From: Ariolimax columbianus | Taxonomy: Eukaryota; Mollusca; Gastropoda; Stylommatophora; Arionidae | Length of the DNA: 64,000 nucleotides | Reading direction: 5' to 3' | NCBI GenBank assembly: GCA_036924085.1 | Contig: JAVGWX010000002.1 | Span: 90,808,371-90,872,370, forward strand | In this document: piece after piece, positions 1 through 64,000 of the stretch | Layout of the letters: every line of letters starts with the position of its first letter | Numbering within the stretch: position 1 is the stretch's first letter | Notes under the pieces: generated by a model | What the model was told of the DNA's origin: nothing | Seen by the model: only the letters and a program-made list of their open reading frames with translations | Database searches by the model: none | Program-made: the position numbers and the translations under genes

Positions 1-301
1 CGGAGAGAGAGACGTGAAGCTACTCGGAGAGAGAGACTTGAAGCTACTCGGAGATAGAAACTTGAAGCTACTCGGAGAGAGAGACGTGAAGCTACTCGGA
101 GAGAGAGACTTGAAGCTACTCGGAGATAGAAACTTGAAGCTACTCGGAGAGAGAAACTTGAAGCTATCGTAGAGAGAAACTTGAAGCTACTCGGAGATAG
201 AAACTCTAAGCTACTCGGAGATAGAAACTTGAAGCTACTCGGAGAGAGAAACTTGAAGCTATCGTAGAGAGAAACTTGAAGCTACTCGGAGAGAGAGACT
301 C
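1..301. repeat. 24-bp minisatellite
   Basis: About twelve tandem copies of a 24-bp unit, CGGAGAGAGAGACTTGAAGC plus TACT. Variants carry GATAGAAACT or GACGTGAAG, and shortened units with CTATCGTAGAG occur twice. The array runs off the left window edge, so its full length is unknown. I see no coding role. Confidence 0.95.
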
Positions 302-839
302 GACAATAATCGTATACGTCGATGGGTGAAACGACCAGTCAAATGGAAAAAAAAAAGTCGTAGCTGCTCCATGACCGTCTGCATAGACGAAAGTGGCCAT
401 TTATTATTTATTTGACCATATGTGCATAGTGATGATTATTATCCGAGCTCCATTCTGATATTCATTGAGATTGGCAATTTCTGTTTTTCTTTCTGAATCT
501 ATTTTTGTTCTAATTTCCGTCTCATTACAGGCATTTTCTGTGATGATTTGTCTTATATAACTAAGCTTCTATACTTGTTAGATTATTTCGCCAGTGATGA
601 TCATAATCATTTGCTTATGTTACTTATATATTACCAATGTATTTGTTCTCAATATGTTTATTTTCTGTCCAAAATCTATGGCTGGTTTTTACACGTTTTT
701 CTTTGCAACACTGCTACTGATCCTTCCACAATGACTTGATTATTGAATGCATTATAACATGTTTAGAGATGTTTAAGTTAAAAACAATGCATAAACCATA
801 TGACTTGCTTCCTTATTGCTACCGATCTCTCTTCACTTT
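302..839. other. No recognisable feature
   Basis: AT-rich unique-looking sequence between the minisatellite and a LINE remnant. Short open frames exist but show no motif, codon bias or conserved neighbours. Confidence 0.6.
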
Positions 840-1121
840 TCGCATATGATGCTTGTACAGTTAGTCAAAAGAATTAAACTCGCTTGGTACGGTCACATAA
901 CGAGATTAAATGGTCTTGCAAATACAATCCTCCACGGAAAGGTGCATGGCAGAAGGGGCCGTCCCAAAAAGAGATGGGAGGACAACATAAAAGAATGGAC
1001 CAATCTCCGACCAGAAGAGTCACAGGCAGCGGCATCTGACAGAAAAGGGTGGCTTAGCGTTGTGAGGATGTCTTCATGTGTGCCCCAACGACCTCACCGG
1101 ATACGGGATGACCTAACCTGA
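840..1121 (+). pseudogene. LINE-CVPQR reverse transcriptase C-terminal remnant
   Basis: An open frame encodes the C-terminal tail typical of many animal non-LTR retrotransposon ORF2 proteins. It has AWYGHITRLNG (the W-x-GH-x-x-R signature), then GRRGRPKKRWEDNIKEW, then ASDRKGW, and ends CVPQRPHRIRDDLT and a stop. In an intact element this follows the RT domain and acts in target-primed reverse transcription. RT catalytic motifs are absent, so this is a 5'-truncated fragment. The same peptide end occurs at 12060-12352 and 50650-50870, both on the minus strand. The clade is not assigned. Confidence 0.8.
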
Positions 1122-1555
1122 CAGTTAGTGGTTTATCTACATCGGACAAACAAACCTTTATTATAAGCCGTTTTCTGTAGTAATATAACAATTTTGTGAA
1201 ATACTTGGTTCAAACGCGTGTTTCTCACAGGAAAGTCGTCGATTCTATGTCCGTGTCGTTTTATGCTTAATCTAATCCTTGCATTTAAACTCCCACCAAA
1301 GTATCGAGTCGTGACTACAGTTGGTCATCTTATAGAAACCCGGTTTTAAATCGCTCATCTTCTACACTATTGGCGCTTGTTGTGGTACCTTTTTTTACAC
1401 CATGAGGTTGTCAGTCACATGTACGACCCAACTTATTACCATAGTAGAGATCGTGGCCCCTTACTCTATCTTCTTCAGTAAGAGGCGTCAGGATCTACGT
1501 GTAGGGAGTTAAAGCTCTGATATCGTTGTTGTTTGTCCATCGTTTCAGAAGAGGA
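1122..1555. other. No recognisable feature
   Basis: Unique-looking sequence between two LINE remnants of opposite orientation. No repeat unit, RNA gene or coding signal was recognised. Confidence 0.55.
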
Positions 1556-2215
1556 CCACATTGTCATCTGTCAATCATGGCGTGGGTTTCTAGGTGGCTG
1601 ATCAAACCAATCCGAGCCGAAAGCGTCTGTCACACTGAGGGCAGAGAAACACTGTCTGACCGTCAGACGGAGGCAACCCATCTCTTGACCCCGCACCGCC
1701 AGCCCCCTCGCAGCCTCTTTGATCCCTGTCCGCTCTACATGAGATTTCCCGACACCAGGCAGACGATCAGCAGCAATGTTCTCCCAATTATCGGGTCAAT
1801 GTCTCAGGTGTTCAGAGCGTCTTTGCAACGTTTTACTTGGCCACCGCTAGTTCGTTCGCTCGACCCAACCTCGCCCCTAGAATACTTTCCCTGGATGCCG
1901 CTTACCTGACATGTGGACAACATGGCCAGTTCATGCAAGCTGCGATCTGCACAGACTTGTGTGAATCCCTGTCATGCCAGCCCAAGAAAAAACTGCTACA
2001 TCTGTGATCCCATCCCGCCATCTAATGTTCAGCAGCCTCCTCAGGTCATCATCATGTAGCATGTCCTTTATAGAACGTCACTTCCACCACAGCCTGTCTG
2101 AAAGAAACTTTTTCCTTGCCAAAACTCCAGCCTCTGCCACAGTCATACACAGGCATTCATTGATATCTTGGTGCCATCGTCTTGTTGGTCTACTCCTGCT
2201 TCTTTTGCTTCAGGT
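1556..2215 (-). pseudogene. LINE RT C-terminal remnant with zinc-finger-like end
   Basis: Read on the minus strand with frame changes, this gives the familiar ORF2 tail. It has RLLNIRWRDG near 2020, GMTGIHTSLCRSQL, TGHVVHMSGKRHPGKVF, VKRCKDAL, NWENIAADR, and finally CPQCDRRFR followed after a frameshift by IGLISHLETH, a C2H2-like finger. Many animal LINE ORF2 proteins end this way. Several stops and frameshifts show it is dead. Plus-strand open frames at 1526-1909 and 1974-2279 are shadows of this remnant. Confidence 0.75.
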
Positions 2216-2307
2216 AGCCCGGATAAAAATGGCCAAGCCTCTTCGCATATCAACCGTACACAGTCCATTTCAGATTTAAAAAATCACTATTTGTCAATAT
2301 GTGCTTA

Positions 2308-2560
2308 TGGCTTGGCTTCGTTCGTTCTCAATCTTCCGCTACCAAACCCTCAAAGGGCTTAAGTAGCAGAATCTAGTCCAGAGAACGGAATGCGTTGACT
2401 GTAATATTTGCACCTTTCGGTCTAACACATCCGACTTCATCAATCATTTTTCAGTACCGGGCTAGCATTCCCTCTTCGATCCCTTTTCCTTAGCCAGTCT
2501 GCCCTGCTGCAGCCTGTTATCCAGGATCACCGCATAGGATCTGTGCATATGAGATCCTGA
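2308..2560 (-). repeat. Family C dispersed repeat, partial
   Basis: Reverse-strand copy of a family seen about ten times here. Landmarks on the plus strand are GTTCTCAATC, AGAACGGAATGCGTTG, GCACCTTTCGGTCTAACACA and TCCGACTTCA, then CCTTAGCCAGTCTGCCCTGC and CAGGATCACCGC. The head repeat is missing and the GAA tail is reduced to GGCTTCGTTCG. Confidence 0.85.
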
Positions 2561-2732
2561 AGATGTAATGAACAGACAGCAGGGTTCGATAGAACAATGC
2601 TTACTAAGTTGATTTTGACGTGGATTCGTCCGGCTTCGCGAGTCTTTATCGCTGGTCCACGAACGATGTGAATAGAAATAATAACTATTAACATTTGTAA
2701 AGACAATTTCTACAAAGCCCACTCATAACTGC

Positions 2733-3040
2733 CCTCATTGTTGTTGTTGTTAGTGTTGTTGTTGTTGTTGTTGTTGTTGCCCACTCCCAGTAATATTACT
2801 GTTTTGTGCACCCTGAAAAGGGCGCTAGATCGCGGGCTAGGGTAGCTTTTCTTCCATCCCGAGCGAGCTGATGAAGGTGGACCGGGATCCTTCAGCCTGC
2901 TTGGCTTCATCTGCGTGTTGATCACTACTACAAGGATCACGTCGATCTCCATCTCGTTAGCCACACTGTCATGAAACAGCCTGTTTCCAGGAAGAACTGG
3001 GAAGGACATGAAGTGTGGTTTTGGTAAAAATGTTCATCTT
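2733..3040 (-). repeat. Family B dispersed repeat
   Basis: Copy of a family seen about twelve times here. On the plus strand it starts with a GTT run (2738-2778). It then has TGAAAAGGGCG, CATCCCGAGCG, CTGATGAAGGTGGACCG, TTGGCTTCATCTGCGTG, ATCACGTCGATC and ACAGCCTGTTTCCAGG. Read in the other direction it ends in an AAC run, as retroposon tails do. The 37-bp head repeat is lost here. Confidence 0.85.
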
Positions 3041-3044
3041 ACCC

Positions 3045-3110
3045 TAAATAACTTAACTTAACTTCATTATACTGGTCTAGAAAGCTGTATGGAATCTGTA
3101 GACAATCATT
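3045..3110 (-). repeat. LINE-TTAAG 3' end fragment
   Basis: AACTTAACTTAACTTCATTA, then TACTGGTCTAGAAAGC and a degenerate tail. This is the reverse complement of the 3' end seen at 18085-18121 and 46430-46475, with about three TTAAG units. Only the terminal 65 bp or so remain. Confidence 0.7.
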
Positions 3111-3225
3111 TTAATTCCACTCCATCCCTACTATAAATGTCTGATCATTTTTAACAGTGTCAGAGAATTGGATAAGATTGCATAAAGCATGTTCTCTGAC
3201 TCTGTTATAATCTAACGTTATCATA

Positions 3226-3405
3226 AGGGGAGATGAGACTAACGTCTGGTCAGGCCAAACATTCTACTTGGATTATGTTAGTCATGGTCTGCTGAAACGT
3301 ACTGGCCAATACCCCCACTGTACTTCTGTGCCGTTCTCCCTAGAAACATGCATGTTTCATGACAGGTCAACGAGATGGCGGATCGATATGATCCGCGCTG
3401 CCAAA
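3226..3405 (+). repeat. Family B head and partial body
   Basis: GACTAACGTCTGGTCAGGCC, then a degraded 37-bp head unit with TGTTAGTCATGG, then ACTGGCCAA and GATCGATATGATCC of the body. It breaks off at about 3405 and is followed at once by family C. Confidence 0.75.
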
Positions 3406-3592
3406 AATGGATGTGTCGAAACGAAAAGTGCAAATATCGCATTAAGTTGTAAGATAATGACATAACGCATTTCGTTCTCCGGACTACATCGTGCTACTTG
3501 TAAAGCCCTGTTCAGTTATTGGTAGCGAGAGATTGAAAACGAACGCAGAAGAAGAAGAAGAAGAGGAAGAAGAAGAAGAAGAGGAAATTGAA
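3406..3592 (+). repeat. Family C 3' half with GAA tail
   Basis: GGATGTGTCGAAACGAAAAG, GTGCAAATATCGC, TTCTCCGGACTACATC, GGTAGCGAGAGATTGAAAAC and GAACGCA, then an interrupted GAA run at 3547-3591. This shows the intact tail structure of family C. Confidence 0.85.
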
Positions 3593-3764
3593 TTATTGCA
3601 TAAAGCATGTTTTTAAACATACTTGTATGTAAGGTGTTCGAATAAGAGCAAAATCAATGAATTGGTCGCTAGGGCAGTAAATAGGCGTTTTCGTCAAACT
3701 AATAAGTTTGAGAAGCACTGTAACAAAACAATTATTAAGAGTTATGCTTTTATTCAAGTGTATC

Positions 3765-4020
3765 TGTCTCCATGGGGAAGGCGCGGACTAGTGGTTAAGT
3801 CACACCGCTTACAACCTGAAGGTGTTGGGTTCAATCTCCATCACAGCAGCGGCCGTTACCCCGGGGAAGCGAACCCTTATAAAATGCAGGAGAAAGTAGA
3901 ACCTTACACGAAATGCATGCTGAAGTCGGATGCACTGGGCCTACAGGGGTAAAATAAAACCACAGTGCAACCCACACCGCCTTGGGGATTAGAGAAATAA
4001 TGCGAACGCAAAGAAATCTT
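3765..4020 (+). mobile_element. SINE-D (tRNA-derived)
   Basis: The head resembles a tRNA: GGACTAGTGGTTAAGTCAC contains a box-A-like element, and GTGTTGGGTTCAATCTC about 30 bp on contains a box-B-like element. The body has GCGGCCGTTACCCCGGGGAA, TGCTGAAGTCGGATGCACTG and CCACAGTGCAACCC, ending CTTGGGGATTAGAGAAATAA. The 52915-53165 copy aligns over its whole length. SINEs carry an internal Pol III promoter and are copied by LINE machinery. The AGTCGGATG module also occurs in family C. The 3765-4020 copy abuts a CT microsatellite. Confidence 0.85.
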
Positions 4021-4022
4021 TT

Positions 4023-4025
<3 letters not shown>

Positions 4026-4081
<56 letters not shown>

Positions 4082-4082
4082 A
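4026..4082. repeat. (CT)n microsatellite
   Basis: About 27 uninterrupted CT units directly after SINE-D. Confidence 0.95.
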
Positions 4083-4639
4083 TTCTCACAATTTTTTCTC
4101 TCAATCACGTGATCTGTGACGTTTGTAGGTGAGTTCTGGGATGGAGAAATAAGACAAGAATGTTATTCACGACCGATCTACCTGCGTAATTTCCTGGAAA
4201 TTAAATGTAAACATGAAACAGTCTATAGTAAAAGGGAGCGGAGACAAGCCACGTGTAGTTTACATCTTTGTCTGATCCCACCCAAATACAAAAGTGTCTG
4301 TTTTAACATCACTATATCGCAATTGCTGTTTTGTTTATGAAAAAAGTGCCCCTAAAGGAAGGTTGGACACTGTTGACTGTACCCTACAAGCTAACGGCTT
4401 TTCTCTTACGTTCACTTAAACAAATCAAGTCTTAGCGGCTGTTGCTATAGGCTCGAGCGGTTGAAAGGTTTGACGATGTTCTCGGCATGTAACTAAACGA
4501 TATAATTTTATGTCTGTCTTAACGTGTCAATCTGTCGGATTTCTTCCTCTCTGACCCTGTCTCCTTTAGTACCCTTGACATCATTCTACAATTTTCACCT
4601 TTCTTATATGTATGTATATATAGATGAAGTGTGATCACT
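4083..4639. other. No recognisable feature
   Basis: No coding, RNA or repeat structure was recognised between the CT tract and a tRNA-like segment. Confidence 0.55.
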
Positions 4640-4830
4640 AAAATAGGTAAGACGTTTGCCTCTCAACGAACGAAAGCTCGAAACGGTGCGTGTTCGAATC
4701 CAGCAATTTTTTGGTGTCCGCTTATTTCATCGGAGGTAGGACCGGCATCTAGTCCTATCGTAGAGAGACGATAAACTCAAACGTCAGGTATACACGATTT
4801 ATACGATAAAGAGCCATTTCGCAGCTAAAA
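4640..4830 (+). mobile_element. tRNA-like SINE head (SINE-I), single copy seen
   Basis: ATAGGTAAGACGTTTGCCTC resembles box A and its following arm. CGTGTTCGAATCCAGC 50 bp on is a good box B. It is followed by a non-tRNA body. It does not fold as a canonical tRNA because no acceptor stem pairs, so a SINE or tRNA relic is more likely. I see no second copy in this window. Confidence 0.5.
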
Positions 4831-5214
4831 ATAGAAAAGAAGCAGGTCCTTAACCCATGTTTGGGAACAAATTCTAAATGTAACGAAATTCCTACTCAAA
4901 ATGGATCGCGCGAAGGAGACCGCTCCTGCATCATGTGAAGACACAGCAGGCCAATAATGTTTTAATTAGAATGGGTTCCGGTATCAAACCAATGGTTTTT
5001 AACATTTTGCAGTTACCAGTATCATTCACAGCTCTGTTTAGTCACTTTGTATTAAAATCAAGGAAATTAAGCAGTGGTTCCATTCTGTATTCCCCGGAAG
5101 ACATCATGCATGGTTATGTCTTTGCAAGAGCAGCACACTATTTGCACTTCATTTGTTTTGATGCCATCCTTCGCAAGGTGCCCAACTCTGGTTGATAATT
5201 CCCATTTCGACATC
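4831..5214. other. No recognisable feature
   Basis: Short open frames only. No motif or repeat was recognised. Confidence 0.5.
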
Positions 5215-5505
5215 TACAGTTCTTTGTTTTTAGTTGACCTGTACTTCTATAGAGGCTGATTCTGCTGTGCAAGTTCTAGCTCTGGTATGAGTTGGATGTA
5301 GCTGGAGTTCATGCTTACCGGGCTAGCCTTTGGACAAGTGTTGCAGAGAGTGGTAAACTGACGTGCCAGTTCATCTAAATAAACTCAAACATTAGCATAA
5401 AATAGATCCTCAGGATGTTAGGCGCCATCGATGATGCTTTAAACAAGCCACGTAACCATGGCCGGTGTTATGTCATGTCCCACAGTTAGTCGCCTCTTAT
5501 GATAT
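5215..5505 (-). repeat. Family A, left part of a split copy
   Basis: Plus-strand landmarks are TTAGTTGACCTGTACTTCTA, CTAGCTCTGGTATGAG, CGGGCTAGCC, TTAGGCGCCATC, CATGGCCGGTG and CACAGTTAGTCGCCTCTTA. The copy is cut at 5505 by LINE-GAA and resumes at 9167 with matching order (TATGCTTTCTG, GGGGCAGTGGTGCTATTC). Confidence 0.85.
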
Positions 5506-5700
5506 CTTCTTCTTCTTCTACTTCTTACGCTGTCAGACGTCAACCTGTATTTTTTTGGAAAAAAGCAGCGGTCATCATGAGACTGTCGACACTGCCATAG
5601 TGCTTGTTTAGTGTTGCCACTGGTGATGGCAACATGTGCTTTCTCTGGTCCTCGTATGTCGGGCAGTTTTGCAGCAGATGTTCAGCAGTCATTTTCCCGG
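5506..5700 (-). pseudogene. Cys-His C-terminus and 3' UTR of LINE-GAA
   Basis: In a shifted frame the minus strand encodes AEHLLQNCPTYEDQRKHM, the end of a C-x-C...EH...C motif typical after RNase H in I-like LINEs. Then come GSVDSLMMTAAFF, a UTR with TTGACGTCTGACAGCG, and a GAA-rich tail. The same end recurs at 17655-18302 and 19904-20051, which confirms the 3' terminus. Confidence 0.85.
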
Positions 5701-6654
5701 TACCACAAGTGCATTCGTCAGTACCACCAGCTTCAGTTTATTGAAAAGGTGGTACCTCAGTCTGTTGTGGCTTGTGCGGAGTCTGAAGACCACGACCTGC
5801 TCTCTTCTGTTCAACTGGTAATAGGCATCGTTTTTTGTGTAGCCAGTATGTTCTGTTTCCCATTTGGCCATGTATCTGGTTCTGATAAGCCTTTTGGACT
5901 TTTCGCAGGTCACACTAGAATTTGGTTGTGGAAGTCTTGCACCTTCTTTTATCAGTCTGTCTGCCTCCTCGTTGCCTTGGATGTTACAGTGGGATGGAAC
6001 CCACTGTACAACTACTCTTTTTTGGTGCGACTGCTGGCATAGTTGACAGAGTACTGCTCTTAAATCATTAAGTTCAGTATTTTTCTGGCTTTTTAGTGCC
6101 GTGACTACGGCCAGGGCATCTGTAAACAGGACTATCTGGCTTTCATTTCTTTTGCCTGTCAGCATTGCTTCTGCTGCAGCCCTCAGTGCCTCTACCTTCG
6201 CTCTGAAATTGCTTGAGTATTTTCCAGTTGCCACTGACAGTGTTATTTTTCTACCATTTGGTAGGCTCAGGAATACCCCTGCCTCTCCGTTCTGTGTTGT
6301 GTTTGTTACAGAACCGTCGGTGTATGCATGGGTCCAATCCCTGCTTGGGTAGTTTTTCGTTATGTCCCTCAGGGTTATGTCTCTTCTTTCTTTTTCAGTC
6401 TGACTGTTCTTGTTTATAATACCGGGTATATTTTCTACCACTTTCGGAATGTTATGCTTCTTCCAGGTAGGTTTGCGTACAGTAGGAATGTTCTTTGGTG
6501 TTAATATGTTCATAGGGTCTCCGCTTATCTTTGCTTTGGCTATTTCTGCAAAGTTTCTCCGCTTTAGTTTCCCATTTCCAAATCTATTTATCTCTGATGC
6601 ATTCGGTGGTCTATCAGTCTTCTGAGTTTCTCTGCTTGCTGCTGGGCTCTGCAA
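5689..6654 (-). pseudogene. RNase H domain of LINE-GAA, open for 321 codons
   Basis: RNase H removes template RNA after first-strand synthesis. The catalytic set is complete: HAYTDGSV (first Asp), FRAKVEALRAAAEA (Glu), VLFTDALAV (Asp) and WVPSHCNIQGNEEADRL (His and last Asp). The preceding 110 residues are the RT-RNase H connection. After RNase H come FRLRTSHNRLRYHLFNKL and then a frame break before the cysteine motif. This is the longest convincing coding stretch in the window. It is part of a broken element, so no function is claimed. Confidence 0.9.
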
Positions 6655-6770
6655 TCTGTTCTGTCGGTCATGGATTGCACATTTGTAATCTTTTCAAGTT
6701 CTACAATTGGCGTTGACTTCATGCCTCCTGTTATAACACTCATGGCTTGTTTTGAAGTTTGGAAATTTTA

Positions 6771-8480
6771 TCAAAGTTCACATTTGCTGCTGATGTTCAT
6801 GCCGCAATTCCATACTCGAGAACTGGTCTCATCCTTCCAGTGTACAGTTTCTGTAGCATACTTTCGTCTGCTCCGCAGCTTGTGCCAGAAAGTTTCCTCA
6901 TGATTGCCATTCTTTGTCTGGCTCTCATTCGGTTTCTCTCGATCTGACATTTCCATGCCATGCGCCTGATCAAATGTGACTCCCAGGAAGTTTGGGTTGT
7001 CGTTTGGCTGCAGATATTGGCCGTTAAGACTTATGTTGGTGTTCTGAATATCGTACATGTTGTTTTTCCTCATTTATTTTGACCAGCCATGAGTTCGCCC
7101 ACTCCTCCAACGATGTTAGGGCCTGCTGCATCCGATTGCTTGCTATGGTGAGATTTTTTTCAGATGTCCACATAGTCAGATCGTCTGCAAGCATGGAGCT
7201 GTGGAATCTTTTGGTATATTCTCTGTGATGTTGTTTATATACACCAGGAAAAGTGTGGGTGACAGTACTCCTCCTTGGGGTACTCCCTGCTCAAGTGTCA
7301 CTTTTTTGCTCATCTGCCCTTGTACTTGAACTCTGGCTGTTCTGTTTTCGAGGTAGTGGCTGATCCATCTGTACATTTTGCCACACACTTCACTTCTTCG
7401 TATCTTGACTTTAAGTTCCTCTTTCCACACTATGTCAAATGCCTTCTCTAAATCCACCCAAACCGCTACTGTGTATTTTTTCTCCTGGTAAGCATCCTCT
7501 ATTTCCTGTGCTATGATAGTAATCTGGTCGTCAGTAGATCTGTGCTGTCTAAAACCTGCTTGCTGTGGAATTAGTATGTGTTCTACTTCCAGATGCCACA
7601 TCAGTCTGGTGCTTATCATACGTTCCATCAGTTTTCCGACACAGCTCAGTAGACTGATAGGCTTGTATCCATTTGGATCTGTTCTATCTTTTTCTTTCTT
7701 TGGTACTGGTATAAGTACAGCGTCTTTCCATGCCTGAGGTACAATTCCCCTTTTCCAGCTTTGGTTCAAGACTGATAGTAACTTCCTCTTTCCTGTTTAG
7801 CCCAACCCCATCAGCATTTCGTTTGTTACCCCATCTTTTCCGGGCGATTTCTTATTCTTTAAAGTTCTCATGGCCTCTTCCATTTCATTCATGGTTAGTG
7901 TTTCCATCATCTGCTCCTCTGGGACCATATTGATGTTGCGGTGGCTCTTTTGTTCTTCACTAATGTCTGTGTGCCTGTCTGTAGGGACATCAATGTGGTT
8001 TGCTCTGGCATAATGTTCTATAAAGACGTTTGCAGCTTTTTTTCCAGTAAGCATGTTGTCGCCCTGCTTGATGGTAATTTGTTTATTTGATGGTGTTTCG
8101 TCATTCATGGCTCGGACTAACTTCCATAGTTTATTCCCTTCTTTATCTAAATTGAGGCTTTCTGTTTGGTTTTTCCAGCTGTCTCGTTATTTGGTTTAGT
8201 GTTCTTTTGTATTTCGCAGTGATAGCCTTGATGGCGATATTTGCCTCCATAGATTGTTCTCTCTCTGCCATGTTCCTAGCATTTGAGACTTCGTCTTCCG
8301 CTTTCTGCAATTCATCATTCCAATATGGCTTGTAGTTTTTCCTTGCCCCTCTTGGGATGGTTTCGGTGGCTGCTTGCATTATTGCTTTGCTTAGGCTTTC
8401 CACCATCGGTTTCCAATTGTTATTCCGCGTGTTGATGATTTTACACAGCCCATCTGTCAGAATTGCAAATCTGTCCCAGT
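6771..8480 (-). pseudogene. Reverse transcriptase domain of LINE-GAA (frameshifted)
   Basis: It starts with a basic linker (ARKNYKPYWNDELQKA at about 8330). It then has LKNKKSPGKDGVTNEML, WKDAVLIPVPK, YKPISLLSCVGKLMERMI, QAGFRQHRSTDDQI, motif A WVDLEKAFDIVW with its Asp, motif B QGVPQGGVLSPTLF, and motif C LADDL near 7180 in a shifted frame. The thumb follows with NFLGVTFDQ near 6990. Breaks near 8130, 7785, 7190 and 6760 split it into at least five frames. The polymerase motifs are all recognisable, so decay is moderate. Confidence 0.9.
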
Positions 8481-8499
8481 CGGCTCGTTTATAGTTTCA

Positions 8500-9166
8500 A
8501 CGTGGGAGCGGTTTTATTTCCTGTGGGCCTACTTCCATATCAATTTCTAGCCTAATTGGCCCGTGGTCGCTACCTGCCAATTTGTTGAACACCTGGTGGT
8601 CTATTTTGTGGTGAATATCCACTGTGGAAAAGGCCAAGTCTGGAGTAGAATGGTATGCCATGTTCTAGAATAGAAGCTAGGGCTGTCGTCCGGCCTATTG
8701 ATAAGATAGAGATTTGTGTCTATCTCCCAGTCTTCCACTTCATCGCCTCTGTTGTCTGTGTCCGAATATCCCCATCTCTCCGAGTGGCTGTTGAAGTCTC
8801 CAACTACTAGGCAGCTGGACTCCTTGATTTCCATACTCGAGAGCGACATGTCTTTGTTGGGTGGGCTATACAGGTTGAAGATGCGGATCTTCGTTTCTTG
8901 TGTCATTATGTCGACTCCTACAATTTCTGCTTGTCCAGTGTGATTGACAGCTACCGCGCTACTCGGTATGCAGTTACGTGTCAGTATCAGAACCCCTCCT
9001 TTGTGACCTTCTCTATCAAGACGGAAGGTCTGGTATCCTCTGATTGAGAATTTGTGGTTGTTGTTGAGGTGCGTTTCTTGGATACATGCCACGTCAATCT
9101 TACCTTCATGCAGGTGATGTGTTAGGGAAAGCTTCTTGTTAATGACTCCCTCCGCATTCCACTGTA
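8500..9166 (-). pseudogene. APE-type endonuclease domain of LINE-GAA
   Basis: The domain nicks target DNA to start target-primed reverse transcription. Minus-strand translation starts QWNAEGVINKKLSL, near the usual domain start, then IDVACIQETHL (catalytic Glu), GGVLIL, IRIFNLYSPPN, CLVVGDFNSHSERWGY (the GDFN-H motif) and SPSFYSR. After a frameshift near 8640 it continues with LAGSDHGPIRLEI, the terminal SDH motif. The catalytic set is still readable, but the reading frame is broken. About ten N-terminal residues are lost at the truncation point. Confidence 0.88.
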
Positions 9167-9235
9167 CTCTTATGATATGCTTTCTGTGGGGCAGTGGTGC
9201 TATTCCTGTCCTTGCCTTGGGGAGATCCAGTTATC
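9167..9235 (-). repeat. Family A, right part of the split copy
   Basis: Continues the family-A copy interrupted at 5505: CTCTTATGATATGCTTTCTG, GGGGCAGTGGTGCTATTC, CTGTCCTTG. It merges into a LINE-CTAA-type remnant at about 9235. Confidence 0.8.
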
Positions 9236-9920
9236 TTTCATGTGTGAGATGTGCCGTCAGTATTGTCATTCCGTTTTTGTTCAGGGTTTACTTACAGACT
9301 ATCCATCTATGTCTTGGTCTCCCGCTTGCTCTGCAGCCCTCCTTGTCTGGTGTTGTAGATTCCAAAGTCTTTTAAATTCTTGTCATGTATCCGAACTATT
9401 TTATTCTCTATCTTTGCACGTATTCCATACACTGTGTTGCATCCATTCTCTGTCTAACGTCCTCCTTTCTTGCTCTGCCCAGCCTTGTGACCCCGATCGC
9501 TTTTCTCAAACGCCTCAGTTCACATATCACGTTTTTTACTTTCAAGCGTTGTGGTGAAAATGTACGTCTGACACTGATATCAGAGAGCTGGTATAAAAAT
9601 AATATTTATCAACTGTCTCTTCGCCTCCAGTGGGATGTGTTTGTCTCTTAAAATTGTTGATAGCTGATAGGAAACTGCATTTTCTTTCTGTATTTGTGAC
9701 CCCACCTCACTACCCATCCTTTTATCTTGTGTGAACACAGCCCGCAAGTATTTGAGTTCTCTGACCTCTTTATGTTCTGTGCTTTTCACCATAATATTTG
9801 GTATCTTCTCTATTCTGCTGATAGTCATTGTCTCTGTCTTTACTGTACAAATCGTCATATGATATATGTCAAAGGCATTGTCAATTACATTCAGATCTTT
9901 TTGGAGGTTATGTCCATCTT
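9236..9920 (-). pseudogene. LINE-CTAA-like RT C-terminal remnant
   Basis: The minus strand reads VKTETMTISRIE, VRELKYLRAVFTQD (thumb), SAVSYQLS-like AVSYQLSTILRD, EAKRQLINIIFIPAL and then, across frame breaks, YQCQT, NGCNTVYGIRAKIENKIVRI (matching the W-x-GH region of relatives) and a GRPRHRW-like segment. It is homologous to 53859-54469, 55225-55800 and 57905-58570 but more diverged. It supplies the 5'-most RT sequence of this type in the window. Confidence 0.75.
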
Positions 9921-10314
9921 AATGACTGTCGCAATTCCAGAGTGGAACGTTTTTGATAATATGACTATCTTCTTGATCATCCTATTAATTTTTCTTGTAT
10001 AGGTCCGTGGCGTGATGAAAATATGAACATTTTGTTTCTTATATTCTACAGATTAATTGAACACAGAGATGGCTTGCAATGAATGTTTGAAGTAAATGTA
10101 TACGCTAGGACACGCTTCCAACGAAATGAACAGAAGCCGAAGTACACACGTGGTAAAGTAAACCGAATGACGTCTAAACAAACAATTCAGAAGTAAACAG
10201 TTGTCCGAGATCTGGTTGACATGGACAGGCCCGACAATGTGCTAGTCGCGCTTATATCCCATAAGATGGAGCAATGGGGGAGGCAAAACAACATGAATTG
10301 TTATCTTATATTAT
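9921..10314. other. No recognisable feature
   Basis: Unique-looking AT-rich sequence between the LINE remnant and the TTATG array. Confidence 0.5.
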
Positions 10315-11185
10315 GCAATGTTATGTTATGCCCTTTATGTTATGCCCTTTATGTTATAGTATGCCCTTTATGTTATGTTATGTTATGTTATTCACGTTGT
10401 TTATATTATGTTATGTTATTTATGTTGTTTATATTATGTTATGTTATTTATGGTGTTTATATTATGTTATAGTATGTTATGTTATGTTATATATTGTTGC
10501 GTCGAATGCCCACAATGAGTAGGTATACTCTTTTATGCGCCCTGAAAAGGACGTTAAGTGGCGGGTTGCAGTAGATTTCTTCACATCCCGAGCGTGCTGA
10601 TGAAGGTGGGTCGGTAGTCATCCAGGCGGCTGTGCTATGCTTGGCTTCATCTGTGTGTCGCTCACTAATACGGGATCATGTCGATCCCTCACCTTGTTAT
10701 CTGCCATGAAAACAGCCAGTTTCCAGGGAGGGCTACGAGAAAGCTGAGGTAAGGGTCTTGGCCAGTATATTTTGCCTGACCCTGACCTGCATGTCCAATC
10801 AACATGTTGTGCCTGGCCAGATGTTACTCTTCCTCCACATGTTATGTTATATATTGTTTAAATTATGTTATGTTTTGTTATTTTGTGTTATGTTTTGCAA
10901 TGTCATGTCATGTTATGTTATGCTGGGTTATGGTATGTTATGTAATGGCTTGCAATGTCGTGTTATTCTGTATTATATTATGTTATGTTATGTTTTGCAA
11001 TGTCATGTCGTGTTATGTTATTCTGTGTTATGTTATGTTATGCTATACTTTGTCATGTCGTGGGGTGTCAGGGTCATGTCGAATTATATATGTTACGTTA
11101 CGTTATGTTTAAGTATTTATGGGGTTTGATGTATGTTATGTCATACATCTATTATTTTGTTATGTTATGTTGCGAAATGATTTCG
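10315..11185. repeat. (TTATG)n-rich degenerate array, interrupted
   Basis: TTATG/ATGTT pentamers with scattered longer words such as CCCTTTATGTTATG and TTTATATTATG. Family B interrupts it at 10499-10838. Open frames here translate into Cys/Met/Leu/Tyr-rich strings and are not genes. Confidence 0.9.
10499..10838 (-). mobile_element. Family B copy with 20-bp flanking direct repeats
   Basis: A 340-bp family-B copy inside the TTATG array. Perfect 20-bp repeats ATGTTATGTTATATATTGTT flank it at 10479-10498 and 10839-10858. The insert starts GCGTCGAATGCCCACAATG and includes TGAAAAGGACGTTAAG, CATCCCGAGCG, TTGGCTTCATCTGTG and ACAGCCAGTTTCCAGG, then a degenerate 37-bp head. This is the best evidence that family B moves as a discrete retroposon-like unit. 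Confidence 0.88.
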
Positions 11186-11473
11186 TATGGTAAAGTAAAG
11201 TAAAGTAAAGTATTCCATAGCATTACTGCCGTAGAGGTGTGAGGTGTTAGCGATCTCACATTTCAAATTCTCGGCTATATGAGGGCGGTAGCCATCTCCT
11301 CTCCCTCGCCGCTTTTACATCCCGGACTGACTCGGTACATATTTAAGGCTGGGTCGACCCAGGAGCCATTGCGGTCTTAAAAAAACATTACCACTTCAAC
11401 TGGGGAATGAACCCAGGACCACTCAGATGCGAAGGCAGAGCGCTAACTACTGCGCTATGCGGCTCTTATGGTA
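11186..11473 (-). mobile_element. SINE-E (tRNA-derived)
   Basis: On the minus strand the head reads GCCGCATAGCGCAGTAGTTA (box A region), then CCTGGGTTCATTCCCC (box B). The body follows and the end is a run of CTTTA units. Short direct repeats TATGGTA flank it (11186-11192, 11467-11473). It also lies in the TTATG array, which resumes after it. Confidence 0.8.
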
Positions 11474-11645
11474 TATTTGTATTATTTGATTTGGCGTTAT
11501 GTTTTGTTTGGCTATGTTATGCCATGCCATGTTACTTGTTTTACTTTATTTTACGTTACATTTTGTTATACTATGTTATTTTATGTTGTTAATGTTATCT
11601 TCTGTTATGTTATTTTATGGTATATTATGTTATGCAGTATCCGTT
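11474..11645. repeat. (TTATG)n-rich array, right part
   Basis: Continuation of the degenerate TTATG array beyond SINE-E. Confidence 0.8.
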
Positions 11646-12059
11646 TTACACCAGGTTCCCGTGGAACAGTAGCGTTCGGCGATAGATCACTAAAGGCTGC
11701 AACATAAAACGTAGCGAAATCAAATAAAACTAGCAGACCAGGTGAAGAACTTCTGATCTGTAAAAAATGAAATAAATAACATCAGTTTGACAACTAAAGG
11801 TCTTTTTCCCTCTCCCAACCCTCCTCCACATCCCTGCTGTACTCTTTCTCTACCTGTCCTCTCTACCTGCCTAACTCTCCCTACTTCAATCGTCCAATCA
11901 CCCTACCTATCTCCAACCTGCCCATCCCTTCATCTCTCAACCCCTTCCTCCTCCAAACCGTAGATCCCTTCAACCTGCCCACTAACCCACATCCTATTTC
12001 TGAATCTCTTCTCTATCTAATCCCTATCTCAACCCGTATATAATTGTTCCGGATTCAGT
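11646..12059. other. Pyrimidine-rich unique stretch
   Basis: 11800-12030 is strongly C/T rich (CTCCCAACCCTCCTCCAC style) with no regular unit. No gene was recognised. Confidence 0.5.
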
Positions 12060-12352
12060 TCAGTTCAGTTCATCCCGTAACCCATCAGGTCGTTGGGGCA
12101 CACATGAAGACACTCTCAAAATCCCACGCCATCCCTCTCTATCTGTCGCCGCCTGACGTATCTCACTGGGACGAAGGCCTGACCACTCAGTGATGTTGTC
12201 CACCCATCTCTTCCTTGGACGTCCTCGCCCTGTCTGTCCCGGTACGAAACCAACGAGTATCGAGTTGGTAATTCCGTTGGGCCTCGCGACGTGCCCGCAC
12301 CAGGCCATCTTTCGTCTTTTGATAGTTGTGAACATATCTTCAAAAGGACCAA
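12060..12352 (-). pseudogene. LINE-CVPQR C-terminal remnant
   Basis: The minus strand encodes IKRRKMAWCGHVARPNG, GRGRPRKRWVDNITEW, ATDREGW and CVPQRPDGLRDELN, matching 840-1121. The 3' end continues as about three GAACT units at 12052-12070, a possible tail for this LINE type. RT motifs are absent. Confidence 0.8.
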
Positions 12353-13119
12353 TAGCGTCTTGAACTCTCTGACGGATTTCTACGTTCGTGACACGATCTT
12401 TATATGTAACATTTAGAACTTTTCTATAGATTCAGAACCGTGTTATCGACTTAACCAATGCAGCGCCCCTAAATGTAGTATCTCGTGCCACGAGTCGAGT
12501 TCAACTCATTTTAAGCCCTACCTCATTTCTGCTACCCACATCTTCCCTTCCCCACCCCTTCCTCTCAGGCAGCCCTTCTTTTCTCAACCCACATATCCGT
12601 GTTTCTTATTCAGAACGTTGTTTCCTTTTTTCGAACCTATAATTTTACGATTATCCCAGGCAACGCCTCGTGTTAAATGCCAAGCATCAAACCTCATTTT
12701 GACTCGCTTATAATAACATCAGGTGATTCGATCAGTCAATCAAATCTTCCCAACAAACGCTGAAAACACAGACAGGCGCACATTTGAGAAATAATTAGAT
12801 AGACTAGTCTAATCTTCTAAATTTAGCTCACGTGTTAAGGTTGTAGACAGTACTGGTGCCCTGTTTCTAAATGCATCGTTAATCAACTTTATTTTATATC
12901 TGCTGTTTTTACCCAATATACTTATTCTCTCTCTCTCTGTCTCTCTCTCTCTCTCTCTCTGTCTATCTTAACTGGCTCTCTTCTACCCACTGTGGAAATA
13001 AAGTCCTTCTTTTATATTCTTGAAAATTGAGTGGTGCAAATATACAGGTGATTGGTCTGTTGTGTCTTTGCAAGATGCATGAGCCATCTTCTTTCGGCTT
13101 TAATACTGGAGACTAATTT
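12353..13119. other. Unique sequence with a (CT)n tract
   Basis: No gene was recognised. 12927-12962 is an interrupted CT microsatellite. Confidence 0.55.
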
Positions 13120-13375
13120 AAACATCACGTAGCACGCCATCCAACGTATGGAAAATATGATGTTCGGCCCATAGTAATTGGTGACCTACGGCATATAATG
13201 GTTGATGTGGTCAGTATCACGCCAGCCGACTTTACATCCCAGATTTGTTTTTCTGTTACCCAATTTCTGAGGCTATGTCTACCACAGGATCCGGTTTACG
13301 ATCGGAATAAAAATCCTACACCAGATGAGGATTGAACCCTGTCCGGATCAGAGATGAAGAGCATAATATATTACA
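13120..13375 (-). mobile_element. SINE-F (tRNA-derived), diverged copy
   Basis: The minus strand reads CAGGGTTCAATCCTCATC (box B region), GTAGGATTTTTATTCCGATC, AAATTGGGTAACAGAAAAAC, GGGATGTAAAGTCGGCTGG and TATGGGCCGAACATCATATT. The segment 56855-57125 on the plus strand aligns throughout (TACGGATTTTT, AAATTGGGTAACAAAA, GGGAATGTAAGGGCGGCTGG, ATGGGCCTAACACCATATTC). Box A is poorly kept here. Confidence 0.75.
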
Positions 13376-13647
13376 TTCTTAGATGCCGAAGGCACGGGGT
13401 TACGGAGTTTATCGGCCGTCTCCGAAGTATTAGACGCTGATCTCAACCTCATTGAGACCAAAAGACGTTTAAATCTTCTTCCATAATAGGAAGGTTGGGC
13501 ACAGATGATTTACGGAATTGAAATCACCGCACTCAAGTCTTTCTCAGCAATGGCGAATGGTATAAGTGCTGAAGCTGGTTAGTTCTACCCTATTCTGCTT
13601 TTCTGAGCTGCCTCTTACTTCCCTTTTTTCTGTTCGTTATAAATGCG
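13376..13647. other. No recognisable feature
   Basis: Unique-looking spacer between SINE-F and SINE-H. Confidence 0.5.
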
Positions 13648-13935
13648 CAGCGTGGGACTTAGTCGACAGTGTACTGACTTGCTAGACTGGGGTCATACAC
13701 CATGGCATGGTTCGAATTCACGGACGGATAGAAAAAAATCAGGGACGTGGTTCGTGCCTGGTACGACCGCTTCTCCAGTCGACCCAGTTGTAGATGGGTA
13801 CCTGACGTATGAGTTGGGGAAAGTAAAACATAGGATGAACGGAAACTGGCCACTCCATCTCACATAGGCTGTGGCTTAGTACATAAAGAGTTATCTTCAT
13901 CCTCAACGGCAACTGTTGCATGGGACAGACTTTAT
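13648..13935 (+). mobile_element. SINE-H (tRNA-derived)
   Basis: Box B lies in GCATGGTTCGAATTCACG, preceded by TTAGTCGACAGTGTACTGAC. The body has CAGTCGACCCAGTTGTAGAT, GGGTACCTGACG, AACTGGCCACTCCATCTCAC and GGCTGTGGCTTAGTAC. The same body modules occur at 19097-19350 (plus) and 49265-49510 (minus), which defines a family of about 250 bp. Confidence 0.8.
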
Positions 13936-13969
13936 AAATATATATATGTATCAACTTTTGTGTTTTTTT

Positions 13970-14115
13970 TTGTTGTTTTTTTGTTGTTGTTTTTTTTTTT
14001 TTTGGGGGGGGGGGGGGGTTCGCCTTATTTCTCTATTTCCAAAGGCCGTGTGCGTTGCACTGTGGTTTTTATTTTGCGCCTGTCGGCCCAGTGCATCCGA
14101 CTTCAGTATTGAGAC
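13970..14115 (-). mobile_element. SINE-D 3' fragment with homopolymer tail
   Basis: On the minus strand: CTGAAGTCGGATGCACTGGG, CCGACAGGCGCAAAATAAAA and ACCACAGTGCAACGCACACG, then a run of C and A (plus-strand T and G tracts 13972-14019). It is 5'-truncated at the AGTCGGATG module. Confidence 0.8.
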
Positions 14116-14393
14116 TGTGACCAGGTCAATGTAGAGTGAAAAATCTTCTGCTAAATAAATAAAATAGTGAGCTCACAGATATGTGCAAATTTTGGAAGAG
14201 CAATTAGACAGTGGAACACGTTCTTTGCGTTTGCCAGCTCCATGAGAGATGCAGAGTGACAACATGGACCCAATACATTCTAATTGCGAGAAATGGTGGC
14301 AAGAAAAGCCTCAGTCTTTGATGAGGAACATTGATTTGATTACTTGAGAGTGAACGATGAAAAATAGAGAAAAAATGGATAAATCTAGTTTCA

Positions 14394-14800
14394 TCATAGA
14401 TTTGGCTTTCTCGTCTTTTTTCTGATCAGCATGTAGTTTATCCTTGACAAATTTGGCTGTCTCAGATGTTTCTCACCAGCATATAGTTTATCCTTGACAA
14501 ATTTGGCTGTCTGTCTCATACTTTTCTCACCAGCATTTAGTTTATCCTTGACAAATCTGCCTGTCTGTCTCATACTTTTCTCACCAGCATTTAGTTTATC
14601 CTTGACAAATCTGCCTGTCTGTCTCATACTTTTCTCACCAGCATTTAGTTTATCCTTGACAAATCTGCCAGTCTGTCTCATACTTTTCTCCCCAGCACAG
14701 TTTATCCTTGACAAATCTGCCTGTCTGTCTCATACTTTTCTCACCAGCACACAGTTTATCCTTGACAAACCTGACTACATTTAAGACGTTTCTCGCCACC
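14394..14800. repeat. 54-bp minisatellite
   Basis: About seven units. The core unit reads TTTATCCTTGACAAATCTGC, then CTGTCTGTCTCATACTTTTC and TCACCAGCATTTAG. The central units are nearly identical and the outer units diverge. 54 is a multiple of three, so peptide-like repeats appear on both strands; this is not evidence for a protein. Confidence 0.93.
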
Positions 14801-15312
14801 ATACACCTTATCTCTCATCCGGGTTGCAGAAAGTAATCATGGCCACTCTTTTTCTTCCACATATAATATTTCCCACAGTTTCTCTACACTCCACACACAA
14901 GAACATCCATGCCTGTTTTATTGTTGCATCTGTTGAACTTAGTGTGCGTACCGCAAAAATTAAAAGTAAATTTAATTCGAATTAGTGGGGTCCGAAAGAC
15001 TAACAATGAAAAGTAACTTGTTAGACATGTCGTATGATGGGACCAAGGTGGACTGTGATTTGGGACTGGCTACCCCGTTCTGTAGAAACTTTAAAACTCG
15101 AAACCTCAAAGGATATGCAGGTCAATATTTTATGTTTTGGGGTGTATTTGTTGATCCCCAATATTCCACAGGAAGCTGACATTGTTCTAGATTGTAGTCC
15201 CTTAACCATATACGTAACATATAACAATGTGGAGGCCTAGTTACAAGAAACGAGGAGGACTATGTGGTAAATTGAAAGATTACATATCTGAAATACTGCA
15301 ACAACTCAGCAA
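14801..15312. other. No recognisable feature
   Basis: Unique-looking sequence with short open frames at 14985-15240 that match nothing I recognise. Confidence 0.5.
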
Positions 15313-15402
15313 TACAACGACCGACGCAAAACACTTGGCACAGGAAAGACGACTGCAGCTCCCTGCGCGGCTTAACGGCACAAGTGAATTTAAAAAGTAA
15401 CA
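15313..15402 (+). repeat. LINE-CTAA 3' fragment
   Basis: ACGACCGACGCAAAACACTT, GGCACAGGAAAGACGACTGC and GGCTTAACGGCACAAGTGAA match the ends of the copies at 54380-54450 and 58480-58560. Only about 90 bp remain. Confidence 0.75.
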
Positions 15403-15960
15403 TGAAAAAAGTAGGTCTCATAGCAGACAGTGCTGTCAGCGATGACGTGCTGGAGGGGTTGTTGTATTAGGATTCAAATGCCTATAACAAAGGGTGGGTA
15501 ATTCCAATCTTCGTTGCATTGCTTTCCGTAACGGTAAGTCAGACAACCATTTACAGCTTGGTTGACTGGAGCAAATCATAACAAGGGACAAGCCTTGTTC
15601 CTGTAACGTGAAAATCACGAGATATAGCACCCTGCTAAAAAAGACGCTCCTGGTAAGTAAATAATAAAATATCCACAACAATAGTAAAAAATAATGGGGA
15701 TTGCCTATCCCTACACCGTATTTTCTGTTCTCTGGCGTGTATGTTTTCAGAGTGCTTGAAAAATACTTATTTTTTGCGATAGTTGTCGTTAATATGTTTT
15801 ACAGATTATATGATTCACACGTACCTCAAATGTCATTTAACAAAATACAATTTCATAGAAGATCGAGGTACATACATTAGATAAACGTTTTCTTGAAATT
15901 AGGAACCAGATCGCCATCTATATCGAACGGCATAGTCCAGCTTTTATTTAACTTGATATA
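15403..15960. other. No recognisable feature
   Basis: No gene or repeat was recognised between a LINE fragment and the mariner-like remnant. Confidence 0.5.
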
Positions 15961-16670
15961 TACAAAGGGCGTTCAAATCAAACCGGGAATTGTTCTAGTT
16001 CTACCTGAATAGCGTGCTGAAACTGATATCATTAGTTAGGGGCACTTGTGTCCTATTACTGTAATGTGGCCAACTTGCCATTGGCGAGTCACGTGACAGA
16101 AAAACACAAATGGAGGACAGCACTGTTAGTGCGTGCATAGAACAGCGTGTTGTGATGACGTTGCTTGTGAAAAAAGGCCTGAAACCTGCGGAAATTTACA
16201 ATACGATGATGAGACACTCAGCCGCAGTAAGACATTTGAACGGTGTAAACGTTTTAGAGAAGGCCTTACTTCCGTGTGTGATGAACCCGCCCTGCTCCTG
16301 CTAGATAACTTTCGGCCTCATACGTCTTACCGCACTATATGTGATCTGCAACAACTCGACTGGGAAGTATTGCCACATTCACCTTAAAGCACAGACCTCG
16401 TTCCAAGCGATTTTTACCTGTTTGGACCCCTAAAAGAATTCCTGGGAGGTCAGCATTTAAACACTAATTACGCAGTGAAACATACTATTTTGGATTGGTT
16501 CAAACATAATGACAAATCTTTATATGCCGAAGGCTTTTCAAGCATTCATTAAACGCTGGGATGAGTGCATTCACGTTGCAGGAGATTATGTAGAAAAATA
16601 AATTTTTGACACCTTGAAAAAAAAATGTTCATTGCAAAAAAGAAGTCCACGTTTAACTTGAAGCTTGACT
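15961..16670 (+). mobile_element. mariner-like element, internally deleted
   Basis: The transposase remnant starts at 16110 (MEDSTVSACIEQR) and reads VKKGLKPAEIYN, then, in another frame, TLSRSKTFERCKRFREGLTS, the helix-turn-helix region of mariner transposases. It then jumps from VCDEP to LLLDNFRPHTS (second catalytic Asp region) and on to LDWEVLPHSP, a stop, STDLVPSDFYLFGPLKEFLG (third Asp region) and AFIKRWDECI. The middle of the enzyme, with the first catalytic Asp, is missing. Candidate inverted ends are GTTCAAATCAAACCGGG near 15970 and CCACGTTTAACTTGAA near 16648, an imperfect match. Two frameshifts and one stop make it dead. Confidence 0.85.
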
Positions 16671-17254
16671 TGAAGTCCTCGTATTTTGGTCACCCAAAAT
16701 AATACATATACATAAAACTACATATCCTTTGCAAGCGCGTGCAAAGGCTGCTTGGAATACTTGGAATCCTGGTTTTCAAACGTGCATGTTGTTGATGTAT
16801 GTTGCCAGGTAGCCGAAGGCTATTCGAAGTAGGTATTTAAAACCTCCTGCTTCTTACTAGGTCTGGAGCGAGATACAAATAATTTGGGTAGATTTTTTAT
16901 AGGAATGTTTTAATCTTGCCCGAAAGCTAACTAAACAAAAAATGAATAAATGCTTATCTTTAACAAAGAGTAAAGAATTATTTATTTTTAAATGGTGCCG
17001 AAAAAGTCCGTATCTTCTGAGAAACGAACGAATTTTTAACCACGCAGCAAGTGAATAGTGAATATGGTTTTGAGTGGAATGCGATCAAAGAACAGAGTGA
17101 CGACAGATGAGTGATACCATGGACTTTTAGATGGTTGTAAAATACCACAAATAGTAGTTGCCGTCTCTGACATACACGATGTTTTCCCAGAAACCACTCA
17201 TGCAAAGTCATAATGTACACCTCATAATTACATAACGAAAGGAAAGACAAAGGC
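16671..17254. other. No recognisable feature
   Basis: AT-rich sequence with no coding or repeat signal that I can support. Confidence 0.5.
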
Positions 17255-17540
17255 CGCTGTCCATCGTAGACGATGATGGCATAATTTATTTGCTAGCGAT
17301 ATTTTTTAGTAAGGATTAGCTGCGCTACGTTTTATCCTCACTCTCTCGTCTCGAGCCTCACGACACCAGTGGCTAGTCCAGGACAAGACGACTAGGGGGG
17401 GGGGGGGGGGACTACGTGATGTAGGGGACTCCCCATCAAGCACGAATAAGACGGCGGAGTCCGGAGTCGAATCCGCATCACCTGATCACGAGGGCGACGG
17501 CTTAACCACTTCGCAACGGAATCCCACATTACACAAAGAA
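17255..17540 (-). mobile_element. SINE-G (tRNA-derived)
   Basis: On the minus strand the head reads TCCGTTGCGAAGTGGTTAAG (box A), then TGCGGATTCGACTCCGG (box B). The body follows with GAGGATAAAACGTAGCGCAG and CTAGCAAATAAATTATGCCA, ending TCATCGTCTACGATGGACAG. The body end recurs at 42685-42825. A G run (17394-17410) lies between head and body. Confidence 0.8.
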
Positions 17541-17654
17541 CTACTGTACTATAATATGCACGCAATTTACAGTAATGTAAGACAGCTGCCGCTGCTGTTC
17601 GATGCTCCATTAGGAGCGGGAATAAAAGAAGTAGATTTGGTTGTTCACTCATTT

Positions 17655-18302
17655 CTTTCTTCCTCTTCGTCGCACGCTGTCAGACGTCAACTTGTATTTG
17701 GATTGTAGTTGGATTCCAGAATTACAGTTATGAGGAACGACTCAGAAAAACGGGCCTACAGTGTCTCGAAGGGAGAAGAATTCGTGGTGACTTAATACAG
17801 GTTTATAAGATGATCAGAGGAATCGATAAATTAGACTATAACAAGTTTTTTAAAATACAGCCACCTACAATAACACGAGGGCATAGCTACAAGCTGATTA
17901 AAGAGAGGTCCAGGTTAGATATTAGGAAATATTTTTTTAGTCAGAGAGTGGTGTCTGCTTGGAATGCATTGCCAGGGGAGGTGGTGGAGGCAGGGACAGT
18001 TAATGCGTTTAAGAATAAACTGGATGCGCATAGATTTTAGAGCAAGGTGATGTAAATGTAACTGGTTGTATACAGACTCTGCAGGGTCTTCTAAACCAGT
18101 ATAAAGACGTTAAGTTAAGTTAAAGAAAGCAGCTGTCATCCTGAGACTGTCGACACTGCCATAGAGCTTGTCTAGTGTTGCCACTGGTGATGGCCACATG
18201 TGCTTTCTCTGGTCCTCGTACGTCGGGCAATTTTGCAGCAGATGTTCAGCGCTCATTTTGCCTGTGCCACACGAGCATTCGTCAGTGCCACCTATCTTCA
18301 TT
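17655..18302 (-). mobile_element. LINE-GAA 3' end, split by LINE-TTAAG
   Basis: The two outer parts, 17655-17702 and 18122-18302, join to give the LINE-GAA terminus seen at 5506-5700. The right part encodes DECSCGTGKMSAEHLLQNCP (complete Cys-His motif) and GSVDSLRMTAAFF. The left part has ACGCTGTCAGACGTCAACTT and a GAA-type tail (17656-17667). It is a 5'-truncated copy. Confidence 0.88.
17703..18121 (+). mobile_element. LINE-TTAAG 3' fragment nested in LINE-GAA
   Basis: Encodes NYSYEERLRKTGLQ-like residues, then QVYKMIRGIDKLDYNKFF, IQPPTITRGHSYKLIKERSR, LDIRKYFFSQRVVSAWNALP and NAFKNKLDAHRF before the stop at about 18038. This C-terminal tail is typical of CR1/L2-like ORF2 proteins. The 3' UTR ends TCTTCTAAACCAGTATAAAG, then TTAAG units (18105-18121). 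It interrupts a LINE-GAA UTR, so it inserted later. The copy at 45860-46476 is about twice as long. Confidence 0.88.
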
Positions 18303-18539
18303 TTATTTCTCTTTCAATCCACCTAAAGTACAGCGCCAACATTAAATTCAGTGCACTTACTGAAAACCTATTTCTGTTCACTTCCACGGAACGATTTCAA
18401 TAGTTATGGTTTTCCATGATTAGATTGCAAACCCCATACACAACTTTCTTTAGTCTCCGTTCACAACATGTTTGTAAGTTATTGTGGTTCTGTTACACTC
18501 GGTTTGGGCTGTGAAATAATGTTAGCATCCTTTAACAGG
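18303..18539. other. No recognisable feature
   Basis: Unique-looking spacer upstream of the 71-bp array. Confidence 0.5.
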
Positions 18540-19035
18540 AACGCGTGGCCGAATGGTTTCGATGACTGCCTGCCGACAAGGAGAGCAGCGGTTGTTCCCT
18601 AGTTGTTCTGTTGAGGGTGAAAAAAAAACACCTGTAATCCTGAGTTTAAAAACCGCTCGATTATTCCAGCACACGACGTGGCGACAGCAGTGGTGAATCG
18701 GCCTGTAGTCCTGAGTCTAAACATCGCTCGACTACTCCAGCACACGACGTGGCGACAGCAGTGGTGAAGCCGCCTGTAGTCCTCAGTCTAAACATCGCTC
18801 GACTACTCCAGCACACGACGTGGTGACAGCAGTGGTGAAGCGGCCTGTAGTCCTGAGTCTAAACATCGCTCGACTACTCCAGCACACGACGTGGCGACAG
18901 CAGTGGTGAAGCGGCCTGTAGTCCTGAGTCTAAACATCGCTCGACTACTCCAGCACACGACGTGGCGACAGCAGTGGTGAAGCGGCCTGTAGTCCTGAGT
19001 CTAAACATCGCTCGACTTCTCCAGCAAGGGGAATA
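18540..19035 (+). repeat. tRNA-like head followed by a 71-bp array
   Basis: AACGCGTGGCCGAATGGTTT resembles the D arm of a tRNA(Leu/Ser)-like head, but box B is weak (GGTTGTTCCCTAG). From 18630 a 71-bp unit repeats about five and a half times: CCTGTAGTCCTGAGTCTAAA, CATCGCTCGACTACTCCAGC, ACACGACGTGGCGACAGCAG, TGGTGAAGCGG. Central units are nearly identical and the first is diverged. There are no spacers, so this is not CRISPR-like. Confidence 0.88.
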
Positions 19036-19094
19036 ATGTCGTACGACAGTTTACTGTATCCTTTAACTTGATTAACGTCGGAGCGCGAATTGAG

Positions 19095-19350
19095 AATACT
19101 CTACACGAGTGACTGAAAAGCGCAGCTATTGAGCACTGGCCTTCTGTAGCAAAGGTCCGTGGGTTCAACTCCAACTACCAGCAGCTTCAGTATACTCATG
19201 TTTAAATAAGTATCTAGCTGACAGCCAGGGAAGGAAAAAGGCAACGAGGAAGGAAACTAGCCGCCCCATCTCACAAAGCTGTGGCTTTGTACAATGCAAG
19301 CTCTAATACTTTATCCTCGATGACAGTATCTGCTATGGGACTTCCTTTAC
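19095..19350 (+). mobile_element. SINE-H (tRNA-derived)
   Basis: The head has AGCGCAGCTATTGAGCACTG and box B in CGTGGGTTCAACTCCAAC. The body has TATCTAGCTGACAGCCAGGG, AGGAAACTAGCCGCCCCATC and AAGCTGTGGCTTTGTAC. The end is CTTCCTTTACCTTTAC, two CTTTA-like units. Family relatives are at 13648-13935 and 49265-49510. Confidence 0.82.
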
Positions 19351-19434
19351 CTTTACACAAGCAGCAGTTAGTCGCTCAGGGTCTAACAATCCACAGGGAC
19401 TTTTAACAGGCTCGATCTATGACAGTGTTTATTT

Positions 19435-19618
19435 ATGGTCTGCCGGAGTCTTTGTGTATGACAAAGACACGAATAGCACCACTGTCCAACTGAGAGCATG
19501 TCGTAAAAGACGACTAACTGTGTGACATGGCATAATACCAGCAATGGTTAGATGGTTTCCTAAGGCCAGCATTGATGACGTTTACAAGGCTGCGGGTCTA
19601 CTTTGCTACAGTGTTTGA
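19435..19618 (+). repeat. Family A, truncated
   Basis: CTTTGTGTATGACAAAGACA, GAATAGCACCACTG, GAGAGCATGTCGTAAAAGAC, GACTAACTGTGTGACATGGC and GGCTGCGGGTCTACTTTGC. It stops at GTGTTTGAG, where the AAC tail of LINE-AAC begins. Confidence 0.85.
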
Positions 19619-19903
19619 GTTGTTGTTGTTGTTGTTATTATCCCATAGCTGCTGAACAAGCTTTCTCTTGGCAACACAATGTCATTCTAATATATATAAA
19701 GGTCTTCTTCAGTTAAGTCACTGCTCCGAACATTGTGTTGGTAATTGTCGACAGTGCTTGTAAAGATCTTTTCCTTATGTCCGCAAGCGCCTTGCACACA
19801 ATGAGTAGATGTCGAACTGTTTCATGAGAATAAGAGCAATGTCTGCACAAGGTACATGCTGGGGATTGAAACAGTTCAAGTGGCTATTGACTCTGGTATG
19901 TCT

Positions 19904-20051
19904 TCTTCTTCTTCTTCTTCTTCTTCGTACGCAGTCAGACAGTAACCATTATTTTTTTCGAAAAAAGCGGCGGTCATCCTGAGGCTGTCGCCACTGCCAT
20001 AGAGCTTGTCTTGCAGTTCCACTGGTGATGGCCACATCTGCTGTTTTTCTG
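19904..20051 (-). mobile_element. LINE-GAA tail-only insertion with 12-bp TSD
   Basis: A 148-bp piece holds only the end of ORF2 (MWPSPVELQDKLYGSGDS-like), the UTR with GACTGCGTACG, and a GAA run. Perfect 12-bp repeats TCTGGTATGTCT lie at 19892-19903 and 20052-20063. A related LINE-AAC end at 46760-46830 lacks this piece at the matching place. Confidence 0.88.
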
Positions 20052-20157
20052 TCTGGTATGTCTAAAAGATGAGACTTTGATCTCCTCTATGCAGTATATT
20101 TATGTCATCGTTACTTCTTGGCTGTGACATTTCGCTAAATACAATGTGACCTGTTGT

Positions 20158-20680
20158 TCACGTCGCACACCTGTTCATCCAGATTTCCCGAGTAATATTC
20201 TTTAAAATTCGTTTTACTGTGTGGTTACTGCAGGGTCTATCCAAATGTTGTTTCGAGGTTCCTGTTTTTGCCAATATGTCGACCATCTCATTCCCTAGTA
20301 GCCCACTATGTCCAGGGATCCATTGCAAGATGACATTTATCCCCTGGGCAGTGACGATGGTGTTGATAGCGCTCCCCACCAAGAATATCTCCTTTTCTTT
20401 GTATGGGGTGTTCTTCAGCGCCTCCAGTACCGACTTGGAGTCACTAAAACTTACGAAATCCATCAGCAACAATTTGCCCAAGTCAAGCTGTTGGTGCAAA
20501 ATCTCAACTGCTTTTTTCATGGCCTCGGCCTATGCTTCCACGTTTGAACGGTTTTCGCCGCATGAATCACAAAACTCGTATATGGACCCATCCGGATATT
20601 TCATAAGGATATCATACCCTGCAAAATAGGTAAATTTGAATGCTGATCCATCCGTATAAGCCAGGACTGCCGATTTATGT
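20158..20680 (-). pseudogene. RNase H domain of LINE-AAC, with one stop
   Basis: The minus strand reads LAYTDGSAF (first Asp), GYDILMKYPDGSIYEFCDS, NRSNVEA, an in-frame TAG at 20530-20532, AEAMKKAVEIL (Glu region), VSFSDSKSVLEAL (Asp), ILQWIPGHSGLLGNEMVDIL (His and last Asp), and EIWMNRCAT. The catalytic residues survive apart from the stop beside the Glu. It is clearly different in sequence from the RNase H at 5689-6654. Confidence 0.87.
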
Positions 20681-21200
20681 AGCTAGAGACTATCTCTAAG
20701 GCACATTTCTTCGGGATATTATGTGTAGTGTCTTTGGTCGCTGCCTTTTGTTGTCAGGTGTGTTTTTAAAGACTGGCAGGCGAAAATTTTCCCAATGGGT
20801 TGATCCGAAAAAACTATTTTCCATTTCTCTGTCCTCTGGCAGATGGTGAATATGGTTTTCCTTGTCTGCTACATCCAGTGGGATAAATTGCATAAATCTT
20901 CTCTTTTGCTTCCAAGTGTCTATTTGTACCTTATCTGGATGGTCATTTTCTTGTCTCTTGTATCTTTCTACCGCTTCAGCCAGTGCCCCCTTTCTCCTGC
21001 TATCTAGCGGTTATATCTTGGCCTCTATCTCGCACGCTACTGTAGGTGTTGATCTCATCTCCCCACAAATTTGTCTGTGTGCTCTTCGGGGAGCAGAAGT
21101 CTGCAGCAAAACACCCAATACTCAAATGAAAAGAGTGTTTGAGACTATTTAGATGCTTTCGTACATCTGCTAACCACCCTCCGTGGTACTTGCCCAACCC

Positions 21201-22140
21201 AGTGGAGTAAAAATGGCGTCAGTAAAGCTGAAACAAATCTAGAGGAACTCAAAAATGCGGATCAACAAAATGAGTTGATGGAAAAACCTCCTTTTTCTTT
21301 TCTCCGTCGTTTGAATTTGATTATTGTCTAATTCTACTGCGCATTTTGCTTTGTTTTGTTTGATTTGGTTTGGTTTTACTCTCCAGCAATTGTTTGTGGC
21401 TGCGAGATATCAAACCTACAGAAAGCAGATGCAGAGAAACTTCTAGCTGCTCACAGCGTATTGCAGCAAAACAATATTAACAGTGTGTTTGCGGATACGA
21501 ATTCACAGCACATAAATCAGACGCCAAATTGCCGTCAAGTACTTCGTCGATACTGCGTGTTTAAAAAGTACAGACGCGCCGGGAATTTAGTGCGCATGCC
21601 TAGTACCAGATGCACACGAAATGTGACGTCCTGGTGGCCCTATTACTTTAAACGTCCACTTGGCCGCTCACCAACGAGATAGAGAAACATGATTTTAGAC
21701 CTTAGTTCAGCAGGGGGCTAAAAGCAATCGCCCGAAAGGAGTTTAAACAAAATTTGGCTACCCTACCCAGGCATCTGTTATGCCTTAGTGAATACCATTG
21801 TTACTTATTATATACTCTCCCTTGTATGTGCCTTGTCTAAGCGTGCCTCCAAGGCAGCAAGTGGTGTGGGATCAGATTTTTCCTTATTCTATATGGGGTG
21901 CCCTTTCGAGCGTTAAAGTCACATCTGTCCTGGGAATACCATCCACTGTAAACCTTGGCTGAGCTGAAACTCAATAGATGAATTTAAGATGAGAAATGGA
22001 TTAATGAACTCGTTGTTCTTCAACTAATTCCCTCCCCATATCCGATATATTGGCTTGGAAAGTTTCTTGAAATGCTACAGAGCTGACATATAAGCTTCAA
22101 CTATTACTTTACTTTTATTTAAAAGTTTCTCAATAACAAC
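21201..22140. other. No recognisable feature
   Basis: A 108-codon plus-strand frame at 21356-21682 has no motif that I recognise and an ordinary composition. 21690-22140 shows nothing. Confidence 0.5.
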
Positions 22141-22700
22141 GTTCCCCAAATCTATAAATGCACCTATACTTCCTGCAGGAAATTTTACATTTCAAATCTA
22201 TGTATGTCCAGAAGCCCAACATATTCCGGATTGAGAGAGTTAGCCAGCTTCATTGGACGATTTTCTGTATGAGACAAAATAACAGTGTCAGGAATCTATG
22301 GATGTTCTTCATATCTTGTGCCGAAACCATCAATGTACTGGATCCTTCCCTACCACAGATGGAGTGCAGACACTCAGAATTGTGTGATATTAAGTGTTAA
22401 GTTAAAATTTGTCCAGCATACCCATGCTAATTACGGAGCCTCGGTCAAGTCCTGCATTGTTATTTGTTGTCACTACATTCGAATGCCTAGGTTGAATATA
22501 GTAGCCATATGTGAGCTTTCTTTACAAATCCAGCATGCCAGGTTCATATCACGTTGTGTTGGGGTTTGACGATTCCAGGTCGACCCAGCTGTAAATGGAT
22601 AAGGCAAATTTCGAAGCCACCTCTGAAGATACGGAGTTTGTGCTCTGTTGTCGACATTTTCAAGAATGAAAGCGACTGAGCACACATTAAGGTGCCTGTG
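22141..22700. other. Unassigned, with a SINE-H-like scrap
   Basis: 22575-22615 (CCAGGTCGACCCAGCTGTAA, ATGGATAAGG) resembles the start of the SINE-H body. The rest is unique-looking. Confidence 0.4.
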
Positions 22701-22759
22701 CGCAATGAAGTTAATTCCATGAACCAGGTACATTTGACCTGATATAAACACAGAAGATG

Positions 22760-23225
22760 CTCGCAATGAGATGGATAATAATTTGAATCGGCAAAGAAAA
22801 GGTTTTCATGAAATAATAGAACTTGATAGACTCAAAGAATGTCTGGATAGGGCTGAGGTAATAATAATCACGATGTTTGACCATCTGCACTGCATGGATC
22901 TGAAACTTGGACCTTAGTAAAGAAAGATGAACAAAACTTGAAAGCATTTCAAATATGGTAAAGAAAGACTGAGTAGGACAGAAAAAAGATCCAAGAACAA
23001 TGTTCTTTCTGAGGTAGCCAAACAAAGACACATCTTCAAAAATGATAATAAAACGAAGACAGATCTGATTGGGACACAACTTCTTGCAACAAGAATATCT
23101 TCTACAGAAGATACAAGAGGGCAAGACACCGAAACAAGAGCAAGAGGCGACCAAGATTCACCTTCACATTTCAGACAAGCAAGCATTCAAGTATGAACAC
23201 GTGCTGTAACAAATAGAGGTGCAGA
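22760..23225 (+). pseudogene. LINE RT C-terminal remnant
   Basis: Across frames the plus strand reads TWTLSKEDEQNLKAFQIW (near 22900), KRRQIWLGHNFLQQEYLLQK (the W-x-GH region, near 23050), then IQEGKTPKQEQEATKIHL and EDGDKWRDIL. This order is the usual ORF2 tail of several animal LINEs. The minus-strand frames at 22711-23186 are shadows. The clade is not assigned. Confidence 0.7.
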
Positions 23226-23490
23226 GGATGGGGATAAATGGAGAGACATTCTCAGACATCTTTATAACCAATCTTAGAACTGATGAATCTAGGATAGGGA
23301 CAAATGGAGAGACATTCTCAGACAACATTACAACCAGTCTTAGAACTGATTAACCAAGGATAGGGTAAAATGGAGAGATATTCTCAGACAACTTTACAAC
23401 CAGTCTTAGGACGAAATAGCCGAGGATAGGCTCAAATGGAGAGACTTCCCCATACAACCTTACAACCAGTCGCAGAACTGATCAACCAGA
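23226..23490 (+). repeat. 66-bp tandem repeat grown from a LINE coding end
   Basis: Four units of 66 bp (starts at about 23236, 23302, 23368 and 23434), each with AAATGGAGAGACATTCTCAG and TACAACCAGTCTTAGAACTG. The unit encodes a KWRD-like piece of the LINE tail immediately upstream, so part of the coding end was tandemly duplicated. Confidence 0.85.
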
Positions 23491-23714
23491 TGATGCTGAT
23501 AAAACTCGGTAGCCATGTCACATACCATCGACATTGGATAGCGCAGAGTTTTGAAAGACGCTTCGCCGGCAGTGAAGTGATGTTTATGTAATCAATTTGC
23601 TCAGTTAATGGAGTGAATATCTTCTCAATCCCACCTTCTGTCGGTGGAGCTAATCTTTGGTATACGCAATGGACACACCTTCTCAAGTATTAACTACGCA
23701 GTTTATTAGATGTC

Positions 23715-24815
23715 AGGGGAGAGAAGACTAACGTCTGGTCAGCAAAATTTACTGATTGGTTATGTAAGTCATGGTTGGACAAAATGTACTGATCGGTCAT
23801 GTAAGTCATAGATAGACAAAATATACTGATCGGTCATGATAGTCGTGTTAGTCATGGTTAGACAAAATATACTGATGGGTCATGTTAGTCAAGTTAATCA
23901 TGGTTAGGCAAAATGTACTGATCGGTCATGTTAGTCATAGTTAGGCAAAATGTACTGATCGGTCATGTAAGTCATGGTTAGGCAAAATATACTGATTGGT
24001 TATGTAAGTCATGGTTGGACAAAATGTACTGATCGGTCATGTTAGTCATGTTAGTTATGGTTAGACAAAATATACTGATCGGTCATGTTAGTCCCGTTAG
24101 TCATGGTTAGACAAAATATACTGATCGGTCATGTTAGTCCTGTTAGCCATGGTTATGCAAAATATACTGATCCGTCATGTTAGTCATGGTTAGGCAAAAT
24201 ATACTGATACGTCATGTTAGTTATGTTAGTCATGGTTAGACAGAATGTACCGATCGGTCATGTTAGTCATGTTTTGACAAAATATACTGATTGGTCATGT
24301 TAGTCATGTTAACCATGGTTAGACAAAATATACTGATCCGTCATGTTAGCCATGGTTAGACAAAATATACTGATCCGTCATGTTAGTCATGTTAGTCATG
24401 GTTAGACAAAATGTACTGATCGGTCATGTTAGTCATGTTAGCCATGGTTAGACAAAATATACTGATCGGTCATGTTAGTCATGTTAGTCATGGTTAGACA
24501 AAATATACTGATCGGTCATATTAGTCATGTTAACCATGGTTAGACAAAATATACTGATCCGTCATGTTAGCCATGGTTAGACAAAATATACTGATCCGTC
24601 ATGTTAGTCATGTTAGTCATGTTAGTCATGGTTAGACAAAATGTACTGATCGGTCATGTTAGTCATGTTAGCCATGGTTAGACAAAATATACTGATCGGT
24701 CATGTTAGTCATGGTTAGACAAAATGTACTGATCGGTCATGTTAGTCATGTCAGTCATGGTTAGACAAAACATACTGATCGGTCATGTCAGTCATGTTAG
24801 TCATGGTTAGACAAA
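23715..24815 (+). repeat. 37-bp array grown from the family-B head
   Basis: About 26 units. The basic 37-bp unit is GATCGGTCATGTTAGTCATG plus GTTAGACAAAATGTACT. Many units have one or two extra copies of GTTAGTCAT, giving 46- or 55-bp lengths. It runs directly into a family-B body at 24816, and single-locus B copies carry 1-2 diverged units of the same repeat at the same place. Confidence 0.93.
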
Positions 24816-25080
24816 ATATACTGATCAAGATCCCCACCACATTTCCACACAGGTCTTCCTATAAACAGGCTGTTTCATGGCAGCCTGGCTAGCAAGGCGG
24901 GGGATTGACGTGATTCCCCGCAGTAGTGAGCCACATGCAAATGAAACCAACCGCAACACAACAGCCTGGAGGTCCTCGGTCCTCTCCTTCATATCAGCAC
25001 CCTCTGAATGTAAGGAAAGCTACTGCATCACGCCATTTAACTCTCTTTTAGGTGGGGGTGGGGGTGGGGTGGGGGGGGGT
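24816..25080 (+). repeat. Family B body downstream of the array
   Basis: ACAGGCTGTTTCATGGCAGC, GGGATTGACGTGATTCC, CAGCCTGGAGGTCCTCGG and GTAAGGAAAGCTACTGCATC. It ends at a G-rich tract (25052-25080, GGTGGGGGTGGGGGTGGGG), not an AAC tail. The tract seems to belong to the start of the next B copy. Confidence 0.85.
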
Positions 25081-25432
25081 CAGACTAACGTCTAGTCAGG
25101 CACAACAGTCTGATATCAGACATGTTGGTCAGGGATAAGTAAAATATACTGGCCAAGACCACCACATCATTGCCATGCAGTTCTTCGTGGAAATGAGCTG
25201 TTTTGATTTTAGTATGACTAACTTGGTGAGATATCGACGTGATCCCCGCAGTAGTGTGCGACACGTAGATGAAACTAAACATAGCACAACAGCCTGGAGG
25301 TCCTCGGTCCACCACCTGCACGTTTGGGATGTGTAGAAAACTACGGTAATCCGCCATTCAACGTCCTTTTCAAGGAGCACAAACAAAGGAAAAGTATGCA
25401 TTGTGGGCATTCAACATCAATAAACCAATCGA
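25081..25432 (+). repeat. Family B copy, near full length
   Basis: CAGACTAACGTCTAGTCAGG, about 1.5 head units, ACTGGCCAAGACC, ATCGACGTGATCCCCGCAGT, CCTGGAGGTCCTCGGTCCAC, CAACGTCCTTTTCAAGG and CATTGTGGGCATTCAACATC. Together with 24816-25080 it forms two B copies in tandem. Confidence 0.87.
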
Positions 25433-25509
25433 ATGTTCTGCTGTTGTCAAACAACATGAGCTACAGTGGTCAGCGATTCATAGCTGACTGCTAACGTCAT
25501 GGCCAGCTA

Positions 25510-25772
25510 TGCCAAGACCCTTCTATACCTCCACGCGGTGATCCTGGATAACAGGCTGCAGCAGGGCAGACTGGTTAAGGAAAAGGGATCGAAGAGGGAG
25601 TGCTAATCCGGTACTCATAAAATGTTTGCTGAAGTCGGATGTGTTGGACCGAAAGGTGCAAATATCTCAGTCAAGTTGTAAACTACGACTACGTTCTCTG
25701 GACTACATTCTGTTACTTAAGCCCTTTCAGGGTTTGGTAGTAGCAGATTGAGAACGAACGAAGCCAAGCCAA
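25510..25772 (+). repeat. Family C copy
   Basis: AAGACCCTTCTATACCTCCA, GCAGCAGGGCAGACTGG, TGCTGAAGTCGGATGTGTTG, GACCGAAAGGTGCAAATATC and GTAGCAGATTGAGAACGAAC. The tail is short (GAACGAACGAAGCC). The 33-bp head is reduced to a trace (GGCCAGCTATGCC). Confidence 0.87.
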
Positions 25773-26144
25773 TAAACCAATCATTTCATACGTCAATGTT
25801 TATGGCCTGCTAGCCCGGCTCCTTGTTCACGTCCCTCGATTATCGTCTGTTTCTGCAACAGTGCAATTTTATGAAATATCATAACTAGAAATGGAAAATG
25901 GCCCCTAGACACGACTTCATTGGCACCCGTTGTTGTGTTCAGTGTCTGCATTGCTGATAGTGACGACGACATAGCACGAACACAGAAGCTTCCACTAGTA
26001 TTCAGGTTCGTCTATACTTCTCTTGCCTTGGGGATTCAAAACCAATGAATGTCTTGTAATGCTATGAATTGTTTTCCGTAATATGTGTCCTATCTGTCGT
26101 CAATACCTCCTCTTTTATGTAGGACCTAAGAAGGTATTTTGTAA
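25773..26144. other. No recognisable feature
   Basis: Unique-looking spacer before the first long purine tract. Confidence 0.5.
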
Positions 26145-26955
26145 TGGACAAAAGAAGAAGAAGATAAAGACGAAGAAGAAGAAGAAGAAGAAGAAAAAGA
26201 AGAAGATACAAAAAAATAAAAAATAAAGCTAAGACAACAATTGTGAATCAGAAGGTTCAAAGACGAAGTACAAGAAAAAGGAACATTTGGGGAACAAATT
26301 AGGAGTCCAAGATAAAGAAGTAGCCGAAGATATTTTTTTTTAATTTCGAAAAAGATCAAGCTGAGGAAACTGTCATTAATAGGAAAAAGCGACAAAGATG
26401 AAAAAGATGAAAAGAAGAATAAATATTGGTAGAAAATAAAGATGAACATCACAGAACAACGAACAAAAAAAAAAAAGAAAAAGAAGGAAAAGAAGAAAAA
26501 TTAGAGAAAGATCTACATGAACGAACAGAAAGAAAGAAAGAGAACCAGAAGTATAAGAAGAAAAACAAAAAGAAAAAGAAGAAGAAGAAGAAGAACAAGA
26601 ATAAACAATGATGATGATGATACAGATGTTAAGAAGAAGAAAAATAAAAAGGGAAGCTGCAGAAGAAGAAAAGAAGACGAAAAAGAAAAAGAAAAAAAAT
26701 GAAGAAGAAGACGATAACGAAGAAGAAGATGAAGAAAATATAGGTGATGATCAAGAAGAAGAAGCAGAAGAAGAGGAAGAAGAAATAGTAGAGGATGCAG
26801 AAGAAGAACAGAAGACGGGGACGAATTAAAAAAGGAAATTGAAGAAGAAGAAGATAACGAAGAAGAGGACGAAGAAGATAAAGGTGATGATAGAGAAGAA
26901 GAAAAAGATAATGATGATGATAAAGATTATGAAGAAGAAGACGAAGAAGAAAAAG

Positions 26956-27036
<81 letters not shown>

Positions 27037-27115
27037 AAGAAGAAGAAGAAGAAGAAGAAGAAGAAGAAGAAGAAGAAGAAGAAGAAGAAATGGAATAAGT
27101 GGAAGAAAAAATAGT
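26145..27115. repeat. Long GAA-rich purine tract with AAT segment
   Basis: Nearly 1 kb of plus-strand A/G sequence dominated by GAA, with scattered GAT and AAAGA. It ends with about 13 AAT units (26965-27007), then about 27 clean GAA units (27008-27089). The Lys/Glu and Ser/Phe strings on either strand are translation artefacts. Confidence 0.95.
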
Positions 27116-27504
27116 AAGAAGAATCTGAAAATGAAATAAATCGAGTGAGAAAATAATGAAGACGATGTAGTAAATGAACAAGAAATTCAAGAGAAAAGAA
27201 ACCAGAAAGAAGCTAGGAATTTGATTCCAGTGATGCCTTGTATATATGAATATTGGCGGCGAAGGCATTATGCCGAGTTGCAGAGGCAGGCGTGAACAGA
27301 TGCCTGATGGTGATGAATGAAGTACGCGATGGCTGGAACTGTCCCAGGTAAATGTTCAGAAGCAATGAACGTTTTTAACCAAATCTCCAGATAAAAATAA
27401 TTATTATCTTTACCTGAATTTTGTACCGGTTATCCCAGACACGAAAATGTTCATCTAACTTTCAATAGCGGTTCTCTAACTGTGCCGGCTCCTTCGCCCT
27501 TTAC
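27116..27504. other. No recognisable feature
   Basis: Unique-looking sequence after the purine tract. Confidence 0.5.
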
Positions 27505-27965
27505 ATTCCTAGTTCTTAGTCGAACTGCACTTCTACAGGTGCAGATGTTCCTGTGCAGGTCCTAGCTCTGGTATAAACTGGATTTAGCAGGGAGGGGGAT
27601 TTCAAGCTTAGCCGACTAGGCTCGAGCAGCTTATTACTCCGCTGTGTTATGACTAGTGCTATGGACAGTGGTTAACTGATGCGCGAATCCATTTTAATAG
27701 ACTCAAACACTAGAGCAAAGTAAACCCACAGCCTGCTACTGTTGTTGTTGTTGTTGTTGTTGTTGTTGAATGCCCACAATTGGTAGGATTACTCTTTTGA
27801 TTGTGCGCCCTAAAAATGACGTTAATTGACGGGTTGTCGTAGCTTTTCTCACATCCCGAACGTACTGATGAAGATAGGCGCCATATATACTGCTCCTAAC
27901 AAACAACCTAGCCGTGGCCGGTGGAATACTATGTCAGACAGTTGGTCTCCTCATATGCCCTTATC
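27505..27965 (-). repeat. Family A copy, split by family B
   Basis: The left part (27505-27735) has CACTTCTACAGGTGCAGATG, GTCCTAGCTCTGGTAT and ACTCAAACACTAGAGCAAAG. The right part (27873-27965) has TAGGCGCCATATATACTGCT, CCTAGCCGTGGCCGGTGG and AGACAGTTGGTCTCC. The intact order at 5390-5490 shows these two parts should be adjacent. Confidence 0.83.
27736..27872 (-). repeat. Family B 3' fragment inside family A
   Basis: A GTT run (27741-27768), GAATGCCCACAATTGGTAGG, CCTAAAAATGACGTTAATTG and CATCCCGAACGTACTGATGA, then a break. Read towards the AAC end it is a 5'-truncated retroposon of 137 bp. Confidence 0.82.
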
Positions 27966-28784
27966 ATACATACAGACGCTGGCGGACCGCTCGAGTTCGA
28001 TTCAAACAAGTAAATATACATTATGTTTCTCGGATGTTGTTGTTGTTGCTGTTGTTGCTGTTGTTGAATCTGGCAAAGATGGCGCCATAACTGGCTGCGA
28101 GTCTACATTTCTCTACTGTTTTGGATCATTATGGATGCCGCCAGACCACGGATTTGCCTGGAATTCACACTAGTCGACGACTTACACTTGTGTTCACGGA
28201 AACGTGGTGTATTTTCCGTCGGGACTTGTTATTTCGTTCTTTTTTTGTGACTTCTTCCATCCGTTTATCCTGGTCTGGACGCCGGCTGAATCAGTGAATG
28301 GAACTACGCTTATACCAGTTATACCTGTGTCGTGTTTCACGAGTTAGTTCTGCCGGTTCACCTTCACGAATGTGGCGTGTGGGAATTTTAGATGCTACTA
28401 TGATGAGATGAATACAGCTGGGGAGAGATGCCAGACTCACTCACACGCTGAGTGTTGTCCATGCGACCTCTTGTGGTTATCGAAAAGGCACGACAAACTG
28501 CGTTAGATGCCTTCCCACCTTTCTACCCTGCGGGTTACATGTTTACGGAAAGGCTTCGGTGGTAACCCTGAGACAAAATCTGCATCCTATGCTATCTCCA
28601 GTCGTCTCGATGAATGTCTTGCCACTGGCAAAAGGTAGCTTAGGCTCTGTGAGTGAGGTTGACAAAAGGCGCAGTTTCTTCCTCACTTTAATCCAAATCA
28701 CCGCGCAAGTCACCCTTTTCAGCGGACACAGCAAGAGATACGTCTGAACAAAGAGAGTGGTCTTCATCACTTGTGATGGACAAC
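27966..28784. other. Unassigned, with a short GTT/GCT run
   Basis: 28037-28066 is a GTTGTT/GCT microsatellite not followed by family-B sequence. The rest shows no motif or repeat that I recognise. Confidence 0.5.
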
Positions 28785-29110
28785 TATTATTGTTGTTGTT
28801 GTTGATAATGCACACGATTTCGATGTTTACTTTTTTGAGCGCTCTGAAAAGAACGGTTACTGGAAGGTTGCAGTAGCGTTTCTCACATCACGAGCATGCT
28901 GGTGAAAGTAGAACGGAGTCCTCCATGCGGTTGTTCTTGATTGTATCTGCATTCCATGCACTACTACGGAGATTACGTCAATCTCCTACCTGGTTAGCTA
29001 GACTGCAATGAAACTGCCTATTATAAGGAAGAACTCCGTAGAAGTGAGGTGCGTGTCTCGGCCAGTACATTTCACCTGACCCGAACATGTCAGATGAGTA
29101 TAATTTACCT
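28785..29110 (-). repeat. Family B body upstream of its expanded head
   Basis: GTTGTTGTTGTTGATAATGC, CTGAAAAGAACGGTTACTGG, GTTGCAGTAGCGTTTCTCAC, GAGCATGCTGGTGAAAG, ATTACGTCAATCTCC and TCGGCCAGTACATTTCACC. It is a diverged copy that continues into the 37-bp array. Confidence 0.87.
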
Positions 29111-29830
29111 GCCCCTGCTAACATGTCGGATGAGTGTTTATTTTACCTGACCCTTTCTAACATGTCGGATGAATATATTCTACCTGACCCTGGCTTACAT
29201 GTAGATGAGTATGTTTTACCTGATCCTGGCTAAACATGTTGGATAAATATATTTTACCTGACCTTGACTACCACGTCGAATGAGTAACATGCAGTTTAGG
29301 TATATTTTTCCTTACCCCGACTAAAATGTCAGATCTGTGTTTTTTTACTTGACCTGGCCTAACATGTCGGATGAGTATATTTTACCTGACCCTAACATGT
29401 AGGATGCGTATATTTTACCTGACCGTGACTTACATGTAGGATGCGTATATTTTACCTGACCCTGACTGACATGCCGGATCTGTATATTTTACCTTACCCT
29501 GCCTAGAATGTCGGATTAGTATATTTTACCTGACCTTAACATGCAGGATGAGTATATTTAACTGACCCTAACACGTAGGATGAGTATATTTTACATGTCC
29601 TTGACTAACATGTCGGATGAGTATATTTTACATGTCCTTGACTAACATGTCGGATGAGTATATTTTACATGTCCTTGACTAACATGTCGGATGAGTATAT
29701 TTTACATGTCCTTGACTAACATGTCGGATGAGTATATTTTACATGTCCTTGACTAACATGTCGGATGAGTATATTTTACATGTCCTTGACTAACATGTCG
29801 GATGAGTACATTTGACCTGACCAGGCGATA
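29075..29830 (-). repeat. 37-bp array grown from the family-B head
   Basis: About 20 units. The clean right-hand block repeats TATATTTTACATGTCCTTGA plus CTAACATGTCGGATGAG at exactly 37 bp. The left-hand units are more diverged and near the B consensus (TTTTACCTGACCCTGAC). It is homologous to the array at 23715-24815 but grew independently beside a different B copy. Confidence 0.93.
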
Positions 29831-30285
29831 GTCTGCTACGTTTTTCGGCAGACACTTTTTGTAAGGACTACGTCATTAGCAACTTTGCTAATAAAATGCA
29901 AGTTGTTGACCGTTATGCAAACATTACTGAAGACTGTAACCTGGTCCCCACCTCCGATACGTAACTGTTACCATGGGCGAACCGTATCCCCCGGAATACG
30001 CTCCTGCTAATAGCACATAGAGGTGATTCACTTTTTCATCAAATTAAAATTGTCCATCATGTAAGAACTTTATTGAAGGTTACCACTAAACAAATTGATT
30101 GACTGATTATTTTGTCAGCAAAACATATTTTCTAAATGACGCGTGCCTTGCTCTTTACGAGCACGACGTTGTTGGCAGTAGTTTGACAATTACAGCGACG
30201 AGCCTGTTCCTAGACAGACAACTGCGGCTCGCCAGAAAGCCTAATGGTACAAATAGATAAATAAAGATAAAAGTTAGAGAGTGAA

Positions 30286-30318
<33 letters not shown>

Positions 30319-31384
30319 AAGATATTCAGTTTCCGAGTCATTTAATAAAAATAGTTTGTTATTAGTGTCCAATAGCATAAACTTATTTTCGTTTAAGAAG
30401 AAAAAGAAGAAGTATTTATGCAGAGAGGGCAGATCGGATAAACCGGGCATGTTGTTCGCATGTCAGATGAGCGCCTCAATAAACAACTGTTGTACGGCGA
30501 GCTCAGGACAGGACAGCTCTCCTCAGCGGTAGAAGAAACCATAGAAAGACAATCTAAACGTTTCTTTGAATGGTTCTTCCATTGATGTTACTGCCTGTGA
30601 GCTGCTTGCTCCGAACCGCTCAGCCTTGCGCACTACTATCAGAAATCTGGCTCTCACCGCTGAGCAGAGAACCATTACGGAAGCGCAAACCAGCTGCACG
30701 AAAGGTGAAAATAAAAGTGGGCCCAATTACTAACGCTTTTCACGTGTATCCTACGTGTCTTAGAGTTTGTCACGCTCAGATCGATTGTACAGTCAAATGT
30801 GGTAACATCTGAATAAACATTTCTGAAGCTGTCGCCATCTTCGCTTGCAATAGGCAACTAACTAGGAAGTTTCAAGAATATGTCTCGGGGAGTCCATAAA
30901 GATCTGCCTTGAAAAGGTCCTAGAAGAAGTCTATGACTGTTACAGTACATAATGGTATCATACTAAGAGGTTTCAAGAAGATTTCTTAGAGCGCCCAGGA
31001 TTTTTCGGACCACATCTTTAGAAACTCTGCCGAAGAAAAGACGCAAATCAACCTTTCAAAAAAATTGTAGTCTGCAACACGAGCGAGCGAACTTTACATA
31101 GATATCCTTTTTTAAAGAAATATATAAAATATGAATCAGATTTAAAACTAGCAGACGAACCCGAAAAACGAAAGAAATATTGAACCGTGGAATGAAAGAC
31201 AAAAAGGAATTCTGATTTGATAGAAAGATAAATATCTGAAAACTTTAACGTAACAGTTTACGAAAATATGTGCATTTGTTATGACCAAGCGAAATGTTAA
31301 GACAAAACAGAACAAAATTAAGAAAGGCAATATAGGGCAAGTTATGAGACAGGAATCTGTTGAACTCTAGGGTGAGAATGTACA
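29831..31384. other. Unique-looking sequence with a GA tract
   Basis: 30284-30311 is a GA microsatellite. No coding motif, SINE head or tandem unit was recognised in the rest. Confidence 0.5.
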
Positions 31385-32335
31385 TTTAGTGAATCCCAGG
31401 CATTAAAGACTACGACCCCTTATAGTGGATCCCAGGTATTGAAGAATATGACCCCGGTAGTGTGGACCCCAGGTATTGAAGAATATGACCCTGGTAGTGT
31501 GGACCCCAGGTATTGAAGAATATGCCCCCGGTAGTGTGGACCCCAGGTATTGAAGAATATGAATCCGGTAGCGTGGACCCCAGGTATTGAAGAATATGAC
31601 CCCGGTAGTGTGGATCCCAGGTATTGAAGAATATGTCCCCGGTAGTGTGGACCCCAGGTATTGAAGAATATGTCCCCGGTACTGTGGATCCCAGGTATTG
31701 AAGAATATGTCCCCGGTACTGTGGATCCCAGGTATTGAAGAATATGACACCGGTAGCGTGGACCCCAGGTATTGAAGAATATGACCCCGGTAGTGTGAAT
31801 CCCAGGTATTGAAGAATATGTCCCCGGTAGTGTGGACCCCAGGTATTGAAGAATATGTCCCCGGTACTGTGGATCCCAGGTATTGAAGAATATGACCCAG
31901 GTAGTGTGGATCCTAGGTATTGAAGAATATGTCCCCAGTACTGTGGATCCCAGGTATTGAAGAATATGTCCCCGGTACTGTGGATCCCAGGTATTGAAGA
32001 ATATGACCCCGGTAGTGTGGATCCCAGGTATTGAAGAATATGTCCCCGGTACTGTGGATCCCAGGTATTGAAGAATATGTCCCCAGTACTGTGGATCACA
32101 GGCCGTAAAGACTAGGACCGTTGTAGTGTTGATCCAAACGTCGAATAATAGGACCACTGTAAAACGGTTTCCAGACATCGAAGTGCAAACCCGTATAGTG
32201 TGGATCCTAGACATCGAAGTGCAGGACCCTTGTAGTGTGGATCCTCGACATCAAAGTGCATGACCCTTGTAGTGTGGATCCTAGACATCAAAGTGCATGA
32301 CCCTTGTAGTGTGGATCCTAGACATCGAAGAATGT
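31385..32335. repeat. 37-bp minisatellite (unrelated to the family-B head)
   Basis: About 25 units. The core unit is GGTATTGAAGAATATGACCC plus CGGTAGTGTGGACCCCA. Right-hand units (32110-32335) are diverged but keep the 37-bp length (GTGTGGATCCTAGACATCAA, AGTGCATGACCCTTGTA). Three long minus-strand open frames arise because 37 bp cycles through all frames; they are not genes. Confidence 0.94.
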
Positions 32336-32689
32336 TTGTTTGTTTCGAATGCCCACAATAGGTAGATTTACTGTTTTGTGGGGCCTGAAAAGGAAGTTAA
32401 GTAAAGAGTTGCAGTAGCTTTTCTCACATCCCGAGCGTGCTGATGAAAGTGGACCTTGGTCCTCCAGGCGGTTGTGCAAGGCTTGTCTTCATCTGCGTGT
32501 CGCTCACTACTACGGCAATCACGTCGATTCCTGACCTCGTTACAAAGGCTGCCATGAAAACAGTCCGTTGTCGGGGAGGACTACGAGGAAGCCGAGGTGA
32601 GAGTCTTGACCAGTATATTTTGTCTGACCCTGACTAACATGTCTGATCAGTATGTTGTGTCTGACCAAACGTTAGTCTTATTCCTTGCA
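32336..32689 (-). repeat. Family B copy inserted in the 37-bp minisatellite
   Basis: TTTCGAATGCCCACAATAGG, CTGAAAAGGAAGTTAAG, CATCCCGAGCGTGCTGATGA and GCTTGTCTTCATCTGCG, then about 1.5 head units and AAACGTTAGTC. Flanks are CATCGAAGAATG on the left and CATCGAACAATATG on the right, a possible diverged TSD. Minisatellite units resume at 32690. Confidence 0.86.
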
Positions 32690-32828
32690 TCGAACAATAT
32701 GATCCCTGTAAAGTGGATCCCATACAGGGTAGTATAGAGCCCCAGTATTGTTGATCACATGCATCGAAGATTAGTACCCATGTGGTCTGCATCCCAGATA
32801 ACGAAGCATAAATCCCTGTAATCTTCCA
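32690..32828. repeat. Diverged remainder of the 37-bp minisatellite
   Basis: CAATATGATCCCTGTAAAGT, GGATCCCATACAGGG and CATCGAAGATTAGTACCC keep the order and spacing of the array units left of the family-B insertion. Confidence 0.7.
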
Positions 32829-32829
32829 T

Positions 32830-33070
32830 GATATTATTAGTAGCAGATCTCACACACCGATGAGTGCCCATGTGGATCAGGAGGCCAGAACCCTGAACAC
32901 ATTCTACAGGAATGCCCACTCTATAGGGAAATGAGATACCAGACCTAGCAAGAGGATTCGGAGCTGAGACTAAAGCAGCCGCTCCGACCTGGTGAAGACT
33001 ACAGACTTTATCATGGCGACTTGCCTGCAGATAAAGCATGACCAAAAGATCTTGATCGCAAAGAAAAAAG
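32830..33070 (+). pseudogene. RNase-H LINE C-terminal Cys-His remnant
   Basis: The plus strand from 32858 reads TDECPCGSGGQNPEHILQEC, then PLYREMRY. This is the C-x-C...EH...C signature found after RNase H at 5600-5700, 18240-18300 and 51480-51580. Frameshifts follow. It probably comes from another RNase-H LINE. Confidence 0.75.
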
Positions 33071-33480
33071 ATGAGTAGCAGGTTAATAGTGTGTTATCTG
33101 TATACGGCAATCGTGTCGAGTTAGATCACATCTATCTTGGCGCTTTAGTCGACCCAGTTTATAATGGCAATCTTTGCTCTTGCTGTCTACAAAGGAAAAG
33201 CAGAAAAAATATGACTGTGTACCACAGCACATTAAATAAGCAGAGATCCAGTACAGTAGTCCTGAGCACATCATACTTAACAGCAACGTCGGCTACAGCA
33301 CTAATGTTCTCTTTTTCGTACCTTTCAAACATGTCGCAAATTATGACTGAATAGTAGTTTTGTGGATCTCATTGTGGGAAATACATGAAAGATATCTATA
33401 CGCAATTTGCTGTAGGGTTTGTATTGGAAAAATTGCAATCCAAATTCGTCATTAGAAACCAAAAAATACCGACACAAAGA
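33071..33480. other. No recognisable feature
   Basis: One GTCGACCCAGTTTATAATGG resembles a word in SINE-H at 33148. Nothing else was recognised. Confidence 0.45.
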
Positions 33481-33638
33481 AGGCGATGATGATGAATGAG
33501 AAAAAGAAAGAAGTAGAAGAAGAATAAAGTACAAAAAGAAGAAAATGAAGACAAAAAGAAAGAAGAAAAGGAAAAGAAGAGAAAGAAGAACAAGAAGCAG
33601 AAGAGGAAAATGGAGAAGAAGAAGCAGAAGAAGAAGAA

Positions 33639-33685
<47 letters not shown>

Positions 33686-33722
33686 AGAAGAAGAAGAAGA
33701 AGAAGAAGAAGAAGAAGAATAG
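33481..33722. repeat. GAA-rich purine tract
   Basis: Imperfect A/G sequence passes into clean GAA units (33630-33718). Confidence 0.95.
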
Positions 33723-33837
33723 ACACAGTAAAGACTACAGAAAATCTGGATACTCAAGTGAAAATATTTTTAAAACACACGAAAGTCTTCAAGAATAATA
33801 TAATTTATTTTGCAACTTCACACTAAAAGAATGTACG

Positions 33838-33905
33838 GGTACACACACAAACAAACACCCACACACACACACAGACACAAACAAACCTTCTAGCGCACAC
33901 ACAGG
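33838..33905. repeat. (CA)n-rich microsatellite
   Basis: ACACACACAAACAAACACCC with CACACACACACAGACAC; interrupted. Confidence 0.9.
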
Positions 33906-34394
33906 TCAGAGAAATCCATGTCTTTAAAAATACTGTAATATCTACTGAATTACCCAATTAATCCGAAACGAGATAACAGTGGTGTGGGAAATGTTTATCT
34001 AAATTTTACCTATTTCAGGTAAAATGTCCGGCGGCAGCTTCAACACAGGCAAAGTTCAATGTTTCCCTGTTTCTAACAGACGGATCAATTGTTCTACATC
34101 ATCCAATGCCATCTTAATCCTCTCTCTCGTTTACCTTCATGTCAAGAAGAAGGCGCCTCATCAACAGTTCGCCGTCTTTCGGCATATCTGGTAGAGCCAA
34201 ATAAATCCAGTGTGGTCCAGTGATGAGACGCAATGAGATACCAAAAGTGACTTGCTAAATAGTGTGTCCACAGAAACCATTTAGTGGTGAGGGGGATGTC
34301 AGAATTGTTCTTGCTATGGAAATAGTTTCGCTGCTCACGAAGGATACACTTGGATTCGTCCTGGCCACCAAATAGTCGAGATATTTATTCCGTC
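33906..34394. other. No recognisable feature
   Basis: No gene or repeat was recognised between the CA tract and a LINE end. Confidence 0.5.
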
Positions 34395-34583
34395 GACCTT
34401 AATTTAACTAAATCGGACGTCTTTATACTGGTTTAGAAGACTGCAGAATCTTTATACAGTCTGTTTCTTTTACTTAACTCCATCCAAAAATAACTTCCGA
34501 TTTATTCTTGAATGCATTAATTGAACCTGACGCCACTATTTTATGTGGCAATGCATTCCAAGCATTCCCCACTCTCTGGTCGA
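34395..34583 (-). pseudogene. LINE-TTAAG 3' fragment
   Basis: On the minus strand: AATGCTTGGAATGCATTGCC (encoding NAWNALP), AATTAATGCATTCAAGAATA (NAFKNK), GATTCTGCAGTCTTCTAAAC and CAGTATAAAGACG, then a degraded TTAAG tail. It is shorter and more diverged than 17703-18121. Confidence 0.78.
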
Positions 34584-34900
34584 CCGTTTTAAATATCTGG
34601 GCTCAATTGTCAGTGATGGAGGATCACAAGATTGGGTATTGGTCAGAATAGCACGGACAATATATAAATGTCTGCGTTGACCGAGACGATCCTGCAAGAT
34701 AATGTGCCTGGAAGCGTAATAGAGGGAAGCAGACAACTAGATTGGAAGACAATAGACAACATCAGTCGCTGAACGGGAAGGTCCATAGCTAGAACAAATT
34801 TCCTGGCACAAAACCGAGTGGAGTAGCGGCAACTGGTCCAACAAACTGCAGTGTTCATAACCCAAATGATGTTTTAGGTTATGGAGCTAATGATGATGTT
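34584..34900 (+). pseudogene. LINE RT remnant with thumb and distal end
   Basis: The plus strand encodes VDRFKYLGSIVSDGG, then a collapsed middle. The end has a LEDN-like segment, WSNKLQCS and PNDVLGYGANDD-like residues. The FKYLGS thumb and the last segment are normally more than 200 residues apart, so there is an internal deletion. It abuts LINE-TTAAG head to head at GGTCGACCG. Confidence 0.65.
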
Positions 34901-35393
34901 TATATATTTATATATTATTCGTGTATTTTTCTGAAATTTTCATTCAATTCTTTATCTAACTACAATAAACTAATTTATTATTCACAAAATTTACTTCTAA
35001 CTGACTTTCCAATTCCCAGCACACCTGGCTATAATTACGTATATGTCTTGCTTGAAACGAAATTCAGGGGTTAAAGGTAATTACGTAATCAAGAGTACGA
35101 GTAAATCATAATGAAATATATCCTGTCATAACCTTCTCGTGTGGTGGTTGCCAAACATATTTGTTTGGCTCTTTCTGAGCCAGACTGGCAGCTAGTAATA
35201 TTTTTTTTCGTTCGTTATATTTTCAGAGGCGTAGTGAATTACTGTGTTGTGTGACACTTGCCCAATTGCATTCGACTTCAGTATATAATAGGCGTTCTCC
35301 CGATAGGAATACGACGTGGCTGTTGAACTGAAGGTTTGGCTGTGAGCCAACGCTACTAGCAGCTTCACCACACCGACATCTCAACCCCTACAC

Positions 35394-35396
<3 letters not shown>
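34901..35396. other. No recognisable feature
   Basis: AT-rich, with an isolated GCATTCGACTTCAGTAT at 35268, a scrap of the module shared by SINE-D and family C. Confidence 0.45.
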
Positions 35397-35431
<35 letters not shown>

Positions 35432-36185
35432 ATATCTCTACCATAAACAGGATGCAAAAAGAAGAAGGAAGAGGGGGGGGGGGGGGGTGGTTGACGAAGG
35501 AAGTGGAGAAGAAGATAGAGCAGCAGCAGCAGAAGAAGAAGTAGAGGAAAAAGAAGACGATAAATAACTAAGAAGAAGATGAAGAAGATGAGCAAGAACA
35601 AGAGAAACAGGAGGAAAATGAAGAAAAAGAAGACAAGAAGAAGAAGAATAAAAAGAAGAAGAATTGGAATAAGAAGAAGAAAAAAGAAGAGAAGTAGAAG
35701 AAGAAAAAGAAGAAAAAGAAGAAAAAGAAGAAGTAGATAAAGAAAAATTAGCATAAGGAGGACACAGAGGGGAATGAGAGAAGAAGAAGAAGAAGAAAAA
35801 TGAGAAAAAAAATCAGAAGACATAGAAGAAGAAGAAGAAAAAGAAAAAGATGAAAAGAAATAGATGACCAAAAAGAAGAAGAAGAAGATGATGATGAATA
35901 AGAAGACGAGCAAGAAAATGATGAAGAAGAAGAAAAATAAGAACAAGTAGAAGGTAGAAGACAACGAAGACGTAGAAGAAGAAGAGATATAGAATAAGAA
36001 GAAGAAGAAAAAGAAGAAGAAAAATAATAATAAGAAGATGAAGAAGTAGAAGTAGAAGATGAAGAAGAAGAAGAAAAAGACGAAGAAGACGAAGAAGGAG
36101 AAGAAGAAGATAAAGAAGAAGGGGCAGAAAAATAAAAAGAAGAAGTAGAAGAAGACGAAGCAGAACAACAACAGCAACAAAACCA
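35397..36185. repeat. (CT)n followed by a long GAA-rich tract
   Basis: CT units 35397-35428, a G run at 35475-35487, then about 700 bp of GAA-rich A/G sequence. Long Leu/Phe/Ser frames on the minus strand are artefacts. Confidence 0.95.
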
Positions 36186-36527
36186 ATAACAGAGACCAAC
36201 ATTACATCCGCATGATTTTGGTTCCATCTTTCATTAAACGATATAACAATGGCCCAACTTCTGAAAATAACGCCTATACTTTAATATGCACTTGGTCTAT
36301 CCTCAACAGCATAAAACACTTTTGTTGCTCTTTTATTTGAGATGACTCCTCATCTTCTTGTAATTTTCTTTAAGTTTCATTTATCGAGTAACATCAAACT
36401 GCTTTATAATTCCCCAAAGCTAATCCTACCGGCTATTCCAGCTACCGTCTACCTGGCAATGATTATGTTTATACCTTTTACAGCACCTGAGATTGGAGGT
36501 GAAAGGTAGACTAGTTCTGTTATGCCA
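36186..36527. other. No recognisable feature
   Basis: Unique-looking sequence between a GAA tract and a 39-bp array. Confidence 0.5.
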
Positions 36528-36795
36528 AGATTACAGAATTGAGGCAATTCAAAGTTGTTAAGTCAAAGATTATAGGAGAAAGATCATCCAGGTCGGTTGA
36601 GTCAAAGTGTTTAGGAGAAAAGAAATCTAGATTGATTTTCAAAGATTATAGAAGAGTGGTAATCTAGAATGGTTGAGTTAAAGATTACTTTAGAAAGTTA
36701 ATCTAGATTGGTTTAGTCAAAAAATAAAGGTGAAATATAATCCATGTTATTTTAATCAAAGATTAAATAAGGAAAGTAATCCAGATTGTCGGAGA
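36528..36795. repeat. 39-bp degenerate minisatellite
   Basis: About six diverged units built on TCAAAGATTATAGGAGAAAG plus ATCATCCAGGTCGGTTGAG, with AATCTAGATTGGTT in several units. Confidence 0.85.
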
Positions 36796-37499
36796 TAACC
36801 CAGTTCTGTTACGTCAAGAATCGACCTCTATGTTTGTTTTTGTTTGTTCGTCCTACACGCGTGATGAGGACCTTTCCTTTCTCATTTTAGCCAGTCCTTC
36901 CAGACGAGTATAATGTACTTCAGGTTATGGATGGGTGCGGAGATGGCTGACAAGTCCGATTTGGGATCTGCATACTCGCAGGCAGTGAGGGTATGGAAAG
37001 TTCGCTTCCCGAGACTAATATTTCACGGGCTTTTCTGGCCTTTCGCCGTTGTTCTGCTATAGTCTTTTTAGAAGCCTCTCATGACACTGCTCCACTGCAG
37101 AGAGCTGCACGCCAGGCTGTACGGTCTCTTGCAGCATCTTCCGATGTTTCGAGGTTTAAGCTGAAGGCTTTTAAAGACGTGTTTAGTGTGTCTTTACAGC
37201 GCTTTGTTTAGACTCCTTTGGAGCGTTCGCCATTCTGCATAGAAAATTATTTTTGACAATCGATAGTCTGGCATGCGAACCACATCACATGACCCACCCA
37301 GCAAATCTGTGATTGCATTATGATGGTATTAATGCTAGGGATACCAGCTCTCTCAAGAACAGCAGTGTCCGGGACCCTGTCTTGCCATTTGAAGAATGTG
37401 TATATCTGTGTACCGGTATTCATTTAGAGTTTTTTCAACTTTTTGTAGTAGCAACGGTTTTACTTCTTGAGGTTGCTAGCTCTGAGGACAATATTAATA
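36796..37499. other. No recognisable gene
   Basis: A 72-codon plus-strand frame at 36993-37211 has moderate complexity (FLAFRRCSAIVFLEASHDTA) but no recognised domain or second copy. I do not call it a gene. Confidence 0.45.
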
Positions 37500-37745
37500 C
37501 AATGGGTCGATGTGGTCAAGAGGTAAGATGCTCGTCTTTCAAAGCGCTGAACAGAAGCGATGAGCGATCGAGTCCCGCAAGTCTCAAGCGACTCCTAGTC
37601 TCAAGAGAGGTTGGACCAGAGTGTCTGCATCCTGAGTTACCTCCCATTGTCTTGACTTATGTCTTACCACTAGTACAAGGAAGCTCGAGACGAGACAGTG
37701 AGGTTGATGACCAGTGCAGTTCTTACTCAACACAAAACCGTCTCA
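37500..37745 (+). mobile_element. tRNA-like SINE head (SINE-J), single copy seen
   Basis: GTCGATGTGGTCAAGAGGTA (box A region) and GAGCGATCGAGTCCCGCAAG (box B region) are 55 bp apart, followed by a non-tRNA body. An open frame of 146 codons spans it but starts upstream and has no motif. Confidence 0.55.
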
Positions 37746-37959
37746 TGAAGTAGACGTCATCGCTTACATTGAGCAAATAACTTTTTTTCATTAATACAGA
37801 AGACGAGAGGACCTATAACTGCATTGAGGAACTTAGGAAAATCAACATAAATTAAGGCCAACAAATAAAAAACTTCAACTTCGATGTAACTTCGTTCTAT
37901 TGTATGACTCAGAAAGATGGAGAACAACAAAAACAACAACAAAAACGGTTCTGGCTTTC

Positions 37960-38193
37960 ATAAATGGATGACTGTACAGAATAGATAGATTAAAATGGTA
38001 TAATAGAATCACTAATGTGGAACTATTGCACAGAACCAGACAGAATAGAAAGATTCAAATTGCATGATTAAATCACTAATGTGGGACTATTGGAGAGAAC
38101 CAGACAGAATAGAGGAATTGAAATGGTATGGTAAGACTTCTATTTTGGAACTGTTGGAGAGAACAAGACAGAATAGAGGAGTTGAAATGGTAT
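37960..38193. repeat. About 65-bp tandem repeat, left part
   Basis: Three to four units with ATTGAAATGGTATGGTAAGA, ACTATTGGAGAGAACCAGAC and AGAATAGAGGA. The array is interrupted at 38194 and one unit resumes at 38536-38590. Confidence 0.85.
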
Positions 38194-38535
38194 CTTCTTC
38201 TTCTTCTCGTTAGCCATGCTTTTCTCTTGTTACGTCTACAAATGAAGTTCTCTGCATAAAGGTTGTTGTAGTGAAGAGTTCTTCGGGGCTTGCAAACAGC
38301 TTTGTGTGGATATTCGTCTCCTTGGGCCAGTGATCAGTTCGCAATTGGCTAAGCATATAACAGTCTTGCAGGGTATGTTCGGTTGTTTGTGCTGCTTGCC
38401 CAAATACATATTGGAGAAAAATCAAATTCTGGCCGGTGTAAGTTTCTATTCAATCTCTTTTGTCCCATTCTCAAGCGAAACAGGTTCACTTGTTCTGCTC
38501 GATCAAGACAGTGATAGTTGTCTTTCGTTTTGTCA
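38194..38535 (-). mobile_element. RNase-H LINE 3' fragment with GAA tail and TSD
   Basis: The minus strand reads LDRAEQVNLFRLRMGQKRLN (the FRLRTGH-like segment after RNase H), then, across a frame break, TTEHTLQDCYMLSQLRTDHW (part of the Cys-His motif). It ends CGAGAAGAAGAAGAAG. TTGAAATGGTAT flanks it at 38182-38193 and 38536-38547. It is a LINE-GAA relative with a different UTR. Confidence 0.82.
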
Positions 38536-38590
38536 TTGAAATGGTATGATAAGATCGCTAATGAGGAAATTTTGGAAATAACCAGGCACA

Positions 38591-38915
38591 TATCAACGTA
38601 AAATGGCGCGAGGAGAAGACGCAGCAGTCATATAGTGCACGAGCCCGAACATGCAGTACAGCGAATGAGCTGACATCTAGGTGATTATATCAAGGAGCTG
38701 ACTAATACCCTATTCTGCATCCAAGTGACAGTCCTAAAAACATGCTGAACTAGTTTAGTTTTGATACAAGAATATGGAGCACAGAGGGAGGTGAACCGGG
38801 ACTCCAGAATGAGGAAGCTGAAACCGGATGCCTCTGTCCAAATGTTGCAGATATCGCTGCCACGCTGGAAAAAAACTGCACAATGTCACAGAACCATTTT
38901 TAGGACAACCCCAGA
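38591..38915. other. No recognisable feature
   Basis: Unique-looking sequence before the next GAA tract. Confidence 0.5.
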
Positions 38916-39205
38916 GGAAGATGAAGAAAAAAATTAGAAGAAACAGAAGAGAACGAAGAAGAAATAGAAGAAGATGAGGAAAAAGAAGAAGAAGAAGAAA
39001 AAGAGGAAGAGGAAGAAGAAAAAGAAGAAGTAGAAGATGACGAAAAAGAAGAGGAAGAAAAAGTGAATAACTAAGAAGAAGAAGAAGAGGGAGAAGAAGA
39101 AAAATAAAAAGAAGAAGAAGAGGAAGACAAAAAAGAAGAAAAAGAAGAAGAACTTAAAGAAGAAGAAGAATGACGAGGAGGAAGAGATGGAGGAGGATGA
39201 TAGGA
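38916..39205. repeat. GAA-rich purine tract
   Basis: About 290 bp of imperfect GAA-rich A/G sequence. Confidence 0.93.
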
Positions 39206-39498
39206 CGCACACATCAATGAAAATCTATTTATAGCATTAAAAGACAGTCTCTGTTCTGGAGTTCACAGAACAAGAGAAGTAAAAACAGACAAAAACACAC
39301 GTCCATAAGAAAGCAAGGACGACGCGAACAGAACTGCAACGAATGGTCCCGGTTAGGTGGACTTGTCTTAGAATATACTGTAACCTGTGCTCTATAGGGA
39401 GCTGAAAGGTTTCAGTTTATATTGACTGAGTCATAACTTTATTCAGTCGCCTTTTACTGCATACTTGGAAGTTTACAGTGGCCCACTTCTACACTATC
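39206..39498. other. No recognisable feature
   Basis: Spacer between purine and pyrimidine tracts. Confidence 0.5.
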
Positions 39499-39560
39499 CA
39501 ATTCTTCTTCTTCTTCTTCTTCTTCTTCTTCTTCTTCTTCTTCTTCTTCTTCTTCTTTGC
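39499..39560. repeat. (CTT)n microsatellite
   Basis: About 19 clean TTC units, GAA on the minus strand. No LINE end is recognised beside it, although AAATCCGATGCACTC at 39656 recalls the SINE-D module. Confidence 0.95.
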
Positions 39561-40130
39561 GTTTGGTTTCGTGATAGTACATAAACGGTAGTAAAACAAG
39601 CTGCGAAAACGGAGCTCTTCAACAGAAAGAATTGGAAAAGAAATACCGGAAGTTGAAATCCGATGCACTCTATGCTCACGCGGCCGGTCTAACGTGAAAC
39701 CACAACTTTTGATATGTTGATATAATTTAACCGGCACACATGGCGCGCGAGTGAGTGCGTGTGTGTGCGTGTGTGTGTGTGTGTCTGTTGCATGCCTGCA
39801 CGTACACACGCCCGCATTAGGCCAGCACGTTTTTAGTTCATACATTTTAGAAACATCTGTTTGAAGCATGGATTTTTAAGTAAGGTCACTGTCTTTGACT
39901 ACTTCCTCCGGAACTGCGTCATACGAGTTTCTTTTCTGTATCATGAGGATGATTCGGATGATATGTCCATACGGAGCATAGGGTAACTATTGCAGATGGT
40001 TTTCTTTCACGAAAGATGTGGGAGCGAAGAACAACATTAGGATCAGGGAAAACAAGTTGACCCCACTCGGACACCTGCCACTCCATTAAGATATTAACTA
40101 CTCCTGCAGATGATGAACTCAAACTCCTCT
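39561..40130. other. Unassigned, with a GT run
   Basis: 39756-39787 is a GT-rich microsatellite. Otherwise nothing was recognised. Confidence 0.5.
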
Positions 40131-41820
40131 CTGCCACTCACTCCTTCTCTCTAACACTCACTTCTCCTCTCTGTCACTTACTTCTCCTCTCTGAAACTCA
40201 TTCCTTCTCTCTGCCACTCACTCCTTCTCTCTAACACTCACTTCTCCTCTCTGTCACTTACTTCTCCTCTCTGAAACTCATTCCTTCTCTCTGCCACTCA
40301 CTCCTTCTCTCTAACACTCACTTCTCCTCTCTGTCACTTACTTCTCCTCTCTGAAACTCATTCCTTCTCTCTGCCACTCACTCCTTCTCTCTAACACTCA
40401 CTCCTTATCTCTGACACTCACTTCTCCTCTGTGCCACTTACTCCTTCATTCTGAAACCAACTCAACCTCTCAACCCCATACACCTCCTCTACGCCAACCA
40501 CTCCTCCTCTCAACTTTCCACACCTCTTCTAATTCACCCACTTCCCCTCTCAACCACTCACACTTTCTCTAATCCTCTCACTCGACCTCTCAACCACCCA
40601 CACCTCCCCTAGTTCACCCACTCACCTCTCAACCACCCACACCTACTCTATTCCACCCACTCCTCCTCTCAACCACCCACCCCTACTCTATTCCATCCAC
40701 TCCTCCTCGTAACCACCCACACCTCCCCTAGTTCACCCACTCCCCTCTCAACCACCCACACCTCCTATAGTCCACCACCACCACCACCTATTAACCACCC
40801 ACTCCTACTCTACTACACCCACTCCTCCTAGTGACCACCCACACCTCCTCTAGTTCACCCACTCACCTCTCAACCACGCACACCTCCTATAGTCCACCAC
40901 CACCACCACCTCTCAACCACCCACACCTTTTCTAGTTCACCCACTCTTCAACCACCCACTCCTCTTCTCAACCACACACACCTCCCCTAGTCCACCTACT
41001 CCTCCTCTCAACCACCCACTCCTCCTCTAGTGCACCCACTTCCGCTCTCAACCCTCCATACATCCACTAGTCCATCCTATTCTCCTATAGTCCACTCACT
41101 CCTCCTCTCAAACACTCACTCCTCCTCTCAAACACTCACTCCTCCTCTCAAACACTCACTCCTCCTCTCAAACACTCACTCCTCCTCTCAAACACTCACT
41201 CCTCCTCTCAAACACTCACTCCTCCTCTCAAACACTCACTCCTCCTCTCAAACACTCACTCCTCCTCTCAAACACTCACTCCTCCTCTCAAACACTCACT
41301 CCTCCTCTCAAACACTCACTCCTCCTCTCAAACACTCACTCCTCCTCTCAAACACTCACTCCTCCTCTCAAACACTCACTCCTCCTCTCAAACACTCACT
41401 CCTCCTCTCAAACACTCACTCCTCCTCTCAAACACTCACTCCTCCTCTCAAACACTCACTCCTCCTCTCAAACACTCACTCCTCCTCTCAAACACTCACT
41501 CCTCCTCTCAAACACTCACTCCTCCTCTCAAACACTCACTCCTCCTCTCAAACACTCACTCCTCCTCTCAAACACTCACTCCTCCTCTCAAACACTCACT
41601 CCTCCTCTCAAACACTCACTCCTCCTCTCAAACACTCACTCCTCCTCTCAAACACTCACTCCTCCTCTCAAACACTCACTCCTCCTCTCAAACACTCACT
41701 CCTCCTCTCAAACAGTCACTCCTCCTCTCAAACACTCACTCCTCCTCTCAAACACTCACTCCTCCTCTCAAACACTCACTCCTCCTCTCAAACACTCACT
41801 CCTCCTTGCAAGCGCCCACT
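40131..41820. repeat. 20-bp satellite with three periodicities
   Basis: The plus strand is almost free of G. 40131-40440 repeats at 80 bp, each unit being four diverged 20-mers (ACTCCTTCTCTCTAACACTC, ACTTCTCCTCTCTGTCACTT and so on). 40441-41100 is a degenerate 40-bp dimer type (CTCTCAACCACCCACACCTA). 41101-41800 is exactly 35 copies of CCTCCTCTCAAACACTCACT with one substitution that I can see (41715). The 291-codon open frame at 41030-41905 only reflects the 60-bp translation cycle. Confidence 0.96.
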
Positions 41821-41939
41821 AAAATTAATGAACCTGAAAGCAGTCTGCACAACACCCTGTACAATAGTTCTCCCTCTATCTTCAGTCAAATCATTTCTCC
41901 TTTAGTCTCTTCTGGTGACACCATTGACTTGAATTTAGA
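41821..41939. other. Spacer
   Basis: No feature was recognised. Confidence 0.4.
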
Positions 41940-42035
41940 CATTTGATTTCACACGCTCCTGTGCCTTGTATAAGGAACACGTTTGATATTGGTAGCGCAG
42001 TGTTGGCTTGAATATAATGGTCAGTATCTGGTGAT
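41940..42035 (-). repeat. LINE-CTAA RT fragment
   Basis: The minus strand encodes ILTIIFKPTLRYQYQTCSLY, then KAQERVK. This is the segment reading INSIFMPFLCYQCQTW at 54020-54070. About 95 bp survive. Confidence 0.7.
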
Positions 42036-42059
42036 TTCCCTCCTTTAAAGAATCAAAGA

Positions 42060-42496
42060 GACTCATCAAACGATTCATGAGGACTGAATAGAGAAACCAG
42101 AACAGAGAATACAAACACAACCTTGGACAGATACAGATCTTCCTGCTCAGAACGGGACATACCAGACTCAAGGCTCACCTCCACAGAATAGGTCTCAAAG
42201 ACACCGCCACGTTCGATTGTGAAGCACCAAAGTAAACACTTGAAGATATCCTACAGGACTGCCTTATTTATACAGACCAAAGAGAGGCAGTCTGGCCTGG
42301 GGAAGCGAGCGTACCCGAAAAGAATTGGGGGCGGGAAGGGGTGGGGATTTTTATTGGGGGGGAGGGGGGCGGCGAAGACCTGAAACGCTTAGTCTCCTTC
42401 GAGAACCTCAACGGATTAGAAGCATCGTACAAGTTGATCGAAGAAGAAGAAGAAGAAGAAGAAGAACAAAGAAGAAGAAAAAGAAGAAGAAGAAGT
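42060..42496 (+). pseudogene. RNase-H LINE C-terminus with GAA tail
   Basis: It parallels 51370-51690: CTGCTCAGAACGGGACATAC, GACACCGCCACGTTCGATTG (Cys region), ATCCTACAGGACTGCC, GAACCTCAACGGATTAGAAG and TTGATCGAAGAAGAAG. It has an extra G-rich interruption (42325-42372). The GAA run at 42439-42494 is the tail. Confidence 0.82.
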
Positions 42497-42684
42497 TGCT
42501 TTTTAGGTACCTGTGCCTTAATTTACTCCAAATAAATATTTATATTCATTATTAGGACCGGAAATATATTTTAGGATTTTAGTGACGTCACAACATAGTC
42601 CATTTATTTACACTGTGGAGGTCAACATCGCGCCTATACTGGGATTGCCAATAAACCTAGATTTAATCATTTAATCATCATTTA

Positions 42685-42825
42685 ATCGTCTTGTCCTTGA
42701 CTTGTCACTTGGGTCGGGCGGCATGAGGATAAAAAGTAGCGCAGTTAATCCTTACTAAAAATAGTGCTAGCAAAATAAATTATGCCATCATCGTCTACGA
42801 TGCGTCCATCGTAGCCTTTGTCTTT
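42685..42825 (+). mobile_element. SINE-G 3' fragment
   Basis: GAGGATAAAAAGTAGCGCAG, TTAATCCTTACTAAAAATAG, TGCTAGCAAAATAAATTATG and CCATCATCGTCTACGATG match 17255-17350 in reverse complement. The tRNA-like head is missing. Confidence 0.82.
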
Positions 42826-42959
42826 TTTTTGTTTAATCATCGAACTGTAAATCTCGAGCAATGTATGTTCTCCCTAACACAGCTCTCAGCAGAACACCCA
42901 ATGTTGGTCATACAGTGGAGACAAACTAGCAACGTGTGGCGCAACATCCCCACAAATAG

Positions 42960-43048
42960 ACCTGAGCATCACATATAATAAGTCATCATCTTCAGACTGA
43001 GAACTGAGCATCACATATAATAAGTCATCATCTTCAGACTGGGCAAGG
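42960..43048. repeat. 44-bp tandem duplication
   Basis: GAGCATCACATATAATAAGT plus CATCATCTTCAGACTG occurs twice, 44 bp apart, immediately before a LINE-TTAAG end. Confidence 0.9.
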
Positions 43049-43121
43049 TAATGTAAATGAAACTGGTTGTATATAGATTCTGCAGTCTTCTAAACCAGTA
43101 TAAAGACGTTAAGTTAAGTTA
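43044..43121 (+). repeat. LINE-TTAAG 3' end
   Basis: GCAAGGTAATGTAAATGAAA, CTGGTTGTATATAGATTCTG and TCTTCTAAACCAGTATAAAG, then TTAAG units. It is truncated to the UTR and directly followed by family C. Confidence 0.85.
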
Positions 43122-43500
43122 AGTCGGATGTGTCGGACCGAAGGGTGCATATATGGCAGTCAAGCTGTAAATTACTACACAGCGCATTCATCTCCTGAGA
43201 CTACATCCTGCTATTTGCAAAGCCTTTTTAAGGGCTTGGTAGCGAGAGTTTGCGAATGTTCAGGGCTTGGTAGCAGGAGCTTGAGAATGTAAAGGGCTTG
43301 GTAGCGGGAATTTGAGAACATTCAGGGCTTCTAGCGGGAGTTTAAGAACGTTCAGGGCTTGGTAGCGGGAGTTTGAGAACGTAAAGGGCTTGGTAGCGGG
43401 AATTTGAGAACGTTCAGGGCTTCTAGCGGGAGTTTAAGAACGTTCAGGGCTTGGTAGCGGGAGTTTGAGAACGAACGACGACGAAGACGATGAAGAAGAA
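43122..43500 (+). repeat. Family C 3' half with internal 31-bp array
   Basis: GTCGGATGTGTCGGACCGAA, CAGTCAAGCTGTAAATTAC and GACTACATCCTGCTATTTGC, then seven tandem copies of a 30/31-bp segment (GGGCTTGGTAGCGGGAGTTT plus GAGAACGTTCA) in 43215-43470. The tail starts GAACGAACGACGACGAAG. The array grew from the last unique segment before the tail. Confidence 0.88.
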
Positions 43501-43589
43501 AAAGAAGAAGCTGTCATTGCGATGAAAGCAGTACATGCTGAATTAATTCAACTCTTGATAACATTTGTTCGTTTCAGACTCTTCCTACT

Positions 43590-43745
43590 TTCCGAATTGC
43601 ACGTGCCAAGGTGGACCGGGGTCCTCCTAGCTGTATTGCAATGCAAGGATCCTTAGTTTACTCATCGCGTGTTTCCACAAAGCCTGCCGAGTACGTGAGG
43701 CTTGATCTTCATCAGTATCTTTCACATGACCCTGATCCTACTTTT
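43590..43745 (-). repeat. Family B, strongly diverged fragment
   Basis: CCAAGGTGGACCGGGGTCCT, CTTCATCAGTATCTTTCACA and TGACCCTGATCC keep the order of B landmarks. Low identity suggests an old copy. Confidence 0.5.
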
Positions 43746-43967
43746 TACTCTTCTGAATGGCAACTGTGAATAATTTCAGCATTTATTTAATCTAACATCT
43801 TCTACATTGAGCTATTTATAGTACATTCCGTCTACTGTCAAAAAACGAATTACGCGTGTTGTAACCTGGCTTAGCTAATAATTGTAAAACAGATTTCAGT
43901 GTCGAAATAACGTTTTTTATCATCGGAATATATATATATATTTTTGGAGATATAAATTATTCTTCAT
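43746..43967. other. No recognisable feature
   Basis: AT-rich spacer with a short TA run near 43930. Confidence 0.45.
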
Positions 43968-44310
43968 CGTTCGTTTCCAAACTATCACTACCAAGCCCTG
44001 AAATCGGCTTTGCAAGTAGCGGGATTGTGTCCGGAGAACGGGATGATTTGTGTCGTAGTTTACAGCTTGACTGCGATATTTGCAACTTTCGGTCTAACAC
44101 ATCCGACTTCAGCACGGCATTTTTGGCTTCCTGGTAAGCCTTCCTTTCTCCTCAGCTAGTCTGCTCTGTTCCAACCTGTTATCTAGGATCACCACGGAGA
44201 GGTGTAGAAGGGTCTTGGCAGCTGTGAGTAGTTGGCTCTGACGCTAGCAGTCAGCTTTGGGTTACTGACCCCTGCAGCTCCTGCACGGCTCAACATATTG
44301 ATTCTTTTTA
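43968..44310 (-). repeat. Family C copy, nearly complete
   Basis: CGTTCGTTTCCAAACTATCA, CTACCAAGCCCTGAAATCGG, GTTTACAGCTTGACTGCGAT and CACATCCGACTTCAGCACGG, with about two head units (TGACGCTAGCAGTCAGCTTT) and CAACATATTGA at the far end. Confidence 0.87.
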
Positions 44311-44737
44311 TATAACAAGAAAGACTGTGTCTTATTGATGAAAAAGGTGGAATCAGCACGGACTGCAGTCGGGGATGAAGTGTTAGAGTCTTCATTCTAT
44401 TTTTGTGATCTGTTTATTTTCTGTTGTTTTTTAGATGCGGGAGCAATTGCTTGCCCTACTCTCTTAGTCTCCTCTTCTACCCGTGTCTGTGTAGAGGTTT
44501 TTCTGTATATTATTGTAAGGGAGTGTGTTGAAAAACAAGGATTGTGCTGTTGTGTCTTTGCCTGATGAAGGGGGCTGGTTAGGCATGTTCCCAAAAATGC
44601 CACCTGAAGATCGGATGTTTTTTTCAAGACGAAGGCGAAAAAAGAATTAACTTACTGCATGGGGCTTTGACGACAACAGCTTCCTCGCTGTTTTTCAACA
44701 GTGAGTCAGGTACCAATTTATAGTTGAGTTGACTGGA
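44311..44737. other. Unassigned, with a SINE-H-like scrap
   Basis: GGGATGAAGTGTTAGAGTCT (44372-44391) resembles the SINE-H 3' end at 49300. The rest is unique-looking. Confidence 0.4.
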
Positions 44738-44985
44738 TCATGATGAGAGCAATGATTGTTGTTATGATGTTGTTATTATCCCAGGGGAGGGGGTAGGGGG
44801 GGGAGGATGTGGGGGGTAAGGGAATTCACCATTGTAGAGAGCCCCTAGAGTAGAAGCTTCAACAAAAATAAAGCAGAAAGATTAACGTTTGGTCAGGCAA
44901 AACAAACCGGTCGGACATGTTAGTCAGGAAACCGTACAATCATGCTGAGAGCAAGGATTCTTGTAATTATGTTGTTATTAGCTCA
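44738..44985. repeat. LINE-AAC end duplicated around a family-B 5' piece
   Basis: Two versions of a 46-bp segment (ATGATGAGAGCAATGATTGT ... GTTGTTATTATCCCA and ATCATGCTGAGAGCAAGGAT ... GTTGTTATTAGCTCA) flank 44786-44937. The middle has a G-rich start, AGAAGCTTCAACAAAAATAA, AGATTAACGTTTGGTCAGGC and GGACATGTTAGTCAGG, the family-B 5' end. LINE-AAC 3' sequence (ATAGCTGCTGAACAAGC) continues to about 45035. Confidence 0.72.
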
Positions 44986-45089
44986 TAGCTGCTGAACAAG
45001 CCTGCTTTTGGCAGCCCAGTCGCATTCTTACATAATTCACTCAGGATAGTAGTTGTGCTTTTAGCACAAAGCCCGGGCAAGAATATATA

Positions 45090-45262
45090 GACCATGTCCT
45101 GCCGAAGACGGATGTGTCGGACCGAAAGGTGCAAATATCGCAGCCAAGCAGTAAACTAGCGACATAACGGATTCCGTTCTCCGGACTACATCCTGCTACT
45201 TGCAAAGTTCTGTTCAGAGCTTGGTAGTGGGAGATTGAGAACGAACGCAGAAGAAGAAGGCG
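45090..45262 (+). repeat. Family C 3' half
   Basis: GGATGTGTCGGACCGAAAGG, TGCAAATATCGCAGCCAAGC, ATAACGGATTCCGTTCTCCG and GGGAGATTGAGAACGAACGC, with a short AGAAGAAGAAGG tail. Confidence 0.87.
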
Positions 45263-45859
45263 CAGAAGAGACCATGTGTTGCCCGTGCAGTAGGGCCATC
45301 TCTCGGTCGCCTTCTTTGTTCCAAGGGAAAAGGGATACTAATACATCTGGAACAAGGCAAGCTGCAGAAGCTGCCGGATCAGCAGAGCAATGCTCTATCT
45401 GTTCGCCTGTCGGGGCTTCACTCATAGACCAGCCACCAACCAATGCTAAGGGTCTCTGCCCTGCCACAACACTCAGCTGAGGTTGACTTTCCTCGCTCAA
45501 TGATAAAGCATTGTATCCTCATGCGTATGCTCCTCCGCACATCGTCGGTTGCCAGGTTTGGTAGACGCTGACCAACTTTCAGAGTTATCAGAAAACAGGT
45601 AACACAGCATGTCTAACAAAACCCGACAAGACACGCCAGTATCTTGTCTGCAAGGCTTCAGATGTTATGAGATCAGAATTTGTTCTTCTCTAGGTGAGCT
45701 GCTTTTCTATGCCCGAAACTACTGATTTTAAGGCGCTAGTGGTTCGCTTTCCGCCCCTTCTCCTGTTAGTTAAAACAGTTCTGCAGCGCGAAGGCCAGGA
45801 GATGGACTTTGTTGTCAGAGGCTATATGTCAGGGACCTAGGGGTTATAATGTATCATTC
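45263..45859. other. No recognisable feature
   Basis: Open frames at 45186-45500 on both strands overlap family C and lack any motif. The rest is unique-looking. Confidence 0.5.
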
Positions 45860-46478
45860 AGGTAAGTTCAGGTAGCAGTGAAAAAGGGAAATGCAATGTT
45901 AGGTAGGATAAAACGAAATATTAAACATAGAAGCAAGGAAGTGATAGTCAAACTGTTTAAAGCATTAGTTAAACCTAGATTGGAGTACTGTGCACAGGTG
46001 TGGAGTCCTTATCATAGAGGGGATATAAACATGCTGGAAAGAATACAAATAAGAGCGACAAAGCTGATAGTGGGATTCCAGAAATACAGTTATGAGAAAA
46101 GACTCCGAAAAACCGGCCTACAGAGTCTAGAAGAGAGAAGAATTCGTGGTTTGTAAGATGATCTGAGGAATGGATAAATTAGACTATAACAAGTTTTCTA
46201 AAATACAGCCACCCACAATAACACAAGGGCATAGTTACACGTTGACTAAAGATAGGTCCAGATTAGATATTAGGCAATATTTTTTTAATCAGAGAGTGGT
46301 GAATGCTTGGAATGTATTGCCAGGGGAGATAGTGGAGGCAGGGACAATTAATGCATTTAAGAATAAATTGGATGCGCATAGCTTGTAGAGCAAGGTGATG
46401 TAAATGAAACTGGTTGTATTCAGACTCTGCATGGTCTTCTAAACCAGTTTAAGATGTTAAGTTAAGTTAAGTTAAGTA
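45860..46478 (+). pseudogene. LINE-TTAAG ORF2 C-terminus and 3' end
   Basis: Reads GNAMLGRIKRNIKHRSKEV, VKLFKALVKPRLEYCAQVWS, PYHRGDINMLERIQIRATKL and YEKRLRKTGLQSLEERRIRG, then a short deletion/frameshift near 46155. It continues MDKLDYNKFSKIQPPTI, SRLDIRQYFFNQRVVNAWNV and NAFKNKLDAHSL and stops. The LEYCAQVWSPY and LERIQ-RATK pattern is the post-RT region of CR1/L2-like elements. The UTR ends in four TTAAG units (46455-46475). It is 5'-truncated beyond the RT core. Confidence 0.9.
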
Positions 46479-46554
46479 TGAGACGCACGCTATGGGAGCA
46501 TTTAGTTGCCGTTGAGAGTTCATTCTCAACCCCACCTCCGGCTATAACAACATT

Positions 46555-46870
46555 TAGAACCAGCAATCTTATATAAATACATGTTTTCTCCAGCTATTTC
46601 ACTGTTCCGTACAGTGTGTTGGCAATTATTAGCAGGGTTTGAAAGAATCTTTTCCTCGTGTCCGCCAGCGCCTTGCACTCAATGAGTAGATATCTCTGTT
46701 ATCAGAGTAAGAGCAATGTCTGCACCACGGCAGGCGCTGAGGATTGATGCGGTTCAAGTTAAGTTAAGTTAAGTGGCTATTGACTTTTGTGTACCCTGTT
46801 CAGAACTGAACGTTGAGACTTTGATCTTGTCTATGTATTTTATTCATGTCATATTTACTTTTTTTCATGG
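46555..46870 (-). pseudogene. LINE-AAC 3' end, second copy
   Basis: Aligns with 19690-20140: TCACTGTTCCGTACAGTGTG, TCTTTTCCTCGTGTCCGCCA, GCGCCTTGCACTCAATGAGT, AGAGCAATGTCTGCACC and TGAGACTTTGATCTTGTCTA. It lacks the LINE-GAA insertion found in the other copy, but carries extra TTAAG units at 46757-46772. Confidence 0.83.
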
Positions 46871-47149
46871 CTGTGAGATAACAAGGATCAAACACATAAA
46901 ACTGACTCAAACGTTCTTAACAAACAAAGTGAAGAAAATAACAAATAAATAACGAAGCAGAACATAGAATAGTAACACTATAACCGGACAGGCGTGTCGT
47001 ATGGGGCGACTAATGAAGGTTAGTGGCTACCTTGTTCACTGCTTCTCAGCCTTTGTATCTCCATCCAGTTTCATCTTTGTTCCGAAAATCCTTCCGCCCT
47101 TCCCAAGAGTATAATTAAAAAGGTTATCGCGATTTGGTGAATGGTGGTC
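46871..47149. other. No recognisable feature
   Basis: Unique-looking spacer. Confidence 0.45.
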
Positions 47150-47645
47150 ACGATCCTACCCCCCCACCCCCTCCCGAAATCCTAATATTTCCACTGTGTG
47201 CGCTTGTGTGTGTGATTTTTTGTGGCTTGGGGGGGGGGGGGGGGGGGGTTGGGGGGATCCCAAGGGTTTAGAGCACCTAGAGAGAAGCTTCAACAAAAAT
47301 GGAGCACAAAGACTAACGTTTGGTAAGGCAAAACAAACCGATTGGACATGTTAGTCAGAAAACCCATACTGGCCAAGAACCTCACCTTGCCTTATTTGTA
47401 GCTATTCTTAGAAAGGGGATGTTTTCATGGCAGCCCGGCTAACAACGTGACGGATCGACGTGATCCCCGTAGTAGTGAGCGACACGCAGATGAAGCCCAG
47501 CAAAGTCAAGCCCCCTGGAAGACCTCGGTTCACCTTCATCAGCACGCTCGGGATGTGAGGAAAGCTACTGCAACCCGCCACTTAGTCCTTTTCAGGGCAT
47601 TCAAAAGAGTAAACCTAGTAATTGTGAGAATTGGAAACAACAACA
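47150..47645 (+). repeat. Family B copy with extended G-rich 5' end
   Basis: It starts with C- and G-rich tracts (47158-47175, 47230-47256), then GAGAGAAGCTTCAACAAAAA and GACTAACGTTTGGTAAGGC, one head unit, ACTGGCCAAGAACCTCACC, ACGGATCGACGTGATCCCCG, CTCGGGATGTGAGGAAAGCT and GCATTCAAAAGAGTAAACC. The tail is AACAACAACAGAAGCAACAA. With 44786-44937 it suggests that the true 5' end of B is G-rich. Confidence 0.85.
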
Positions 47646-47784
47646 GAAGCAACAAAAATAGCTAATTCAAAATGAAATGATTTGGCCTGTATTTGTGCTC
47701 CTCGGGGAGCTGAAAAGATTTTGATTGATTAATATATTAAGACAGAGGTTCTCAAACTGCTTTGGTCCGCGGCTCTCTTGACCT

Positions 47785-48120
47785 GCTCATGCCGGGATTC
47801 AGGGCAATGAAAGAGCTGACATCTTGGCTTCACAAGCTACCATCATGGGCAACTTAGTGATAGATAGAATTCGCATTGTGAAATCAATCAATGACCGCTT
47901 GCTGGATGAGGACACCGCAATAGATGAAGCAGCAATCCACAGACTGCAAAGTCTCGACATTAAACGAGGTTCGATCGGAGTGGGGCGCATGAGAGGACGG
48001 CGTAGGAGAGTGTTCAACCAGCAGGCTACAGGGACCATCAGCATCCATACCTTACGCCATTTGATGAGAGAGACTGAGCACCTATGGCTATGCCCGGATT
48101 GCAGTGACGTTGGTTCTTAG
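47785..48120 (+). pseudogene. RNase H C-terminus of an Ingi/Vingi-like LINE
   Basis: Begins HAGIQGNERADILAS-like (last RNase H motif, GNERAD) near 47790. It continues open as MASQATIMGNLVIDRIRIVK, DTAIDEAAIHRLQSLDIKRG, RMRGRRRRVFNQQATGTISI and RHLMRETEHLWLCPDCSD. I recognise this tail as the end of an RNase-H LINE type distinct from LINE-GAA and LINE-AAC. It stays open for 98 codons, so it may be fairly young. Confidence 0.7.
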
Positions 48121-48899
48121 AAACAGAAACATAAAACGTCTTCAAAGCCACCGTTACGCCCTTAACGGAGAGCCACAACGCCCCCTCGGAGCAGAGACGG
48201 ACAGTTTTAAAACATCTGTATTAAAATATCCAAAAGTCGTTCATGTACCATCTTAGTAACCGCTTTTCTGAATAAATTAGACAGGAATGTTCTATATCAT
48301 CAAATGTTTGTCCAAAACTTGCTTGTTGGACGGCGGTCTGCAACAGAACGCTATGTTTATTTTCAAGGTAAATTAAAGAGGAGGACCTCGCAGATTGGAT
48401 TGGAATCTCCCCTTTCACACTAACCCTTGACCTCTCCGTGATATTAATTTAACCTGACACTGGTCAGTGTGTGAGGCCATTAAGTCTCGGGGAGGGGAGG
48501 GGGATGTTCGTGTATAAAAACAAGGAGTCACAGATATGAAAGGACAGTTTCTCTTGCACAACTTTCATACGCGCCCTTAGGTTGAGGCCCTCCCATTGCA
48601 CTTTGGTTGGGCTAGCTTCTGATGGCGCACAAACCTAGTATAGGTACATACAGACACACACATGCATCCAAGCACTGGTTTATGCGTCCTGATATCGCCC
48701 AATGGACTACGGGATGGGGTGGAATGGGCGCGCCTCCGCCAGTAGAAACTAGTGAGGCAAACATCTAAGCAACAAAAACATGGAAGGACAGTGTTAAAGC
48801 TGCTTTTCGAGTATGGTGTGGGACGTTATTGCCCATCGCGAAGCGATGGTGGTCACAACATCAGACGGTTGTATCTTAATAATGTGATATGCGCTGTAT
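48121..48899. other. No recognisable feature
   Basis: No gene or repeat was supported. Confidence 0.5.
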
Positions 48900-48939
48900 T
48901 TGGATTATAGGGAGACAGAATATGCGCTGGTCATCAATC

Positions 48940-49010
48940 TCACTCTTATCTCGAGTTACCTTGGATCAGTGACAAGACTATTGGTCGAGACGACTGAGGG
49001 TAACTCGTGA
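48940..49010. repeat. Short palindromic repeat, two loci
   Basis: GAGTTACCTTGGATCAGTGA and GACTGAGGGTAACTCG form an imperfect inverted repeat of about 55 bp. A related segment is at 61579-61633 (GAGCTACCTTTGACCAGTGA, CGAGATGTAACTC). The nature is unknown. Confidence 0.5.
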
Positions 49011-49264
49011 TGCAGGCACCCTGGTCTTACGTCCGGTGAGACCTAGCGTAAGCTTGAAACTTGTGGAGTTCGATCGCCCAACGTTTCTGTTCATCACAGT
49101 GAGAGGCGACCTACTGCTGTACGTAAATTACCACTAGTTAGAGATGCACATGGAGATAGCAACATCTTCATGTTAAAAACAATTGCTACAAAAAGGCCAT
49201 TTGATACAGGTTTTCTGGATTGATGACAACTGCAGGTGATGACCACATGCTCCACCTGAAACAA

Positions 49265-49510
49265 ACCGGGGCAGAAAAGAAGTCCCACAGCAGAAACTGC
49301 TATCAGGGATGAAGTATTGGAGACTTCAGCCACAGCTTGGGTGAGGTGGAGTGGCCAGTTCCCTTCTTCGTTGCCTTCCGACCGTAGGCCAGGTACCCAT
49401 TTGCAAATGAAACCTATCCATTTAGGTCGACTATAGCGTGCTGGTAACGGGAGTTGAACCTTTTGACCTCGCCTTGAAAATCTAGCACTCCACTGCAACA
49501 CTGCCACTGC
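49265..49510 (-). mobile_element. SINE-H (tRNA-derived)
   Basis: On the minus strand: AAAAGGTTCAACTCCCGTTA (box B), TAGTCGACCTAAATGGATAG, AATGGGTACCTGGCCTACGG, AACTGGCCACTCCACCTCAC and AAGCTGTGGCTGAAGTCTCC. It agrees module for module with the copies at 13648-13935 and 19095-19350. Box A falls in a poorly kept region. Confidence 0.82.
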
Positions 49511-49754
49511 ACTTATCAGATGCCAAGAGACATCATTAGCTCTTTCCGTCTTGTCATACGATAGTAATTGTGCTATGAAAAGGTATGCAACTACATTCCA
49601 TGGCGGTAACGAATGTGACTCGTAAGACCAATTCATGCAGTGAAGCCTCTTCCACAGTGTGTGCAAGAAAAATCAGAACCATTTGCGGCATCGCATGGTG
49701 TGGCGTGTCTTCTCAAACTCTGAGTCTTTAGCCTATCAGCAATCAGTATCCCCT
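49511..49754. other. Spacer
   Basis: No feature was recognised. Confidence 0.4.
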
Positions 49755-50170
49755 TTGTCTGTATTCAATGCTTAATCCTGCTCCTCCATGTAACACGATC
49801 CACGGCGTCCTGTTCCCGTGATTCCAAATCGATGCCTGCATCATTTATATCTCGCTTGCATACATCCTTGTACCGAAGTAGTGGCAGGCCGCAAGACCTT
49901 TTCCCCAACTGTAATTCCCCATAGAGAAGATATTTTTATATTCTACCATCATCCATCGTCCGAATGTGTCCCAGTTAGCGGAGCCTTCGATGACTAAGCA
50001 TGGACAAGATTGTGACAGTGCCTGTTCTCTCCAACACCACTGCGATGGTGATCTTGTCTTGCCACCCAACACCCAGGATTCTCCGCAGGCACCTCGTGTA
50101 ATAGCTGTTTAGCCGCCTATCCTGGTGCATGTAGGTAGACCATGTCTCACTGCCGTAAAGAAGAGTGCTG
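49755..50170 (-). pseudogene. LINE RT C-terminal remnant (RLNSY/CLRRILG type)
   Basis: The minus strand reads VLSTLLYGSETWSTYMHQDR, RLNSYYTRCLRRILGVGWQD, VVLERTGTVTILSMLSHRRL, a stop, LGHIRTMDDGRI, YGELQLGKRSCGLPLLRYKD, VCKRDINDAGIDLESREQD and RVTWR. This is the classic post-RT region of a LINE family common in invertebrates. Only two stops or changes in about 135 residues suggest a modest age. The open frame 49845-50072 is in another register. Confidence 0.85.
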
Positions 50171-50389
50171 AGGACACATGCCTATGAAACAAGGGAGACA
50201 ACAATAACTTAAAATGTCCGTTGACCAAACGCGTGTGTTTTGTTTATCAAGAGACAAATTATTATTCATGGTATAATTTATCACCTGGACAACTTTGAGC
50301 TTTGCCCTCCCGTTGTACCACTCTCTGCATTCCCTGCCTAGGGTTATGATGGCTCTTCTACGGCCAGTGTGGAACCATTCCTTTCCCTT

Positions 50390-50478
50390 GATTATCGTCC
50401 CAACTGTAGTCTCTCGTCCCAACTGTAGTCTCTCGTCCCAACTGTAGTCTCTCGTCCCAACTGTAGTCTCTTGTCCAA
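50390..50478. repeat. 19-bp minisatellite
   Basis: Four copies of CCCAACTGTAGTCTCTCGT with the last slightly changed. Confidence 0.92.
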
Positions 50479-50649
50479 TTGATATCTCTGTTTATGCCAT
50501 TCATGGCGCCCCTCTCTTGATTCATTGATGTCTGAAGTGTTAAAAGCTTATAAACGAAAACATGCAAAATAGCATTATATACGTCAATGAGATACGCAAT
50601 AAGAACAGAAAACAGGGCAGACAGAAAAGCAGCCTCCAGTACGAGAATG

Positions 50650-50870
50650 GACTGGTCAGGTCATCCCGTAACCGGTGAGATCGTTGGGGCACACATGAAG
50701 ATATCCTCACAACTCCACACCACCCCTTTCTGTCAGATGCCGCTGCTTGTGACTCTTCTTGTCGGAGACTGGTCCATTCTTTTATGTTGTCCTCCCATCT
50801 CTTTTTCGGCCGGCCTCTTCGTCGTCTGCCATGCACGAGAAAGGAGACGGAAGCATTAACTGCAAACACT
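50650..50870 (-). pseudogene. LINE-CVPQR C-terminal remnant
   Basis: The minus strand encodes HGRRRRGRPKKRWEDNIKEW, TSLRQEESQAAASDRKGW and CVPQRSHRLRDDLT. It is near-identical in protein to 840-1121, so these two copies are close relatives. Confidence 0.83.
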
Positions 50871-51039
50871 GTGGCCTCTTTAACATGGGCAGTCATCCTA
50901 TCCGACTGACAATCCTTACTTTGGTACAGAAGTCCTGGCAAATGCATGAGTTGATGACAGCTCTATCAAACATGCAAGGGCTGGTGTGGATTTACTGCCC
51001 TGATCATTCTGGAGCTCATAGCAAACGAAAGAGCTGACA
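50860..51039 (+). pseudogene. RNase H fragment upstream of family A
   Basis: Reads NMGSHPIRLTILTLVQKSW, then LVWIYCPDHSGAHSKRKS, the W-x-x-(G)HSG motif near the end of RNase H. It passes directly into family A, which raises the possibility that A is the 3' part of an RNase-H LINE. Confidence 0.6.
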
Positions 51040-51262
51040 TCCCCAGTGGTCCACCGGGTTCTTTGTGTATGACAAAGACATGAATAGCAACACTATTCCA
51101 CAGAGACAATGTCGTGAGAGGCGACTAACTGTCTGACATGGCATAACAACGACCATGGTTATGTGGTTTGTCAAGAGCAGCATAGATGGCGCCCAACAGA
51201 CTGCAGGTTTACTTTCCTCTAGTGTTTGAGTCTATTAAGATGGACTCGCACGTCGGTTCAAT
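51040..51262 (+). repeat. Family A copy
   Basis: TTCTTTGTGTATGACAAAGA, GAATAGCAACACTATTCC, GAGGCGACTAACTGTCTGAC, GATGGCGCCCAACAGACTGC and CTATTAAGATGGACTCGCAC. It is cut at about 51262, where a LINE-TTAAG end follows. Confidence 0.86.
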
Positions 51263-51264
51263 AC

Positions 51265-51336
51265 CCTCCAAGAAAATGGTTGTATACTGATTCTGCAGCA
51301 TTTTCTAAACCAGTATAAAGAAGTTAAGTTAAGTTC
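51265..51336 (+). repeat. LINE-TTAAG 3' end
   Basis: AATGGTTGTATACTGATTCT, TTTTCTAAACCAGTATAAAG and AAGTTAAGTTAAGTTC. Only the last 65 bp or so are present, joined to a family-A copy. Confidence 0.83.
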
Positions 51337-51369
51337 ACAGACACAAGCACAAGAACAAAGCAAAACACA

Positions 51370-51690
51370 ACCACAGAATAAAAGCCAGAAAATGATATTA
51401 TAGACAAGAGACAGAGATTGGCAGACAAGGGTCTTCAGACTCAGAATGGGACATTGTAAACTCAAGACCCACTTCCACAGAATGAATCTAAGAGATGCCG
51501 CCACATGCGATTGTGGAGCAAACAAGGAAACACCAGAACACATCCTACAGGACTGCCCTACTTATATAGATCAAAAAGCGGCAGCCTGGCCGAGGGATCA
51601 ACAATGCTCGAAAAGCTATGAGGGACCAACGAAGACCTCCTTCGTGAACTTCACCGGACTAGAAGTGTGCAATCAGTTGATCGAAGAAGA
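51370..51690 (+). pseudogene. RNase-H LINE C-terminus with GAA tail
   Basis: Reads MGHCKLKTHFHRMNLRDAAT, CDCGANKETPEHILQDCPTY, DQKAAAWPRDQQCSKSYEGP and SFVNFTGLEVCNQLIEEEEE, with the last residues coming from the GAA tail (51682-51697). The Cys-His motif (C-x-C...EH...C) is intact. The homologue is 42060-42496. Confidence 0.87.
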
Positions 51691-51699
51691 GGAAGAATT

Positions 51700-52399
51700 T
51701 ATGATCTCCGCAGTGTGGCCATGGACTGCTATAACCTAAGATCATGGGTTATACAGTAAAGTACGCAATCTTTATAACAAGGGGCATGTGTTAGTCCTCA
51801 CGGCCATTTATTCATGAATTACTGTTTGTTATTTAGCATACTCTGTTTTAAGTGATATTAAATGATTCAGACATTCTCAGCCATTATCTGACTAACGGCC
51901 ACCGCCTTACCTATTGTATCGGTTATCAAGTCATTTATTTTGTAATCTGTTACATGTTGTTGTTTGTTCTTTCTACCTGACGAAGGTATTATGTCCGTAA
52001 CGGGTAACATGTCTGGATACTTTATTTGTTTTTCAATTTTGACTGAAACAAGGGAAATAATCCAGCATATTGTGGTAAATGCGTTCCGAAGCTGCACATG
52101 CAGAGTAGCTCTATCTTTACGAATTTTATTTTGCAGCATGCTTTACTTTATATCCCGAAGCGTACTGAAAAAAGTACTCACCCCTAACTGTAGTGAAATG
52201 ATAGAATCTAGGAAGGTTCACAACTACATGTTGATCAATATGTTTTGCCAGACCAGACATTAGTCTTCCTTCCTATCTTTCAAAATGCAATGTTGGACTG
52301 TCACTTTGACATCTGGAGTGAAAGGTAATGATGATGATGTGTTGGGAAAAGACCCAACAAATCATGGACAGGAACATCTTATCAAAGTACTTTTAAACT
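51700..52399. other. No recognisable gene
   Basis: A 99-codon plus-strand frame at 51964-52263 and its minus-strand partner show no motif. No repeat was recognised. Confidence 0.5.
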
Positions 52400-52790
52400 A
52401 TGTTGTTGTTTGTGTTGTTAAATGCCCACAATGAGTAAGTTTACTCTGCTGTGCGGCCTGAACAAGGAGTTAAGTTGCAGGTTGTAGTAGCTTTTCTCAC
52501 ACCCCGAGCGTGCGGATGAAGGTGGACCGTGGTTCTCCAGGCTGTTGTGCTATGCTTGGATTCATCTGCGTGACGCTCACTACTGCGGGAATCACGTCGA
52601 TCCCCATCTCAGCATCCAGAATATCTTGAAAACAGCCGTTTCCAGTGAACGCTACATGGAAGAGAGATAGTGGTCTTAGTCAGTACATTGTGTCTGACCC
52701 AGATGGGGCATCCTGATCAGTATGTTGTGTCTGACCCAGAAGGGACATCCTGATCAGTATGTTGTCCCTGACCGGACACGCGTCTCAATT
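52400..52790 (-). repeat. Family B copy with 2-3 head units
   Basis: GTTGTTAAATGCCCACAATG, GAACAAGGAGTTAAGTTGC, CTGATGAAGGTGGACCG-like and ATCACGTCGATCCCCATCTC, then tandem TCAGTATGTTGTGTCTGACC and CAGATGGGGCATCCTGA units at 37 bp. It shows the ordinary low-copy state of the head. Confidence 0.88.
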
Positions 52791-52914
52791 TCCCACTGTT
52801 ATACTAAGTAACCGGTGGCTGGGCGGTTTAGAAGTGGGTAATTTAATCACATGCGTGCATTACCTCAAGGCGATGGAACAGCGGGCGTGCTTCGATAATC
52901 ATATGAGTTATGTG

Positions 52915-53165
52915 GGGACGGCGTGGGCTAGTGGTTAAGTGCCATGGCTCACAACCAGAAGGTGCTGGGTTCGATCCCCATCACAGCACCGGCCGTTACC
53001 CCTGGGAAGCAAATCCTTAGAAAATTCAGGAGGAAGCAGACCCTTACATAAAATGCAGGCTGAAGTTGGATGCACTGGACCGACAGACGCAAAATAAAAA
53101 CCACAGTGCAACGAACATCGCCTTGGGGATTAGTTAATAAGACGAACGCAAAAACCCCCCCAAAA
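52915..53165 (+). mobile_element. SINE-D (tRNA-derived), well preserved
   Basis: GGGCTAGTGGTTAAGTGCCA (box A) and GGTGCTGGGTTCGATCCCCA (near-perfect box B), then GCACCGGCCGTTACCCCTGG, GGCTGAAGTTGGATGCACTG, CCACAGTGCAACGAACATCG and CTTGGGGATTAGTTAATAAG. An A/C-rich end follows. The tRNA-like head is the best preserved in the window. Confidence 0.9.
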
Positions 53166-53244
53166 AAATATATGAGTTATGTCAACGTAGATTTTTTTTT
53201 TGAATTTTTTAAAATATTGTATTTGCGCTGGTCTTATTTCTCCT

Positions 53245-53387
53245 GGGTCTGCTTCCTCCTGGGTTTTCTAAGGGTTTGCTTCCTCGGGGTAACGGCCGGT
53301 GCAGTGTTGGGGTGCGAACCCAGCACCTTTTGGTTGTGAGCCGTGTTACTTAACTACTAGCCCACGCCGTCCCATAGCAGGTTCAAC
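53245..53387 (-). mobile_element. SINE-D, inverted 5' part
   Basis: On the minus strand: GGACGGCGTGGGCTAGTAGT (box A region), GGTGCTGGGTTCGCACCCCA (box B), CCGGCCGTTACCCCGAGGAA. It faces the copy at 52915-53165, separated by about 80 bp. Confidence 0.87.
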
Positions 53388-53399
53388 AAAACGGAACAG

Positions 53400-53522
53400 G
53401 TCACCAGGGAAAAGGCCAAGAAGTAGTTATACAGTATTAACATTTTGAATATTAACACAAGGAGGACACGTATTAACATTTGAAGTTTTTGTGTTAACAA
53501 TGTGAAATATAGCAGAAGTCTT
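53400..53522. repeat. AT-rich degenerate repeat, outlying units
   Basis: TATTAACATTTTGAATATTA, TTGTGTTAACAATGTGAAAT and AGCAGAAGTC are related to the array at 54560-55200. Confidence 0.6.
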
Positions 53523-54567
53523 TTAGTCTTAGTTGACCTGTATTTCCACAGGAGCAGATGCCTCTGTGCAGGTCCCACTTAGTCGACCTGTACTTCTACA
53601 GGGGCAGATGCCTCTGTGCAGGGCCCAGCTCTTGTGTGATCTGGATGTAGCCGGGAGGAGGATTTCCTGCTTAGCGGGCTAGGCTCAGGCAGCTTAATAC
53701 TCCTCTTGGTTGGGCCAAGTCCTGCGGAGGGTGTGATGTACGAGTCCATCTTTATAGATTCAAACACTAGAGCAAAGCAACTTTGATAGGCGTCATCTAT
53801 GCTTCTCTTAACAAACCACCTAACCATGGTCGGTGTTGTGCCATGTCACACAGTTAGTACTGCCCAAAAAATACTTTGGACAAAGTATTTGGAAGTATTT
53901 TTTCGGCAGTCGGAATGATCGATAGGGAATTGAAACAAGGTGTCAGGAAGCATCTGCGGTGACAACAGCTGTCCCCACTGCTTAGACACCCGAGCATTAG
54001 TTTGGCAACAAAGCAACAGCTGATAAACAGTATATTTATGCCGTTTTTGTGCTACCAGTGCCAAACATGGCTTCTGTCAAGGGCGCGCGAGAGCAGAATT
54101 TCAACTTGTGAAATGAAGTGTTTGTGGAAAGTCATCGGTGTTACCAGAAGAGACAGAATGCGGAATGAGGACATTCGAAGTATGGTCGGCACTACGTCTT
54201 GTGTCAAATACATTTCCAGGCCGAAAATAAGTTGGTTTGATCATCTCATGAGAATGCACCCTCATCATCATCCACTGATGGCTTACAGTGCTGGTAGATT
54301 TGGCTACAGGGCAAGGTGGTGTCCGCGAGGTAGGTGGATGAATGATATTAGAGTTATTGTGCAGCGACAAGGGCTCACATTGACCGACGCAACGCACTTG
54401 GCGCAGGATAGACGACTCAAGCTACACACGTCGCTAAACAGCAGTAGTGGAAAGAAAACTAACTAACTAACACAGTTAGTCGCCTCTTACGCATGCTTTC
54501 TCTGGAAAATTGGTACTTTTCTTGTCCTTGTCATACACAAAGGCTTCAGTGGACCACTCTAACAATG
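53523..54567 (-). repeat. Family A copy, split by LINE-CTAA
   Basis: Left part 53523-53858: TTAGTTGACCTGTATTTCCA, a partial tandem copy of that end at 53578-53632, CTGGATGTAGCCGGGAGGAG, CGGGCTAGGCTCAGGCAGCT and TCAAACACTAGAGCAAAGC. Right part 54481-54567: CGCCTCTTACGCATGCTTTC, CTTGTCCTTGTCATACACAA, AGTGGACCACTC. A LINE of 611 bp separates them. Confidence 0.88.
53859..54469 (+). mobile_element. LINE-CTAA 3' fragment with 11-bp TSD and inverted 5' end
   Basis: The coding part reads SLATKQQLINSIFMPFLCYQ, CQTWLLSRARESRISTCEM, KCLWKVIGVTRRDRMRNEDI, FDHLMRMHPHHHPLMAYSAG and WCPRGRWMNDIRVIVQRQGL and ends in a tail of CTAA units (54459-54470). ACACAGTTAGT flanks it at 53848-53858 and 54470-54480. 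At the 5' junction 53859-53876 is a 17/18 inverted copy of 53893-53910. It is 5'-truncated near the RT thumb. Confidence 0.9.
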
Positions 54568-55200
54568 TAGGTTTCTTATAACTTTCCTGAAAAAATATAT
54601 GTTAAATATCTCTTTATTATAGAAATATAGGCTTCATCTATTTTTACTGAAACAATATATGCTTTAAATATCTTCACTAAAACAATATAGGTTTATATTG
54701 CATTACTAAAATAATATAGGTTGCATATGTTAAATACAACACAGGTAATACATAAATCAATAATTGACAAAGTTGCAGCAACAATATGAAATGTAAAATA
54801 AGTCATTTTTATATTAACAACTGAAACTCCTGTAGTAGTACTGTAAAAACTGAAATATAACAGAATTAGTTTGTGTATCAACAATTGAATCAGTTGTACT
54901 AACAATATGACATATAACAGAAGTAGTATTTGAATTAACAATTGAAGAAGTTGCAGCAGTTACAGTAATAACTTTGTAAAATATAATACAAGTAGTTCAT
55001 ATTTTAACAATTTAAGCAGTTGTAGTAACAATGTGATTTGCAGAAGAAATAATGTTTGTGTTAACAATTGAAGGAATTGTAGCAGTTAGACAGTATTAAC
55101 AGTGTCAAATATAATATAAGTATTATTTGTATTAACAATTGAAGCAGTTGTACTAGCAACGTAAAATATAACAGAAGATATTAATGAGAAGGGAAATGAA
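54560..55200. repeat. AT-rich degenerate tandem repeat
   Basis: Units of about 50-60 bp vary around TTAACAATTGAAGCAGTTGT, AGTAACAATGTGAAATATAA and CAGAAGTAGTATTTG. The left part (54560-54720) has a simpler ACTAAAACAATATAGGTT type. A further unit is found at 55815-55880, beyond an inserted LINE. Confidence 0.8.
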
Positions 55201-55224
55201 ACTTTAAGGATTGTAAGAACACTC

Positions 55225-55812
55225 GGGTCACTCAAGATAAGTATAAATGATTTTGCTTTTCAACAGCATCATACGTTCAAGTTTTTGGGGCAGTATTTTT
55301 TCCACAGACTGCAGGATCGACAGGGAAATCGAGACTAGGTGTCAGAAATCATGTGCTATGATTTATCAGCTGTCACTACTGCTTATGCACCAGAGCATTA
55401 GTTTGGCAACAAAGCAACAGCTGATAAACATTATATTTATGCCGACTCTGTGCTACCAGCGCCAAGCATTGCCTATGTCCAGGGCAAGTGAGAGCAGAAT
55501 TTGAAGTGTTTGAGAAAGATTATGGGTGTTAACCGGAAGACAGAATACTAAACGGCGACATTCGAAGTGTAGTAAGCAGAATAAATTTCCAGGCATAAAA
55601 TACGCTGGTGTGATCATCTCATGAGAATGCACCCTCATCAACATCCACTGATGGCTCTCAGCGCTGGCAAATCTGACTACATGGTAAGGTGGAAGCCACG
55701 AGGCAGGTGGATAGATGACATTAGAGTGATTGTGCAACGACACCGACTGACATTGACCGACGCAACATACTTGGCACTTCAGCTCTCATGACGCTTAACG
55801 GCATAAATGGAC
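55225..55812 (+). pseudogene. LINE-CTAA 3' fragment inside the AT-rich array
   Basis: Reads SINDFAFQQHHTFKFLGQYF across the thumb, then, with frame changes, LATKQQLINIIFMPTLCYQ, RMHPHQHPLMALSAG-like, the RGRWIDDIRVI segment and ATYLALQLS. It is more diverged than 53859-54469 and lacks a clear CTAA tail. Array units occur on both sides. Confidence 0.83.
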
Positions 55813-55884
55813 AGAAAACTATGCGTGTGTATTAACAATTAAAGCAATTGTAGTAACAATGAAAAATAACATTAGTAGTATTTC

Positions 55885-56095
55885 CCCGAGTGGTCTGCAG
55901 GTGTATCTGTGTATAACAAAGACAAGAATAGTATCTCTGCTTCACAAAGAGCTTGTCGTAAGAGGTGACTAACTGTGACATGGCATAACACCGTACATCG
56001 ATAGGGGGATTGTTTAGAGCAGCATAGATGACGTCTAACAGGCTGCGGGTCTACTTTACGCTAGCGTTTTGGTCTATTAAGATAGAGTCTTCATT
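55885..56095 (+). repeat. Family A copy, truncated at family C
   Basis: GAGTGGTCTGCAGGTGTATC, TAACAAAGACAAGAATAGTA, AAGAGGTGACTAACTGTGAC, GATGACGTCTAACAGGCTGC and CTATTAAGATAGAGTC. Family C follows in reverse orientation. Confidence 0.86.
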
Positions 56096-56612
56096 CTTGC
56101 AGGAGAACGGAGAACGGAATGCGCTGTGCCGTAGTTTACAGCTTGCCTGTGATATTATCTTCTTCCTGTCCGGCACATGCGACTTCCGCTGGCATTTGTG
56201 TGTACCAGGCTAGCCTTCCTCCTTCGATCCCTTTTCCTTATCCAGTCTGCTCTGCTGCAGCCTGTTTTCGTGATCACCGAGTGGAGGAGTAAAAGGGTCT
56301 TGCAGCTCTGGTTCCCTGGCCCTGACTCTAGAGGTCAGCTCTGGTTACCTGGCCCTGACTCTAGCAGTCAGCTCTGGTTTGCTGGCCCTGACTCTAGCAG
56401 TCAGCTATGGTTCGCTGGCCCTGACTATAGCAGTTAGCTATGGGTCACTGGCCCTGACTCTAGCAGTTAGCTATGGTTCGCTGGCCCTGACTCTAGCAGT
56501 CAGCTCTGGTTCGCTGGCCCTGACGTTACCAGTCAGCTATTGGTCGCTGACAGCTGCAGCGCAAGTACTGCTCAGCATCTTGATCCCATCAGTTGATGTT
56601 AAGCGTACATGT
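56096..56612 (-). repeat. Family C copy with expanded 33-bp head
   Basis: AGAACGGAATGCGCTGTGCC, GTAGTTTACAGCTTGCCTGT, CCAGTCTGCTCTGCTGCAGC, then about eight 33-bp head units (56300-56555; CAGCTATGGTTCGCTGGCCC plus TGACTCTAGCAGT) and the terminal CTGCAGCGCAAGTACTGCTC, AGCATCTTGATC. The peptide-like GPDSSSQLWFA repeats are a product of the 33-bp period. Confidence 0.9.
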
Positions 56613-56854
56613 CCATAAGTAACTCTTCTTTTCCTTCTCTAGTCTCGAATCCAGGTTTTTCCATCATCTCTATAAAACAGATGTCATTCCAAACTTGAGG
56701 ATTCGTGTGTCGCATCAAAATCGTCATGCCTTCCTTTCTTCCTGCACCTATATCATTTTTAAGAGTGATGTAATATTTTGCTTTTGGAGAATCTTATTAA
56801 CCATTTTTGTTGTTGGTAACATTGGATACTGATTATCCTCAGCGTCTTTTCATC
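56613..56854. other. Spacer
   Basis: No feature was recognised. Confidence 0.4.
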
Positions 56855-57125
56855 TCCTTTTACGCCGAGGTTGTCAAGTGGTTAGTGTACTGGCTTCCCA
56901 GGCTAGAGATCGGGGTTCGGTCCCTAGTCCTACGGATTTTTTTAAATCGTAAAACGGCTCCTACGATCGATTCAAGATTTTTTTTAAATTGGGTAACAAA
57001 ATAATCTGGGAATGTAAGGGCGGCTGGATGTTGACCACAACATCCCCAGTGTGCCGTTGGTCAAGAAAAATATGGGCCTAACACCATATTCCCAAAATAC
57101 CACAGCTGGCGTGTTAACACTTATA
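56855..57125 (+). mobile_element. SINE-F (tRNA-derived), better copy
   Basis: GCCGAGGTTGTCAAGTGGTT (box A) and GATCGGGGTTCGGTCCCTAG (box B), then TCCTACGGATTTTTTTAAAT, AAATTGGGTAACAAAATAAT, GTAAGGGCGGCTGGATGTTG and TATGGGCCTAACACCATATT. It defines the family shared with 13120-13375. Confidence 0.85.
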
Positions 57126-57535
57126 CTACTTTATAACATTGTGGTCACACCTTCACTATAGTGTTCGCCTTCTTCAATGTGCCATGAGGACAGCAGCATT
57201 TCAACGGTGCGCAGTTTCACCCTTCCAACTCCATTTCACCCCGTTTCCGCCTCTCATAGGATAACAATGATATAGATTCTCATTTCCTCTGTCGCCCGAG
57301 TAGCCTTACGCTGCTCAATGATTGTACAAGCAGTCCAGTTCCCAAACTTGGAAGATCGCCACGAAGACATCAGCATTTAAACTGTGCTGTTTCCCCCTCC
57401 CAAGCCCCATTTCACCTTGTTACCGCCACTCCCAGGATAACAATTCTGAAGTTTCTCAGTTCCGCTGCCAACTATGCAGCCATGCCCTGCTCAAAGATTG
57501 TACAAACAGTCCAGTGAACAAACCCGGAAAATCTC
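57126..57535. repeat. About 177-bp tandem duplication
   Basis: 57181-57358 and 57359-57535 are diverged direct copies: both carry ACATCAGCATTT/ACAGCAGCATTT, CCCATTTCACC, AGGATAACAAT and GATTGTACAA-CAGTCCAGT. No coding capacity was seen. Confidence 0.8.
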
Positions 57536-57904
57536 CTACAGTTAAATAGAGCAGTCAGCGACACAGATTCCTTACGGCTTTCTCTGCATCACGTCATTTG
57601 CCCTCTTGACAGAGAACCTGCTTCTGTCTTGCATGGTTCACTAGATTGTTCTTCTAGCTGGCTTGCTCTTATTTTGTGAAGTATCTGTGCTTATATTTGT
57701 CTACAGCATAAGGTGACCGATAACCTCCACAAGTAGCTACTTGCAATATGCTTGGCAGGTACAGTGCCACCATTCCCTGCTTTCATTTCGGACCCCGACA
57801 ACAACCGTCTTGAACAGTAAAGATACAAAAAAAAACATCTTTGCATTAAACAGCGTGAACAAAAAAATACAAAATATTAATTTCGCAGGGACATACACAG
57901 CGAA
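57536..57904. other. No recognisable feature
   Basis: Unique-looking sequence, possibly including undetected RT upstream of the next LINE. Confidence 0.4.
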
Positions 57905-58572
57905 ATAGCGAGATGAAACAGAAACTATGATGATCAGTAGAACACCTGGGCCAGTCAACATAAATGGAAATGATATTGCTCTTCAACAGGTTCATGAGTT
58001 CAAGTATTTGGGCAATATTTTTTAGACAGACGGCAGGATCGACAGAGAAATTGAGACTAGACATCAGAAAGTATCTGCTGTGACTTATCACCTGTAACCC
58101 CTTCTTTATCACTTAAGCATTAGTTTGGCAACAAAGTAACATCTAATAAACAGTATATTTGTATCGACTCTGTGTTACCAGTGCCAAACATGGCCTCTGT
58201 CCAGTCACGTGAGAGCGAAATGTTGACGTGTGAAATGAAGTGTGTGAGAAAGGTCATCGGTGTTACCAGGAGAGACAGAATGCGGAACGACGACATTCGA
58301 AGTATGGTCGGAACTACGTCTTGTGTCGAATACATTTCCAGGAACAAATTAAGATCGTTCGGTCATATCACGAGAATGCACGCTCATCAACTTCCACTGA
58401 TCGCTTACAACGCTGATAGATCTGGCTACAGCATAAGGGCGAGGCAGGTGGGTAGTTTACATTAGAATGATTATGCTGCCACACGGGCTCACGCAACGCA
58501 CTTGACGCAGGACAGTCGAATTAAGCTTCCCACGACGCTCAACGGCGCAAGTGAAAATAAAGCTAACTAACT
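57905..58572 (+). pseudogene. LINE-CTAA RT C-terminus and 3' end, longest copy
   Basis: Starts ETETMMISRTPGPVNINGN-like near 57915, then LQQVHEFKYLGNIF (thumb), a stop, TDGRIDREIETR, SAVTYHL, SISLATK, LINSIFVSTLCYQCQTWPL, a frame change, EMKCVRKVIGVTRRDRMRND, DIRSMVGTTSCVEYISRNKL and FGHITRMHAHQLPLIAYNAD. The 3' end has CTAACTAACTA (58562-58572). It is 5'-truncated just before the thumb. Confidence 0.87.
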
Positions 58573-58649
58573 ATATACAGCTAGGAGCTAAGTTTTTGTT
58601 AAAAATGTTATTTGATACAATCGCAATTTCTCCTTGAATCTCTTCTACC

Positions 58650-59015
58650 CGGGTGATCTGCCGGGGTCTTTGTGTATGATGAGGACAAGAATAGCACCAC
58701 TGCCTCACTGAGAGCATGTCGAAAGAGGCTACTAACTGTGTCACATGGCATAACACCGGCATGGTTAGGTGGTTTGTTTAGAGCAGCATTAATGGCGCTT
58801 AACAGAGTGCAGGTCTACTTTACTCTAGTATTTGAGCATATTAAGATGAACTCGCACATCGATTAACCACCTATCGCTGCGGAGTATTAAGCTTCTCAAG
58901 CCTAGCCCACTAAGCAAAAAAATTCTTCTCCTGGCTATATCCAGCTCATACCAGAGCAGGGACATGCACAGGGGCATCTGCCTCTGTAGAAGTACAAGTC
59001 GACTAAAACTAAGAA
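58650..59015 (+). repeat. Family A copy, longest uninterrupted
   Basis: GATCTGCCGGGGTCTTTGTG, TATGATGAGGACAAGAATAG, CTAACTGTGTCACATGGCAT, GGTTTGTTTAGAGCAGC, CTTAACAGAGTGCAGGTCTA, CGGAGTATTAAGCTTCTCAA, CCAGCTCATACCAGAGCAGG and AGTACAAGTCGACTAAAACT. It is about 365 bp and ends CTAAGAACTAAGAAC, a possible short tail. Confidence 0.9.
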
Positions 59016-59490
59016 CTAAGAACTTCTTCGACGTTCGTCCTGAAAATGATTTTGTGACGCTATGTCGTAGTTTACAACGAGGCTGCGATATCTCCACTTT
59101 TTGGCACTACACATCCAGTTTCAACTGCCTCTACTGCTTACCCTGTTTGCCTTCCACTGTGATTCCTATTCTCTTAACCAGACTACACTAGTGCAGCCTG
59201 TTCCGTGGAACACCCCTTAAAGACGGAATAGGGTCTTGGTCAGCTATGATTGGCTGACTCTGATGCAAGCAGCCAGCTATGATTGGCTGACACTGATGCA
59301 AACAGTCAGCTGTGATTGGCTGACCCTGATGCAAGCAGTCAGCTATGATTGGCTGACCCTGATGCAAACAGTCAGCTATGATTGGCTGACCCTGATGCAA
59401 GCAGCCAGCGATGATTGGCTGACCCTGGTGCAAGCAGTCAGCTATGATTGGCTGATCCTGATGAAAGCAGCCACCTATGAGTTGCTGTCT
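59016..59490 (-). repeat. Family C copy with expanded 33-bp head
   Basis: TTCTTCGACGTTCGTCCTGA, GCTATGTCGTAGTTTACAAC, GCTGCGATATCTCCACTTTT and TACACATCCAGTTTCAACTG, then about seven 33-bp units (59240-59480; CAGCTATGATTGGCTGACCC plus TGATGCAAGCAGT). The unit is homologous to that at 56300-56555 but differs at about nine positions throughout, so the two arrays grew separately. Confidence 0.9.
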
Positions 59491-59811
59491 ATTGTCTGCT
59501 TATTCACGTCTTCATCTTTTTTCTCATTGATACGTTTCGTTGACCTGCAGCGCTTTACTGTACACTTTTTTTAGAACCCCTGGCCTACACGGTTCACAAA
59601 CGTAGCCCGGATTCAGAAACTGAAGAATCTTTTTATTGGAGTATTTAAAAAAAAAACCGGAGTAGTATCGGGGCTGAAAATAAAAAGACCATTATAACTG
59701 TCCAAGCATGTCGTAAAAGGTAACTAACGAGAGGTGTGCATGTGGATGGCAACCGTATCGTGTAAGTAACATTTCCACTATAAAAACTCTCAGATACAGG
59801 CTTCTTGTTCT
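59491..59811. other. Unassigned, with a family-A scrap
   Basis: GCATGTCGTAAAAGGTAACT at 59706-59725 resembles family A. Nothing else was recognised. Confidence 0.4.
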
Positions 59812-59965
59812 TGTTCTACTTCTGCGTTTGTTCTCAATCTCCACCTACCAAGTCCTGAAAATGGGTTTGCAAGTAGCAGGCTGTAGTCTGGAGAACGGGA
59901 TGCGTTGTGTCTCTAGTTTACAACTTGGCTGCGATATTTGCACCTTTCGGTCTGGCACATACTTC
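59812..59965 (-). repeat. Family C 3' half
   Basis: TGTTCTACTTCTGCGTTTGT, TCTCAATCTCCACCTACCAA, GCAAGTAGCAGGCTGTAGTC, GGAGAACGGGATGCGTTGTG and GCACCTTTCGGTCTGGCACA. It is truncated before the head. Confidence 0.87.
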
Positions 59966-60108
59966 GGCAGCAGGATTCTTGTAAATGGACAAGCAATAGT
60001 TTAAACTAATTCTTCGCATTTATGTGAAACGGTCAACATTTGCATTTGTTTATACAAAGATCATTTGCAGTAGTAGTCCATTGCTTTGTAGCTAGCGAGA
60101 TGAAGGTC
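59966..60108. other. Spacer
   Basis: No feature was recognised. Confidence 0.4.
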
Positions 60109-60545
60109 GGGCAGAGGAGACTGCCTGAGAAGAAGAAAACAACGGAGAAGAAGAAAAAAGAAGAACAACAACAAGAAGAAGAAGAAGAAGAAGAAGAATA
60201 GAAAGAAGAAGAAGGAAAGAGAAAAAGTAGAAGTTGAAGAGGAAGAAGAAGAAGAAGAAGAAGAAGAAGAAGAAGAAGAAGAAGAAAAAGAAGATGAAGT
60301 AGGAAACAGAAAAAGTAGAAGAAAAAGAAGAAGAAGACAAAGCAGAAAAGCACGAAGCAGAAGAAGAATGAGAAGAAGAAGAAGAAGAAGAAGAAGACGA
60401 AGAAGAAGAACAAGATGATGACGATGACGTAAACGACAAAGAAATAGAAAAGGAAAATAACTAAGAAGAAAAAGATGAAGAAAAACAGAAAGATAAAAAA
60501 GATAAAGAAAACAACAATAAGAAAAACAAAGAAAAATAACAACAA
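60109..60545. repeat. GAA-rich purine tract
   Basis: About 435 bp of imperfect GAA units with clean blocks near 60175-60200 and 60246-60290. Leu/Phe/Ser minus-strand frames are artefacts. Confidence 0.95.
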
Positions 60546-60904
60546 GTATGAACAGCATTGTCTAAGAACAAGAATGAGAAGACATCAGATAGTCTGATTG
60601 TTTTCACAAATACATCCCACAATCAATTAATGTAATATTGATTTCATACAGTAGCTATAATATGTTGCGTAAACTTAAACCCGCTTTTCTCACTTTGCTG
60701 GTGCTACAGACGTCCTACTCAGCGATGAAGATGTGTTTCTTTTTCGTTAGGTTTCTATCAAACGGACTCCTTTCAATCGCATTTGTTGATAGAATCTCGG
60801 CCGCTTTCTTTGCCATCTGCAGCGTAGACAGTGCGTCATATCTGAAGCAAATAGGATTAGAGCGACTCTTTTATATGAATGTCTTAAGTAAATAGGATGA
60901 GAGC
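60546..60904. other. No recognisable gene
   Basis: An 85-codon plus-strand frame (60638-60895) with mixed composition has no recognised domain. I do not call it. Confidence 0.45.
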
Positions 60905-61233
60905 GACACTTTTATATGTATTTCTTTATATATGTATGTGTGTTTTTATGTATGTGTGTATGTATAAATATATATATATATATAAATATATATTTATGCA
61001 TGTGTGTGTATATGTATGCATGAGTGTATGTATGTATATGTGTATGTGTGTATGTATGTATGTATGCATATGTTTGTGTGTATGTATATATGTGTGAGTG
61101 TTTATGTATGTATGTGTGTATGTATATGTGTATGTAGGTATAATGTATGATGTATATATGTATGTATGTATACTTGTGTTTATGTAAGTAAGTATATATG
61201 TATTTATGTATATATACATATATTTCATTTGTG

Positions 61234-61283
<50 letters not shown>

Positions 61284-61285
61284 CA
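60905..61285. repeat. TATG/TGTA-rich microsatellite
   Basis: Degenerate TATGTATG/TGTGTATG repeats end in about 22 TA units (61234-61280). Confidence 0.95.
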
Positions 61286-61829
61286 ACCTGCCGTACTGCA
61301 CACTTGCCAAGAAATTTATAACAATTGGTTGGCGGTTGTAAAAAGCGACGTTCTGTAAAGGACATTCTACTTACTGTGTAACTGCGCTTTATGTATATCA
61401 TAGTGAGGAAGAAAACACAGAAGGACAGAAATTAATATGGTTTAGTCATCTTACGAGAATGCAAAACTGAATGAACTTGAAACAATAAATGTTAGATGCC
61501 TCTCTTGGACGATGATGTAACCTGCCCTGTATTGAGATTATAATGAGCAAGTTGTGGATATCAACCTCTTGTTTGTCCCGAGCTACCTTTGACCAGTGAC
61601 ACGACATAAGTCCAACGGCGAGATGTAACTCAGAAAACACTCCAGCTTCCCTTGGTCTCCGCCTGTAGTACAGGTCAACTAAGACTAAGACTATCAAATC
61701 TTTAATGTTCTGTAAAAATTTACACTCCAACCCATCTGAAAGTTAACTATACGGTAACGACAAAAACCTGTGACAGACCGCCATGTTTGTGTGGGAAATA
61801 GATGTTGATCATTCGAAAGCGATTGGCTT
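61286..61829. other. Mostly unassigned; possible LINE scrap and family-A scrap
   Basis: At 61412-61468 the plus strand reads EGQKLIWFSHLTRMQN, resembling the W-x-GH-x-x-RM region of LINE ORF2. GTAGTACAGGTCAACTAAGA at 61667-61686 resembles the end of family A. The palindromic repeat at 61579-61633 is related to 48940-49010. Confidence 0.45.
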
Positions 61830-62187
61830 GGCTTGGTTCGTTCTCAATCTCCCGCTAACAAACCGTGAAAGGGCTTAAGTAGCAGAATGTAGTCCAGAGA
61901 ACGGAATGCGTTGTGTCGTAGTTTACACCTTGACTGTGATATTTGCATCTTTCGGTCCAACACATCTGACTTCAGCAAACATTTTTTGAGTACCGGATTA
62001 GCATTCCCTCTTCGATCCCTTCTCCTTAGCCAGTCTGCCCTGCTGCAGCGTGTTATTCAGGATCACCGCGTGGAGGTGTAGAAGGGTCTTGCAGCTTTGG
62101 TTCGCTGGCCCTGACGCTAGCAGGCAGCTATGGGTCGCTGACCACTGCAGCGCATGCGCTGCTCAGCATATTGAAAGCGACTGATGA
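61830..62187 (-). repeat. Family C copy, complete with single head unit
   Basis: TTGGTTCGTTCTCAATCTCC, AGAACGGAATGCGTTGTGTC, CACATCTGACTTCAGCAAAC, CCTTAGCCAGTCTGCCCTGC, GCAGCTTTGGTTCGCTGGCC, CTGACGCTAGCAGGCAGCTA, CGCATGCGCTGCTCAGCATA. It is the best reference copy for the unexpanded family. Confidence 0.92.
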
Positions 62188-63704
62188 AGAAGAAAAATAA
62201 ACCGTCTACTGCTTCACGGATGATCGACACCAGTTTGAACTGGAGAAACGCCAACCTTCCTCGTGGATGCCATGAATGTTATGGTCTGAATACATTTCGT
62301 ACGTTTGCGCAAGCTCTTCTGTATATTCTTCTGAATTGCTATTGCTCTTTACCCTTTTCCCCACCTACTTTTATTATTATAGTTGTATATATAAGGTATT
62401 CGGTTTATAAATTAATTTCTAAATCTTCCTCTATGTATGTGTGAATGTATGTGTATTTGTATATGAATATGTAAAAAATGTATAAATATTAAAGTAGAAC
62501 TCGTACAAGCTTTTATTTAAACGAAGACATGCTGCTTGTTTTTGTTTTTGAATTGTTTTTTTTTGTTTTGTTTTTTTAACTACATAAGCGTAATATTTGT
62601 TTATATTCGTGTTATCTTTTGTGAATTGAAATATTGACATGTTTGTGTTTTTTTTGTCATTCGAGGATCTGTCAAAATTTGTAAGATTAAACGGTCGCAC
62701 TAGTAGAGGATGTGTACATAATTTCAGATTGTTTCATTTCTTGAAAAGAGCAGAAAACAAATGTGGAGGTATTGAAAAGTTGCGTCTGAAAAGAGAATTA
62801 ATGACCGAAATGAGGGTTAGACAGTGAAATGGACGACAGTCGCCCAAGAGGCTAACAACGTTATTAGTGGGTGGATAACATCAGGGGATGGACTGGAAAC
62901 AGCCTATTAGATTGCACAACTACGGTAAGAGATAAAGTACACTGGAGATCCATTGTAGCCGACCTTCAACGCGGAAATGGTACTAGAATAAGACTGAGCT
63001 GAGTTTAATTGGAGAAGTTGGTTAAAATAAAAGAAATAGAAATCCATGGAAACAGACACTGTCATGTTAATTTAAATAAAACGTGTAATAAAAGCTACTA
63101 ATGACTCATTACAATTTTGTTCCAGTTCATGTTTGTTTGTTTCATAATCCTATCATGTTGACTTACCTGGCCAAGATGTCTTCTTTCATCTCTTGAACGC
63201 TCTGTGGGCGAGTTCCTGATGGTCCTTGTTGCTGACCCAATTCTCGTGTACGATGTCGGTCCCCAAATGGGCGGTTGTGTAAGGGGTCCCACACTCTGTA
63301 GAATGAAGCACTTGCGCATTAATACTTGATTGGATGTCACCAAAATCATTTGATTCGAACTCAATATTTTGTAAAGATCCATCGAACCCAGAATGTCAAT
63401 CGGTGGACATAGAATTAGGTACTTGACATGTAAATGGTTTTGTAATAGTGAGGGCAAAGGTCAACATTAGAGTGGGATAAGACATACAGACCAAGACGTC
63501 ATCTCACGTGCTTGATGTGCACTTGGAGACAGTCATCTTGGCCAACAAAGTCTTTACGGTGAGTCCTATACCGGCGAGACTGTTGAGAAGTCATGCACAG
63601 TGCAGGTCCCAGGTCTAATTTCTTCATCAATACGCCCATTATATAATAAGTGCCACTATTATACGATACATAAAAAAAATTGTGTAAAGAGCCCAGTATG
63701 ACTA
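62188..63704. other. No recognisable gene
   Basis: AT-rich sequence. Short frames at 62184-62444, 62639-62827 and 63098-63457 have no motifs, splice-linked partners or repeat relatives that I can see. A diverged host exon cannot be excluded. Confidence 0.45.
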
Positions 63705-64000
63705 TTTTGGAACACAACAATAATAACAACAGCAACAACAAATATACCAAAGCCAAGAACAACAGGAGAACCAAAAAAAAACAAACACCAACAACAACAT
63801 CAACAAGAACAATAAAACAACAAAAAAGAGAGAAAACAACTGAAACAAAAACAACACTACCACAACCAAAAACAACATCAACAACAAGATAACATAACAA
63901 AAACAACAATGAACGCACAAGCAAACTAAAACAACAAAATCAAAAACAAGAAAAGCAAAAAACAAAAAGTAACAGAAACAACAAAGTCTAAAAGAACAAC
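63705..64000. repeat. AAC-rich degenerate microsatellite
   Basis: AACAACAATAATAACAACAG and similar A/C-rich sequence runs to the window edge. Frames rich in Thr/Asn or Val/Leu/Phe are artefacts. Confidence 0.9.

What the first reader, a model, noticed from the sequence alone, without database searches (positions are those of the whole stretch)
23715..25432. Family B head repeat expanded into a 1.1-kb 37-bp array
Seen: ordinary family-B copies (32336-32689, 52400-52790) carry 1-3 units of a 37-bp repeat at the end opposite the AAC run. Here the same repeat reaches about 26 units and runs directly into a B body. Inference: the head of a mobile repeat acts as a seed for satellite formation. Tandem-repeat-bearing mobile elements are known (for example Helentron-like DINE-1 and bivalve pearl elements). 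A tandem head combined with a LINE-like AAC end is not a structure I can name.
Basis: partly seen in the sequence, partly recalled or inferred. Interest (0 to 1): 0.78.

Follow-up and report, generated by a model that had tools for sequence, protein, structure and literature searches.

The report
Ribozyme-like jumping repeat with expandable head
In a snail-like genome, a common short jumping DNA element appears to carry a self-cutting RNA fold at its start, and a loop of that fold holds a 37-letter repeat that grows or shrinks from copy to copy, sometimes into kilobase-long arrays.

Summary
The array is real and is part of the mobile element. In the window's own 2.29-Gb genome, 36 of 40 array loci have a B body at the array's end. 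In a body-only sample, 14 of 36 B copies have expanded heads. Target-site duplications and an AAC tail make B a SINE-like retroposon inserted by target-primed reverse transcription. Array-bearing copies are scattered over a star-like tree and each locus has its own unit variants. One array contains flanking sequence, so it most simply grew after insertion. A second family, A, shares the 5' module but has a 33-bp variable head and another tail. The shared module matches an HDV-like ribozyme family (drz-agam-1), below Rfam's cut-off. A structured model built from B copies finds 18 of 24 A copies at up to 41.5 bits; a sequence-only model finds 4, a slid-structure control 14 at up to 23. P1 pairs each family's first seven nucleotides with the strand after P3 and differs in step between families. 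The variable head would then be the ribozyme's J1/2 linker. Catalysis is untested; B's partner LINE was not found.

The parts
23716..24826 (+). Expanded head of a B element: 5' leader and 26 tandem head units (proposed J1/2 linker)
23716..23722 (+). Proposed P1 5' strand, GGGGAGA, at the element's 5' end
   Evidence: read; model
24827..25050 (+). B body joined to the array, 3' truncated at a poly-G tract (proposed ribozyme core at its start)
24854..24860 (+). Proposed P1 3' strand, TCTTCCT, 7 of 7 pairs with 23716-23722, two of them G-U
   Evidence: read; model
25079..25437 (+). Second B copy with ordinary head
29084..29835 (-). Second expanded B head (21 anchors)
28790..29059 (-). B body joined to the second array, AAC tail
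32326..32681 (-). B copy, 2-unit head, inserted in an unrelated 37-bp satellite
52394..52790 (-). B copy of subfamily B2, 3-unit head
10484..10832 (-). B copy with a 20-bp target-site duplication (in low-complexity flanks)
47309..47658 (+). B copy
2750..3065 (-). B copy, degenerate head, long AAC tail
3233..3400 (+). B fragment (head and first part of body)
27745..27877 (-). B fragment (3' part with AAC tail)
56130..56549 (-). Family A element with 33-bp head array (TRF 7.5 copies) and body
59064..59487 (-). A-like element with 33-bp head array (TRF 7.5 copies) and diverged body
25455..25790 (+). Family A copy just downstream of the second B copy
61822..62156 (-). Family A copy with ordinary 1.5-unit head

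Best explanation
Family B (and its relative A) is a non-autonomous, SINE-like retroposon in a gastropod-like genome whose 5' end folds as an HDV-like self-cleaving ribozyme. P1 joins the first seven nucleotides of the element to the strand just after P3; P2, P3 with its L3 loop, P4 and a CUAA-containing J4/2 lie in the first 85-90 nt of the body. The head repeat is the J1/2 linker between P1 and P2. Inferred life cycle: an RNA read through from upstream is cut by the ribozyme at the element's first nucleotide, a LINE reverse transcriptase takes the AAC-tailed 3' end, and target-primed reverse transcription inserts the copy with a target-site duplication. The ordinary head holds 1.5 units, that is, a direct repeat of about 18 bp at 37-bp spacing. 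That built-in repeat lets slippage or unequal exchange of DNA add or remove whole units, so many copies become dispersed minisatellites. Shown: anatomy, target-site duplications, unit-step variation, the genome-wide link of array and element in the loci examined, and a fold shared by two families. Inferred: cleavage in the cell, source of transcription, the LINE partner, timing of expansion at most loci, and that the repeat persists there because linker length is free.
For: 36 of 40 array loci have a B body at the array's end and 36 of 40 the 5' leader at the other. Body-only sample: 14 of 36 expanded, 3 contracted to 0.5 unit. Target-site duplications: 14 of 36 copies against 10 of 288 swapped flanks; array-bearing copies 10 of 24 rows (22 valid) against 3 of 552. 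Scattered on the tree, private unit variants, array with flank sequence in L009. Family A has the same design. Ribozyme: drz-agam-1 matches in A (25.2 and 19.3 bits) and B (21.1 bits) in one register; structured model against controls; P1; strict descriptor matched by the B consensus and by 0 of 300 shuffles.
Against: All Rfam scores lie under the gathering score of 37; the window had no match at gathering level, one B copy had none at E 1, and only 1 of 17 B copies matched. The A consensus fails the strict descriptor because of a P4 mismatch, and an undetermined L3 base of the B consensus was filled with C. RNAalifold did not propose this fold. Within-family covariation is modest, and a copy's P1 strands pair hardly better with each other than with those of sister copies (0.84 v 0.82 in B, 0.86 v 0.85 in A). 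The B 5' strand has two other full complements in the element. The head alone is not significantly alike in A and B (score 13; 32 of 2000 shuffles as high). I proposed the structure after seeing the data. No cleavage assay, no LINE partner.
Confidence: 0.72

Rival explanations
1. A retroposon with a variable tandem head but no working ribozyme: the shared 5' module is a conserved promoter or binding domain that merely resembles the HDV fold, and the head expands only because it holds a direct repeat.
For: Sub-threshold Rfam scores; no match for one B copy; weak covariation within families.
Against: Structured model against sequence-only and slid controls; P1 at the exact 5' end differing in step between families.
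Confidence: 0.2
2. Long-headed elements are a lineage that is copied as such, as in primate SVA: arrays come from source elements and short heads are contractions.
For: Array-bearing copies are bounded by target-site duplications; unit number does not rise with divergence; expanded heads are common (14 of 36).
Against: Array and short copies are interspersed on the tree (21 changes, shuffled mean 24.7; few branches are well supported); private unit variants and unit lengths per locus; the modal head is 1.5 units (14 of 36); L009's array holds flank sequence.
Confidence: 0.15
3. Helentron-type non-autonomous DNA element with central tandem repeats.
For: Tandem repeats inside a dispersed element; Helentron-borne arrays are common in an oyster (PMC7492417, abstract and one section).
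Against: Target-site duplications and a simple-repeat 3' tail.
Confidence: 0.02
4. Accident: 37-bp satellite first, B inserted beside it.
For: One B copy does sit in an unrelated 37-bp satellite (window 31389-32330).
Against: Same order leader-array-body at the loci; target-site duplications outside the array; the array unit is the head's own sequence.
Confidence: 0.01

Closest known systems
HDV-like ribozymes at 5' ends of non-LTR retroelements (R2, RTE, trypanosomatid L1Tc/NARTc/SIDER; Rfam drz-agam-1)
   Same: Proposed P1-P4 double pseudoknot with P1 at the element's 5' end; cleavage at the 5' end, large J1/2 loops in some R2, and SINE-type carriers are reported (passages of PMC3774820, and PMC4035085)
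   Different: Here J1/2 holds a tandem repeat of variable number; activity not tested; scores below Rfam's cut-off
SVA/LAVA VNTR composite retrotransposons of hominoids
   Same: Non-autonomous retroposon with an internal VNTR of about 40-bp units that changes by microhomology-driven remodelling of DNA (passages of PMC4432496); the authors thought such elements the only non-LTR retrotransposons with complex internal tandem repeats
   Different: Another phylum; no Alu-like or SINE-R part was recognised here, though none was searched for; head sits in a ribozyme-like loop
SINE-derived satellites of squamate reptiles; PcH-Sat of a limpet
   Same: Tandem arrays grown from a part of a SINE, with a SINE terminus at an array end (PMC10702118, abstract and discussion; PMC11121367, abstract)
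   Different: There unit and borders vary and squamate arrays prefer subtelomeres; here the same head expands at each locus examined, with even spread along contigs (39 loci)
Non-autonomous Helentrons (Cg_HINE) of the oyster
   Same: Dispersed satellite-like arrays carried by a mobile element (PMC7492417)
   Different: DNA transposons with subterminal inverted repeats; B has target-site duplications and a 3' simple-repeat tail

Membership tests
Retroposon inserted by target-primed reverse transcription (SINE-like) | Target-site duplications of variable length | tested here: met
   14 of 36 copies score 8 or more against 10 of 288 swapped flanks; arrays 10 of 24 rows against 3 of 552
Retroposon inserted by target-primed reverse transcription (SINE-like) | 3' simple-repeat tail | tested here: met
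   (AAC)n; 21 of 26 AAC tracts in the sequence held follow the B end motif
Retroposon inserted by target-primed reverse transcription (SINE-like) | 3' end shared with a partner LINE | tested here: inconclusive
   No AAC-tailed LINE among the LINE fragments of the loci; a genome search for it was not made. Family A's GAA-type tail resembles that of local LINEs by eye
Classical SINE | Pol III promoter boxes or tRNA/5S/7SL-derived head | tested here: not met
   No tRNA in the window, no Rfam match of a small-RNA head in one B and one A copy, no box pair in the consensus, internal TTTT in 30 of 30 B copies
HDV-like ribozyme | P2, P3/L3, P4 and J4/2 in order | tested here: met
   with controls 124 and 141; the A consensus has one P4 mismatch
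HDV-like ribozyme | About 7-bp P1 beginning at the cleavage site | tested here: met
   14 of 28 B and 4 of 12 A copies keep all 6 pairs counted
HDV-like ribozyme | Curated Rfam score | tested here: not met
   Best 25.2 bits, gathering 37
HDV-like ribozyme | Self-cleavage | not testable with these tools
   Needs in-vitro transcription
SVA/LAVA VNTR composites | Internal VNTR in a non-autonomous retroposon | tested here: met
SVA/LAVA VNTR composites | Alu-like and SINE-R or L1-derived parts | not tested
   No homology search was made; likeness is in architecture only
Helentron/HINE | Insertion without target-site duplication (recalled) | tested here: not met

The most novel reading that the evidence does not exclude
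The tandem head is a working, evolvable part of a ribozyme: the number of units in J1/2 changes how fast the element's RNA frees itself from host transcripts, so slippage of DNA tunes retroposition, and the same loop makes this superfamily (A and B) a genome-wide generator of minisatellites.
Probability: 0.15. Interest if true: 0.9.

Novelty: new variant of a known kind. Interest (0 to 1): 0.74.

Why it matters
It brings two open questions to one testable object: how dispersed satellites are born (here from a built-in dimer that expands at a large share of copies of an abundant retroposon), and how a SINE-like element without a recognisable Pol III promoter obtains a precise 5' end (here plausibly through an HDV-like ribozyme). 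It would be a molluscan counterpart of primate SVA elements, and its many natural J1/2 lengths would be a ready series for ribozyme kinetics.

Tried and rejected
Rejected: Helentron (target-site duplications); satellite first (fixed order leader-array-body, duplications outside the array); Pol III SINE (no box pair, internal TTTT; a TGGCTAA motif that looked like an A box lies in the predicted J4/2); a P1 inside the head unit (TCAGGG/CCCTGG: possible, but does not differ in step between families).

Led nowhere: RNAalifold on 30 copies; headless copies beginning at the head/body border (L100, L013; no clean duplication); age against unit number; the LINE partner of B; B strings in paper texts (0 papers). 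I dropped an apparent excess of CAA over CAC in first units of array loci, because the array query favours that sequence. The anchor counter over-counts, so I use the distances. In one search two of 24 rows are invalid (L033 flank cut short; window 28032 paired with another element's leader). Paper searches: (one search was malformed). A 2016 paper on gastropod SINEs (PMC4758252) is not held and was not read; A or B may be described there.

Full report
Observation. The array is present at 23716-24826 with 26 unit anchors. It starts at the 5' leader of a B element and runs into a B body that ends early, at about 25050. A second ordinary B copy follows (25079-25437), so the finding's coordinates cover two elements. 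A second array of the same unit lies at 29084-29835, minus strand, also joined to a B body.

Genome. The window lies in a 2.29-Gb assembly, G000:C2. For the RNase H part of a LINE in the window, the best hit that names an organism is Littorina saxatilis (44% identity; a better hit, 52%, names none), which suggests a gastropod. First-look candidates for B were 9,701 and 5,910 in two searches, of which 40 were scored each time. In 20 stretches of 6.5 kb, each chosen for one B copy, 8 further B matches score over 100 bits, about one per 16 kb. Extrapolated, that is of the order of 100,000 copies; the sample is not random.

Link of array and element. A search with the array alone gave 58 matches, 40 of 3,922 candidates scored, at 40 distinct loci including the window's own (sequence). 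36 of 40 have a B body at the array's end. In L038 and L057 the array runs off the stretch fetched; L049 keeps about 12 nt of body before a simple repeat; L058 has none. The 5' leader lies at the other end in 36 of 40 and, degenerate, by eye in L047. TRF copy numbers run from 11 to 75. For the reverse test I used a body-only query and read 36 of its 40 hits (the window's own left out, four copies in one tandem block taken once): 3 heads of 0.5 unit, 14 of about 1.5, 11 between 2.5 and 10.5, 3 with at least three units and no leader in the 498 bp read (L070, L081, L090), and 5 truncated, deleted or degenerate at the 5' end. So 14 of 36 are expanded. Distances cluster at 41 + 37k, give or take small indels.

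Retroposon. Duplicated target sites: 14 of 36 full copies score 8 or more, against 10 of 288 swapped flanks. For array-bearing copies it is 10 of 24 rows, two of them invalid, against 3 of 552. The tail is (AAC)n: 21 of 26 AAC tracts in the sequence held follow the B end motif, and two more lie in the tail of the B copy at 2.7 kb.

How arrays arise. The ordinary head is a direct repeat: GTCAGGCAMAAYATACTG occurs twice, 37 bp apart. Copies with one unit less or any number more are what slippage or unequal exchange predicts. Bodies of array-bearing and short copies are mixed in a star-like tree with little support (75 rows; 21 changes; shuffled mean 24.7; 35 of 500 shuffles as low). Units are alike within loci (0.94) and less so between loci (0.86; 28 loci); L067 has 41-bp units, L068 mostly 38, L052 34 and 38, and the window's array 46 and 37. 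L009 has 14 units of 85 bp upstream of the element's own start, each made of 28 bp of 5' flank and the element's first 57 bp; flank and head share GGTCAGGAAAACA. This array most simply grew after insertion; L009's own target-site duplication is weak. Elsewhere the timing is inferred. Arrays lie evenly along contigs (KS p 0.71, 39 loci), and unit number does not follow divergence (Spearman 0.09, p 0.62, 32 copies).

A second family. Family A (window 25455, 61822 and others) shows duplicated target sites by eye in several copies (L008, L011, L018, L024) and a 33-bp head: of 30 bodies listed, 15 have 1.5 units (85-87 nt), 2 have 0.5 (53), one 283 (window 56303-56549), one 189, and 11 no located leader. 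The window array 59239-59487 belongs to an A-like element. A and B consensus sequences align over head plus about 85 nt of body (score 39; 2000 shuffles: mean 12.6, maximum 24); the body alone gives 29 (maximum 26), the head alone only 13 (32 of 2000 as high), and nothing aligns beyond. So the 5' module is shared and the 3' halves differ, as in modular SINEs.

Ribozyme. An A copy matched drz-agam-1 over the whole model (25.2 bits, E 0.0056) and weakly two other HDV models at the same place. Among 17 loci, another A copy (19.3 bits) and 1 of 17 B copies (21.1 bits) matched in the same register. A B copy given alone had no match at E 1, and the window had none at gathering level. All scores are under the gathering score of 37. 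I therefore built a model from 18 B copies with P2, P3 and P4 and searched 127 kb that holds 24 A-type bodies. With structure it found 18 of 24, at 18-41.5 bits; without structure 4, at up to 14.9; with partners slid by two columns 14, at up to 23. A strict HDV descriptor fits the B consensus (an undetermined L3 base filled with C) and 0 of 300 shuffles; the A consensus fails it through one P4 mismatch. Read from the consensus sequences, the families differ in step: P2 CCCUUCU/AGAAGGG (A), CCCUCACCUCG/CGAGGUGAGGG (B); P3 CACC/GGUG, GGCU/AGCC; P4 CAGGCUGC/GCAGACUG with a mismatch, CGGGCUG/CAGCCUG.

P1. The partner of the strand after P3 is the element's own first seven nucleotides: GGGGAGG with CCTCCCT in B, GGGATCA with TGATCCT in A, both with a G-U first pair. 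GGGATCA has no other full complement in A; GGGGAGG has two others in B. Subfamily B2 reads GGGGAAC with GTTCTCT in L021 and GTTCCCT in L013 and L024; an A-like copy in L013 reads GGGGCCG with CGGCTCT. Pairing within A or B is 84-86%, A against B 56-57%; B2 against the others is 58-75%, so less distinct. P1 thus encloses the head, which becomes J1/2. The array-bearing copy of this finding keeps GGGGAGA and TCTTCCT, 7 of 7 pairs, across its 1.1-kb array (read).

Limits. Within-family covariation is modest and RNAalifold did not propose the fold, as could be expected of old inactive copies. Catalysis, transcription and the LINE partner are not shown. I proposed the structure after seeing the data; the family-A search with its controls is the nearest thing to an independent test.

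Comparison. HDV-like ribozymes at 5' ends of non-LTR elements, some with a large J1/2, are known (PMC3774820, passages), also in trypanosomatid SINE-type elements (PMC4035085, passages); J1/2 structure tunes the rate (PMC4908430, passages). VNTR retroposons are known from hominoids, and their authors thought them the only non-LTR elements with complex internal tandem repeats (PMC4432496, passages). SINE-derived satellites are known (PMC10702118, PMC11121367). The combination appears in none of the titles and abstract openings listed by my ten paper searches, the most direct being; that is a limited test.

Noticed in passing
window 31389-32330: A different 37-bp satellite (GTGGATCCCAGGTATTGAAGAATATGACCCCGGTAGT, TRF 19.3 + 4.3 copies) flanks the B copy at 32326-32681, which looks inserted into it. 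The equal period seems a coincidence.
   Followed up: partly
window 43231-43473: A 31-bp array grown from the 3' part of a family A element (AGGGCTTGGTAGCGGGAGTTTGAGAACGTTC): a second place in family A where a tandem array forms.
   Followed up: partly
L009:2217-3480: 14 units of 85 bp that combine a B 5' end with its 5' flank.
   Followed up: yes
G000:C19:34707009-34716638: Four B copies at an exact spacing of 3136 bp: a B copy inside a 3.1-kb tandem repeat.
   Followed up: no
window 5540-9230 (minus) and 20065-20661 (minus): LINE fragments with APE, RT and RNase H domains whose 3' ends carry (GAA)n tails; the many AGA arrays of the window may be such tails or grown from them.
   Followed up: partly
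window 44820-44950 and 47260-47360: Two B starts share about 45 bp of 5' flank, as if one were a duplicate of the other's locus.
   Followed up: no
window 25050-25080: A poly-G tract joins the truncated array-bearing B to the G-rich 5' end of the next B copy: an unexplained B-B junction.
   Followed up: no
L030, L034, L035, L036: Other arrays with periods of 31, 18, 33, 35 and 39 bp lie near B arrays; the genome looks rich in minisatellites.
   Followed up: no
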